In this document: positions 1-47,012 of the stretch, in pieces
Layout of the letters: every line of letters begins with the position of its first letter
How positions within the stretch are numbered: the stretch's first letter is position 1
From: an uncultured Pelagibacteraceae bacterium
GTDB lineage: Bacteria > Pseudomonadota > Alphaproteobacteria > Pelagibacterales > Pelagibacteraceae
Direction: 5' to 3'
Assembly (NCBI GenBank): GCA_902516395.1
Contig: CABXYN010000009.1
Location: 1-47,012, forward strand
Length of the DNA stretch: 47,012 bases
Position numbers and translations under genes: made by a program
Notes under the pieces: model-generated
The model's input: only the letters and a program-made list of their open reading frames with translations
Told to the model about the DNA's origin: nothing
Database searches by the model: none

Positions 1-546
1 TGCTATAACTTCCTCTTTAGGAGCTTCTGCTTTAACTTCCTCTTTAGGAGCTTCTCCTTTAACTTCCTCTTTAGGAGCTTCTGCTTTAACTTCTTCTTTA
101 GGAGATTCTGTTTGAGGATCAGTTGATGGCATTACGTTTTCCTCAGTGACCTCATTAATTTTAGTTTCTAAATCAATTCCGATCGTCTTCTTTATTTTTT
201 CTGCTATTCTTGCAGATTTACCAGTTCTATCTCTTAGATAGTATAATTTTGCTCTTCTTACTTTTCCTGATCTTACAACTTTTATTGTATCTACAATTGG
301 GCTGTATAATGCAAAAGTTCTTTCTACTCCTTCACCAAAAGAAATTTTTCTAACAGTAAAAGATGAATTGATGTCTCTACTCTTTTTTGCAATACATACA
401 CCCTCAAAATATTGAATTCTGTCTCTTTTACCCTCTGTTATCCTAACCCCAACTTTAACGATGTCTCCAGGGAAAAAATCAGGATGTTTTCTCTCGGAAA
501 TAATTTTGTTTAAGTTTAATTTGTTTACTTCTTCAATATTTTTCAT
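1..546 (-). CDS. rplS: 50S ribosomal protein L19, cut by window edge
   Basis: L19 sits at the 30S-50S interface of the ribosome. The reading frame is open from ATG at 546 to base 1 (182 codons) with no stop, so the 3' end lies outside the window. Residues 1-120 are a normal L19 core ([52 protein letters not shown]). L19 is usually about 115-125 residues. Here the core is followed by a low-complexity tail of 9-residue repeats (consensus EAPKEEVKA) that is still running at the edge. It is the last visible gene of the ffh-rpsP-trmD-rplS operon and starts 1 base after the trmD stop. Identity is certain; the role of the tail is unknown. Confidence 0.95.
7..114 (-). repeat. 27-bp tandem repeats in rplS tail
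   Basis: Four in-frame 27-base units (7-33, 34-60, 61-87, 88-114) encode the EAPKEEVKA-type tail of L19. The first three differ by a single base; the fourth, nearest the core domain, is more diverged. The high nucleotide identity points to recent expansion by slippage or unequal recombination. Confidence 0.9.
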
Positions 547-547
547 T

Positions 548-1231
548 TTAATTTTTCTTATATTTTTGCCACAAGTCTGGTCTTCGGTCGCGTGTTATAG
601 CCTCAGATTGGGATAAACGCCAGTCTTTAATTTTGGCGTGATCACCTGAAATTAGCACATTTGGGACCTTTTTTTCCTCCCAAACTTGAGGTTTTGTGAA
701 TTGCGGATATTCAAGAAGTCCATTCTCAAAACTCTCATCTCTTGAGGAATTAATATTACCTAGAATTCCTGGAATAAATCTTAGAATAGAGTCTGTTACA
801 ACAAAGGCTGCAACTTCACCGCCTGACAATATAAAGTCACCAATGCTAATTTCTTCAATATCTCTACTCTCTAGTATTCTTTCATCTACTCCTTCGAAAT
901 GACCACAAATTAAATTGATTGTTTTTTCATTTGAAAACTCTCTTGCAAGTTTAGAATTAAAAACTTTTCCTCTTGGACTTAAATATAGGGTTTTTTCTTT
1001 AGTCTTGATATTTGCATCTAATGAATTTGCCAAAACATCTGCTTTCATAATCATTCCATTTCCGCCACCATAAGGAGTGTCATCAACAGTTTTATGTTTG
1101 TCTAAAGCATAATCTCTTATATTTACTGTTTCTAAATCCCATTCTTTTCCTTTTGACTTGCCGAATAGGCCTTTGCTCAAATAACCTGGAAAGTATTCAG
1201 GATACAACGTAAATACTCTAGACAAAAACAT
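548..1231 (-). CDS. trmD: tRNA (guanine-N1-)-methyltransferase TrmD
   Basis: TrmD methylates G37 of tRNAs using S-adenosylmethionine, preventing +1 frameshifts; it is a trefoil-knot SPOUT enzyme acting as a dimer. The 227-residue product begins [14 protein letters not shown] and shows the family landmarks [35 protein letters not shown] and EYPQFTKP. A longer in-frame extension to 1345 exists, but it is antisense-free translation of the rpsP repeat tail in another frame, so the start at 1231 is chosen; this leaves 4 bases after the rpsP stop. The usual neighbour rimM is not between rpsP and trmD. Confidence 0.96.
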
Positions 1232-1235
1232 TAAT

Positions 1236-1679
1236 CTATTTAGCCTCTTCCTTTGGTGCCTCTGTTTTAGCTTCTTCCATTGGAGCCTCTGTTTTAGCTT
1301 CTTCTTTTGGTGCTTCTGTTTTAGCCTCCTCTGTTTTAGGAGCATCTACTTTAGCTTCGCCACCCTCTTCAGTTTTCTTTCTATCTTTTTTTGGAATTGC
1401 TTTTTGAGGATTATTACCTTTTGCTGGCATAGGCATAATCTCATTTTCCCCTAGTAATCTTGCAACTCTGGTTGTTGGTTGTGCCCCTTGACCCAGCCAA
1501 TACTTAACTCTCTCAACATCTAATCCCATTCTTTCTTTTTTTTCTCTCGGAATTAGAGGATTAAAAAAACCTAATTTTTCTATAAACCTTCCATCTCTTG
1601 GGAACCTACTATCAGCAACCACTATCTTATATACTGGTCTCTTCTTAGTTCCTCCCATTGATAAACGCATCTTTAACAT
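1236..1679 (-). CDS. rpsP: 30S ribosomal protein S16 with repeat tail
   Basis: S16 is a small-subunit protein needed for 30S assembly. The core (residues 1-80) contains [27 protein letters not shown] and [10 protein letters not shown]. The product is 147 residues, against about 80-90 in many bacteria, because of a Lys/Pro-rich linker and an acidic tail of 9-residue repeats (EAKTEAPKE), the same repeat type as in L19 downstream. The start at 1679 (MLKMRL) is supported by an AGGAG five bases upstream. It lies 12 bases after ffh and 4 bases before trmD. Confidence 0.96.
1239..1319 (-). repeat. 27-bp tandem repeats in rpsP tail
   Basis: Three full in-frame 27-base units (1239-1265, 1266-1292, 1293-1319) plus a degenerate fourth encode the EAKTEAPKE tail of S16. 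The encoded consensus is nearly the same as in the rplS repeats (7-114), but the nucleotide units differ more, for example in the Ala/Val codon. Confidence 0.85.
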
Positions 1680-1691
1680 TTGTTCTCCTAT

Positions 1692-3050
1692 TTATTTTAA
1701 TTGATTAAAAAGTTCTGGTGGTATGCCTTTATCCATCATCCCTTTTGTATTTCCTTTAGACATTTTTTTCATCATTTCTGACATCATCTTAAATTGCTTC
1801 AGCAATTTATTGATAGCGGCTACATCTGTTCCTGAGCCATTAGCAATTCTTTTTTTTCTAGAACCATCAATAATCTTAGGGTTTTCTCGTTCTTTTTTAG
1901 TCATTGATAGTATTACAGCTTCGTTTTGAGTAATTATTTTCTCATCTACTCCAGCTTGATCCATTTGAGATTTAACTTTTGAAACACCTGGTAAAAAGGA
2001 CATTATACCTTCAATACCACCCATTTTTTTCATTTGTTTTAACTGAGTTAAATAATCTTCTAACGAAAACTGACCTTTTTTTAATTTTTCCTCTGTTTTT
2101 TTTAATTTTTCTTCATCTAGATCTTCTGCAGCCTTTTCAACAAGAGAAACAATATCTCCCATACCCAAAATTCTATTAGCAATTCTATCTGGATGAAAGA
2201 CCTCAAAATTTTCTATTTTTTCACCAACTCCTAAAAATTTTATTGGAACATCTGCAACATATTTCATACTTAATGCTGCTCCACCCCTACCATCACCATC
2301 AGATCTTGTAAGAATAATACCAGTAAGATTAACTGTGCTTTTAAATTCTTTTGCTACATTAGCTGCAACTTGTCCGGTAAGGGAATCTGCAACTAGAATT
2401 GTTTCTGATGGATTGATAATACTTTCAATTTGTTTAATTTCACTCATCATCTGTAAATCAATTTGAGTTCTTCCAGCTGTATCAAAGAGAATTACATCTG
2501 CTCCATTAAGGTTAGCAGCACTAATCGCTCTTCTACAAATATCTGCAGGAAGTTGATCTTTGATGACTGGAAGCGTTATTATATTATTTTGCTCACCCAA
2601 AAGCCTTAATTGCTCTTGTGCAGCTGGTCTATAGACATCAAGACTAGCCATCATTACTTTTTTCTTTTTATTAATCTCTAAAAATCTAGCAAGTTTTGCA
2701 GTTGTAGTTGTTTTTCCTGAACCTTGAAGCCCAACAAGCATCATAGGGACCGGAGGTACTGCATTTAATTCTATTTCAGAATTTTTATCGCCTAAAAAAG
2801 AAATTAACTCATCGTTAACAACTTTAACCACCATCTCTCCAGGTGAAGTAGATCTGACGATCTCTTGGCCAAGAGCTTTAGGTTTCACTATATTAATAAA
2901 TTCTTTTACAACTTCTAAAGATACATCAGCCTCTAATAGAGCAAGCCTAATCTCTCTCAAACCCTCATCCACTTGCTTTTCATCAAGCGAAGGCGCCTTT
3001 TTTAAAGAAGAAAATATTTCTTCAAATTTATTTGTTAAATTTTCAAACAT
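1692..3050 (-). CDS. ffh: Signal recognition particle protein Ffh
   Basis: Ffh is the SRP GTPase that binds signal sequences of nascent membrane proteins and hands them to FtsY. The 452-residue protein has the N domain (1-100), G domain with P-loop GLQGSGKT (107-114), DTAGRTQ and TRSDGDGRGG, and a methionine-rich M domain ending in MMSEMMKKMSKG. The frame stays open upstream to 3131, but that part translates a structured leader, so the start MFENLTNKF at 3050 is chosen. It is the first gene of the minus-strand operon and diverges from dapF-ftsY. Confidence 0.97.
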   Translation of the reverse strand: MFENLTNKFEEIFSSLKKAPSLDEKQVDEGLREIRLALLEADVSLEVVKEFINIVKPKALGQEIVRSTSPGEMVVKVVNDELISFLGDKNSEIELNAVPPVPMMLVGLQGSGKTTTTAKLARFLEINKKKKVMMASLDVYRPAAQEQLRLLGEQNNIITLPVIKDQLPADICRRAISAANLNGADVILFDTAGRTQIDLQMMSEIKQIESIINPSETILVADSLTGQVAANVAKEFKSTVNLTGIILTRSDGDGRGGAALSMKYVADVPIKFLGVGEKIENFEVFHPDRIANRILGMGDIVSLVEKAAEDLDEEKLKKTEEKLKKGQFSLEDYLTQLKQMKKMGGIEGIMSFLPGVSKVKSQMDQAGVDEKIITQNEAVILSMTKKERENPKIIDGSRKKRIANGSGTDVAAINKLLKQFKMMSEMMKKMSKGNTKGMMDKGIPPELFNQLK

Positions 3051-3066
3051 AATCACATCCAGCAAG

Positions 3067-3159
3067 TATCGCACCAGTGGGCGAACTCTCGCTGACTGGT
3101 GTCGATCTCTTTGTTGCCAAAGACACCGCAAATTGCTGTATTTTGCGGAAACGGCGATA
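3067..3159 (-). ncRNA. Structured RNA in the ffh leader
   Basis: This segment is strikingly GC-richer than its surroundings and folds into a closed multi-branch structure. An outer stem pairs 3154-3159 with 3067-3072 (TATCGC/GCGATA). Inside are three arms: 3142-3148 with 3126-3132 (CCGCAAA/TTTGCGG); 3122-3126 with 3099-3103 (GTGTC/GACAC) capped by TTTG-GCAA-CAAA, a GNRA loop on the minus strand; and 3095-3100 with 3073-3078 (ACCAGT/ACTGGT) containing GCGA/TCGC. Neighbouring stems share one or two bases. It ends about 17 bases before the ffh ATG. The SRP RNA signature (GGUCAGG...GGAAGGAAGCAGCC) is absent, so it is not 4.5S RNA. I recall an 'ffh' RNA motif proposed from comparative work in Pelagibacter-like genomes; this may be that motif. 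Confidence 0.75.
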
Positions 3160-3160
3160 A

Positions 3161-3170
3161 ACTATAATAG
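3161..3170. promoter_or_regulatory. Back-to-back -10 elements, ffh and dapF
   Basis: The sequence ACTATAATAG contains a perfect TATAAT on the plus strand (3163-3168, for dapF) and TATTAT on the minus strand (3169-3164, for the ffh leader RNA). Minus-strand initiation about 7 bases downstream would start the transcript almost exactly at the first base of the structured RNA. Neither side has a convincing -35 at 17 bp; a minus-strand TTGACA at 3186-3181 is spaced too closely (11 bp). Confidence 0.45.
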
Positions 3171-3210
3171 AGGTTCAAAATGTCAATAAATAAGTTAAAT
3201 ACTGAAGTAT

Positions 3211-4035
3211 ATGGAATTTAAAGCTTTTAAAATGGATGGCCTTGGCAATGATTTTGTAATTATTGACCAAAGACAAAAAAATATAGAATTAAGCAAAGAC
3301 CAAATTGTTAAGATTTGTGATAGAGATTTTGTTGGCTGTGACCAACTAATCTATATTAACAAAAGTAATAATACTGATGCTGAACTAGTATTTTATAATT
3401 CTGATGGCTCTGGGTCAGATGCATGTGGAAATGGCACAAGATGTGTTGCGTACTTACTATCAAAAGAAAAAAACAAAAAAAGTATAAACCTTCAAGTAGC
3501 ATCAAAACAGTTAAATTCAAACCTACTTGATGATGGTCAAGTTGAAACAATAATTGGCTTACCAAAAACTAATTGGAAAGAAATTCCTTTATCTGAAAAT
3601 CTAGATACCAAAAATTTAGGTATAAGTATAAGAGATGAAAACAACCAAGAAATATCTGGTGGTATTGCTGTAAATGTAGGTAACCCTCATACTATTTTCT
3701 TTGTTAATGAAATAGAAAATTTTAATATAGAGAAAATTGGACCTGAGATTGAAAATCATGAATTATTTCCAGAAAAATGCAATTTAACACTCGCACAAAA
3801 AATAAATAAAAATTATTATAAAGTTAAAGTTTGGGAAAGAGGTGCAGGCTTAACAAAAGCATGTGGAACCGCTGCTTGTGCAACAGCAGTAGCAGCAAAT
3901 TTAGAAAATTTAGAAAATTCTAGAACTGAAATTGAATTTAGTTTAGGAAAATTAGTAATTTATATTGACGAAAATCAAAAAATTCATATGAAAGGTCCAG
4001 TGTCTAGTATCAAAGAAATAGACATAAATATTTAA
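3211..4035 (+). CDS. dapF: Diaminopimelate epimerase DapF
   Basis: DapF converts LL- to meso-diaminopimelate for lysine and peptidoglycan synthesis by a two-cysteine proton transfer. Both catalytic cysteines are visible: C72 in DACGNGTRC and C218 in ACGTAACA. The start MEFKAFKMDGLGNDFV and the length of 274 residues are typical. The stop overlaps the ftsY start by one base (TAATG), so the two are translationally coupled. The gene for the MtaB-type methylthiotransferase that often sits between dapF and ftsY in alphaproteobacteria is absent here. Confidence 0.97.
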   Translation: MEFKAFKMDGLGNDFVIIDQRQKNIELSKDQIVKICDRDFVGCDQLIYINKSNNTDAELVFYNSDGSGSDACGNGTRCVAYLLSKEKNKKSINLQVASKQLNSNLLDDGQVETIIGLPKTNWKEIPLSENLDTKNLGISIRDENNQEISGGIAVNVGNPHTIFFVNEIENFNIEKIGPEIENHELFPEKCNLTLAQKINKNYYKVKVWERGAGLTKACGTAACATAVAANLENLENSRTEIEFSLGKLVIYIDENQKIHMKGPVSSIKEIDINI

Positions 4036-4952
4036 TGGGTATTTTTGAAAAGTTCAAATTAGGTTTTAACAAAAGTGCTGACAGTATTTCCTCTGGACTT
4101 AGAGAAATAATTGTAAAAAAAGAAATTGATGATGAAACATTAAATAAGATTGAAGAATTTTTGATTAGTTCTGATGTTGGTATTGATGCCTCATCTGAAA
4201 TAAAAAGAATTATCTCTCAAAAAAAAATAGATCCAAAAAAAAATGCAGTTGAGGAAATAAATTTAATTCTTAAGGAGTATATCCTGGAATTGATGATACC
4301 TTTGGAAAGAAAAGATTTTTTTGAAAAAAAAGAAAATATAAATGTAACATTAGTATCTGGTGTGAACGGAGTAGGTAAAACTACGACTATAGGAAAAATT
4401 GGTAAAATATTTAAAGATAACGGCTCAGAAGTAATATTTTCTGCTTGCGATACCTTTAGGGCAGCAGCTATTGATCAGCTAGAATCTTGGTCTGATAAAG
4501 TTGGCGCAACAATTATTAAATCAAATCCAGGATCTGACCCAGCTTCAGTTGCGTATAAAGCGATAGAATACGCAAAAAACAACAATATTAGTCAGGTACT
4601 TATTGATACAGCTGGCAGATTACAAAATAAGAAAAATTTGATGGATGAATTTAAAAAAATTGCAAATGTCATTAAAAAGACAGATGAAAGCGCGCCACAG
4701 GATGTAATCTTAGTTTTAGATGCAACATCAGGGCAAAATATAATAAATCAATTAGAAGAATTTGATAAAATTATTAAAATCACAGGTCTAATTATGACCA
4801 AACTTGATGGAACAGCTAAAGGTGGAGTATTAATTGCTATCTCAAAAAAATATAAAGTACCAATTATTGGATTAGGTCTTGGTGAAAAAATTGATGATTT
4901 ACAAATATTTAATGCAGAGCAATTTGCAGATGCTTTTACTCAATTTAATTGA
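4035..4952 (+). CDS. ftsY: Signal recognition particle receptor FtsY
   Basis: FtsY is the membrane-associated GTPase receptor for SRP-ribosome complexes. The P-loop GVNGVGKT (109-116), DTAGRLQ and TKLDGTAKGG are present. At 305 residues it is a short form: the NG domain is complete, while the long acidic N-terminal A domain of enteric FtsY is missing, as is common in alphaproteobacteria. It forms an operon with dapF. Its 3' end overlaps by 8 bases the end of a convergent gene. Confidence 0.97.
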   Translation: MGIFEKFKLGFNKSADSISSGLREIIVKKEIDDETLNKIEEFLISSDVGIDASSEIKRIISQKKIDPKKNAVEEINLILKEYILELMIPLERKDFFEKKENINVTLVSGVNGVGKTTTIGKIGKIFKDNGSEVIFSACDTFRAAAIDQLESWSDKVGATIIKSNPGSDPASVAYKAIEYAKNNNISQVLIDTAGRLQNKKNLMDEFKKIANVIKKTDESAPQDVILVLDATSGQNIINQLEEFDKIIKITGLIMTKLDGTAKGGVLIAISKKYKVPIIGLGLGEKIDDLQIFNAEQFADAFTQFN

Positions 4953-5505
4953 TTAAATTTTTAGAAACCAAAGGTTTTTGAAGTTTACATTCAAAATTAT
5001 TATCATGAGATTTATAGCCACATATTTTTGCATAAGATGAAATTATAAAATTCAATTTACCTGAATTTTCAAAATTGTTTAATTCATTATTTTTTATATT
5101 ATACTGTAAATTTTGATTGAAACTCTTTTTACCACTGACTAAAATTAGTGTATTATTATCATTTAAAAGATAATATGCAAAATCTTCTGGAAATAATGGA
5201 TAAGAATAATTTTTAAATAATTTTTTTATTTTTTTTGGAAACCATTCATATGTTATTAAAGGATAATCTGTATTCGATAAGTGATCGAATAAATATAAAT
5301 CTTGGGGGTAATCATTCAAATAATTTGAATTTTCTCCCTTTGCAATAATCGCTTTACTTCTTGTCTTAAAATATAATGTAAATTCATTATCATAAGATTT
5401 CATTTTACCTATATGAAAATATTTATTATTATTTGTATGATTAATGTCACCAATGGTAAGTTGTGGATAAATTATAAGCAAAAATAAAATAATCTTTTTC
5501 TTCAC
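4945..5505 (-). CDS. Secreted hypothetical protein
   Basis: No family is recognised. The 186-residue product starts with a likely Sec signal peptide (MKKKIILFLLIIYPQLTIG, cleavage near residue 19-20). The mature part is polar, rich in Asn, Lys and aromatic residues, and has two cysteines (in KICGYK and FECKLQ) about 13 residues apart near the C terminus that could form a disulfide. A periplasmic location is inferred. It converges on ftsY with an 8-base overlap and is followed upstream by a 50-base AT-rich gap from the hydrolase gene. Confidence 0.7.
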   Translation of the reverse strand: MKKKIILFLLIIYPQLTIGDINHTNNNKYFHIGKMKSYDNEFTLYFKTRSKAIIAKGENSNYLNDYPQDLYLFDHLSNTDYPLITYEWFPKKIKKLFKNYSYPLFPEDFAYYLLNDNNTLILVSGKKSFNQNLQYNIKNNELNNFENSGKLNFIISSYAKICGYKSHDNNFECKLQKPLVSKNLIN

Positions 5506-5555
5506 AAATTGAATTTTGAATAAAAAAATTGATTATAGTTTGTTTAAATTGTGTC

Positions 5556-6368
5556 TTAATTTAATTTGCTTATAAACAATCTAAGTGATCTTACTAAATT
5601 TTCATTAAAATCCATCATGTGATCATCATTCTCTATAAAATAACTATATTTTTGACTTTTATATTCTGAATATATTTCCTTTCCCATAGAGAAAGGTACA
5701 ATCCTATCTTTTTCACCATGCATAACTAATAACGGTGAATTATTCATATTTAATTTGTCAATCGAGTTGAATTTGTCTTTTAATAAAATACTTACAGGAA
5801 GATAGGGGTAATATTTTTTAGCTAAGGTTTCCATTGAAGTAAAGGGAGACTCGAGGATAACTCCAGAAAATGAATTATCTTTTGCAAGATTAATGGCTAT
5901 AGCAGTTCCAAGAGACTCGCCGTATAAAATAATATTTTTATCCTCTATTTCTTTTGAATTAAGCCATTTTTTAGCGGCAAGAGCATCCTCATATAAACCA
6001 GACTCAGATGGTTTTCCTTTGTTTCCACTAAAACCCCTATAAGCAAAAATTAGATAATTTACATCCATTTTTTCAAATTCATTTAGTTTATAAATTCTGT
6101 TATCAAGTTTGCCTGCATTCCCATGAAAAAATAAGATTGTTTTAAAGTTTTTATTTTTAAAAAAATACCATCCAACTAGATCGTTTTTTGAATTTACTGA
6201 TATTTTTTGAATTTTATGAGTTAATGGACCTTCATCTAAATAGTTATTTTCACCTGGATGGTAAAGAAGGTTTCTTTGGTAAAAGTAAATAAACAAGCAA
6301 ATAATAATATAAATTAAAGGAATAAAAAAAAGTAATTTTGATAATGTCATTTTAAAATTAATTCTCAT
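5556..6368 (-). CDS. Membrane-anchored alpha/beta hydrolase
   Basis: A serine hydrolase of the alpha/beta fold, similar in layout to the Bem46/ABHD13-17 group. Residues 8-30 form one hydrophobic N-terminal anchor. The oxyanion motif FHGNAG (81-86), nucleophile elbow GESLGT (S152), acid D221 in GEKDRIVP and H250 in DDHMMDF make a complete triad. The substrate is unknown; an ester or thioester is likely. The start at 6368 overlaps the MFS gene by 11 bases; Met-7 (6350) would remove the overlap and is an alternative start. Confidence 0.8.
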   Translation of the reverse strand: MRINFKMTLSKLLFFIPLIYIIICLFIYFYQRNLLYHPGENNYLDEGPLTHKIQKISVNSKNDLVGWYFFKNKNFKTILFFHGNAGKLDNRIYKLNEFEKMDVNYLIFAYRGFSGNKGKPSESGLYEDALAAKKWLNSKEIEDKNIILYGESLGTAIAINLAKDNSFSGVILESPFTSMETLAKKYYPYLPVSILLKDKFNSIDKLNMNNSPLLVMHGEKDRIVPFSMGKEIYSEYKSQKYSYFIENDDHMMDFNENLVRSLRLFISKLN

Positions 6369-7569
6369 TTTTATTAAAAAATATAAAAAAAAGATAACTT
6401 AAAATGCACAAAAATAAAAATATTGAGAAAGAAATTTTATAGCTTGTAATAGTGTCTGCACCCATTTTACTAGAAAGATCAATTAATAAGCCTATACTCC
6501 ATTGAACAAAAAATGTACCTGAATGTATAAATACGTTCAAAGAGGTTAATGATTTTCCAGCAAGATTCTGTGGGAAACTTAAAGCTAGGGCAGGCTGAGT
6601 CAAAGATAAAACTATCGACGATAAAATATAAAATGTAAACATTGTAGCTCCAGCTTTTTGTCCCATAATTATTATACAAAATAAAATTATGTAACTTATA
6701 GGAAGACCAATTTTTACTATCTTTATGCTATCGATACCTAAAGATGATAATTTCGGTAAAATATATCCCCAAAACATAAACGCAAATAACATTGTAATGT
6801 TAATCCAAAATAAACCTGTTGCACTTTCAAGCGGAGAGTATCCCGCAACATTTAACATCCATGGGCCAGCCCATAAAGTCTGAATTGCTTGAACGCCACC
6901 ATAATTTAAAAAAGCTAAAGGGACCAAACTTATAAAAAATTTATTCTTCCAAACATCCGAGAGATTACCTTTTTTTTGTATGCTTTGATTTTGAATATTA
7001 GTATTCCAAGATGGAGCAAAAACTAATATTAAAATTATACTTAACAAAATTAGAATAGAAATTAATAAAAAAATAAATCGCCATCCAATTACTGGAAGTA
7101 AAATTTGCACTGGTAGTGTTGAAATAACAAAACCAAAACTTGCTACCATCAGCATCCATGAATTAGCTCTTTGTTGATATTTATCCTCAAACCAAACACG
7201 GTACCCAGTCAAAGGCCCCATTAAGCATGCTGCAACACCAACACCTATAAAAAATCTAGAAATTAATAAACCTGTAAAACTTTTTGCAAATGCGAAAGAA
7301 ATGGTACTAACTAGTGCTATTAATAAGAGATATGCTACTACTTTTTTGGGCCCATGCTTATCAAGAAGTAAGCCAGCTGGTATTTGCATCAAAGAAAAAC
7401 CCAAAAAATATCCACCTGCTAGCAGTCCAAGATTACCTGCTGTTAAATCGAATTCACTTGTGAGTACTGGAGTAAGAGTTGCAGTAATTGATCTTAATAA
7501 ATTAGAAATAAAAAAACCAAACGCAAATACACAAAAAATTATAATACTTTTATTTGCTTTGTTTATCAT
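6358..7569 (-). CDS. MFS transporter
   Basis: A 403-residue major facilitator superfamily protein with about 12 hydrophobic segments. The loop 2-3 signature is visible (GLLLDKHGPKKV, near residues 66-77), and a second group of six helices follows a short cytoplasmic link near residue 200. The substrate cannot be read from sequence. It diverges from the gamma-glutamyltransferase gene with only 26 bases between the start codons, so the two promoters must overlap the opposing genes or share control. Confidence 0.85.
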   Translation of the reverse strand: MINKANKSIIIFCVFAFGFFISNLLRSITATLTPVLTSEFDLTAGNLGLLAGGYFLGFSLMQIPAGLLLDKHGPKKVVAYLLLIALVSTISFAFAKSFTGLLISRFFIGVGVAACLMGPLTGYRVWFEDKYQQRANSWMLMVASFGFVISTLPVQILLPVIGWRFIFLLISILILLSIILILVFAPSWNTNIQNQSIQKKGNLSDVWKNKFFISLVPLAFLNYGGVQAIQTLWAGPWMLNVAGYSPLESATGLFWINITMLFAFMFWGYILPKLSSLGIDSIKIVKIGLPISYIILFCIIIMGQKAGATMFTFYILSSIVLSLTQPALALSFPQNLAGKSLTSLNVFIHSGTFFVQWSIGLLIDLSSKMGADTITSYKISFSIFLFLCILSYLFFIFFNKNEN

Positions 7570-7595
7570 TTATATCTCTCTAATTAATCATTACT

Positions 7596-9179
7596 ATGAA
7601 TAATCAATCAACTAAAGATAAAGATGCACGGTCAGCAAATGCTATGGCTGCAACATCTCATCCATTAGCAACTGAAGAGGCCTTAAAAATACTTAAAATG
7701 GGAGGAAATGCAGTAGATGCTTCGATTGCGGCTTCAATTGTTTTATCTGTGGTTGAGCCTAATGCTACAAGTATTGGAGGAGACTGCTTTGCAATAGTTA
7801 AAATGAATAATAAAGATGCAGTATCTTTTAATGGATCTGGTTTAGCACCAGAGAAATTAAGTTATGATTTCTTTAAAGAAAAAAATATAGATAAAATTGG
7901 ATTAACAAGCCCTCATTCGGTTACAATTCCAGGTGCGGTTCATGCTTGGGAAACTATTCATAAAGAATTTGGTAAATTAGATTTTGAACAATTATTTTTA
8001 GGTGCAATTGATATCGCCAAGAATGGCCATAAAATTTCTAAAGTAGTATCAAATGCGTGGCATAATAGTTTAAATAAAATTAATGGTAATGAAAATTCTA
8101 AAAAAATCTTTTTAAAAGATGGTCGTACTTATCAAGAAAATGAATTAATGAAAAATATTCCATTAGGAAAAACATTAGAGGCAATCAGTAAAAAAGGAAG
8201 TAAAGAATTTTATGAGGGTGAAACTGCAAAAGATATAATTGAAAGTTTAAATGAATTAGGAGGTGTACATACTTTTGAAGACTTTTCTAAACAGAACACA
8301 ATAAGATCAGATACGATCAAATCTAGTTATAGAGATGAATTTATTCATCAATGTCCTCCAAATGGACCTGGAGTAACTGTTTTGATAATGATGAAATTGT
8401 TAGAAAAACTTAGTATTCAAAACTATAAATTCAACAGTACAGAAAGATTTCATCTTGAGGCGGAAGTTACAAAACAAGCTTACAAAGTTAAAGAAACAAC
8501 TTTGGGCGATCCAAATTTTGTAAATTTTGATTTAGATGAGATTTTAAGTGATAAGAATATTGAAAATATTTTTAATAAAATTAACCTCAATTCTTGTAGT
8601 GATGTTGGCGACTTAAATATTCCAGCTCACCCAGAAACAATCTATTTAACAGTTGTAGATAAAGACTTAAACAGTGTATCCATAATTAATTCTGTTTGTT
8701 ATGTGTTTGGATCAGGTATCACTACAAACAAAAGTGGAATACTTTTACATAACAGAGGTACAAATTTCAGAGTAGAACATGGACACCCAAACTGTATAGA
8801 AGGCTTAAAAAGACCATTACATACTATTATTCCAGGTATGGTCATTGATAAAGATAACAATGCAACTTTAAGCTATGGAGTTATGGGAGGGCAGTATCAG
8901 CCAGTAGGACAGGTACATGTTTTAAATAATATGATTGATTATGGCATGGGACCTCAAGAAGCTTTAAGTTTTCCAAGAGCCTTTCATTTTAACAATATTT
9001 ATAAGCTTGAAAAATCAGTTGATAATCAAATTTTTAACGAATTGAAAGAAATCGGTCATAATGTTGAGTATATTGATGGCACTCATGGTGGTGGTCAAGC
9101 TATAAAAATAAATCGAACAGAAGGTGACCTTTTAGGAGGATCTGATCCAAGAAAAGACGGTTACGCAAAAGGGTATTAA
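7596..9179 (+). CDS. Gamma-glutamyltransferase family protein
   Basis: Ntn-hydrolase of the gamma-glutamyltranspeptidase family, which cleaves itself to expose a Thr nucleophile and then hydrolyses or transfers gamma-glutamyl (or related acyl) groups. At 527 residues it is slightly shorter than E. coli Ggt. The N-terminal ATSHPLAT, NAVDASIA and GGDCFA are family motifs. The likely nucleophile is T348 in PETIYLTVVDKD, where classic enzymes have TTH. The glycine pair in YGVMGGQYQP fits the oxyanion region. No signal peptide is visible, so it appears cytoplasmic, unlike periplasmic Ggt. It begins a three-gene plus-strand cassette. Confidence 0.88.
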   Translation: MNNQSTKDKDARSANAMAATSHPLATEEALKILKMGGNAVDASIAASIVLSVVEPNATSIGGDCFAIVKMNNKDAVSFNGSGLAPEKLSYDFFKEKNIDKIGLTSPHSVTIPGAVHAWETIHKEFGKLDFEQLFLGAIDIAKNGHKISKVVSNAWHNSLNKINGNENSKKIFLKDGRTYQENELMKNIPLGKTLEAISKKGSKEFYEGETAKDIIESLNELGGVHTFEDFSKQNTIRSDTIKSSYRDEFIHQCPPNGPGVTVLIMMKLLEKLSIQNYKFNSTERFHLEAEVTKQAYKVKETTLGDPNFVNFDLDEILSDKNIENIFNKINLNSCSDVGDLNIPAHPETIYLTVVDKDLNSVSIINSVCYVFGSGITTNKSGILLHNRGTNFRVEHGHPNCIEGLKRPLHTIIPGMVIDKDNNATLSYGVMGGQYQPVGQVHVLNNMIDYGMGPQEALSFPRAFHFNNIYKLEKSVDNQIFNELKEIGHNVEYIDGTHGGGQAIKINRTEGDLLGGSDPRKDGYAKGY

Positions 9180-9182
9180 ATA

Positions 9183-10691
9183 ATGTCAAAAAGAATTGTA
9201 AGAAACATTTTTGAAAATGCGAGTGATAAAAATATTGCTCTAACTTCTGAAAGCCAGTCTAAACTGAGTTACGAAGATTTAAAATTATTTATCGATAAAA
9301 TTTCTAAACAGCTAGCTGGAAATGGATTATCAAACAAAGATAGAGCAGCAATAGTTTTACCAAATGGACCATACATGGCTTCAAGTTTTTTAGCAATTTC
9401 AAGCTATATGTCTGCTGCACCTTTAAATCCATCATATAAATCTGAGGAGTATGAATTCTATTTAAAAGATTTAAATCCAAAAATTGTTTTAGTTGAGAAA
9501 AATTCTGAAAATCCAGTTGTCGATGTAGCAAAAAAATTAAAAATAGAATTATGCGAGATTTATCCAGAAAAGGATGGACCTTCAGGAATATTTAATATTT
9601 ATGAAAAAGAAAGTGAATATTCGTTACCTGATGAAATTGATGAGGCATTAGTGCTACACACCTCTGGTACTACATCAAGACCAAAGATTGTTCCTTTAAC
9701 AAATAAAAATATTTTTTCTTCAGCAGAAAATATTTCTAAAAGTTTAAATCTTTCAGAAAATGACCATTGTCTTAATATTATGCCACTTTTTCATATACAT
9801 GGTCTAATAGCTATTTTAGCTTCATCAATGAAAGCTGGGGCATCTGTGTGTGCATCAAATGGTTTTAACGCTATCAAGTTTTTAGATTTAGCTAAGTCAG
9901 AAAAAATAACATGGTACTCGGGAGTTCCCACAATGCATCAAACTATCTTGTTAAGAGCACGTAGAAATTTAGAAATTGCTAAGGGACTAAAACTAAGGTT
10001 AATTAGATCATCATCTGCATCTTTACCACCAGCAGTATTTAATGATTTAAATGATGTTTTCAGTTGTCCAGTAATTGAAGCATACGGTATGACTGAAGCT
10101 ACTCACCAAATGACTTCCAATCCATTGCCACCTAAGCAACAAAAAGCAGGATTTGTAGGCCTTCCAGCAGGCCCAGAGGTATGTATTATGAATGAAAATG
10201 GGGAAGTGCTAAAACAAGGTGATGAAGGAGAAGTGTGTATAAAAGGTGAAAATGTAACTCTTGGATACGATAATAATGAAGAAGCAAACAAAACAAGTTT
10301 TACAAATGGTTGGTTTAGAACCGGCGACCAAGGTTATTTTGATAAAGAAGGTTATTTAAAGATTTCAGGAAGATTAAAAGAAATAATTAATAAAGGTGGA
10401 GAAAAAATATCTCCTTTAGAAGTTGATAATGTTTTAATGGACCATCCATTTATAGATCAAGCAGTTTGTTTTGGGTATGATGATAAAATGCTTGGAGAAA
10501 ATATTGCTAGTGCAATTATAATAAAGAGTGGTGAGACATGTTCAGAAAATGATGTTTTAGAATATGCTCAAGAAAAACTTGCTAAGTTTAAAATACCAAA
10601 AAAAATCTTTTTTGTTGAAGAAATTCCAAAAGGAGCAACAGGAAAATTACAAAGAAATGTTTTAGCAAAAAAATTTGGTTTAAACAATTAA
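9183..10691 (+). CDS. AMP-forming acyl-CoA synthetase, oxalyl-CoA-synthetase-like
   Basis: ANL-superfamily adenylating enzyme, 502 residues. The P-loop TSGTTSRPK (160-168), YGMTEATHQM, the WFRTGDQG hinge region and the C-terminal lysine motif PKGATGKLQR are present. The stretch EAYGMTEATHQMTSNPLPP closely recalls oxalate-CoA ligases (Pcs60/AAE3), so a short dicarboxylic acid is a plausible substrate; this is from memory of the family. It starts 3 bases after the GGT stop, and its stop overlaps the next start by one base. Confidence 0.87.
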   Translation: MSKRIVRNIFENASDKNIALTSESQSKLSYEDLKLFIDKISKQLAGNGLSNKDRAAIVLPNGPYMASSFLAISSYMSAAPLNPSYKSEEYEFYLKDLNPKIVLVEKNSENPVVDVAKKLKIELCEIYPEKDGPSGIFNIYEKESEYSLPDEIDEALVLHTSGTTSRPKIVPLTNKNIFSSAENISKSLNLSENDHCLNIMPLFHIHGLIAILASSMKAGASVCASNGFNAIKFLDLAKSEKITWYSGVPTMHQTILLRARRNLEIAKGLKLRLIRSSSASLPPAVFNDLNDVFSCPVIEAYGMTEATHQMTSNPLPPKQQKAGFVGLPAGPEVCIMNENGEVLKQGDEGEVCIKGENVTLGYDNNEEANKTSFTNGWFRTGDQGYFDKEGYLKISGRLKEIINKGGEKISPLEVDNVLMDHPFIDQAVCFGYDDKMLGENIASAIIIKSGETCSENDVLEYAQEKLAKFKIPKKIFFVEEIPKGATGKLQRNVLAKKFGLNN

Positions 10692-11707
10692 TGAAAAAAG
10701 TTTGTATATTTGGTGCAGGATCAATTGGTGGATATTTAGCTGCATGTTTGAGTAAAAATAATATTGATTTATCACTTATAGCCAGAGGTCCACACAAAAA
10801 AGCTATAGAAGAAAACGGCTTAACATTAATTAAAAATGATAAATCAGAAAACTTTAAATTAAAAGTAACAGATGATCCTAAAGAGCTTGGGATTCAAGAT
10901 TATATTTTTATTTCAGTGAAAGCTCACGCGATTACTAATATAGTAGAATCTCTTCAAAGCTTAGTTGGAAAAAATACAACTATAATATCTGCTGTAAATG
11001 GCTTACCGTGGTGGTATTTTCATAAAGCTAACACAGGAACAAACTTAGATGAGAAACATATAGATAGCGTTGATCCTGATGGTAAAATTTGGAATTCTTT
11101 AAAACCTTCAAGAGCTCTTGGATGTGTGGTTTATCCAGCAGCTGAAATTACTGAACCTGGTGTTATTAAACACAATGGTGGTGAAAGATTTACGTTAGGC
11201 GAGCCTGATGGATCAAAATCAGAAAGACTTAAAATTATTGCAGACTTATTAATTGCAGGAGGTTTAAAAGCACCACAAAAAAGTAATTTAAGAGATGAAA
11301 TATGGATAAAACTCTGGGGTAATTGTTCATTTAATATTGTAAGCGCACTACACGATAAATCTTTGGATGAGATTGGAGATGACCCAGAACTATTGAAAAC
11401 AGTGAGAAAATTGATGGAGGAATGTCAGTCAGTGGGAGAAAAAATTGGAGTTAAATTTAATGTTTCGATAGATCATAGAATTAAAGCAGCAATTTCAATA
11501 AAAGGTCATAAACCATCTACTACTCAAGATTTACATGCAAAACGTCCTCTAGAAATTGATCCAATCATTGGATCAATAATTGAGATTGGAAATAAAATTA
11601 ATGCAAATACTGAAAACTTAAAGTCTGAATATAATAAGTTAAAACATAAAGCTGAAGGCTTGGGGTTATATAAAAGATCAAAAATAATTGATCAAATTAC
11701 AAATTAA
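10691..11707 (+). CDS. Ketopantoate reductase family protein
   Basis: NADPH-dependent 2-oxoacid reductase of the PanE/ApbA family, 338 residues. The Rossmann motif FGAGSIGGYLA is at residues 7-17, followed by SVKAHAIT, and the catalytic region EIWIKLWGNCSFN. The position in a catabolic-looking cassette after a GGT and an acyl-CoA ligase makes a role other than pantothenate synthesis likely, but the substrate is not determined. It is translationally coupled to the ligase and converges on the TRAP permease gene with no gap. Confidence 0.83.
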   Translation: MKKVCIFGAGSIGGYLAACLSKNNIDLSLIARGPHKKAIEENGLTLIKNDKSENFKLKVTDDPKELGIQDYIFISVKAHAITNIVESLQSLVGKNTTIISAVNGLPWWYFHKANTGTNLDEKHIDSVDPDGKIWNSLKPSRALGCVVYPAAEITEPGVIKHNGGERFTLGEPDGSKSERLKIIADLLIAGGLKAPQKSNLRDEIWIKLWGNCSFNIVSALHDKSLDEIGDDPELLKTVRKLMEECQSVGEKIGVKFNVSIDHRIKAAISIKGHKPSTTQDLHAKRPLEIDPIIGSIIEIGNKINANTENLKSEYNKLKHKAEGLGLYKRSKIIDQITN

Positions 11708-14359
11708 CTAAAAGTTTAAAGAAATATCTCTATGCACCGAATTACATCTCGAAACATAAATCGCTTGTTCTTTAGTGAGTTTTTGCTGTAACCTTAAGCC
11801 AATATTATCACTTAGTACCTGTAAGTGATTATTTATTCTATCCATATATTTTTTCTGAAATTCATTTCTCCAACTTACCTCTTTATCAAAATGTGCATAA
11901 GTCTCATCAGCTATTTTTGCTATTTGTTCAGGATCTTTTTCATCCTCATCCATAATAGTTATCAAGTAATCTAATTTATCTGCAAATTCATCTGAACCCG
12001 ATATTTCACCAACTTTGTCAAACATATTATCAATATGATCTATAGCATCTAGATAACCTCGATTATCAATTTTAGATTTAAGAATTTTAATATCATTACT
12101 CAATTCTTCAAATTTTTCTCCATCTAATATAAATAATTTAATAAGCATTAAATCATCGTATGCATTATCTGCTGTTTTACGATATTTTTTAACAGCTAAA
12201 TTTTTAGCTTTATTAATCTTATTAAATTCATCATTCTTTGGTTTCCAGTCTTTTGAAATTGAATTAGCGACCTCTTCAATTTCAAGTTTTACATTTTCAA
12301 TTCTTTGTTCAATTTTATTTTTTTCTGAAACCTCATCATCATCTAAATTTCTAATTTCAGCTTTATATTTATCAATTTTTTTATTGAGTTTAGAAATTTT
12401 CTTCTGTTTTTTTCTAGTCTTAAAGTGCAAGTCTCTATAATCAATGGCATAGTCATTATAAATAGCTTCTGTACTTTTGACTTCATCAACTAATTCGAAA
12501 GTATAATTTGAATTATCTACGTGTCGTTGGAAATAACTTAGTTTATCAGCTGGTAAATTTGCAAGTATTATTGAGTCAAAATCGTCAATGCTATTCTTTA
12601 TTACATCTGCATTATTTGCATAATTTGCAAATTTATATTCTTGTAGACAATACTGTAGTTTAGGATTCATTGGAGGTGGCGCTACCTTTGAAGTTAGATA
12701 AACCCTGTTAGGCAGATAATTTACAAGTGATGGATAAGAGCCAACTATTGCTAAACCGACAAGCTGCAAAGCTATAAATGGTACTACACCTTTCCAAATA
12801 TCTAGTGTTTGCACTACTTTTGGCGCTACACCTTTTAAATAAAATAATGCAAATCCAAATGGTGGGGTTAAAAAAGAAGTTTGCAAGTTCACTCCAATCA
12901 TAACTCCTAACCAAACTGCCGTTACATTAGCTCCTGTTTCAGCCAACAATATTGGTGCAATTATTGGAACAACAACAACAGCAATTTCAATAAAATCTAA
13001 AAAGAAACCAAGTAAAAATATTACAATCATAACAACTACAAACTGAGTCCAAAATCCACCAGGTAAATCCTGTAAGAAATCTCTAACTAATTCTTCACCA
13101 CCAAACGCTCTAAATCCAGAAGTAAGCATCGCAGCTCCTAAAAGAATAATAAATACCATTGAAGTAGTTATACAAGTTTCAGTAACAACCTCTTTTAAAA
13201 CATTCTCTGTTTTATAAGTTCTCCAAAAGCTCCACGATATTCCGATTACAAGAAGGATAACAAAGAAAGCAGTTGTGTATATTGCTCCAATATCTCTTTC
13301 CTCTAAATTTTTTATGTTGAGTTCATAATTTGAAGCAAAAAAAGTGATTGGTATCAACGAACCTATAATAAGTAAAAGGGGATAAAAGGCACTTTTCTTT
13401 CCTTCAAATAATCTGTAACCTGCCATTAGTGTTGCACCTATGGCTCCAATTGAACCGGCTTGATTAACAGTTGCAATACCCATTAGTATCGAACCTAAAA
13501 CTGCAAATATTAATGCAAGTGGTGGAATAATTATAACAATTACTCTCATCCAAAATTTAAAATTAAATTCCCCCTTAAATGGCACTGGTGGTGCAACCCC
13601 TTTTTTAAATCTTGCATAAAAAAACACATAAATCATATAAAGAGCAACCAAGACTAATCCTGGTAAAAGAGCACCAAGGAACATGTCTCCAGCACTTGAT
13701 GATCCAACTCTAAACTCACCTGGCATATTAAATTCACCCGTTAAAGCTTTGTAATCATTCTGTCTCATATTATTAGCAACATCTGATGCACTGGCTAATT
13801 GGTCTGCAATAATAATCAGTACAATAGATGGAGGGATAATTTGCCCAAGTGTTCCAGACGAACATACAATTCCACTTGCAAGTTTTCTGTCATAATTATT
13901 ATTTAACATTGTAGGTAAAGAAATTAACCCCATTGCAATAACTGTTGCTCCAACGATACCCGTAGTTGCTGCGAGTAATGCTCCAACAAATATAACTGAG
14001 ATACCTAAACCTCCTGGAATAGGGCCAAATAATTGACCCATTGTAATTAATAAGTCTTCCGCAATTTTTGATTTTTGAAGCATAATCCCCATAAAAATGA
14101 ATAAAGGAATTGCAATTAAAGTGTCGGTTTCAACATCCCAATAATTACTTCTAAAGTTAGTTATACCAGCAACAAGCCACTCTATAGGTCCATCTACTGC
14201 AAAAAAAGCATCTGCATCTCCTTCAAATAAATACCCAAAAAATGCAGCTAAACCAATGGATATGATAGCAGAACCAGGAAGAGCAAATGCTACAGGATAA
14301 CCTGATGCTAGAGCAACAATCATAATTAAAACTAAGATTGCTAAGAAAAATAATTCCAT
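11708..14359 (-). CDS. TRAP transporter large permease with long C-terminal extension
   Basis: The large (DctM-type) subunit forms the sodium-driven transport channel of a TRAP uptake system. Residues 1-563 are strongly hydrophobic with DctM landmarks (PLFIFMGIML, IPPSIVLII, FLDFIEIAVVVVPI, TPPFGFALFYLKG). The inserts between helices are longer than in the ~430-residue prototypes. Residues 564-883 are a soluble, highly charged extension with strong coiled-coil character around 640-710 (KKQKKISKLNKKIDKYKAE). No known domain is recognised in it. The frame is continuous with no stop or composition break. It overlaps the small permease gene by one base. Confidence 0.9.
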   Translation of the reverse strand: MELFFLAILVLIMIVALASGYPVAFALPGSAIISIGLAAFFGYLFEGDADAFFAVDGPIEWLVAGITNFRSNYWDVETDTLIAIPLFIFMGIMLQKSKIAEDLLITMGQLFGPIPGGLGISVIFVGALLAATTGIVGATVIAMGLISLPTMLNNNYDRKLASGIVCSSGTLGQIIPPSIVLIIIADQLASASDVANNMRQNDYKALTGEFNMPGEFRVGSSSAGDMFLGALLPGLVLVALYMIYVFFYARFKKGVAPPVPFKGEFNFKFWMRVIVIIIPPLALIFAVLGSILMGIATVNQAGSIGAIGATLMAGYRLFEGKKSAFYPLLLIIGSLIPITFFASNYELNIKNLEERDIGAIYTTAFFVILLVIGISWSFWRTYKTENVLKEVVTETCITTSMVFIILLGAAMLTSGFRAFGGEELVRDFLQDLPGGFWTQFVVVMIVIFLLGFFLDFIEIAVVVVPIIAPILLAETGANVTAVWLGVMIGVNLQTSFLTPPFGFALFYLKGVAPKVVQTLDIWKGVVPFIALQLVGLAIVGSYPSLVNYLPNRVYLTSKVAPPPMNPKLQYCLQEYKFANYANNADVIKNSIDDFDSIILANLPADKLSYFQRHVDNSNYTFELVDEVKSTEAIYNDYAIDYRDLHFKTRKKQKKISKLNKKIDKYKAEIRNLDDDEVSEKNKIEQRIENVKLEIEEVANSISKDWKPKNDEFNKINKAKNLAVKKYRKTADNAYDDLMLIKLFILDGEKFEELSNDIKILKSKIDNRGYLDAIDHIDNMFDKVGEISGSDEFADKLDYLITIMDEDEKDPEQIAKIADETYAHFDKEVSWRNEFQKKYMDRINNHLQVLSDNIGLRLQQKLTKEQAIYVSRCNSVHRDISLNF

Positions 14360-15408
14360 TATTGGCTTTCCATATTTTTTGTCTGAACTTCATTAGTATT
14401 ATTTATGTTTGAAATACTTGATTCATTTTCGTTCATCAAAAGTTTGTAACTACTATTCATAAAAAAACTTGTAAACTGTAACAACATCGTAATTGCGAAT
14501 ACTGCTAGATACACTGCCATTAAATACAGTAAATATAATCCATTAGAACCTTGCTGGGTAACCTCAAATGCAACTACCGGCCCATTAATAATACTTGCTT
14601 TACCATTTAAACCTAAAAATATAACAATTAAACAAAGTGGTACACCAAGCACGGCAGAACCAATTGCATTAGTCCATGCTTTTTTTCTTTCACTAAAAGT
14701 GGAATAAAGAACATCAACTCTAACATGACCCTCATGAATTAGTGCATAAGCGCTTGCAAATAAATATAACGCTGCGTACCAAAATCTCACAAGATCTCCT
14801 TGAAAAGCTTGCTCGTATGAAAATATAAATCTTGATAAAACTATAAAAAATTCACTTAATACAACTAAAACTGCTAACCATATAAAACCAACAGATTTAG
14901 TAAAATAACCAATCACAAAAGAAACTGCTATAATAGGAAAGTGTATGAATGTTATTCTTTCAGGAGCCTTAACCATAAAGGCTTTAACCTCTGGACTAAA
15001 AATTGTTTCCCATAACCTTTCGACAACCATAAAAGAAATTATAAAATCAGCTAAACCAACTAAGAATACCGCCCAGAAAGATGACCTGACTATATAAGCT
15101 GAAAATTTTGATAATATTTCTGAGTCTGTTTCTAATGTTTGAGAGTACGTTTTAAAAACATAAGAAATTAAAAGTCCTATACAAATCAGATATAATCCAA
15201 TTTGCATATAACCATAATTTAAGTCTGATCCCTCTAAGAGCTTTTGTTTATGACCAAACAATTCGTGATGAGAAAAAATTTTTCTCACTCCAGGCCATTC
15301 AGCCCAAACTGTAAGTAAGTTATTTAACAAAAAAGCCAGTGTAAAAGCTATCACTGAATAGCTTAAAATTCTTAAATAAAGATGAATACTTTTACTTTTT
15401 GCGTCCAT
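14359..15408 (-). CDS. TRAP transporter small permease, enlarged
   Basis: DctQ-type subunit that pairs with the large permease. Usual DctQ proteins have about 160-200 residues and four helices; this one has 349 residues and roughly eight hydrophobic segments. The canonical DctQ signature lies in the second half (RFWYAALYLFASAYALIHEGHVRVDVLY), so the first half is an added membrane domain. It sits between the binding-protein gene, separated by a terminator-like hairpin, and the large permease. Confidence 0.87.
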   Translation of the reverse strand: MDAKSKSIHLYLRILSYSVIAFTLAFLLNNLLTVWAEWPGVRKIFSHHELFGHKQKLLEGSDLNYGYMQIGLYLICIGLLISYVFKTYSQTLETDSEILSKFSAYIVRSSFWAVFLVGLADFIISFMVVERLWETIFSPEVKAFMVKAPERITFIHFPIIAVSFVIGYFTKSVGFIWLAVLVVLSEFFIVLSRFIFSYEQAFQGDLVRFWYAALYLFASAYALIHEGHVRVDVLYSTFSERKKAWTNAIGSAVLGVPLCLIVIFLGLNGKASIINGPVVAFEVTQQGSNGLYLLYLMAVYLAVFAITMLLQFTSFFMNSSYKLLMNENESSISNINNTNEVQTKNMESQ

Positions 15409-15452
15409 TAATTATTCTAAATACTAAATTTTGACTTTTATTAAATATAAAA

Positions 15453-15478
15453 AAAAGGGCCCAATTAAGGGCCCTTTT
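15453..15478 (-). terminator. Hairpin with T-tract after the TRAP binding-protein gene
   Basis: A perfect 10-bp stem (AAAAGGGCCC at 15453-15462 with GGGCCCTTTT at 15469-15478) and a six-base loop. Read on the minus strand it is followed by a run of T (opposite the A run at 15449-15456). It lies about 20 bases after the TakP-type stop and before the permease genes, so it should act as an intrinsic terminator/attenuator that gives more binding protein than permease, or protects the upstream mRNA. Confidence 0.8.
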
Positions 15479-15497
15479 AATTACATAAAAGACGTAA

Positions 15498-16631
15498 TTA
15501 CATTCCTAGCACTCTGTTTCTTTGCTGAATGTAAGGTGAGTCTGAAAGGTTTGTCCAAGCACCAATTTCTTTTCTAGCTTTTAAGAAACTTGTATGGATT
15601 CTTTCAGCAAGACCACTACTCGCTCTTGTCTCTTCAAAGACTTCCTCTGCTGCTTTTCCAAACCCATCATAAACCTTGTCGCTAAACTTCTCTAGTTTAA
15701 CACCATGATCATTAATCAATCTTGCAAGTGCTGCACCGTTTTTAGCATTGTACTCAGACATCATAACGTCATTTTCCATTGCTGCAGCAGCTTCGATTAA
15801 TAATTGATCAGCTTTAGATAAGCTTGTGAACCAAGACTTATTAGTTCCGCATGCTAACATTGATCCAGGCTCGTGCATACCAGGATAGTAGTAGTATTTA
15901 GCAGCTTCTTGGAATTTCATAGCTTCATCATTCCATGGACCAACCCACTCTGTTGCATCAATTGCACCAGAAACTAAGTTTTCGTAAATCTGTCCACCAG
16001 GAAGTGAAACTGGAGATCCTCCAAGTTTACCAATTACTTGTCCACCTAAACCAGGCATACGCATTTTTAAACCTTTAAAGTCATTTGGACTTCTGATTTT
16101 TTTGTTAAACCATCCACCCATTTGAACTCCTGTATCACCGCACATGAAGTTTTTTAGACCAAAACCATCTGCTAGTTCGTCCCATAACTCCTGACCACCA
16201 GCAAATCTGATCCAAGCATTCATTTCAGTGTAAGTGAAACCAAAAGGTACCGCAGTAAAGTAACCCCAAGCAGGATTTTTCTTTACCCAGTAATAGTCAG
16301 CGGCATGATACATTTGAGAGTTACCTGATGCTACTTCATCAAATGAGTCAAAAGCTTTAACTCTTTCGTTAGCAGCGTAGTAAGTAACTTGTATTCTACC
16401 GTCACTCATATCTGTTATTCTTTGTGCAAATCTTTGTGCTCCTGTTCCTAGACCTGGAAAATCTCTTCCCCAAGTAGCAACCATTGATGCTTCTATTCTT
16501 TCAGCAGCAACAGCTGGAGCAGCTAAAGATGATGCAGCAACAGCAGCAACACCCGTTGCAGCAGCAGCTTTAAAGAACTTACGTCTTGAAGGTGATTTTT
16601 TTACCTTCAAAGATTTTTTGTCTTTAATCAT
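15498..16631 (-). CDS. TRAP binding protein, 2-oxoacid (TakP) type
   Basis: Periplasmic substrate-binding protein (DctP superfamily, TakP-like branch), 377 residues. A twin-arginine-like leader (SRRKFF at about 15-20) is followed by an alanine-rich hydrophobic stretch ending in AVAAE. The ligand region shows KMRMPGLGGQVIGKLGG, SLPGGQIYENL and IDATEWVGPWND, close to TakP proteins that bind pyruvate and other 2-oxoacids through a bound cation. A strong AGGAG precedes the start. Substrate is inferred from family and from the nearby hydroxyacid and oxoacid enzymes; lactate is an alternative. Confidence 0.88.
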   Translation of the reverse strand: MIKDKKSLKVKKSPSRRKFFKAAAATGVAAVAASSLAAPAVAAERIEASMVATWGRDFPGLGTGAQRFAQRITDMSDGRIQVTYYAANERVKAFDSFDEVASGNSQMYHAADYYWVKKNPAWGYFTAVPFGFTYTEMNAWIRFAGGQELWDELADGFGLKNFMCGDTGVQMGGWFNKKIRSPNDFKGLKMRMPGLGGQVIGKLGGSPVSLPGGQIYENLVSGAIDATEWVGPWNDEAMKFQEAAKYYYYPGMHEPGSMLACGTNKSWFTSLSKADQLLIEAAAAMENDVMMSEYNAKNGAALARLINDHGVKLEKFSDKVYDGFGKAAEEVFEETRASSGLAERIHTSFLKARKEIGAWTNLSDSPYIQQRNRVLGM

Positions 16632-16662
16632 TTATTTCTCCTCTATAGTTAATTAACTAATG

Positions 16663-16680
16663 ACAATTAAACATAATTGT
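16663..16680. promoter_or_regulatory. Inverted repeat upstream of TRAP operon
   Basis: ACAATT and AATTGT arms separated by six bases lie about 35 bases upstream of the binding-protein start. The gap 16632-16736 must contain the operon promoter, and the repeat could be an operator. The arms are short and AT-rich, so chance is not excluded. Confidence 0.25.
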
Positions 16681-16717
16681 AACTTAGAGTCATTTTAAAA
16701 ATTAAGACATTTTGGAA

Positions 16718-16738
16718 AATACAATCCAAGATTGTATT
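16718..16738 (-). terminator. Palindrome at the end of the ABC operon
   Basis: A perfect 9-bp stem (AATACAATC at 16718-16726 with GATTGTATT at 16730-16738) with a three-base loop overlaps the stop codon of the last ATPase gene. On the minus strand it is followed by only a short T run (TTTTCC), so it is a weak terminator candidate. Its perfect symmetry about 90 bases upstream of the TRAP binding-protein gene also allows an operator. Confidence 0.45.
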
Positions 16739-17810
16739 AAATTAGCTTTTCGTTCGCATACACACAACATTTTTCAGGGGGTATATAAAGATTGATATCT
16801 CCAATTGAAATTGGCAATTCTCTATCCACTTTAGATTTAATTACAAAATTATCCATATTTGCCGTCAATAATTTGAAATTTCCAAAATCTTCAACTCTAG
16901 TAAGTGAAGCTTTTATTGTATTTTCACCCTCTTTTTCTACAACATTTATGAATTCTGACCTAATCCCAAGTTTTACGTTTTTATCTTTTAATTTCGTGAG
17001 TTTCGAGTTTGTTTTAATTTCAATATTATTAATTTTTACAGAATATTCAGAAGAGACCTCACTATCAAAAATATTCATGGCTGGAGATCCAATAAAGTAA
17101 CCGACAAATGTTGTTTTGGGTCTTTCAAAAAGATCTTTTGGAAGTCCAACTTGGACTATTTCTCCCTGATCCATAACAATAATATTATCAGCAAACGTCA
17201 TAGCTTCATTTTGATCATGGGTTACGTAGACTAAAGTCGTTTTATATTGTTCATTAATTTCTTTTAGGTTTCTCCTAAGTCTAAATTTTAAATCCGGATC
17301 AATTACAGTTAATGGTTCGTCCATTAATACACCTGCAACATCTTCTCTTACCAATCCTCTTCCTAGTGAAATGAGTTGTTTTTGATCTGCAGTAAGTTTT
17401 CTGGCTGGTAAATTTAAAAAAGATGAAAGTCTTAAAGTATCTGAAACTGATTTTACTCTTTCGTCAATTTTTTCTTTGGAAAAGTTCCTACACTTTAAGG
17501 GAAAAGCTAGGTTATCGTAAACAGTCATAGTACTATAAATAACTGGGAACTGAAAAACTTGTGCTATATTTCTTTCTTCAGTAATAAGATTTGTTACATC
17601 TTTTTCATCAAATAAAATATTCCCTTTAGATGGTTTAACTAAACCTGAAACAATATTTAGCATAGTTGTCTTACCACAACCTGATGGTCCTAAAATTGCA
17701 TATCTTTTCCCATTTTCCCAAGTCATTGAAAATGGATTTAATGCAAAAGTTGGATTTGCATCATTAGGATTATATGAATGAGAAATATTTGATAAATCTA
17801 TTTTAGCCAT
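16737..17810 (-). CDS. CUT1 ABC transporter ATPase, degenerate signature
   Basis: MalK/UgpC-class nucleotide-binding subunit, 357 residues, with an OB-like C-terminal domain (about 240-357). Walker A GPSGCGKT (41-48), Q-loop QVFQFP, Walker B VLMDE (161-165) and H-loop VTHDQ (H198) are intact. The ABC signature is LTADQ (139-143) instead of LSGGQ. It overlaps the second ATPase gene by 8 bases. A pair of unlike ATPases with two permeases and a large binding protein resembles the Rhizobium GlpSTPQV glycerol system, so a polyol or sugar substrate is likely. Confidence 0.9.
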   Translation of the reverse strand: MAKIDLSNISHSYNPNDANPTFALNPFSMTWENGKRYAILGPSGCGKTTMLNIVSGLVKPSKGNILFDEKDVTNLITEERNIAQVFQFPVIYSTMTVYDNLAFPLKCRNFSKEKIDERVKSVSDTLRLSSFLNLPARKLTADQKQLISLGRGLVREDVAGVLMDEPLTVIDPDLKFRLRRNLKEINEQYKTTLVYVTHDQNEAMTFADNIIVMDQGEIVQVGLPKDLFERPKTTFVGYFIGSPAMNIFDSEVSSEYSVKINNIEIKTNSKLTKLKDKNVKLGIRSEFINVVEKEGENTIKASLTRVEDFGNFKLLTANMDNFVIKSKVDRELPISIGDINLYIPPEKCCVYANEKLI

Positions 17811-18882
17811 TGTTTATTCCATATGGTGAAGATACTAACTCTCCACTCTGATTAAATGCATAAAATTTATTTGAATTAAAAATTACTTTTACTTTTTGAT
17901 GAATCTTAAAATTCATTACTTCTTCAATTAATGCAATCAATTTTGAATTACCTTTTTTTAAATGAAGTAAAGTTTCTGATCCACTAATTTCTGCAAGTTC
18001 AATTTCAAATTCTTCACCATTATCATCTAATTTTATTTCTGACGCTCTAATTCCAAAATTATAGTTTTGATTTTCAAGGTTTTTGAAATGTTTAGGAGAT
18101 TTAATAGAAATATTTTCAAAATTTAAATTGTCTGAATTTTTTAGTCCTTTTAAAATGTTCATTGGAGGGTCATTTGAAATCTCTGCAACTTTCAAATTTA
18201 ATGGGTTTTCAAAAATTTCTTTTGCAGGTCCTTTTTGTAAAACTTTTCCCTCATCAAGAACAATTACTTCTCCATTTAACTCCATCACTTCTTGTGGATC
18301 TGTTGTTGAATAAATTAAAATCGTTTCTTGTGACATACCTTCAGAGAAAATTTTTTTAAATTCTTCTCTTAATTGTTCTCTAAGCTTGTAATCAAGATTT
18401 ACTAATGGCTCGTCCAGAAGTAATATCTTAGCTTTCTTAGCCAAAGATCTAGCAAGAGCTACTCTTTGTTGCTGACCTCCTGATAATTCTTGAATTTTTC
18501 TATTTTCAAAACCAATTAACCCTACAGTCTTAAGGGCTTCTTCAACATCAGCCTTAATTTTATCTTTGCTTAGTTTCCTTTGTTTAAGAGGGAAAATAAT
18601 GTTCTCATAAACGTTAAGGTGAGGATAATTAATAAATTGTTGATAAACCATGGCCACGTTTCTTTCCCAGACTGGAAATTTGCTAAAATCTTTTTTCTCA
18701 AAAGATAAATTTCCACTATCAGGATTTAGCAAACCAGCAATTGTTTTTAGAAAAGTAGTTTTTCCAGACAAAGTTCTTCCTAAAATTGTGTACAGGTTTC
18801 CTTTTTTAAAATTAAAAGATACATCATTTAAATGAAACTGGTCATCTGGTTTGTAAGTTATATGTTCTCCAATTAAATTCAT
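17803..18882 (-). CDS. CUT1 ABC transporter ATPase, H-loop His missing
   Basis: Second MalK-class ATPase, 359 residues. Walker A GRTLSGKT (35-42), Q-loop VYQQF, a perfect LSGGQ (133-137) and Walker B ILLLDE (153-158) are present. The H-loop reads STTD (192-195) where family members have VTHD, so the switch histidine is replaced by T194. It is thus complementary to the other ATPase, which keeps His but lacks LSGGQ; a heterodimer would have one good and one poor ATP site. Its start overlaps the permease stop by one base. Confidence 0.9.
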   Translation of the reverse strand: MNLIGEHITYKPDDQFHLNDVSFNFKKGNLYTILGRTLSGKTTFLKTIAGLLNPDSGNLSFEKKDFSKFPVWERNVAMVYQQFINYPHLNVYENIIFPLKQRKLSKDKIKADVEEALKTVGLIGFENRKIQELSGGQQQRVALARSLAKKAKILLLDEPLVNLDYKLREQLREEFKKIFSEGMSQETILIYSTTDPQEVMELNGEVIVLDEGKVLQKGPAKEIFENPLNLKVAEISNDPPMNILKGLKNSDNLNFENISIKSPKHFKNLENQNYNFGIRASEIKLDDNGEEFEIELAEISGSETLLHLKKGNSKLIALIEEVMNFKIHQKVKVIFNSNKFYAFNQSGELVSSPYGINNG

Positions 18883-19730
18883 TATTTCAATGCTCCAGAT
18901 AAATTTCCTTTGGATAAATATCGTTCAACTACAAACGCTACAATAATTAAAGGTGCAACTGAAATTAATGCAGAGGCTGACAAACTCCACCATGGAGTAA
19001 TTGAGGAGTTTAATGCTACAACTTTTACTGGCAGCAACTGTACTTCGGTAAAAGTTAAAATAAAAGCAAAGAAAAAATCTATCCAACCAAATATTATACA
19101 AAACATTCCAGCTACAATTAATCCTGGTATAGAATTTGGTAGCACAACTTTGTAAAATGCTTGATAAGGATTACATCCATCTATCAATGCAGTTTCATCT
19201 AATTCTTTTGGCACTCTATTAAAAAAGTCGACCATTATCCAAACTGCAATTGGCATTAATAATACAATATAAACTACAACTAAGCCAAGTAGGCTGTCTA
19301 GCAATCCAATAGTACTTAAAAATATAAAGAAAGGTATTGATAAAACAATCGGTGGCATAATTCTTTGAGATATAAAAAAGAACGTAATGTCGTTATTTCT
19401 TATAAACCCTGCTTTGAAAGTAAATCTTGAAAGAGCATAGGCAGCCAAAGTACCTAAAACAATACTTACTAAACTTGCAGTACACGTTACAAAAATGCTA
19501 TTGAAGTATGGTTCGACAATATCAACCCCACCTCTTGCAGGTGATTTTACTAATACCCGCCATCCCTCAAGCGTTGGTTCAAAATCTAACCAAGGGATAT
19601 AAGTAACTTTACTATTTACTGATTGAAAATCTTTAAATGATGTAGAAACAGCCCAGAGAAAAGGAGCAACAATAAATACTGTCCACAAAGTAATAAAAGT
19701 ATATTTTAAAAATGTATAGAGCTTTTCCAT
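18882..19730 (-). CDS. CUT1 ABC transporter permease (MalG-like)
   Basis: Inner-membrane permease of 282 residues with six hydrophobic segments. The EAA loop that docks on the ATPase reads ELDETALIDGCNPYQAFYKVVLPNSIPG. The N terminus (FIVAPFLWAVSTSFKD) is typical of MalG-type subunits. It overlaps both neighbours by one base, consistent with a single operon. Confidence 0.92.
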   Translation of the reverse strand: MEKLYTFLKYTFITLWTVFIVAPFLWAVSTSFKDFQSVNSKVTYIPWLDFEPTLEGWRVLVKSPARGGVDIVEPYFNSIFVTCTASLVSIVLGTLAAYALSRFTFKAGFIRNNDITFFFISQRIMPPIVLSIPFFIFLSTIGLLDSLLGLVVVYIVLLMPIAVWIMVDFFNRVPKELDETALIDGCNPYQAFYKVVLPNSIPGLIVAGMFCIIFGWIDFFFAFILTFTEVQLLPVKVVALNSSITPWWSLSASALISVAPLIIVAFVVERYLSKGNLSGALK

Positions 19731-20596
19731 TATTCCTTAATCATTAATTTTGTTAAAACTTTTGCTATGATCGTAAGACTTATGATCATTATAACTAAAT
19801 ATGTAAAAGATAGAGTTGCGGCATAACCCATTTGAAATTCTCTTAATCCTTTGATGTATATATAAAAACTTGAAGTCTCAGTTGCTGTCCCAGGTCCTCC
19901 TGATGTAAGAACAAAAACTGTATCCATTATTTTTGAAGCCTCAATTAACCTTATGATAATTGCACCAATTGAAATCGGGGCCATTAATGGAAATGTAACA
20001 TAAACAAACTTTCTAAAAGGACTTGCTCCATCTATAGCTGCTGCAAGAAACGGTTCTTTGGGAAGTGACAGCAAACCAGCTAACAACAGTAAAAACATAA
20101 ATGGAGTCCATTGCCATACTTCCACAATTATAACAGTAAACTTTGCAATTACAGGGTCACTTAGCCATAAAATGGGACCAATTCCTATGTGTCCCAATAA
20201 GTCATTTACTGGTCCAAGCGACTCATGAAAAAAAGTTCTCCATATCACAGTCATTATAACTGGGGTTGTCATCATAGGTATCAAAAAAATAACTCTAAAG
20301 AATCTTTTAAATTTAATTTCTTTCCATACCATTAAAGCAAGTGCAAAACCAATTATGTATTGGAGTATAACTGTTGATACTGATAAAAAACTTAGTCTGA
20401 AGAATGACTCCCAAAACCTGGGATCATCTGTAAATAATCTTATATAGTTTGTTATTCCTATAAAGTTCATTTCTGGCGTATAGCTATTCCAACCAGATAA
20501 ACTCAATCTAATAGTAAATATTATTGGAAAAATTAATATCCCTATAAGCACAAATAAACCAGGAAATAAAAAAACAAACTTGTGCTTAAAATTCAT
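19730..20596 (-). CDS. CUT1 ABC transporter permease (MalF-like)
   Basis: Inner-membrane permease of 288 residues with six hydrophobic segments (N-terminal FLFPGLFVLIGILIFPIIF). The EAA loop is AAIDGASPFRKFVYVTFPLMAPIS. It partners with the MalG-like subunit encoded next. A 60-base spacer with a strong hairpin separates it from the binding-protein gene upstream. Confidence 0.92.
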   Translation of the reverse strand: MNFKHKFVFLFPGLFVLIGILIFPIIFTIRLSLSGWNSYTPEMNFIGITNYIRLFTDDPRFWESFFRLSFLSVSTVILQYIIGFALALMVWKEIKFKRFFRVIFLIPMMTTPVIMTVIWRTFFHESLGPVNDLLGHIGIGPILWLSDPVIAKFTVIIVEVWQWTPFMFLLLLAGLLSLPKEPFLAAAIDGASPFRKFVYVTFPLMAPISIGAIIIRLIEASKIMDTVFVLTSGGPGTATETSSFYIYIKGLREFQMGYAATLSFTYLVIMIISLTIIAKVLTKLMIKE

Positions 20597-20621
20597 AAAA
20601 TATTTTTTGGATTTTGTTAGT

Positions 20622-20646
20622 TGTGGCCGTCGTTATGACGGCCACA
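20622..20646 (-). terminator. Hairpin after the ABC binding-protein gene
   Basis: A perfect 10-bp GC-rich stem (TGTGGCCGTC at 20622-20631, GACGGCCACA at 20637-20646) with a five-base loop lies 10 bases after the binding-protein stop. On the minus strand it is followed by AACTAACAAAATCC, without a T-tract, so it is more likely an mRNA-stabilising or processing hairpin that raises binding-protein levels than a strict terminator. Confidence 0.7.
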
Positions 20647-20655
20647 TAGTTCTTT

Positions 20656-22197
20656 TTATAGCTTATTATCTTCCATTGCTACACCAACAGAGTAAGCTTT
20701 TCTTACATTATCTTTTCCTACTCTATTAAGTATATCATTCCACTGTTTAGCGGCTTCATCTAAAGCATCTTGTGGTGATAATTGTCCAGCTAAAGCTTTT
20801 GCTGCGGCAGTTGCTAGTGCAGCGTTAAACTCAAAAGTTCCAGGAACTCTTAATGGAAATACTCTATTTTTACTTTTTTCCATTTCAGCAAGTGTATCTA
20901 CATATGATTGAGCAATATCTTTGTCCCAACCGATTTGAGTCCATACATCTGCTTGAAAGTCTGCATCTCTAAACGGGTTTACTCCGAATCTACCAATACC
21001 GATGTCGGCTTGGTGGTTTGCCTCGTTAGCAAAGAAACATAAGTAATCAAAAGCCATTTCTTGTTCTTTACTTTTCTTAGCAACACCAACTGCCCATCCC
21101 CATACAAAGAAAGGAGCTTGGTTAAAACCTTCGTCCCAAGAGTTTGTTTTTCTATTCCAAACTTTAGTAGATCCAGGTAATTGAGCAGCACCTACTTTGT
21201 TATTAATAGGACTATCAGGTTGCATAGCAGCAACAAATGCATCATCCCATGAGAAGCTAAACAAAGTTTGTCCACCACCAAATGACCCAATTTCGTCACC
21301 TAGACCAAAGTTAATTCCTCCTGGCGGTACGTATTTAGTTGCAGCAACCCAATCAGTCAGAGCTTCAACAAAACCAGGATTATTAATCAATGGTGTCATA
21401 GTTTCTAAATCAAAGAAAAAACCACCTGGAGTTTTTGGATTTTTAGAATATGCAGCTGATCTAGAATAAAATGCAGCATACATTAAGTCATCTTTTTTCA
21501 TAACTTCAGCAGATCCATATTCTTTCTCACCATCACCATCCCAGTCCCAATCATTAAAGTATGCAGCCATCTCTCCATACTCTTTCCACGTAGTTGGAAC
21601 TTTTAACTCTTTACCAGTGTCGGCTTTATATTTCTTTTGATATTCAGGATTATCTATTACATCTTTTCTATACTTAAGATAGTGTCTGTCACCGTCTACA
21701 GGGAATTGATACATTACACCGTCCCATGAAGCTATACCAATGTGAGAAGGTGTTACGTCCTTCATCTGTTTCATATCAGTATATTTCTTTGGTACTGGTG
21801 CTAGGTATCTTCTCCAATCATTGATGAAGTTAGAAAATCCAAATACTATATCGTAAGGAGCTTGACCTGCTTGGAAAGGAACCATAGCTTTTGCATATAG
21901 ATCTCCAGCTGGTGTATGAGTTACATCAACTTTTGCTCCAGTTAATTTTGCAAACTGTTCAGCGTGAAGAGCTGTTGGCTCTCCCATAACTGGTACTGCG
22001 TGCGTATTAATTTTAAGTGTTTTCCCCGAGTAATCTTTTTTAGACATTGACTCGTATGAACACTCACCAGGAATATCCCCAGTAGCTTTGATATGTGGGA
22101 ATTGATCACTCCACTTATCTGCATACGCAACATTACTAAATACCAACAATGCTGATATAAGAGCAGTTACGCAAGTTTTTATTGTCTTCATCTTCAT
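20656..22197 (-). CDS. ABC transporter sugar/polyol-binding protein
   Basis: Extracytoplasmic binding protein of 513 residues, larger than MalE-type proteins and in the size range of GlpV-like proteins. The signal peptide spans about residues 1-26 (ending VAYA). The body has the cluster-1 binding-protein pattern (PYDIVFGFSNFIND, GQTLFSFSWDD, FVWGWAVGVAKKS). Residues 216-224 (DWDWDGDGE) resemble a calcium-binding EF-hand/dockerin loop. An AGAGGAA precedes the start. First gene of the transporter operon; the substrate is inferred to be a polyol or sugar derivative. Confidence 0.88.
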   Translation of the reverse strand: MKMKTIKTCVTALISALLVFSNVAYADKWSDQFPHIKATGDIPGECSYESMSKKDYSGKTLKINTHAVPVMGEPTALHAEQFAKLTGAKVDVTHTPAGDLYAKAMVPFQAGQAPYDIVFGFSNFINDWRRYLAPVPKKYTDMKQMKDVTPSHIGIASWDGVMYQFPVDGDRHYLKYRKDVIDNPEYQKKYKADTGKELKVPTTWKEYGEMAAYFNDWDWDGDGEKEYGSAEVMKKDDLMYAAFYSRSAAYSKNPKTPGGFFFDLETMTPLINNPGFVEALTDWVAATKYVPPGGINFGLGDEIGSFGGGQTLFSFSWDDAFVAAMQPDSPINNKVGAAQLPGSTKVWNRKTNSWDEGFNQAPFFVWGWAVGVAKKSKEQEMAFDYLCFFANEANHQADIGIGRFGVNPFRDADFQADVWTQIGWDKDIAQSYVDTLAEMEKSKNRVFPLRVPGTFEFNAALATAAAKALAGQLSPQDALDEAAKQWNDILNRVGKDNVRKAYSVGVAMEDNKL

Positions 22198-22214
22198 TTC
22201 CTCTCTTTTGTTAT

Positions 22215-23276
22215 TTACGGAACCAACACTGCACGACCTTTGATTTTTCCATCATTAAGATCATGTAATGCTTTGTTAGCTTCGTCAAGTTTATACTCTT
22301 TCATAGAAAGTTTTACTAAACCTTTATCCGCTAACTCCATTAATTCGTATAATTCAGCCCATGTTCCTACTAAGCTTCCAACTATACTTTTCTCCTGGTC
22401 AATCATATCAATTGCCAAAATTCTTATTTCTTCTCCATAACCCACTATATAGAAAGTGCCTGTTGCTTTAGTCATGCTTAGACCCATTGATGTAGATCCT
22501 TTCTCACCAACAAAATCTATAACTGCCTCTGCACCTTTTCCTTTTGTAAGTTCTTTTACTTTTTCTATTTCATTTCCATCAATAAGAACTCCGTGATCTG
22601 CGCCAAGTTCCATAGCATGATCTAAAGGAGTTTTGGCTTTTTCAACTACAATGATATTTGCAGCACACATAGCTCTTAAACATTGAATTGCAATATGCCC
22701 AAGACCACCCGCACCAATGATTACACAATTTTCTCCAGGTAAAAGATGTCTTGTTGCTTTTTTTACTACTCTGTAAGCAGTTAAACCTGCATCAGAAAAT
22801 GGAGCCACATCTATAGGGCCTAAAACCTTTGGTATTTTAATTAAATTTCTTACACTGGTTTGAAGCAGTTCTGAATATCCTCCATGTTTTACATTTAATC
22901 CAGCAAAAATAGGATTTTCTGCATGCATATCATTCCCTCTTCTGCAGTCTAAACAAGTTCCACCTGTACCTGAAACTTTTGGATGTAAAATAACTGCATC
23001 ACCTTTTTTAAATCCCTCAACATCTTTACCGATATCTTCTACCCAACCAGCATTTTCATGTCCCATAACCATGGGTAATAAATCGTTGTTTTGGTCAGTT
23101 ATGTGTTTCCAAACTCCTTCGATTATATGTAAGTCTGTTCTGCAGACTCCAGCAGCACCAATTTTAACAATCACATCACTGGCTTTTTCTATTTTTGGAT
23201 TAGGTAATTCTTCTCCTGTTACCCAAACAGCTTCCTTCATTTCTGGGTCGTATTTATGTAAAACCTGAGCTTTCAT
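22215..23276 (-). CDS. Zinc-dependent alcohol dehydrogenase
   Basis: Medium-chain dehydrogenase/reductase, 353 residues. Catalytic zinc ligands are in GVCRTDLH and MGHENAGWV; the glycine-rich nucleotide site is GAGGLGHIAIQ. The structural-zinc lobe is altered: the region GTGGTCLDCRRGNDMHAEN shows two rather than four closely spaced cysteines, so the structural zinc may be lost. A strong GAGGAG precedes the ATG. It lies 17 bases upstream of the binding-protein gene, so it probably oxidises the alcohol brought in by the ABC system. Confidence 0.9.
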   Translation of the reverse strand: MKAQVLHKYDPEMKEAVWVTGEELPNPKIEKASDVIVKIGAAGVCRTDLHIIEGVWKHITDQNNDLLPMVMGHENAGWVEDIGKDVEGFKKGDAVILHPKVSGTGGTCLDCRRGNDMHAENPIFAGLNVKHGGYSELLQTSVRNLIKIPKVLGPIDVAPFSDAGLTAYRVVKKATRHLLPGENCVIIGAGGLGHIAIQCLRAMCAANIIVVEKAKTPLDHAMELGADHGVLIDGNEIEKVKELTKGKGAEAVIDFVGEKGSTSMGLSMTKATGTFYIVGYGEEIRILAIDMIDQEKSIVGSLVGTWAELYELMELADKGLVKLSMKEYKLDEANKALHDLNDGKIKGRAVLVP

Positions 23277-23328
23277 TTTACTCCTCTCAATTAAAATTTA
23301 TTTATAAAGTGTAGATTGAATCAAAAAA

Positions 23329-23355
23329 TATGTCTAGGAGACATACTTTTTTTTT
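23329..23355. terminator. Bidirectional terminator-like hairpin
   Basis: TATGTCT (23329-23335) and AGACATA (23339-23345) form a 7-bp stem with a three-base loop. It is flanked by nine T on the plus side (23347-23355) and six A before it (23323-23328), giving T-tracts in both directions. On the minus strand it ends the hydroxyacid-dehydrogenase transcript just before the alcohol-dehydrogenase promoter. The palindrome could also be an operator. Confidence 0.6.
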
Positions 23356-23388
23356 GTCACATGAATTAAATAATACAACTTACAGTTG

Positions 23389-24342
23389 CTAATTAACTTT
23401 ATTCTTACAGCTTCCTGTTTTAAAATATTCATCAAGATTATCTATGGCCAAATTTGCCATGGCTGTTCTAGTTTCCTTTGTGGCACTGCCTAAATGAGGA
23501 AGTATAAACGCACTTTTATGTTTGTAGTAGCCTTTATTTAAGTTTGGCTCGTTTTTATAAACATCTAACCCAACTGCATAAACTTTTCTTCTATCTAAGG
23601 CATCAACCATAGCCTCGTCTTCAATTATATCTCCTCGTGCAACATTAGTAACTACTGCACCCTTTGGTAAATATTCGATTGTATCTTTATTAATCATATC
23701 AATTGTCTCTTTTGATGCTGGACAACATACAGACAACACATCTGATACCGACAAAAGATCTTTTAAATTATCATGATAAATTGCACCTTGCTCTTTATCT
23801 TCACTAAGTTTTGATCGGTTATGATAATGAATTATCATTCCAAGGGATTTTGCAACTTTTGCAATTTTTTGCCCAATTCTTCCCATTCCTAAAATACCTA
23901 ACCTTGTGCCTGTTAATTGTTTTCCAATTAATAAATCTGCTGACCAAACCCATCCACCTTCTCTTGCTCTTTCAATTCCTTCAGATGCTCTTCTACAAGC
24001 ACCTAAAATTAAAAGCACTCCTATTTCTGCCGTAGCATCAGTTAAAACATCTGGAGTATTAGTTACTGCTATACCTCTATTTTTTGCTGCTTCTAAATCA
24101 ATATTTCCAAATCCGACTGCAAAGTTAGAAAGTATTTTTACTGAGTCTGGTAATTGATTGATTGTATCGGCATCAAGTTTATCAGTTAAAGCCGATAGTA
24201 TACCATCACAGCCTTCACTCATTTCAATTAATTTTTTTTGTGAATATAGTTCATCGTTAAGATTTAAATTTGCATCAAAAATCTCTTTTGCTTTATCCTC
24301 ACAAGATCTTAGCAATCTTCTCGTGACCAATATTTTTTTCAT
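23389..24342 (-). CDS. D-2-hydroxyacid dehydrogenase (glyoxylate reductase-like)
   Basis: NAD(P)-dependent reductase of 2-oxoacids such as glyoxylate or hydroxypyruvate, 317 residues. The nucleotide-binding motif is LGMGRIGQKIAKVAKSLGM. Catalytic Arg is in NVARGDIIEDEA, Glu in NEPNLN, and His in LPHLGSATKETR. It resembles the GyaR/GRHPR group. It is followed upstream by the flavoprotein gene with a 9-base spacer. Confidence 0.9.
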   Translation of the reverse strand: MKKILVTRRLLRSCEDKAKEIFDANLNLNDELYSQKKLIEMSEGCDGILSALTDKLDADTINQLPDSVKILSNFAVGFGNIDLEAAKNRGIAVTNTPDVLTDATAEIGVLLILGACRRASEGIERAREGGWVWSADLLIGKQLTGTRLGILGMGRIGQKIAKVAKSLGMIIHYHNRSKLSEDKEQGAIYHDNLKDLLSVSDVLSVCCPASKETIDMINKDTIEYLPKGAVVTNVARGDIIEDEAMVDALDRRKVYAVGLDVYKNEPNLNKGYYKHKSAFILPHLGSATKETRTAMANLAIDNLDEYFKTGSCKNKVN

Positions 24343-24351
24343 TAAGTTAGA

Positions 24352-25725
24352 TTAATTTAAATCGAAGATTTTACCAGGATTCATAATATTATTTACATCT
24401 ATTGATCGTTTAATAGATTTCATTACAGGTACGTTATCTGGATGTTCTCTAAGTAAGTAATGTTTTTTTTGAAGCCCTATACCATGTTCTCCAGTAATAG
24501 TTCCTTCAAGTTCAAGTGCTTTATTGATTAAATCATCACTATATTGTCTTATTCTTTTTTGTTTATCCTCATCATCTGGATCATAAAGAACTATAGAATG
24601 AAAATTTCCATCGCCAACATGACCTACCATTGGAGCAGTTAAGCCCAGCTTCTGAACTTCTTTTTCTGCCCATGAAATACACTCAACTAATCTTGAAATT
24701 GGTACACATACATCAGTAGAATAAACTTTCATATCATTTCCTAAAGCTTTAACCGAATAGTAAACATCGTGTCTTGCTTTCCATAATTTTTTCTGCTCTT
24801 CAGGAGAAGACGCCCATTGAAAATCACTTCCACCATTACTTTTTGAAATTTCTTCTACAATTCCAATATTTTCATTGTTTGATGCTTCACTACCATGAAA
24901 TTCAAAAAATAGAGTAGGTGACGCTTTTATATTTTCTAATTTAGAATACTTAATACTTATTTCCATTTGATCTTTATTAAGCATTTCAATTCTTGCAATT
25001 GGAACACCATACTGAATAACTTCTTGTGATGCTTTAACTGCAGAGTCTAAATCTGGAAAATAGCATACCGCACTCATTATACTTTCAGGTATCGGGGATA
25101 ATCTTAATTGCACTTCAGTAATAATTCCAAGTGTTCCCTCTGAACCTATGAATAAATTTGTAAGATTATATCCAGCTGAAGTTTTTTTTGTTCTAGCTCC
25201 TGTTTTGATAATATCTCCATTTGGAAGAACAACTGTAAGACCTGAAATTACAGTTCTCATAGTTCCATATTTAACAGCCATAGTTCCTGAAGCTGATGTA
25301 GCTGCCATTCCACCGAGAGCAGCATCGGCACCTGGATCAATTGGAAAGAAAACTCCATCTTCTCTTAAATATTCATTTAATTGTTTTCTTGTTACATTTG
25401 CTTGAACTCTACAATCAAAGTCCTCAGCATTGACACTTAAAACCTTATTCATTTTTTCAAGAGAAATAGTAATACCGTTTTGATTTCCCACAACGTGACC
25501 TTCTAAAGAAGTACCTGTACCAAATGGAACAACTGGTATTTTGTGTTCATTACATAGTTTTAATAATTGAGAAACTTCCTCATTTGTTTCTGGAAATACT
25601 ACAGCTTTTGATAGGACTGGATCGTATGTATCTTCACCTCTAGCATAGTTTGAACGTGTAGACTCTGAAGTTGAAAATCTACCATCAAAAATTTTTTTTA
25701 ATTCAGTTTGAACAGTCTCATTCAT
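24352..25725 (-). CDS. FAD-linked oxidase, D-lactate dehydrogenase/GlcD-like
   Basis: Flavoprotein of the PCMH/VAO type oxidising D-2-hydroxyacids (D-lactate or glycolate) and passing electrons to the respiratory chain, 457 residues. The FAD-binding loop is VVPFGTGTSLEGH; also visible are DPGADAALGGMAATSASG and LFIGSEGTLGI, and in the C-terminal cap GHVGDGNFH and GEHGIGLQKK. The length fits single-subunit D-lactate dehydrogenases and GlcD. No glcE/glcF genes follow, which favours a D-lactate dehydrogenase-like enzyme. Confidence 0.88.
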   Translation of the reverse strand: MNETVQTELKKIFDGRFSTSESTRSNYARGEDTYDPVLSKAVVFPETNEEVSQLLKLCNEHKIPVVPFGTGTSLEGHVVGNQNGITISLEKMNKVLSVNAEDFDCRVQANVTRKQLNEYLREDGVFFPIDPGADAALGGMAATSASGTMAVKYGTMRTVISGLTVVLPNGDIIKTGARTKKTSAGYNLTNLFIGSEGTLGIITEVQLRLSPIPESIMSAVCYFPDLDSAVKASQEVIQYGVPIARIEMLNKDQMEISIKYSKLENIKASPTLFFEFHGSEASNNENIGIVEEISKSNGGSDFQWASSPEEQKKLWKARHDVYYSVKALGNDMKVYSTDVCVPISRLVECISWAEKEVQKLGLTAPMVGHVGDGNFHSIVLYDPDDEDKQKRIRQYSDDLINKALELEGTITGEHGIGLQKKHYLLREHPDNVPVMKSIKRSIDVNNIMNPGKIFDLN

Positions 25726-25762
25726 AATTAAATATTACAAAAATTTCGATTAAAAATACAGC

Positions 25763-26929
25763 CTATTTAGAAAGCATCTTGCCTATATTTTCTAAGGCCT
25801 GTTGTATATTATCTCTTGATGCGGCAAAACTAAACCTAACATAATCTTGGCAAGTTTGACCAAATGCTGTTCCAGGTACAATTGCTACTCCTGCCTCATG
25901 CATTGCTTTTTTGCAAAATTCTGCACCTGTCATTCCAGTACCTTTTACATTTGGAAATGCATAAAAAGCTCCACCAGGAAGACTACACTCTATTCCAGGT
26001 AAGTCATTCAAACCTTTATGAATTAAATTTCTTCTTAAAGTGAATTTATCTAACATGTCATTGATTGAGTCATCTGGACCGTCTAAAGCAGCAATCCCTG
26101 CAAACTGCGCAGCTGCATTTACACAAGATACACTATTTATTAAAAGTTTGTTAACATGTGCAACCATTTCTTTAGGCCAATAACTCCATCCCAATCTCCA
26201 ACCTGTCATTGAGTAAGCTTTACTCCAGCCTTCTAAAACAATTAATCTTTCTTTTAAAGCCTCATAATGAAAAAATGATGGCATTTCTTTATAATCAAAA
26301 ATTTGTCTACTATAAATTTCATCACTTAAGATCGTAACATGAGGATGTTTTTCTAATTCTTTTGCAAAATAGTCTATTACTGGTTTTTCAACAAAACTAC
26401 CTGTTGGATTGTTTGGATTAATTAATATTAACAATCTAGTTTTATCAGTAATTAAAGATAATATTTTATCAGGATCAAATTTAAGATCTTTATCCTCAGT
26501 AAGATCATATGGAACCGGTGTTGAGCCAGTATAATTTATCATTGACTCATAAATTGGGAAAGCAGGTGTAGGATGTATTATTTCTGCTCCTGGCTCACCA
26601 AAACATTGAATTGCATAACTCATTGTAGGTTTTCCACCTGGCATAATTAAAATTCTTTCAGCATCAATATCTGCATCGTAACGTTTTTTAATCCATCTTG
26701 TTACAGCTTCTCTACATTCTGGAATTCCATTCGACATTACATATCCATGATGACCATCATCCAAAGCTTTTTTAGCAGCTTCGACTACATGCTTTGGTGT
26801 TTTAAAATCTGGTTGACCTAGTCCCAAATGAATCATTGGGTGTCCTTTTGCTTCTAATGCTTTAGCTTCTGCTAGTACACTAAACGCAGACTCTGTTCCT
26901 AAATTTTCTAAATTTTTTGCTAGTATCAT
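25763..26929 (-). CDS. Class I/II aminotransferase
   Basis: PLP-dependent fold-type I aminotransferase, 388 residues. Key features are LGLGQPDF (N-terminal), NPNNPTGS, the SDEIYS aspartate that contacts PLP, and the PLP lysine in GWSKAYSMTGWRLGW. It is close to aspartate/alanine-type aminotransferases. Placed among lactate, glycolate and glyoxylate enzymes, it may convert pyruvate or glyoxylate to alanine or glycine; this role is inferred from context. Confidence 0.88.
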   Translation of the reverse strand: MILAKNLENLGTESAFSVLAEAKALEAKGHPMIHLGLGQPDFKTPKHVVEAAKKALDDGHHGYVMSNGIPECREAVTRWIKKRYDADIDAERILIMPGGKPTMSYAIQCFGEPGAEIIHPTPAFPIYESMINYTGSTPVPYDLTEDKDLKFDPDKILSLITDKTRLLILINPNNPTGSFVEKPVIDYFAKELEKHPHVTILSDEIYSRQIFDYKEMPSFFHYEALKERLIVLEGWSKAYSMTGWRLGWSYWPKEMVAHVNKLLINSVSCVNAAAQFAGIAALDGPDDSINDMLDKFTLRRNLIHKGLNDLPGIECSLPGGAFYAFPNVKGTGMTGAEFCKKAMHEAGVAIVPGTAFGQTCQDYVRFSFAASRDNIQQALENIGKMLSK

Positions 26930-26994
26930 AATTTTATTTTTTAAAGTGAGAAAACTAACTGAAAAGGTTAACTATGTCTATTAATTAAAATTTT

Positions 26995-28146
26995 TTATCT
27001 TCTATAAATAATTTTGGACTCATCTAAGTCTCTTATGCTTTTGCAACCCATCAATATCATGTTACGTCTTATTTCATCATGCATATTTTGTAGTAATCTT
27101 TCTACTCCTTGTTGGCCACCAGCCCCTAAACTAAACAAAAAAGCTTTACCAAAACTACAAGCTGTCGCACCTGCTGCTAATGCTTTAAGAACATGTGTTC
27201 CTCTTCGAACTCCACCATCTAAAATTACCTCTAATTTATCTCCAACAGCATCTCTGATAGCTTTTACTTGATCAAAAGGAGATCTAGACCCATCAAGTTG
27301 TCTTCCGCCATGATTTGATATCATTATAGCGGTACATCCTATGTCTATTGCTCTTTTAGCGTCATCAACTGACATAACTCCTTTAAGTGCAATTGGACCG
27401 TCCCATTTTTTTATACAATACTCTGCATCTTTCCAATTCATGGCAGGATCATATTGCTCATTTATATATCCCATAACAGATTGAGCAATATTAGTACCCT
27501 TATCAACTTTATCTTTTAGATTTGCTAATTCAAATTTTTTATGCGTAAAATAGTTAAAGACCCACTGAGGTCTCATGGCAAAACTCATTAAACTATCTAA
27601 GGTAAATTTTGGTGGTGTTGTAAAACCTGTCCTGTGATCTCTTTCTCTATTTCCAGCAACAATAGTGTCAACTGTGATACACATTCCGTTGAAGTTTGCT
27701 CTTTTACATCTATCAATTAAGTCATTAGTTATCGATTGATCCTTATGAATATATAACTGGAAAATTTTTGGCCCACTTGAAAGATTTGCAATTTCTTCAA
27801 TTGAAAAAGATGCCATAGTAGACATACTATATATAGTACCAAATTTTTCAGCAGCACGAGCAGAAGCTTTATCTCCATCTGGGTGATATAAACTTTGCAT
27901 AGCGGTTGGAGATAAAAAAATTGGCATATCCATCTTTGCTCCAAAAACTTCTGTCTTTAAATCAGGTTCACCAACACTATTTAAAATATTTGGAATTAGA
28001 TCACAGTCATTAAATGAATCTGTGTTCCTGTTCATTGTAACTTCATCGTCTGCTCCTCCGTCTATATAATGAAAAATAGGTGCAGGTAGTTTTTTTTTTG
28101 CTAACTTTCTAAAGTCATCAAAGTTATAGCAATTGCTTAAACTCAT
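26995..28146 (-). CDS. FMN-dependent alpha-hydroxyacid dehydrogenase (copy 1)
   Basis: LldD/glycolate-oxidase family TIM barrel, 383 residues, oxidising L-2-hydroxyacids such as L-lactate or glycolate. Features are YIDGGADDE, TVDTIVAGNRERDHRTGF, the catalytic histidine in SNHGGRQLDG, and the FMN phosphate loop DGGVRRGTHVLKALAAGA. It lies directly downstream of a clear paralogue of identical length (28146-29297), overlapping it by one base; the pair is a tandem duplication. Confidence 0.92.
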   Translation of the reverse strand: MSLSNCYNFDDFRKLAKKKLPAPIFHYIDGGADDEVTMNRNTDSFNDCDLIPNILNSVGEPDLKTEVFGAKMDMPIFLSPTAMQSLYHPDGDKASARAAEKFGTIYSMSTMASFSIEEIANLSSGPKIFQLYIHKDQSITNDLIDRCKRANFNGMCITVDTIVAGNRERDHRTGFTTPPKFTLDSLMSFAMRPQWVFNYFTHKKFELANLKDKVDKGTNIAQSVMGYINEQYDPAMNWKDAEYCIKKWDGPIALKGVMSVDDAKRAIDIGCTAIMISNHGGRQLDGSRSPFDQVKAIRDAVGDKLEVILDGGVRRGTHVLKALAAGATACSFGKAFLFSLGAGGQQGVERLLQNMHDEIRRNMILMGCKSIRDLDESKIIYRR

Positions 28147-29297
28147 TATACTCTGAATCTTAAGTTACTTCTGTTTAGGTCACTAATTTTTGTGCAACCC
28201 ATTAGTTTCATATCTCGTTGCAGTTCAGTTTTATATTGATTTAGTGCTCTTTCCACTCCTGCTTGACCTGCTGCAGCTAAAGCATAAAGATAAAGTCTTC
28301 CGCCTGAACAAGCTTTAGCACCTAGGGATAATGCTTTTAGCATATGAGTTCCTCTGTGAATTCCTCCTTCACATATAACATCAAGCTTATCACCAACAGC
28401 ATCAACAATTTCTGCAAGTTGATCAAAAGGAGATCTAGACCCGTCAAGTTGTCTTCCGCCGTGATTTGAAACCATTATTCCAGTACAACCAATATCTACA
28501 GCTTTTTTTGCATCTTCAACACTCATAATACCTTTAAGAGCAAAATGACCACCCCATTGAGAACAAAGTTTTTCTGCATCTTTCCAATTCATAGATTGGT
28601 CTAACATTGTAGAAAAATAACTTCCAATTGATGAGTTAGTGCTTGTACCTTCTTTCACAAAATCTTGAAGATGAGGTAACTCAAATTTACCTTTTGTCAT
28701 ATAATTTATTCCCCACATAGGCTTAGTAGCAAAACTAAACAAACTTGATAAAGTTAATTTAGGTGGAGATGTAAAACCAGTTCTTAAATCTCTTTCTCGG
28801 TTTCCCCCAGTAATAGTATCTACAGTTAGAGCCATTACATCAAATTTTGCTGCTTTAGCTCTTTCTAAACATGAGTCATTCAAACCTCTATCTTTGTGGA
28901 AATAAAATTGAAACATCTTAGGAGTATCAATCATAGCAGAAATTTCTTCTACACTGACTGTAGCCAAAGCTGAAACACCAAACATTGTATTAAATTTTTT
29001 AGCTGCCTTTCCAACTGCCCTTTCTCCATCATAATGAAAAAGTCTTTGTAATGCTGTTGGTGCTAGGTAAAAAGGTAAATCCAATTTTTTTCCAAATATT
29101 GTTGTTGAAAGATCTACATTTTCAACTCCTCTTAAAACATTTGGAACTAAATCAACATCATCAAAAGCACTAGTATTTCTTGCATACGTTATTTCATCGT
29201 CTGCTGCACCATCAATGTAATGAAAAATTGGAGAAGGTAATTTTTTTTTAGCTAGTTTTCTAAAATCACCAAAATTGTGACAGTCTTTTAAATTCAT
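28146..29297 (-). CDS. FMN-dependent alpha-hydroxyacid dehydrogenase (copy 2)
   Basis: Paralogue of the adjacent gene and also 383 residues. It shares FRKLAKKKLP.PIFHYIDG, TVDTITGGNRERDLRTGF and the catalytic-His motif SNHGGRQLDGSRSPFDQ. Differences cluster in the barrel-mouth loops (for example QFYFHKDRG versus QLYIHKDQS, and EGGIHRGTH versus DGGVRRGTH), so the two may differ in substrate or work as a heteromer. Confidence 0.92.
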   Translation of the reverse strand: MNLKDCHNFGDFRKLAKKKLPSPIFHYIDGAADDEITYARNTSAFDDVDLVPNVLRGVENVDLSTTIFGKKLDLPFYLAPTALQRLFHYDGERAVGKAAKKFNTMFGVSALATVSVEEISAMIDTPKMFQFYFHKDRGLNDSCLERAKAAKFDVMALTVDTITGGNRERDLRTGFTSPPKLTLSSLFSFATKPMWGINYMTKGKFELPHLQDFVKEGTSTNSSIGSYFSTMLDQSMNWKDAEKLCSQWGGHFALKGIMSVEDAKKAVDIGCTGIMVSNHGGRQLDGSRSPFDQLAEIVDAVGDKLDVICEGGIHRGTHMLKALSLGAKACSGGRLYLYALAAAGQAGVERALNQYKTELQRDMKLMGCTKISDLNRSNLRFRV

Positions 29298-29306
29298 AAA
29301 GTTAGT

Positions 29307-29807
29307 TTAAAATTTTTTTATATAATTAAACATATAACTATTTGCCCCAGGATTTTTATCTCCAAGGCTCGCGTTTGATATATGGTTATATGACACTGCT
29401 ATTTCACTATTAGAAGAAAATTCATAAGAAATTTGTATTTCTGTTTTAAACTCAATTGCGTGTCCTAAATCCTTACCATCGCCCTTAGAATATAATCCAG
29501 GTGTAAAGCTTGGAGTAAACTTCAAAGGACCCTCATTGTAAATTTGAAAACCTGTATAAATATATGCCGCATTATCTGCTGTCACCATTAGACCTGTTAC
29601 TGGTTGAAGAGTTCCAAAAAAACTCTCTTTATCTTTTCCAGTATTAATATGCTGTATACCAAATAAAGTAGACTTTTTTCCCTCATCACTAAAATCAAAT
29701 GTTCCAGTATAAAAACTCCAATTTTCATTAGAACTATGTCCATCTGCTTTTGCTAAATTAAAACCCAGCAAAAAATAAATTAACAATAATTTTAAAATGG
29801 TTTGCAT
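29307..29807 (-). CDS. PagL-like lipid A 3-O-deacylase family protein
   Basis: Small outer-membrane beta-barrel candidate, 166 residues, with a signal peptide (about 1-21, ending AKA). The C-terminal YNHISNASLGDKNPGANSY matches the PagL active-site strand: H142 and S144 align with the His/Ser pair, while the triad Glu (14 residues after His) is N156. The C terminus is aromatic as in porins (NYIKKF). PagL removes a 3-linked acyl chain from lipid A. Activity is uncertain because of the Glu-to-Asn change. Confidence 0.72.
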   Translation of the reverse strand: MQTILKLLLIYFLLGFNLAKADGHSSNENWSFYTGTFDFSDEGKKSTLFGIQHINTGKDKESFFGTLQPVTGLMVTADNAAYIYTGFQIYNEGPLKFTPSFTPGLYSKGDGKDLGHAIEFKTEIQISYEFSSNSEIAVSYNHISNASLGDKNPGANSYMFNYIKKF

Positions 29808-29820
29808 AAAAAATTTGTAT

Positions 29821-30183
29821 CTACTTTATAGATACTTTTCTAAGAATTAAAATACCGCCAAAAACAAATAAAATCAAAGGTAATACCCAAAGTAAAACTG
29901 TGTTTTTATTAATTTCTGGATCGTATACTATCCACTCTCCATATTTGCTCTTAAGAAAATCATAAATCTGTTCATCATTTTTACCTTCATCGATTTTATT
30001 TTGAATTAAAATTTTCATACTTAAAGCAAAATCAGATTGAGAGTCATAAACTGATTGTCCTTGACAAATTAAACATCTCAAATTTTTTGAAATTTGATCA
30101 ACCTTTTCAGAATTAGCCGCATATGATAGATTAAAAGAACCTATTAAGTAAAATATTGTAAGGACTAAAATTTTAGTTTTCAT
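29821..30183 (-). CDS. ccmH: Cytochrome c maturation protein CcmH
   Basis: Periplasmic thiol oxidoreductase that keeps apocytochrome c cysteines reduced for haem attachment. The 120-residue protein has a signal peptide (about 1-22), the redox motif LRCLICQGQ (C37, C40) and one C-terminal membrane helix (about 96-116). It corresponds to the short CcmH/CycL form without the TPR (CcmI-like) domain. It overlaps ccmG by 11 bases at the end of the ccm operon. Confidence 0.94.
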   Translation of the reverse strand: MKTKILVLTIFYLIGSFNLSYAANSEKVDQISKNLRCLICQGQSVYDSQSDFALSMKILIQNKIDEGKNDEQIYDFLKSKYGEWIVYDPEINKNTVLLWVLPLILFVFGGILILRKVSIK

Positions 30184-30706
30184 TTTTGATTATCATTTTA
30201 AGTTCAGTAAGTTTTTTATCATCAAGTGGACCAATATATTTTTTTAAAATAGTTTTAGAATTGTTATTTATAAGAATTGTTTCGGGTACACCATATGCAC
30301 CTAGCTCAATTGAGTTAACTCCTGAAGGGTCAACTACAATTTTAGAATAAGGATTACCCAGTTCTTTAATAAATTTTTTTGCATTAATCTCATTATCTTT
30401 ATAATTAATTCCTATTATATTTAATTTATCCAATGATTTGAGGTTTAATAGAAAAGAATGCTCCTCTCTACAAGGTAGACACCATGAAGCCCAAATATTT
30501 ATTATTGAAAAATCTTTATCATTTATTAATTCATATAAGGTTGACTCTTCATCAGAGTAAAGAAACTTTGCCTTAAAGTTAAAATCAATTTTACTTGAAT
30601 TTAAATTGGGAGAATAATTATTTGTTTTATTCAGACCTTTCAGAAGAATAAAAAAACTTACAATAAGTAAAAAAACTACTGCTATTAGCTTAATATTTTT
30701 AACCAT
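30173..30706 (-). CDS. ccmG: Thiol:disulfide interchange protein CcmG/DsbE
   Basis: Membrane-anchored thioredoxin-fold reductant for apocytochrome c, 177 residues. One N-terminal helix (about 7-23) precedes a thioredoxin domain with active site WASWCLPCREE (C76, C79) and the cis-Pro loop GAYGVPETILI. Part of the overlapping ccm operon (8-base overlap with ccmF). Confidence 0.94.
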   Translation of the reverse strand: MVKNIKLIAVVFLLIVSFFILLKGLNKTNNYSPNLNSSKIDFNFKAKFLYSDEESTLYELINDKDFSIINIWASWCLPCREEHSFLLNLKSLDKLNIIGINYKDNEINAKKFIKELGNPYSKIVVDPSGVNSIELGAYGVPETILINNNSKTILKKYIGPLDDKKLTELKMIIKNEN

Positions 30707-32570
30707 TTTTTTTTACAATGCTTAATATTCCTCCAAAGGAAATTAATATTATTGATATCCAAATCCATATCATAAACGGTTTTATTTGATACCTGACGTT
30801 ATAAAATCCATCATTTTTTAATATATTAAACACTAAAAAATTATCTGAATATAGTGTTGATTTAATATCAGCTTCACTGGTTATTGTCTGTGGCTGATCA
30901 TAAACTCTAACTTCTGGTTTTAAATTAATCGAATTATTTTTATCTGTAATTTTAAAGTTTGCTTCTAAAGATTGATAATTTTTATTTTCATTAATTTTAA
31001 GACTTTCAAATTTGATTGTTTTATTTAGAAATTTTCTTTCATCACCAACTTTCATATTAGATGAATATTCTTTAGCTAGAACACCATTGACTAAAACACT
31101 TAAAATAAACAAACTAAAACCAAAATGTGATATTTTTTGAGATAAATTTGTTTTTTTTACTGAAAAGTCTTTAATAGTAATAAAAAAAAGAAAAAAGCTT
31201 GCTATAAAAAGTGGGAGTGAAAATAAATAAGAAATTCCAACTCTTTTTAAAAAAATAAATGAAACAATTATTGATAAAATTAAAAATAAAAGTTGCTGTA
31301 GATTAATTTTATTTATTTTATCTTTTATCCAATTGAGATTTGGTCCAATTGCCATAAAAATTAAAAAAGGAATCAAAAAAGGCACAATTAATTTATGATA
31401 AAAAGGGGGGCCAACTGAAATTTTATCATTATTTACTACTTCTAGAAATATTGGATAAACTGTGCCAATTAAGACAACCGATAAAAAAAACATCATAAAC
31501 AAGTTATTAACTAGAACAGCTGTTTCTTTACTAACAATAAAAGTTTTTGTGAAATTGTTTTTGATTTTGTTTTGATAAAAAAAATAAATAAAAACAGACA
31601 AGGTAATTAATATAAATAAAAAACAAAGAATAAACACTCCCCTTGATGGATCATTTGCAAAAGTGTGGATTGAGTTTAAAATACCAGATCTAACAAGAAA
31701 TGTTCCACTCATACTTAATGAGAAAGTTGTAATTGATAAAATTACTGCCCATGAATGAAACATTTCTCTTTTTTCTAAAATTAAAATAGTATGAAATAGA
31801 GCTGTTAAACAAAACCATGGCATAAGGGATACATTTTCAACTGGATCCCAAAACCAAAAACCTCCCCATCCTAGTTCATAATAAGCCCATATGGATCCTA
31901 ATAAAATTCCGATTGATAAAAAAATCCATGAAACTAGTACCCAATTCTTTATATGCTTAGCCCAAGTTTTATTTACAGAACCTGATATTAAGGCTGCGAG
32001 TGAAGAAGAAAAAATAATAGATGTTCCAACATATCCTAAATATAATATTGGTGGATGAATTGCTAATGCAGGATCTTGAAGTATTGGATTTAATCCAGTA
32101 CCTTCATTAGGAATTGGAAATAAACTCATAAAGGGATTTGAAGTAAAAAGAATAAATAACAAAAATCCTAAAATTATTATTTCCTGAAAAAATAAAGTTA
32201 GAATTTTATATTTGTTTGAAAGATTTTTTGAAGTAATTGTAAAAATTAATAAGAAAATTGATAATACTAATAACCAAAGAAGTAAACTTCCCTCATGATT
32301 TCCCCATGTTCCTGAAATTTTATAGAACAAAGGTTTAGAGGTATGAGAATTATTATAAACTGTCTCATTGCTAAAATCTGAGATTATAAAAGCTATTATA
32401 AGAGCAATGAAGCTTATTATAATCATTAATGACTGAATAGAAATTAGTGAAAAAATTCTTCCACTAACATTTATATTATTTCTATTTAATAATATTGGAG
32501 ATTGAATGATTATTAAAATAGACGACAGTAAAGCAATATAAAGTGAATAATTTCCAATTTGGTTTAGCAT
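30699..32570 (-). CDS. ccmF: Haem lyase subunit CcmF
   Basis: Large inner-membrane haem-handling protein that ligates haem to apocytochrome c, 623 residues with about 14-15 hydrophobic segments. The tryptophan-rich WWD motif reads WGGFWFWDPVENVSLMPW; upstream are GTWGNHEGSLLLW and LQDPALAIHPPILYLGY, which are diagnostic for CcmF. It overlaps ccmE by one base. Confidence 0.96.
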   Translation of the reverse strand: MLNQIGNYSLYIALLSSILIIIQSPILLNRNNINVSGRIFSLISIQSLMIIISFIALIIAFIISDFSNETVYNNSHTSKPLFYKISGTWGNHEGSLLLWLLVLSIFLLIFTITSKNLSNKYKILTLFFQEIIILGFLLFILFTSNPFMSLFPIPNEGTGLNPILQDPALAIHPPILYLGYVGTSIIFSSSLAALISGSVNKTWAKHIKNWVLVSWIFLSIGILLGSIWAYYELGWGGFWFWDPVENVSLMPWFCLTALFHTILILEKREMFHSWAVILSITTFSLSMSGTFLVRSGILNSIHTFANDPSRGVFILCFLFILITLSVFIYFFYQNKIKNNFTKTFIVSKETAVLVNNLFMMFFLSVVLIGTVYPIFLEVVNNDKISVGPPFYHKLIVPFLIPFLIFMAIGPNLNWIKDKINKINLQQLLFLILSIIVSFIFLKRVGISYLFSLPLFIASFFLFFITIKDFSVKKTNLSQKISHFGFSLFILSVLVNGVLAKEYSSNMKVGDERKFLNKTIKFESLKINENKNYQSLEANFKITDKNNSINLKPEVRVYDQPQTITSEADIKSTLYSDNFLVFNILKNDGFYNVRYQIKPFMIWIWISIILISFGGILSIVKKNG

Positions 32571-32992
32571 TAATTACTCTCTTTTAATGCCTCTTCCACC
32601 TCGGGTGGCATATAATTTTCATCATGTTTTGCTAATATTTTAACCGCAGTTAAAAAATTACGATCTTTTAAAAAACCTTCAGCCACAACTCCTTTTCCCT
32701 CCTCAAATAAATTTGGAACGGAGCCGCTATAATTAACGATTAACTCATTTTTAAAGTCAGTGATCACAAAATTAACTTCTGACTGATTAACTTTGATTGA
32801 TTTTTCTTTAACCATACCACCAACCCTTATTTTTTTTGATGTCATCTCTGTCAAATTTTTTATTTCAGTAGGTGATTTAAAATAAACAACATTTTCCTCA
32901 AGAGATTTAAAAACTAAAAAAACAATTAAGATTAATGAAAAGAATATAGATAATATAAAGATGGCTCTTAGTTTAACTTTTTTACCATACAT
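32570..32992 (-). CDS. ccmE: Haem chaperone CcmE
   Basis: Periplasmic haem chaperone that binds haem covalently before passing it to CcmF, 140 residues. An N-terminal membrane anchor (about 8-28) is followed by an OB fold. The haem-binding histidine is H123 in the motif [11 protein letters not shown], with conserved Y127. It lies within the ccm operon between ccmD and ccmF. Confidence 0.95.
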
Positions 32993-33003
32993 GAAAATAA
33001 AAG

Positions 33004-33237
33004 TTAAATTTTAGATGCAGATGAAGTAGCTAGTATTTCTTTATATGTCTCTTGTTTTTTTGCTATTTCAATTTTATCAGTCTCTAAACTTTCAAAACGA
33101 GCCCTAAATTTCTTTTGCTCTTTAACTAGTTGAAGTTTGATTACTGAATATAAAATACAGAAACAAGAAAGAGTAAATGCAAAAGAAGACCATACATAGA
33201 CACCATATCCATTCATGTATAAAACTTCGTTAATCAT
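33004..33237 (-). CDS. ccmD: CcmD-like small membrane protein
   Basis: A 77-residue protein with one transmembrane helix (about 13-35) preceded by [14 protein letters not shown], the pattern of CcmD, which holds the CcmC:haem:CcmE complex together. The C-terminal half is charged and probably helical. It overlaps ccmC by 4 bases. The call rests on size, topology, the YGxYVW pattern and operon position. Confidence 0.85.
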
Positions 33238-33941
33238 AATCTATCTAATCCTTTGTTTTTTATTTTTATCAGTTCTGTATTATATTTCATCAAAAATATC
33301 AAAAGCGAAAAAAGTGCAAATGCCGCAGTCATTATACCTAAAGGTAACAACATGGATGTATGAATAGAAGTTTCTGTAAAAATATTTACTGAAGAAGGTT
33401 GGTGCAATGTTGACCACCACTCAACAGAAAATTTGATTATAGGGACATTTATTAAACCTATTATTGCTATGTACGAACTAATCTTTACAGCTTTTTCCTC
33501 ATTGTCGGTTACCCTCCAACTTAGAAGAAACATCAAATAGAAAAAAGCAAGTAGTAACATTGATGTTATTCTTGCATCCCATGCCCACCAAGTTCCCCAA
33601 GTAGGTTTACCCCAGATGGATCCTGTTACCAAAGCAATAATATTAAAGACAAAACCAGATGGTGCTAAGCTTTTTGTTATTAAAGAAAGATTCTTATTTT
33701 TAAAAACTAAAATACCAAATGACAAAACAGCAATTAAGGAAAAAATTCCAAGAGAAATCCAAGCTGCTGGAACATGTACGTACATAATTCTCACTGAGTC
33801 GCTTTGTTTATAGTCTTCAGGAGAAAGTATTAATGCCTCAACAAGGCCAATACTTATAATTACTAAAAAAGTAATAAATACAAACTTATGTGTTTTATTT
33901 ATTATTTTTAATAGGTTGTTTGGTTTTAAATAGTTAAACAT
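33234..33941 (-). CDS. ccmC: Haem exporter CcmC
   Basis: Inner-membrane protein of 235 residues with six helices that presents haem to CcmE. The WWD motif is WGKPTWGTWWAWDARITSML, with conserved histidines in MYVHVPAAW and the STLHQPSS loop. It is the first visible gene of the ccm operon; ccmA and ccmB, often upstream, are not in this window. Confidence 0.95.
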   Translation of the reverse strand: MFNYLKPNNLLKIINKTHKFVFITFLVIISIGLVEALILSPEDYKQSDSVRIMYVHVPAAWISLGIFSLIAVLSFGILVFKNKNLSLITKSLAPSGFVFNIIALVTGSIWGKPTWGTWWAWDARITSMLLLAFFYLMFLLSWRVTDNEEKAVKISSYIAIIGLINVPIIKFSVEWWSTLHQPSSVNIFTETSIHTSMLLPLGIMTAAFALFSLLIFLMKYNTELIKIKNKGLDRL

Positions 33942-33997
33942 TTTCTGTTATCTATAACACAAATTTAAATTATGAAAATTTTTCTGGTGGGTTATTC

Positions 33998-34051
33998 TGA
34001 CCAAGAACACAGAGGGAGATAAAATAAATGGGATTAAAGCATCCTTGGTCA
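33998..34051. other. Inverted repeat in the ccmC-hspQ gap
   Basis: The 182-base gap 33942-34123 contains a perfect 8-bp inverted repeat, TGACCAAG (33998-34005) and CTTGGTCA (34044-34051), enclosing 38 bases. An inner GGAT/ATCC pair could extend a fold. It may be part of a small RNA or leader. Nothing else convincing was seen in the gap apart from very short reading frames. Confidence 0.35.
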
Positions 34052-34123
34052 AAATATTATTTATTTTAGTCATAATCTGTGACGAAGATTTGCACGAAAT
34101 GTGTTTAAAAAATGTAAATATAT

Positions 34124-34444
34124 CTAGTTAGAAGGTTTAAAATAGCCTGAACCCTTTTTGCCTGAAAATATTTCGTTAATTAGAGGGTGCTTAATCGGTT
34201 CATCTGAGTCATCCACCAATAAATTTTGTTCAGAAACATATGCTTCATATGTGATTTCATCATTTTCAGCTAACAAATGATAAAATGGTTGATCTTTTCT
34301 TGGTCTCACATTTTTTGGTATTGATTGATACCACTCCTCAGAATTATTAAATTCAAAGTCGACATCATATATTACGCCTCTAAAATCAAAGTGCTTATGC
34401 TTTACAACATCACCAATTGAAAATTTACCTTTTTGAATGCTCAC
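34124..34444 (-). CDS. hspQ: Heat shock protein HspQ / YccV family
   Basis: 106-residue protein of the HspQ (hemimethylated DNA-binding, YccV-like) family, which in E. coli acts as a Lon-protease specificity factor. Typical features are FSIGDVVKHKHFDFRGVIYDVD, FYHLLAEND and YVSEQNLL. It is encoded divergently from the yciB-type gene, with start codons 78 bases apart if the GTG start of the latter is used. Confidence 0.9.
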   Translation of the reverse strand: MSIQKGKFSIGDVVKHKHFDFRGVIYDVDFEFNNSEEWYQSIPKNVRPRKDQPFYHLLAENDEITYEAYVSEQNLLVDDSDEPIKHPLINEIFSGKKGSGYFKPSN

Positions 34445-34521
34445 ACAATAAATATGGATATTTAAAATTAAAAATCAATAAAAAAAATGTGAATGTTTTA
34501 TTATTCTGCTATTATGTAGCA

Positions 34522-35073
34522 GTGAATAAATCTATTTTAAAATTTGTAACTGATTTAGGGCCTTTAGTAATATTTTTTTATTTTTATTATAACAATGATA
34601 AAAATTTAATTATTGCAATTCCTCCACTTATAGTTGCAACAATTATTGCTGTTTTAGTTGTTTGGGTAATTGAGAAAAAAATTCCAAAAGTTCCACTTAT
34701 TAGTGGAGTATTGATAACAGTATTTGGTGGTCTAACAATTTATTTTGATGACCCTATATTTATTTACATGAAGCCAACAATTATAAATATTTTGTTTGGT
34801 CTTGCATTAATGTTTGGCAAATACTTTACAAACGAGCCGGTTTTGAAGAAATTACTTGGCAAATCTATGCCCTTAAGTGATGAGGGTTGGGAAATTTTAA
34901 ATAAGAGATGGATGTATTTCTTTTTTGCTCTAGCAATTTTAAATGAAATAATCTGGAGAACTCAAACAGAAGAATTTTGGGTAAACTTTAAAGTTTGGGG
35001 AATGTTACCAATAACCTTTATTTTTACCGCTTTTCAAATTGGTTTAATAAATAAATACAAACTAAATGAATAG
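34522..35073 (+). CDS. yciB: Inner membrane protein YciB (septation protein A family)
   Basis: 183-residue membrane protein with five to six helices, of the YciB/IspZ family linked to cell envelope synthesis and septation. GTG at 34522 gives the family-like start NKSILKFVTDLGPLVIFFYFY; an in-frame ATG at 34417 would add 35 unrelated residues and overlap hspQ, so it is rejected. Motifs include PLISGVLITVFGGLTIYFDD and LNEIIWRTQTEEFWVNFK. Its end overlaps the next gene by 8 bases. Confidence 0.88.
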   Translation: MNKSILKFVTDLGPLVIFFYFYYNNDKNLIIAIPPLIVATIIAVLVVWVIEKKIPKVPLISGVLITVFGGLTIYFDDPIFIYMKPTIINILFGLALMFGKYFTNEPVLKKLLGKSMPLSDEGWEILNKRWMYFFFALAILNEIIWRTQTEEFWVNFKVWGMLPITFIFTAFQIGLINKYKLNE

Positions 35074-35404
35074 AAATTTAAGATTAGTAGTAAATAATTC
35101 GAATAAAGATGAAAGTAAAAAACTTTTTTTTGAGAGAACTGAATTAAAAATTATCTTAGATCTTTATGCAAAAATGGTTTCTTCGGGTAATTGGAAAGAT
35201 TATGGCCTATCGATTTCTGGTAAACAAGTAAGTTTCAGTGTTTTTAAAAATGCTGCTGAAAAAGCTATATATAAAATTTGTAAAAACTTTAAGCCTTCAA
35301 ACAAAAATCTTAAATATTTAATTACAGATACTAATGGCAAGATACTTAAAAATTCTTACGATCTTAAGATGCTCTTGAATAAAGTTGATTGGAAAAAAAT
35401 TTAG
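35066..35404 (+). CDS. DUF2794 family protein
   Basis: 112-residue protein of a family found in alphaproteobacteria. The recognisable parts are FFERTELKIILDLYAKMVSSGNWKDY, followed by SFSVFKNAAEKAIYKI. No function is known to me. It overlaps the yciB gene by 8 bases, so the two are co-transcribed, and it converges on the Bax-inhibitor-1 gene. Confidence 0.8.
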   Translation: MNRNLRLVVNNSNKDESKKLFFERTELKIILDLYAKMVSSGNWKDYGLSISGKQVSFSVFKNAAEKAIYKICKNFKPSNKNLKYLITDTNGKILKNSYDLKMLLNKVDWKKI

Positions 35405-35407
35405 TTT

Positions 35408-36166
35408 TTATCTTCTTTGACCAAATAATCTTAAAAGCATTATAAATAAATTTATAAAATCTAAATATAAAGTTAGTGCTCCCATAACAGCTTTTTTACC
35501 CATTAACTCACCACTGTCAGAGGCAGCATACATGTTTTTAATTTTTTGTGTATCGTATGCCGTTAAACCAACAAATACTAAAACACCGATTATTGATATT
35601 GCAAAATACATCATTGATGATTTTAAGAATATATTTACAACAGATGCAATTATAATTCCTATTAAACCCATCATTAAAAATGATCCCATTTTAGTTAAAT
35701 CTCTTTTTGTTGTGTAACCATAAATACTCATTGCTCCAAATGTTGCTGAAGAAATAAAAAATACTCTTGTTACACTTAAACCTGTGTAAACTAATAATAT
35801 TGAAGAAAGAGATAATCCCATTAATGCGGCAAATACCCAGAAAGTTGTCTGAGCTCTTGAAGCACTCATTTTATTAATTCCAAAACTCATGTAAAACACA
35901 ATTCCTAGTGGAGCTAACATTACAATCCATTTTAAACCTGATAAATAAATTGCATTGCCAAATTCTGTTAATCCAACAATTGCTCCATTTGGATCTGTTA
36001 CAACAGACATTTTAAATGATAAAAGTGCGATTATTCCTGTAAGCAAAACTCCAGTCGCCATATAGTTATAAACTTTAAGCATGTAGGCTCTTAAGCCTTC
36101 ATCCATGACAACAGTTTGCTTAGCTGTGGTTGCTTTATTTAAAATATTATCTTTATTGAATTCCAT
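35408..36166 (-). CDS. Bax inhibitor-1/YccA family protein
   Basis: 252-residue integral membrane protein with seven hydrophobic segments, of the BI-1 (TMBIM) family, members of which act as pH-sensitive calcium leak channels or interact with FtsH in E. coli. Family features are the N-terminal LRAYMLKVYNYMATGVLLTG and the C-terminal FVGLTAYDTQKIKNMY with acidic residues in the putative pore. It is a single-gene unit. Confidence 0.92.
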   Translation of the reverse strand: MEFNKDNILNKATTAKQTVVMDEGLRAYMLKVYNYMATGVLLTGIIALLSFKMSVVTDPNGAIVGLTEFGNAIYLSGLKWIVMLAPLGIVFYMSFGINKMSASRAQTTFWVFAALMGLSLSSILLVYTGLSVTRVFFISSATFGAMSIYGYTTKRDLTKMGSFLMMGLIGIIIASVVNIFLKSSMMYFAISIIGVLVFVGLTAYDTQKIKNMYAASDSGELMGKKAVMGALTLYLDFINLFIMLLRLFGQRR

Positions 36167-36237
36167 ATTATTTATATAAGATTTTTTTTTAAGATTTTCA
36201 AGTCGTCAAAATAAATGTAACAAATACTACATAAATT

Positions 36238-37272
36238 ATGAATTATAAAAAACTAGGAAATACAGACCTAAATGTGAGTACAATTTGTCTTGGGACAATG
36301 ACTTGGGGTGAACAAAATACCCAAAATGAGGCATTTGAGCAAATGGATTACTCTTTAGATAACGGAGTAAATTTTTGGGATACAGCTGAGTTATATGCCG
36401 TTCCCCCAAAAGCAGAAACATATGGTTATACTGAAACTATTATTGGGAATTGGTTTGAAAAAACAAAAAAAAGAAAAGACGTAATACTGGCGTCCAAAGT
36501 GGGTGGTCCTAGCAGAAAATATATGAGAAATGGAGAGAACAGCTTCACTGGAAAGAATTTAGAGGATGCACTGCATGGAAGTCTAAAGAGATTAAAAACA
36601 GATTATATTGATCTTTATCAATTGCATTGGCCTGAAAGAAACGTAAATAACTTTGGAAGATTGGGTTATGAACACAAAGAAAATGACTGGAATAAATTTG
36701 AAGATGTTTTGGAAAATTTAAAAAAATTTATTGAGGAAGGCAAAATTAGGTATGTCGGTTTATCAAATGAAACCCCTTGGGGAGTTATGAATTATCTTCA
36801 ACTTTCTAAAGATAAGGATCTACCAAGAATGATGTCAATTCAAAATCCATACAGTTTATTAAATCGGTCTTATGAAGTTGGTTTGGCTGAAGTATCTATA
36901 AGAGAAAATATAGGATGTTTGTCATATTCACCTTTGGCCAGTGGTTATTTAACAGGAAAATATAGAAATAAACAATTTCCCAAAGGATCAAGGATGGAAA
37001 GGGATTTTGATTTTTGGACAAGGTATAGAAAACCAAATACATCTGAAGCAGTAGAGGAATACTACAAAATTAGTCAAAAATTTGATTTAGATATGAGTCA
37101 GATGTCTATTAAATTCTGTGAAGTACAAGACTTTATGACTAGTGTAATTATTGGAGCAACAACTATGGAGCAGTTGAAAACTAACGTAGAAAGTGTAAAA
37201 GTGAATCTTGATAGTGAAGTAATAAAAGAAATAAATAATGTACAAAAAAAATATCCTAATCCATGCCCATAA
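36238..37272 (+). CDS. Aldo/keto reductase, Tas-like
   Basis: NADPH-dependent (beta/alpha)8 oxidoreductase of 344 residues. Catalytic residues are in FWDTAELYAVPP (Asp, Tyr), ASKVGG (Lys) and QLHWPERNVNNFGRLGY (His); the latter stretch and the PPKAETYGYTE loop are characteristic of E. coli Tas. The physiological substrate is unknown. Its end overlaps the next gene by 10 bases. Confidence 0.9.
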   Translation: MNYKKLGNTDLNVSTICLGTMTWGEQNTQNEAFEQMDYSLDNGVNFWDTAELYAVPPKAETYGYTETIIGNWFEKTKKRKDVILASKVGGPSRKYMRNGENSFTGKNLEDALHGSLKRLKTDYIDLYQLHWPERNVNNFGRLGYEHKENDWNKFEDVLENLKKFIEEGKIRYVGLSNETPWGVMNYLQLSKDKDLPRMMSIQNPYSLLNRSYEVGLAEVSIRENIGCLSYSPLASGYLTGKYRNKQFPKGSRMERDFDFWTRYRKPNTSEAVEEYYKISQKFDLDMSQMSIKFCEVQDFMTSVIIGATTMEQLKTNVESVKVNLDSEVIKEINNVQKKYPNPCP

Positions 37273-37775
37273 TTAAAAAAATAATTTTAAAAACACTAAT
37301 ATTATCAGTATTTTCAATAACCTGGGCTCAGTCTGAAGATTTAACAAAATTAGGCACATTTAAAGATTGGAATGCTGTTGCAGTTTTTAATGAAACTGGA
37401 AAAATCTGTTTTGCTTATTCGGTTCCAGTTAGACAATCTCCTAAAGCGAGTAATAGAGAAGCTAGATTATTTGTATCATTTAGACCTGAAGACAAAATTA
37501 CAGATGAAGTGAGCATAACATCTGGTTACGATTTTAATCCACAAAACACAATTTTAGCTACTTCAGGTAAATCTAAATTTGAATTTGATTTACCACAAAA
37601 TAAATTTGCTTGGATTTCTAGTGGAAAAACAGAACAAAAAATAATTAAAAGAATGAAAAAGGCATCTAGACTGATGATAACAGCTTATAAACAAAGTGGC
37701 ACTCAAACTACTGATGACTATTCTTTAATGGGATTTACAAAAGCTTATAACGCTGCAAAAAAAAGCTGCACTTAA
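37263..37775 (+). CDS. Invasion-associated locus B (IalB)-like secreted protein
   Basis: 170-residue protein with a signal peptide (about 1-22, ending TWAQS). The pattern after it (GTFKDWNAVAVFNETGKICFAYSVP) and the ending YSLMGFTKAYNAAKKSC resemble IalB-like proteins of alphaproteobacteria, with two cysteines that could be disulfide-bonded. Function is unknown; periplasmic location is inferred. It is immediately followed by argG with no spacer. Confidence 0.72.
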   Translation: MPIIKKIILKTLILSVFSITWAQSEDLTKLGTFKDWNAVAVFNETGKICFAYSVPVRQSPKASNREARLFVSFRPEDKITDEVSITSGYDFNPQNTILATSGKSKFEFDLPQNKFAWISSGKTEQKIIKRMKKASRLMITAYKQSGTQTTDDYSLMGFTKAYNAAKKSCT

Positions 37776-38960
37776 ATGAAAAAACAAAAGAAGATTGTGC
37801 TCGCCTATTCAGGTGGTTTAGACACATCTATCATACTTAAATGGCTTCAAGAAAATTATGATGCTGAAGTAATAGCCTACACAGCAGATGTTGGGCAAGA
37901 GATGGATAGAAAAAAAATTATTAAGAATGCAAAAAAATTAGGTGTAAAAAAAATTATTATTCAAGATCTAAAAAATATTTTTGTTAGAGATTATGTCTAC
38001 CCAATGATAAGAGGGCATGCTCTTTATGAAGGTATTTATTTGTTAGGTACATCGATTGCAAGACCACTTATTGCAAAAGATCAAATTAGAGTTGCAAAGA
38101 AATTTAACGCTTATGCCGTCTCACATGGTTCAACTGGAAAAGGAAATGATCAAGTAAGATTTGAACTTGGATATCATTACTTTGGTCCTAAAATTAAAAT
38201 AATTGCTCCATGGAGAATATGGAAATTAAAATCAAGAACAGATCTCATTAATTATGCAAAAAAACATGGAATACCAATTCCTAAAGATAAAAAGGGAGCG
38301 CCGCCATTCTCAGTAGATGATAATTTATTCCATACCTCAACAGAGGGTAAAGTTTTAGAAAATCCAAAAAATTCTGCACCTGAATTTATATTTCAAAGAA
38401 CAACTTCCCCTGAAAAAGCCCCAAACAAGGCAAGTTTTATAACAATTAATTATAAGAACGGCGATCCAGTTGGTCTGAATGGAAAAAAATTATCTCCAGC
38501 GAAAGTTTTGGATAAACTCAATCAATTAGCCGGCAAAAATGGAATTGGGAGAGTAGATTTAGTTGAAAATAGATTCATTGGAATAAAATCGAGAGGAGTT
38601 TATGAAACTCCAGGAGGAACATTATTGCTTATGGCACACAGAGCTATGGAGTCTGTAACTCTAGATAAAGACACAATGCATAAAAAAGATGAGGTTATGC
38701 CAAGATATGCAGAGCTTATTTATAATGGCTATTGGTATTCAAAGGAAAGATTTAAACTGCAAAAAATAATCGATTTAAATAGAAATAAAGTAAATGGATC
38801 AGTAAAACTTAAACTTTATAAGGGAAATATTACAATTCAATCAAGACAAACTTCCAGTAATGCTTACTCGATGAAAAAAGTCTCTTTCGAGGAAAATAAA
38901 ACTTTCAATAAATCAAACGTTGAAAGATTTATCAACTTCCATAAGAAAAAATTAAGATAA
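37776..38960 (+). CDS. argG: Argininosuccinate synthase ArgG
   Basis: Joins citrulline and aspartate using ATP in arginine synthesis. The 394-residue protein starts with the pyrophosphatase-loop motif AYSGGLDTS (10-18) and shows GTSIARPLIAK, HGSTGKGNDQVRFE and GRVDLVENRFIGIKSRG. The ATG follows the upstream stop directly (TAAATG). A 100-base AT-rich gap (38961-39060) with no clear terminator follows. Confidence 0.97.
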   Translation: MKKQKKIVLAYSGGLDTSIILKWLQENYDAEVIAYTADVGQEMDRKKIIKNAKKLGVKKIIIQDLKNIFVRDYVYPMIRGHALYEGIYLLGTSIARPLIAKDQIRVAKKFNAYAVSHGSTGKGNDQVRFELGYHYFGPKIKIIAPWRIWKLKSRTDLINYAKKHGIPIPKDKKGAPPFSVDDNLFHTSTEGKVLENPKNSAPEFIFQRTTSPEKAPNKASFITINYKNGDPVGLNGKKLSPAKVLDKLNQLAGKNGIGRVDLVENRFIGIKSRGVYETPGGTLLLMAHRAMESVTLDKDTMHKKDEVMPRYAELIYNGYWYSKERFKLQKIIDLNRNKVNGSVKLKLYKGNITIQSRQTSSNAYSMKKVSFEENKTFNKSNVERFINFHKKKLR

Positions 38961-39060
38961 AATAAAGAAATTATTTTCCAATAATAAAGGACTCCAGTTA
39001 GGTTTTTTTGAACTATTTACATTTTTTAAATTTAAATTATTAAAAATAAAATTTAAAATT

Positions 39061-40203
39061 ATGAATTTAAAACCAACAAGACAAACAGCTATTGAAAATC
39101 TCAATACTTTTATTGAAGAGAATTTAGAGGAATATTCAAGGCTAAGAAATTTTGATTTTGGTCCTGACAGAAGGTCAAATACATCTTGCTTATCACCATA
39201 TATTACACATGGGGTGATTAATGAAAAAGAAGTGATTAGTAAGTCACTGGAAAAATTTTCCTTTTCAAAAAATGAAAAATTTATTCAAGAAGTTTTATGG
39301 CGAACATACTGGAAAGGTTGGTTGGAACTAAGATCAGGAGTTTGGGATGATTATTTATTAGATTTAAAAAGAATAAAAGAAGAGTTTAAAGATAATAAAA
39401 GTTACTTAAATGCCATTGAAGGTAACACTGAAATTGAATGCTTCAATGAATGGGTAAATGAACTTAAGACTTATAATTATTTGCATAATCATACCAGAAT
39501 GTGGTTTGCGAGTATTTGGATATTTACTCTAGACTTGCCTTGGCAACTTGGTGCTGAATTTTTTATGCAAAACTTGTATGATGGTGATACTGCATCTAAT
39601 ACATTGGGCTGGCGTTGGGTTGCAGGTATTCAAACTCAAGGGAAACATTATCTTGCAAGTGAATGGAATATTAAAAAATTTACAAATAATAGATTTGAAA
39701 ATATTAAACTTAACGAAAATGCACCTCCAATAATAAATGATAAAAATTATACTATTCTTCATAAAACTTTTGAAAATCCTATAAATATTGAAAAGAAAAA
39801 CTTACTAGTTTTTGAAAATAACTTAGCATTTGAAATCACTGACTTTGCAATTCAAAAATTCAAAAAAATTCTTCTTATTGATAATAAAAATGAAAATAGA
39901 AATATTAAACTTAGTGAAAATGTACTGAATTTTAAGGATAGTTTGATTGAGGAACAAAAAAAAAGGTTAGAGGAAAAATCAATTAATTGTGAGATAATTG
40001 ATATAAACGAAATTAAAAACTTAGAAAGTTGTTACTGCCTTTATCCAACTGTTGGAGAAAATTTAGATTACATAAATCAAAACTCGCTAAAAAATATTGA
40101 GTTTCTTTTTAGAAAATTAGATCAAAATTCATGGAAGTTTTGTAACAAAGGTTTTTTTAACTTTAAAAAATATATTCCTAAAATAGTTGAAAACCTTGAA
40201 TAA
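39061..40203 (+). CDS. Photolyase/cryptochrome-like flavoprotein, unusual domain order
   Basis: Residues 1-235 match the FAD-binding helical domain of photolyases: TSCLSPYITHGVI, EVLWRTYWKGW, NYLHNHTRMWFASIW and DGDTASNTLGWRWVAGIQT. The alpha/beta domain that normally precedes it is missing at the N terminus. Instead residues 246-380 form a small alpha/beta-like segment (KKNLLVFENNLAFE, KKILLIDN, a helix with DSLIEEQKKRLEEK, then NCEIIDI) that looks like the photolyase N-terminal domain moved to the C terminus. Function may be DNA repair or light sensing; both are unproven. Confidence 0.82.
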   Translation: MNLKPTRQTAIENLNTFIEENLEEYSRLRNFDFGPDRRSNTSCLSPYITHGVINEKEVISKSLEKFSFSKNEKFIQEVLWRTYWKGWLELRSGVWDDYLLDLKRIKEEFKDNKSYLNAIEGNTEIECFNEWVNELKTYNYLHNHTRMWFASIWIFTLDLPWQLGAEFFMQNLYDGDTASNTLGWRWVAGIQTQGKHYLASEWNIKKFTNNRFENIKLNENAPPIINDKNYTILHKTFENPINIEKKNLLVFENNLAFEITDFAIQKFKKILLIDNKNENRNIKLSENVLNFKDSLIEEQKKRLEEKSINCEIIDINEIKNLESCYCLYPTVGENLDYINQNSLKNIEFLFRKLDQNSWKFCNKGFFNFKKYIPKIVENLE

Positions 40204-40244
40204 ATTATAATTGAAATTTTTTTAATTTATGAGATAAAAATAAT

Positions 40245-40481
40245 ATGCAAAACCCACAAATATTAAAATTAATTGAAAATTTAAAGGGAAGAAGGACCTA
40301 CGAAGAAAAAAAAGCTTCAAAGCTAGGCTTTAACTCTCTTTATGCATATTTTGAAAACAAACTTTTGCAAGAAAAAACTGCTATAGAAGAAAGTGCAAGA
40401 GAACTAGAAATAGCAAAAGCTGAAGCAGAATTGTTAAAAGAAGAAAAAAGTAAGCAAAAGAAAACTTGCGGCTGTTGTTAA
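40245..40481 (+). CDS. Small charged protein with CGCC tail
   Basis: 78-residue protein, unrecognised. It is mostly helical and highly charged; residues 40-70 are Glu/Lys/Ala-rich and probably coiled coil, and it ends in KKTCGCC. The terminal cysteines could bind metal or be modified. Codon use and a spaced start suggest a real gene. Its stop overlaps by 4 bases the end of the convergent MBL gene. Confidence 0.65.
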   Translation: MQNPQILKLIENLKGRRTYEEKKASKLGFNSLYAYFENKLLQEKTAIEESARELEIAKAEAELLKEEKSKQKKTCGCC

Positions 40482-41536
40482 ATTCCTAAATTTTTTAAAG
40501 ACTGAAATTCACCAATTTTAAAAATAATTGCGTCCTCTTTTTTAAAACCATATTTTTCTGCATTATCTTTAAATCTAACGGGTGGCTCCATTATTGGCTC
40601 TAAAGATAAAACAAAAGTACCCCAATGCATTCCTAATACTTTTTTACTTTTAAGGTCTCTTGCAATACTTAAAGCCTCTTCAGGGTTAGTATGATAAGAA
40701 GATTTATCTTTATTTGGAGACAATGGATAAAAATTATAAGCACCAATATTAATAAAAGTCAAATCAATAGGCCCATACTTCTCACCTAATTCTTTATAAA
40801 CATTTCCTACACCAGTATCACATGCAAAAAGTATTTTTTTATTTTTATATTCGATTAAAAAATTTCCCCACAATGTTTTGTTAGTATCTGTCAAACTTCT
40901 TTTTGACCAATGCACCGCAGGAACTAATGTTACTTTTAGATCCTCATTAATCTTAATTTCGTCATACCAATCCATTTCGTTCACATCTTTATATTTGTTT
41001 CTTGTAAAATATTTTCCAAGCCTTAAAGGAAGTAGAACCTTTGCATCTTTAAAAGGAAATTTTCTTATTGTTCTCATATCTTGGTGATCATAATGATTAT
41101 GTGTCAGAAGAAATAAATCAGTTTTTGGAAGTTCATTTAGGTTTAAGGCTGTTTTGCTAAATCTTTTTGGACCAAAAATTAAAGGTCCTGCATTTTTTGA
41201 AAAGACTGGATCAGTTATTATTGTTGTATTTCCTAGCTTAATTAAGAAGGTTGCATGTCCTATCCAGCCAACATAATCGTCATTTTTTAGATTTTCTAAG
41301 TCTGAAAGTACTTTTTGTTTTTCAATAACGTGACCTTCAGGAATAGCCATATCAAGTTTTTTTTTTTCCTTATTAAATATTTTAAATGACCACTTAAAAT
41401 TTGAGTTTCTCTCTGGAGATCCTTCAGGATTTCTAAAACTACCGTCTGATAAATGATGATAAGGTGTTTTTTCCATAGCTAATGTAAAAGAATTATAAAT
41501 AAAAAATATAACAATTAAAATTGTTAACTTTGGCAA
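40478..41536 (-). CDS. MBL-fold hydrolase, NAPE-PLD/UlaG-like
   Basis: Metallo-beta-lactamase-fold enzyme of 352 residues with a hydrophobic N terminus (about 3-20) that may be a signal peptide or anchor. Metal ligands are in THNHYDHQD (H146, H148, D150, H151), VHWSKRS, and FACDTG. GHATFLIKLGNTTIITDP and HWGTFVLSLEP are typical of the NAPE-PLD/RomA-like branch, suggesting a phospholipid or phosphodiester substrate. It lies 6 bases upstream of the folD stop on the same strand. Confidence 0.85.
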   Translation of the reverse strand: MPKLTILIVIFFIYNSFTLAMEKTPYHHLSDGSFRNPEGSPERNSNFKWSFKIFNKEKKKLDMAIPEGHVIEKQKVLSDLENLKNDDYVGWIGHATFLIKLGNTTIITDPVFSKNAGPLIFGPKRFSKTALNLNELPKTDLFLLTHNHYDHQDMRTIRKFPFKDAKVLLPLRLGKYFTRNKYKDVNEMDWYDEIKINEDLKVTLVPAVHWSKRSLTDTNKTLWGNFLIEYKNKKILFACDTGVGNVYKELGEKYGPIDLTFINIGAYNFYPLSPNKDKSSYHTNPEEALSIARDLKSKKVLGMHWGTFVLSLEPIMEPPVRFKDNAEKYGFKKEDAIIFKIGEFQSLKNLGI

Positions 41537-41542
41537 TAATCT

Positions 41543-42391
41543 TTATTTGTTTAAGGTTCTTTTGAAACACTCAATTGTATTTTTTAACAAACAAGCAATT
41601 GTCATTGGTCCAACTCCTCCTGGAACTGGAGTTAAAGCTTTTGCAACTTTCGAAACTTCTTCAAAATCAACATCACCTACTAAACCATTTTCTGTTTTGT
41701 TTATTCCAACATCAATAACTATTGCATCTTTTTTCACCCAATTACCTTTTATAAGTTCAGGAATTCCAACAGCAGCAACGATAACATCTGCTTCTAGACA
41801 TTCATGCTGAAGGTCTTTTGTTTTTGAGTGAGTAATTGTTACCGTACAATCTTCTTGAAGTAAAAGTTGTGCCATCGCTTTACCATTTAAGTTTGACCGC
41901 CCAATCATTACAGCTTTTTTTCCTGTTAAGTTAGGTTCTATTTTTTTTAATAAATAATAACATCCAAGAGGTGTACAAGGAATTGAACCTTGGTATCCAG
42001 ATGAAAGATTACCAACATTCATAGGGTGTAAACCATCAACATCTTTATGTGGTGAAATAGTTTCTATAACGTGTTGCTTGTTAATATGTTTTGGAAGCGG
42101 CAATTGAACCAAAATTCCTGAAACAGTTTCATCTTTATTAAGTTCTTCAATTTTATCTAAGACTGTTTTTTCATCTACAGTATCTGGGTATTTAATAACT
42201 TCAGATTTTAAGCCAACTTGCGTTGCTGATTTTTCCTTATTTCTTACATAAATCTGACTTGGAGCCAAATCTCCGATTAAGACTACTGTAAGGCCTGGAA
42301 CTTTGTTATATTCTTCTCTAAGGCCATCTACTTCTTTTTTTAGTTCTTCTCTAAGTTCAGCCGATTGTTTTTTTCCGTCTATTAAAATCAT
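41543..42391 (-). CDS. folD: Bifunctional methylene-THF dehydrogenase/cyclohydrolase FolD
   Basis: Interconverts methylene-, methenyl- and formyl-tetrahydrofolate in the cytosol with NADP. The 282-residue product starts MILIDGKKQSAEL and contains the catalytic lysine region YVRNKEKSA, GILVQLPLPKHI, GRSNLNGKAMAQLL and PVPGGVGPMTIACLL. An upstream in-frame start at 42433 would add 14 unrelated residues and overlap the next gene, so 42391 is preferred. Confidence 0.96.
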   Translation of the reverse strand: MILIDGKKQSAELREELKKEVDGLREEYNKVPGLTVVLIGDLAPSQIYVRNKEKSATQVGLKSEVIKYPDTVDEKTVLDKIEELNKDETVSGILVQLPLPKHINKQHVIETISPHKDVDGLHPMNVGNLSSGYQGSIPCTPLGCYYLLKKIEPNLTGKKAVMIGRSNLNGKAMAQLLLQEDCTVTITHSKTKDLQHECLEADVIVAAVGIPELIKGNWVKKDAIVIDVGINKTENGLVGDVDFEEVSKVAKALTPVPGGVGPMTIACLLKNTIECFKRTLNK

Positions 42392-42396
42392 GATTA

Positions 42397-42687
42397 TTAA
42401 AAAATAAGTGGTGCTATGTAAAGTTTCATACACATTTCTACAAACCAGATCAACAAAAGAAGAATGATAGGTGATATATCAAAAGCACCTAGACTTGGCA
42501 AAAAGCCCCTTATTTTATTAAGTATTGGATCAGTAAGCCTATAAGTAAACTCTAATATTGAATAAACAAATCTATTTGAAGTATTTAAGACATTAAAAGC
42601 TATTAGCCAGCTTATAACAACATTAGCTATCACTACATAAGAATATAATTTTAATAATTGTAGAGCTAAGTAAAAAATAGCTATCAT
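42397..42687 (-). CDS. YggT family membrane protein
   Basis: 96-residue protein with two hydrophobic halves. The YggT pattern is visible in YVVIANVVISWLIAFN, YRLTDPILNKIRGFLP and DISPIILLLLIWF. The family is linked to membrane-protein homeostasis and osmotic stress. It overlaps the MscS gene by 4 bases, which supports a membrane/osmotic context. Confidence 0.88.
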   Translation of the reverse strand: MIAIFYLALQLLKLYSYVVIANVVISWLIAFNVLNTSNRFVYSILEFTYRLTDPILNKIRGFLPSLGAFDISPIILLLLIWFVEMCMKLYIAPLIF

Positions 42688-43769
42688 TTCTTCTCTACAT
42701 ATACAGAAGTGCTTGGGAAAGCAAAGGATGCTTTATTACCCTCAACAATTTCTTTAATTTTAATTGCCAGTCTTTCTTTAACCAACAACATTTCGTTCCA
42801 ACTATTTGTTTTTGTATAACATCTTACATACATATCTATTGAGCTATCAGCAAATTTATCAACTCTTACAGAAACACCAACTTTAGTATCATAATCCTCT
42901 GAACTATTTATAAAATCTTCTATCTCATTTCGTATAGTTTTTAATTGTTCAACGGTAGAGTCATACTGAAGTGTTATTGTCCAACTAATTCTCCAATTTG
43001 TAATTTGACTTTTATTAATTACAGCATTCTCTGCAAACTGGAAATTTGGAATAATTGCCAAAGACTTGTCAAATTTTCGTATAACAGTTGATCTAAAACC
43101 TATTTTTTCAACTACACCCTCGATTATTCCCTCAACTTTAATCCAATCACCCATTTTAAATCTTTTTTCAACAAGTACTAAAATTCCTGATATTAAATTT
43201 TTGAATAAATCTTGTGCTCCTAAAGCAACTGCAACACCAAATAAACCAAGTCCTGCAATAATTGGGCCAATTTTAATTCCCCACAATTCTAAAACAGCTG
43301 CAGCTCCTAAGATTAAAATTAAAATTTTTAATGATTTGATAATCCAGCCAATTAGTTCTCTAGTTAAAATCTTATCAAATCCACTTAGTATGTAGGAAAT
43401 TGGTTCAATAATTTGATGAATAATCCAAAAAAGTAAAATCGTAATCAACGTTCTATTTACGTTATCTAAAAATAACCTCGTATCTTCTGCAAAAGACATA
43501 TAGTAACTTGCAAAAAATACTCCAAGAACAATTGGAAGAAATCTAGCTGGCCCCTCCATTGCCTTGACGAAGGTATCATCAAGTTTATTGGTAGTTCTTT
43601 TAGTAATTAGTTCTAATTTTTTAATGATTAATTTACTAATTAACCCTCTAAAAACTAAGAATATAAAGAATATTCCAAGACCTATTAAGATCTCAACAAA
43701 GTTTACACCTAAAATTCCCTTTTGCCATACAGACAAAAAAAGTCCTGAAAAATTCTCAAAAACACCCAT
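42684..43769 (-). CDS. Mechanosensitive channel, MscS family
   Basis: 361-residue MscS-type channel with about four to five transmembrane segments. The pore helix is glycine/alanine-rich (GLGLFGVAVALGAQDLFKNLISG), followed by the MscS beta domain (FKMGDWIKVEGIIEGVVEKIGFRST) and a C-terminal alpha/beta domain. It relieves osmotic down-shock. Start overlaps nothing; it lies 2 bases after the hemD stop on the same strand. Confidence 0.93.
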   Translation of the reverse strand: MGVFENFSGLFLSVWQKGILGVNFVEILIGLGIFFIFLVFRGLISKLIIKKLELITKRTTNKLDDTFVKAMEGPARFLPIVLGVFFASYYMSFAEDTRLFLDNVNRTLITILLFWIIHQIIEPISYILSGFDKILTRELIGWIIKSLKILILILGAAAVLELWGIKIGPIIAGLGLFGVAVALGAQDLFKNLISGILVLVEKRFKMGDWIKVEGIIEGVVEKIGFRSTVIRKFDKSLAIIPNFQFAENAVINKSQITNWRISWTITLQYDSTVEQLKTIRNEIEDFINSSEDYDTKVGVSVRVDKFADSSIDMYVRCYTKTNSWNEMLLVKERLAIKIKEIVEGNKASFAFPSTSVYVEKK

Positions 43770-43771
43770 GT

Positions 43772-44470
43772 CTAAATTTTATATAGCAAAAACTCTTCTT
43801 CACCAGAGTTAAATAGAAAAATTTTTTTCCACTTAATCTCATTTAAAATTGCTGATGCTTTTTCACCCATACACATCAAATTGGTATCCATCCAACTGTC
43901 TAAAAGATCATATTTTTTAAGTAAATTTAATAAACTCTTAGCGCTATTTTCTGAGTAAACATAAATTATATCAGGGATTGAGGCTTTTAATTGTGCTCTA
44001 AATTCCTCTTTTATTTCTTGAGTTGGTGAAACCGTATAGTTGATCAATCTCTTTAAAGAATAACCTTCGGAAATTAGATCTTTATCTAACCTAGTAGAAA
44101 CTATTTCACCACTTACGTAAAGAAGTGAACCATTCTTTGAGTCGAAGTTTTGTAATATTAATTCTTTTAGATTATTTACGTTTCCTTCTGCAGAGATAAT
44201 ATTTTGAAAACCGTTTAGCTTTGCAACTTTTTCTGTTGCAGTACCAACGCAATAACATTCAATTTTTTTATCAACTCTATTTAAATCTAAATTCTTAATC
44301 GCATTTGAACTTGTAAATATTATTCCCTTAAATTGGCTATAGTCAGGTTCATCGTAATTAATTGGTTCAACTTTTATCACGGGTAAATGAGAAACTTTAT
44401 GTCCTAAAGAACCAAATTTTAATATTAATTCTTTACTATCCTCTAACGGTCTTGTTAATAAAATGTGCAT
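43772..44470 (-). CDS. hemD: Uroporphyrinogen-III synthase HemD
   Basis: Cyclises hydroxymethylbilane to uroporphyrinogen III in tetrapyrrole synthesis, 232 residues. The family is poorly conserved; the N-terminal ILLTRPLEDSKEL, IIFTSSNAIKNL and CVGTATEKVAKLNGF are typical, as is the position right after hemC with a 1-base spacer. Confidence 0.9.
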   Translation of the reverse strand: MHILLTRPLEDSKELILKFGSLGHKVSHLPVIKVEPINYDEPDYSQFKGIIFTSSNAIKNLDLNRVDKKIECYCVGTATEKVAKLNGFQNIISAEGNVNNLKELILQNFDSKNGSLLYVSGEIVSTRLDKDLISEGYSLKRLINYTVSPTQEIKEEFRAQLKASIPDIIYVYSENSAKSLLNLLKKYDLLDSWMDTNLMCMGEKASAILNEIKWKKIFLFNSGEEEFLLYKI

Positions 44471-44471
44471 T

Positions 44472-45383
44472 TTACCTTTTATAAGATCCTCTTGAATCTG
44501 ACTTTAATTTTTCTCCAATCTTAATACTTAAATCTTTAACCATTTTTTTATTTTCACTTTCTTCAACAAAAAATCTTTGTTTGCCATCTACTGAAAAAAG
44601 TTCGGCTTTTATATTTACAAGGTCTTTATCAATCTTTGCATACACACCAACTGCCGTATCGCAATCACCTTCGAGTATTTTTAAGATTTTTCTCTCAGCA
44701 TTTGCAATTATTCTGGACTGATCATCATTAATTTTTTCCAAGATATTGATTATTTCTTGATCGTTTTCTCTACATTGTATAGCAATAATACCTTGTCCAG
44801 CACACGGTATTAGCTCCTCTGTGTTAAATTCATGTGTAATTTTCTTTGTCAAACCTAAAGCTTCAATGCCAGCTTTAGAAAGTAAAATTGCGTCGTAATC
44901 TCCATTCTCTAATTTCTTTATCCTAGTATCCACATTTCCTCTTATTAATTTATAATTCAGATCTGATCTAATACTTTTTAATTGGTATTCCCTTCTGTAA
45001 GAAGAAGTGCCGATAATTGAATTAGGTTTAAGGTCTTGAAAATATATATTGTCGTTGCTAATAAAAATTTCATTGGGCGAATTTCTTTTTAAATAAAAAT
45101 TTGTTATTAGCCCCTTTGTTTCAATCGATGGCATATCTTTTAAAGCATGAACAGCTATATCAATATTATTATTAATTAATTCTATTTCAATTTTTTTTGA
45201 AAATAATCCTTTTCCTCCAATGTTTGATAGTCTATCCTTTTGGTTTTCATCTCCACTTGTGACTATTTTTTTTGTTTCTATGGGGGTCGATGAAACTTTT
45301 TTAAGATGGTTTATCACTTTTTTGGTATAAATTTGAGCTAACTGACTTCCTCGAGTACCAATAATAAATTTATCCCTTTTCAT
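44472..45383 (-). CDS. hemC: Hydroxymethylbilane synthase HemC
   Basis: Polymerises four porphobilinogens in haem synthesis, 303 residues. Visible are IGTRGSQLAQIYT, AVHALKDMP, GTSSYRREYQL, RGNVDTRIKKL and the cofactor cysteine C241 in LEGDCDTAVG, which anchors dipyrromethane. It diverges from tsaD across a 54-base AT-rich gap that must hold both promoters. Confidence 0.96.
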   Translation of the reverse strand: MKRDKFIIGTRGSQLAQIYTKKVINHLKKVSSTPIETKKIVTSGDENQKDRLSNIGGKGLFSKKIEIELINNNIDIAVHALKDMPSIETKGLITNFYLKRNSPNEIFISNDNIYFQDLKPNSIIGTSSYRREYQLKSIRSDLNYKLIRGNVDTRIKKLENGDYDAILLSKAGIEALGLTKKITHEFNTEELIPCAGQGIIAIQCRENDQEIINILEKINDDQSRIIANAERKILKILEGDCDTAVGVYAKIDKDLVNIKAELFSVDGKQRFFVEESENKKMVKDLSIKIGEKLKSDSRGSYKR

Positions 45384-45437
45384 AATTTTTATTTTTAATA
45401 CATTCTTATAGTTTAATTGTATTAATTATAAATATTT

Positions 45438-46511
45438 ATGAATGAAAAAAAAATAATACTTGGAATTGAGACAAGTTGCGATGAAACTGCAGTATCAATC
45501 ATAGAAGAAGATAAAAACGGTAAGATAAAAATATTATCTAACGTAGTTTCAAGTCAATTTGATATTCACAGAGAATTTGGAGGTGTGGTTCCTGAGCTTG
45601 CAGCACGATCTCATGTTGAAAAAATTGATTTAATTGCAAAAAAAGCAATTAATGAAAGTGGTGTAGATTTAAATGATGTTTCTGCAATTGCTTCAACCTC
45701 TGGTCCAGGCTTAATTGTTTGCCTTACCGTTGGTTTAAATTTTGGTAAAGCATTATCTGCGAGTCTAAATATACCTTTTATTGGTGTAAACCATCTTGAA
45801 GGGCATGCATTAAGTCCGAAACTTAGCACAAACTTAGATTTTCCATATTTATTATTATTAATTTCAGGAGGACATACACAATATCTTAGTGTGAATGGAC
45901 TTGGAAAATATAATAGATTAGGAACAACAATTGATGACGCTTTAGGAGAAGCATTTGACAAAACTGCAAAACTTTTAGGTATTGAATTTCCAGGAGGACC
46001 AAAGTTAGAAGGTTTTGCAAAGCAGGGAGATGCAAGTAAATTTAAACTTCCTAAACCAATTATAAATAAAGGGGGATGTAATTTATCATTTGCAGGTCTT
46101 AAAACTGCAATTTTAAGGATATCCAGCACTATAAAATCCAAACAAGAAAAATATGATCTTGCAGCATCTTTTCAAAAAACAATTGAAGAAATTTTAGAAG
46201 TAAAAACACAAATAGCATTTGATGATTTCAAAAAGACTAATAAAAAGAAAAATAAAACCTTTGTAATCGCTGGAGGTGTTGCTGCAAATAAAGGTATTAG
46301 AAAAAAATTAATAAAAGTATGCAAGCAAAATAATTTTAAACCAATTTTCCCTGAACCAAAATTATGTGGGGATAATGCAGCTATGATTGCACTAGTTGGT
46401 CTTGAAAAGTATAAAATCAAAAAATTTGATAATTTAGATCTTCCTGCAAGTCCAAGACTACCACTTGACGAAAAAGCAAAGTTTTTAAAAGGAGCAGGAG
46501 TTAGATTATAA
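45438..46511 (+). CDS. tsaD: tRNA threonylcarbamoyltransferase subunit TsaD
   Basis: Catalytic subunit that transfers threonylcarbamoyl to A37 of ANN-decoding tRNAs, 357 residues. The N terminus GIETSCDETAVS, metal ligands H119 and H123 in NHLEGHALSP, LLISGGHTQY, and FVIAGGVAANKGIR are diagnostic. It is followed with no spacer by a short basic ORF, then an EVE-domain gene; gpsA, often next in alphaproteobacteria, is not here. Confidence 0.97.
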   Translation: MNEKKIILGIETSCDETAVSIIEEDKNGKIKILSNVVSSQFDIHREFGGVVPELAARSHVEKIDLIAKKAINESGVDLNDVSAIASTSGPGLIVCLTVGLNFGKALSASLNIPFIGVNHLEGHALSPKLSTNLDFPYLLLLISGGHTQYLSVNGLGKYNRLGTTIDDALGEAFDKTAKLLGIEFPGGPKLEGFAKQGDASKFKLPKPIINKGGCNLSFAGLKTAILRISSTIKSKQEKYDLAASFQKTIEEILEVKTQIAFDDFKKTNKKKNKTFVIAGGVAANKGIRKKLIKVCKQNNFKPIFPEPKLCGDNAAMIALVGLEKYKIKKFDNLDLPASPRLPLDEKAKFLKGAGVRL

Positions 46512-46628
46512 ATGTCAAAAAGATATAGTGGAAAATCATTTAAGGATGCAAGTTTAATGAAACAAGCTAAACTTTCTTTAAAAGAAAAAAGGAAGCTTAA
46601 AAAAGAAAAGAAAAAGAAAAATAATTAA
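46512..46628 (+). CDS. 38-residue lysine-rich peptide
   Basis: A short frame that starts right at the tsaD stop (TAAATG) and ends right before the next ATG (TAAATG). The peptide MSKRYSGKSFKDASLMKQ continues into a strongly basic tail dominated by Lys (about 40% overall). The perfect head-to-tail packing between two real genes is the main support. No family is recognised; RNA or ribosome binding is possible from charge alone. Confidence 0.55.
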   Translation: MSKRYSGKSFKDASLMKQAKLSLKEKRKLKKEKKKKNN

Positions 46629-47012
46629 ATGCAATATTGGTTAATGAAATCAGAGCCAGATGTGTGGTCAATTGATCAACAAATCAAAGTTGGAGAAAAA
46701 GGAGCTGACTGGGATGGGGTAAGAAATTACCAAGCAGCAAGTAACTTAAAAAAAATGCAAAAAGGAGATCTTTGTTTTTTTTATCATTCTAATATTGGAA
46801 AAGAGATAGTTGGTATAGTCGAAGTTATTAAAACGGCATTTATTGATCCAACGGATAAGGAAAAAAGATTTGTAGCAGTTAAAGTTAAATTTAAAAGTAA
46901 ACTTCAAAATCCTGTAACACTTGAAAACATCAAAAAAACTAAGGCTTTGGAGAACTTATCTCTAATTAGACAAAGTAGACTGTCTGTTATGCCTATTGAT
47001 ACTAAATGCTGG
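46629..47012 (+). CDS. EVE-domain protein, cut by window edge
   Basis: The first 128 codons of an EVE-domain (PUA-like) protein, a fold that reads modified bases in nucleic acid. Family motifs are YWLMKSEPDVWSIDQ at the start, DWDGVRNYQAASNLKKM, CFFYHSN and GIVEVI. Full family members have about 135-155 residues, so only the last part is missing. It is co-directional with tsaD, as in many alphaproteobacteria. Confidence 0.93.
   Translation, partial: MQYWLMKSEPDVWSIDQQIKVGEKGADWDGVRNYQAASNLKKMQKGDLCFFYHSNIGKEIVGIVEVIKTAFIDPTDKEKRFVAVKVKFKSKLQNPVTLENIKKTKALENLSLIRQSRLSVMPIDTKCW

Follow-up and report, generated by a model that had tools for sequence, protein, structure and literature searches.

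Retention of the ffh RNA motif (RF01793) in an alphaproteobacterial family with apparent loss of the signal recognition particle, and evidence that the RNA is larger than its model

RESULTS

The DNA analyzed here (the window) is a 47,012-nucleotide contig, C9, from a 1.07-Mb genome of an uncultured member of the Pelagibacteraceae; the genome is assembled in 47 contigs, is 77% complete, and is of the SAR11 type, as judged from its gene order and its RNA family. On the minus strand, ffh occupies positions 1692 to 3050, with its ATG at 3050 to 3048 and a TIGR00959 match of 568.7 bits at 1764 to 3047. The next gene in line is rpsP, which encodes ribosomal protein S16 (1236 to 1679, minus strand; PF00886, 97.2 bits at 1473 to 1655). 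The divergent neighbor on the plus strand (3211 to 4035) is an ORF that we take to be dapF from the gene order of Pelagibacter ubique and from recognition of its sequence. Directly 3′ of dapF, within 3211 to 4952 of the plus strand, an ORF has an FtsY-type match (the second TIGR00959 match, at 4107 to 4931). In SAR11, dapF is flanked by both signal recognition particle (SRP) GTPase genes; in the PS1-type family described below, dapF and the RNA are kept and neither GTPase was seen. The ORF 3′ of rpsP (548 to 1345, minus strand) presumably resembles TrmD, and the ORF list of the window has no separate rimM ORF between the two.

The first-pass annotation of this DNA described a compact minus-strand RNA in the leader of ffh, with an outer stem enclosing three hairpins, one of them with a GCAA loop. 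The minus strand of positions 3051 to 3180 has a folding energy of −38.2 kcal/mol, compared to −29.0 kcal/mol (standard deviation, 3.4) for dinucleotide shuffles (z = −2.7), and 1 of 200 shuffles matched it. The fold thus withstood this comparison, and its location upstream of ffh was likewise borne out, with the Rfam match described below ending at 3064. The sequence accommodates the three hairpins, including the one with the GCAA loop, but the outer stem is not conserved. Of 85 unique Pelagibacteraceae sequences, three (those of the window, L023, and L064) can form all six pairs of that stem, UAUCGC/GCGAUA (3159 to 3154 with 3072 to 3067). On average, 2.73 of the 6 pairs form over the 85 sequences, which is no gain over controls in which the strands were slid (1.98 to 3.16). 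We therefore rejected the outer stem as a conserved feature. A GNRA loop caps the second hairpin in 60 of the 85 sequences and is replaced by a different loop in 25; hence, it is the usual cap rather than a fixed one, and we dropped the idea that the loop is a docking site.

A search with Rfam covariance models identified RF01793 (“ffh”) at positions 3064 to 3116 of the minus strand, with a score of 58.4 bits (gathering score, 35; E = 1.1e-8) and over the full length of the model (1 to 52 of 52). This was the sole Rfam family over its cutoff in the whole window and the sole RF01793 match in the assembly. The locus has a bulged hairpin with a covarying stem, a C opposite a C, and ffh downstream, and the element is almost certainly the RF01793 ffh RNA. 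The ffh-associated motif of Pelagibacter-like genomes that the first-pass annotation had mentioned therefore exists and is this family (PMC2704228). Its reading that the element lacks the SRP RNA signature was also correct: at an E value of ≤5, nothing but RF01793 was found in 2980 to 3260, and RF00169 (bacterial small SRP RNA) had no match there. The SRP RNA match of this genome lies on another contig (C36:2413-2508; 40.8 bits, with a cutoff of 40), and the likeness of the window element to RF00169 is one of functional neighborhood only.

The motif was reported by Meyer et al. in 2009 from the dapF-ffh gap of P. ubique, with more than 600 metagenomic copies and occurrences in several alphaproteobacterial orders (PMC2704228). 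The published drawing is one bulged hairpin in which two cytosines are nearly invariant; in the passages on ffh, no mechanism is given, the authors see no resemblance to the portion of 4.5S RNA that binds Ffh, and regulation of ffh is considered possible (PMC2704228). The RNA of the window has the same hairpin at the same site before ffh as the published motif, in SAR11 and in other Alphaproteobacteria. Transcripts have also been listed. Sinorhizobium meliloti sm5, from the dapF-ffh gap, is a predicted transcript with a Rho-independent terminator that was detected by microarray and marked “not done” for Northern analysis (PMC2573895); it lies in the same gap as the window RNA, is listed there as a candidate independent small RNA (sRNA), and was compared with ours by position alone. 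An “ffH leader RNA” is among the expressed sRNAs of Bartonella bacilliformis (PMC7717549). Transcript MH_s5 of Mesorhizobium huakuii is annotated as RF01793 and assigned to an intergenic region labeled Pb, with no ffh named in its table row (PMC5596092); Pb is apparently a plasmid, and MH_s5 is a possible copy of RF01793 away from the ffh operon. Among the matches listed in a search of the open-license literature, there was no report of a regulator of RF01793 RNA, which is a weak negative. The RF01793 RNA itself is already known; what is new here is the truncation of its model, the competing helices, and an apparently SRP-less family that keeps the RNA.

RF01793 was matched at an E value of ≤0.001 in 128 of 147 Pelagibacteraceae genomes and in 75 of 289 genomes of the class, 59 of the 75 being over the cutoff. 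Each genome had one match, except for G485, which had two, on two contigs. We analyzed loci for 92 of the 128 Pelagibacteraceae matches, 47 of the 72 class matches outside that family, 72 of the 82 matches in family f5, and 14 of the 14 in the PS1-type family, together with 54 additional genomes. The RNA is followed by ffh in all 92 Pelagibacteraceae loci, in 64 of 72 f5 loci (the other 8 had no ffh within a short flank), and in 44 of the 47 nonfamily loci; two of the remaining three precede rpsP, and one is at a contig edge. The gene behind the RNA, which is ffh in the published motif, can be rpsP. The ffh AUG lies 13 to 24 nucleotides (nt) behind the RF01793 match in the Pelagibacteraceae, and outside SAR11, the RNA-to-start-codon distance ranges from 9 to 285 nt. 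Of the 75 class genomes that carry the RNA, 71 have an S16 match (PF00886), which is not always nearby: in G396, for example, it follows ffh at ~3.7 kb, and in G153 and G317, the S16 and RNA matches fall on different contigs.

The published hairpin corresponds to the last of three, HP3 (3072 to 3101, minus strand; CACCAGU-CA-GCGA-GAGU-UCGC-CC-ACUGGUG, with a C·C mismatch). All covariation E values given here come from our own imitation of R-scape (FastTree tree, Fitch states, and substitutions re-placed per branch), not from R-scape itself. Five HP3 pairs covaried at an E value of <0.05 among 54 Rfam-found nonfamily sequences, with the pair beside the mismatch at 0.075, and the same five pairs were obtained from a biased set of 106 sequences. 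The Rfam model rewards HP3 pairing, so that counts for HP3 at Rfam-found loci lean that way; the 5′ half of the RNA played no part in the choice of loci. Using a finder that does not require C·C, we found the mismatch in 62 of 62 Pelagibacteraceae, 58 of 58 f5, 9 of 9 PS1-type, and 34 of 42 other unique sequences. For seven of the remaining eight, C·C is one position further in, and the eighth (L124) is a truncated match. An AUCG/CGAU extension of HP3 that came from a covariation-weighted fold was rejected, since the alignment read by eye gave no support.

The second hairpin, HP2 (3103 to 3128, minus strand; CGGU-G-UCUUUG/CAAAGA-G-AUCG around the GCAA loop), has its 5′ strand beyond the Rfam model. 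The 85 unique Pelagibacteraceae sequences were aligned without structure; in that alignment, the top covarying column pairs were two pairs of HP2 (E = 0.04 over all pairs). Pairs in HP3, HP2, and the HP1/HP2 overlap followed at E values of 1.6 and above, which are not significant alone. When family f5 was aligned separately (72 sequences), an HP2 pair again ranked first (E = 0.025), followed by pairs in HP2 (0.14) and HP3 (0.17). Covariation among homologues was the test by which the first-pass annotation would have its structure judged. HP2 and HP3 covary, and the structured ffh leader that it proposed stands as an RF01793 leader with these hairpins and without the outer stem.

Compared with shuffles, HP2 was above the 95th percentile in 60 of 61 unique Pelagibacteraceae sequences, 19 of 97 sequences from other alphaproteobacteria, and 0 of 12 PS1-type sequences. 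Support for HP2 is thus softer beyond SAR11 and f5. The PS1-type loci have paired changes in HP2 (CGGUUCA/UGAAUCG, CAGUCC/GGAUUG, and CAAUCC/GGAUUG). The foot of HP2 is kept as YGGU with AUCR, and the conserved GAUCG of the Rfam model is this foot. Whereas the RF01793 consensus draws its first 15 positions as unpaired, the first 14 are here the 3′ side of HP2, an assignment that we make because HP2 covaries in both the Pelagibacteraceae and f5. MAFFT failed to align the variable-length HP2 loop across nonfamily sequences, and HP2 is for that reason without a covariation test across the Alphaproteobacteria. In L115 to L118, from SAR11-family genus g4, the usual G·G mismatch of HP2 is replaced by a G·U pair, and the helix is unbroken (L115, CGGUGCUCUUG/CAAGAGUGUCG).

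The first hairpin, HP1 (3126 to 3148, minus strand; CCGCAAA/UUUGCGG), lies wholly beyond the Rfam model, and we compared its stem score to those of shuffles. At the register in which HP1 overlaps HP2, with the 3′ strand of HP1 ending two bases within HP2, the score was 7.44 versus 3.61 in mononucleotide shuffles for 91 Pelagibacteraceae loci and 4.79 versus 3.66 (standard deviation, 1.0) for 32 loci from other alphaproteobacteria. Scores of ≥4, which many shuffles also reach, were obtained for 89 of 92 Pelagibacteraceae, 18 of 45 other, and 0 of 14 PS1-type loci. The published motif is one hairpin; here, comparison across loci shows predicted HP2 and HP3 side by side, preceded by HP1 in SAR11 and in several further groups. 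We concluded that the RNA is very probably larger than the Rfam model, which is cut short at its 5′ side.

Upstream of the RNA, the minus strand has a −35 element, TTGACA, at 3181 to 3186 and a −10-like sequence, TATAGT, at 3161 to 3166; bases similar to the latter recur in the Pelagibacteraceae alignment. Among loci for which 140 nt ahead of HP3 are available, TTGAC is present in that stretch in 92 of 92 Pelagibacteraceae loci (12.0 expected from dinucleotide shuffling), 13 of 13 PS1-type loci (2.4 expected), and 77 of 99 other alphaproteobacterial loci (11.5 expected). The median distance from TTGAC to HP3 is 78 to 89 nt. Given this conserved −35 site, the transcript should begin ~50 nt before HP3, at HP1, and in the window it probably starts near 3155 (3153 to 3157).

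The 3′ end of HP1 overlaps the 5′ end of HP2 by three bases, a CGG at 3126 to 3128 (minus strand) that both helices claim, so HP1 and the foot of HP2 are mutually exclusive. SAR11 has the overlap, as do families including f4, f5, and f23, and it was seen in 0 of 14 PS1-type loci; the HP1 stem score peaks at the overlap register both in the Pelagibacteraceae and in other alphaproteobacteria. Alignment column 59 has column 41 as its partner in HP1 and column 84 as its partner in HP2. On two branches, all three columns switch in concert between G-C-G and A-U-A; one of these branches is a single species (L099) among unchanged relatives. One or two of the columns are altered on three further branches. 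The E values of the overlap pairs (16 for 41-59 and 5 for 59-84) are not significant alone, and in f5, the shared bases are nearly invariant and hence uninformative. Covariation at the overlap is therefore suggestive only. With one fold enforced, the computed energies for the window were −37.9 kcal/mol (HP1) and −37.1 kcal/mol (HP2), a gap of 0.8. The HP1 fold was also the lower of the two in L099 (−27.8 and −26.8 kcal/mol), L040 (−58.8 and −56.0), and L039 (−48.8 and −44.9). In L047, the free minimum (−41.1 kcal/mol) has an extended HP2 plus a closing helix over the Shine-Dalgarno (SD) region. We consider bistability of the RNA in the cell less likely than not, an estimate that we lowered slightly in view of the overlap E values.

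A GGA at 3058 to 3060 (minus strand), upstream of the ffh AUG, is a possible SD core. The stretch between HP3 and the AUG has GGA in 63 of 92 Pelagibacteraceae loci, GGG in 7, GG in 2, and none of these in 20. Pairing of the 5′ end of the RNA with the SD region (P1) beat swaps between 14 genera (P = 0.0003); within genera, the P value was 0.33. P1 gained nothing in other alphaproteobacteria (z = −0.24) and nothing clear in the PS1-type family (P = 0.11), and a fixed-register test, whose register was flawed, gave a P value of 0.93. P1 is thus a possibility for SAR11 only, with support at the level of genera. Because the RNA-to-start distance has so wide a span (9 to 285 nt), one SD mechanism cannot serve all lineages.

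Among the 75 RNA-bearing genomes of the class, 72 had a match to an Ffh model, which also detects FtsY. The three others all belong to one family, f50 (the PS1-type family), and S16 was found in each. An SRP54 (Ffh/FtsY) domain over the Pfam cutoff was present in 0 of 18 f50 genomes and in 14 of 14 controls. The sole f50 trace of SRP54 (L154, G435:C4:22967-23089) scored 20.5 bits, below the cutoff of 22.7, over profile positions 3 to 43 of 196, and is perhaps another NTPase. SRP RNA at an E value of ≤0.1 was found in 0 of 18 f50 genomes and in 12 of 14 controls; that control rate, and the narrow margin of the SAR11 match itself (40.8 versus 40), make this search the weaker half of the loss claim. 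SecY was found in 14 of the 18 genomes, including all 6 of those that are more complete. We concluded that f50 (e.g., genomes G195, G319, G414, G433, G439, and G447; loci L141 to L153 and L155 to L159) has apparently lost Ffh, FtsY, and SRP RNA while keeping SecY.

The RNA is kept in 14 of the 18 f50 genomes. Directly behind it is rpsP in 14 of 14 loci, and divergent dapF lies before it in 13 of 14; in the exception, L147, only 106 bases precede the match. Five named records whose S16 is 86 to 93% identical show the same order, the RNA followed by rpsP; ffh is absent from the available flank in each, and dapF was seen in four of the five. Four are labeled OCS116 cluster or PS1 clade and one Hyphomicrobiales, and from these S16 matches, we infer that f50 is a PS1/OCS116-type clade. 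Compensatory variation persists in the stems, and the RNA therefore seems to be maintained rather than a relic. SRP has been called conserved in all living organisms (PMC7844537), and one paper lists a signal recognition particle protein that Pelagibacter has and Rickettsiales lack (PMC3264578). Among the matches listed in the open-license literature, none reports that the PS1 clade has lost SRP, a weak negative. Apparent loss of SRP in a marine alphaproteobacterial family is of interest by itself.

DISCUSSION

The comparisons described here give a fuller architecture to an orphan RNA of 2009 that was drawn as one hairpin and place a sharp constraint on its function. We consider it likely that the ffh leader RNA acts in cis, as a structure with which the ffh-rpsP message begins. 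The explanation that we favor overall, with somewhat less assurance, is a cis-acting leader with an HP1/HP2 switch and an effector outside SRP. HP3 together with HP2 would form the docking site, and binding of the effector would shift the balance between HP1 and HP2. In SAR11, the alternative fold would free a UUCC at the 5′ end. Pairing of this UUCC with the GGA(A/G) that precedes the ffh AUG is possible in some genera, where the switch would then act on translation. Since the PS1/OCS116-type family keeps the RNA without Ffh or SRP RNA, the effector is presumably neither of these.

In the window and in all 14 PS1-type loci, the S16 gene is downstream of the RNA and codirectional with it. Because rpsP follows ffh, or follows the RNA directly in the PS1-type family, S16 is our best candidate for the effector, although a doubtful one. 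Control in cis with S16 is favored because the RNA is tied to its locus and rpsP is the gene remaining there. Autogenous ribosomal-protein leaders are a known class, and the ffh leader shares with them a structured leader before a ribosomal-protein gene, with S16 here a candidate from gene order. We know of no Rfam leader for S16. The likeness of the ffh leader to a riboswitch consists of two competing computed folds. The full proposal, that RF01793 is a bistable leader by which S16 controls its own operon in Alphaproteobacteria and that it stayed on rpsP after SRP was lost in the PS1/OCS116-type family, is slightly less probable than the candidacy of S16 itself. If true, the S16 leader would be the missing regulator of the rpsP operon, for which a 2024 review reports that no regulation is known (PMC10931766), and the family would be a case of natural SRP loss in marine bacteria. 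Retention of the RNA in a family without detectable SRP moves the focus of the search from SRP sensing to the rpsP operon.

The strongest rival is a released sRNA: a strong promoter and HP3 would yield an RNA of 90 to 120 nt that ends before ffh, or is cut from the message, and acts elsewhere. The RNA has a conserved promoter-like site of its own and outlives the loss of ffh in the PS1-type family. In the 12 nt after HP3, the U fraction is 0.49, versus 0.30 over 68 nt from the same point, in 41 sequences from other alphaproteobacteria, and 0.48 versus 0.30 in 11 PS1-type sequences. The array-detected sm5 prediction (PMC2573895), the expressed Bartonella “ffH leader RNA” (PMC7717549), and the RF01793-annotated Mesorhizobium transcript from region Pb, whose table row names no ffh (PMC5596092), also fit a separate transcript. 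However, the RNA is in line with an adjoining ffh or rpsP in 92 of 92 Pelagibacteraceae, 46 of 47 nonfamily, 14 of 14 PS1-type, and 64 of 72 f5 loci, the rest being without flank; several other loci lack a U run; and in the Pelagibacteraceae, the U fraction behind HP3 is 0.43 versus 0.38 downstream, with the ffh AUG only 13 to 24 nt behind the match. We regard release as an sRNA as unlikely, although it comes closest to the cis-acting leader.

HP3 could instead be the intrinsic terminator of a transcription attenuator, governed by HP1/HP2 exchange or by polymerase pausing and tuning the operon to growth rate. Competing helices do lie upstream of HP3, and several groups have a U-rich stretch behind it, but this run is weak or absent in SAR11, and we found no conserved antiterminator that would break HP3. 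The lone candidate in the Pelagibacteraceae, a GGUG/CACC pairing seen by eye in the window, gained no support, its GGUG strand being nearly invariant in the alignment as read by eye. Attenuation of this kind is improbable, more so than release of an sRNA.

The first-pass annotation had suggested that the leader senses the level of Ffh or SRP RNA, and in nearly all loci that we read, the RNA does precede ffh. That suggestion is weakened by f50, where 14 of 18 genomes keep the RNA and where a sensor would be without an object, since neither an Ffh/FtsY domain over the cutoff nor SRP RNA was found in any of the 18. The authors of the original description also saw no resemblance to the portion of 4.5S RNA that Ffh binds (PMC2704228). 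Sensing of Ffh or SRP is unlikely in the PS1/OCS116-type family; this argument covers f50, and lineages that still have SRP lie outside it. For the RNA as a whole, we give such a sensor little credence. A passive 5′ cap, that is, a stable leader that shields the message from decay with no ligand or switch, is equally improbable: a stable fold at the 5′ end with no known ligand would suit it, but the constant C·C mismatch and the kept YGGU/AUCR foot exceed the needs of stability.

Two minor observations concern the RNA and S16. HP3 may resemble stretches of 16S rRNA, and this possible resemblance has no part in the argument. The C-terminal tail of S16 is long, repetitive, and rich in Ala, Pro, Glu, or Gln in three of the four proteins examined, these three being from f50 (L145, L148, and L152), and L055 lacks such a tail.
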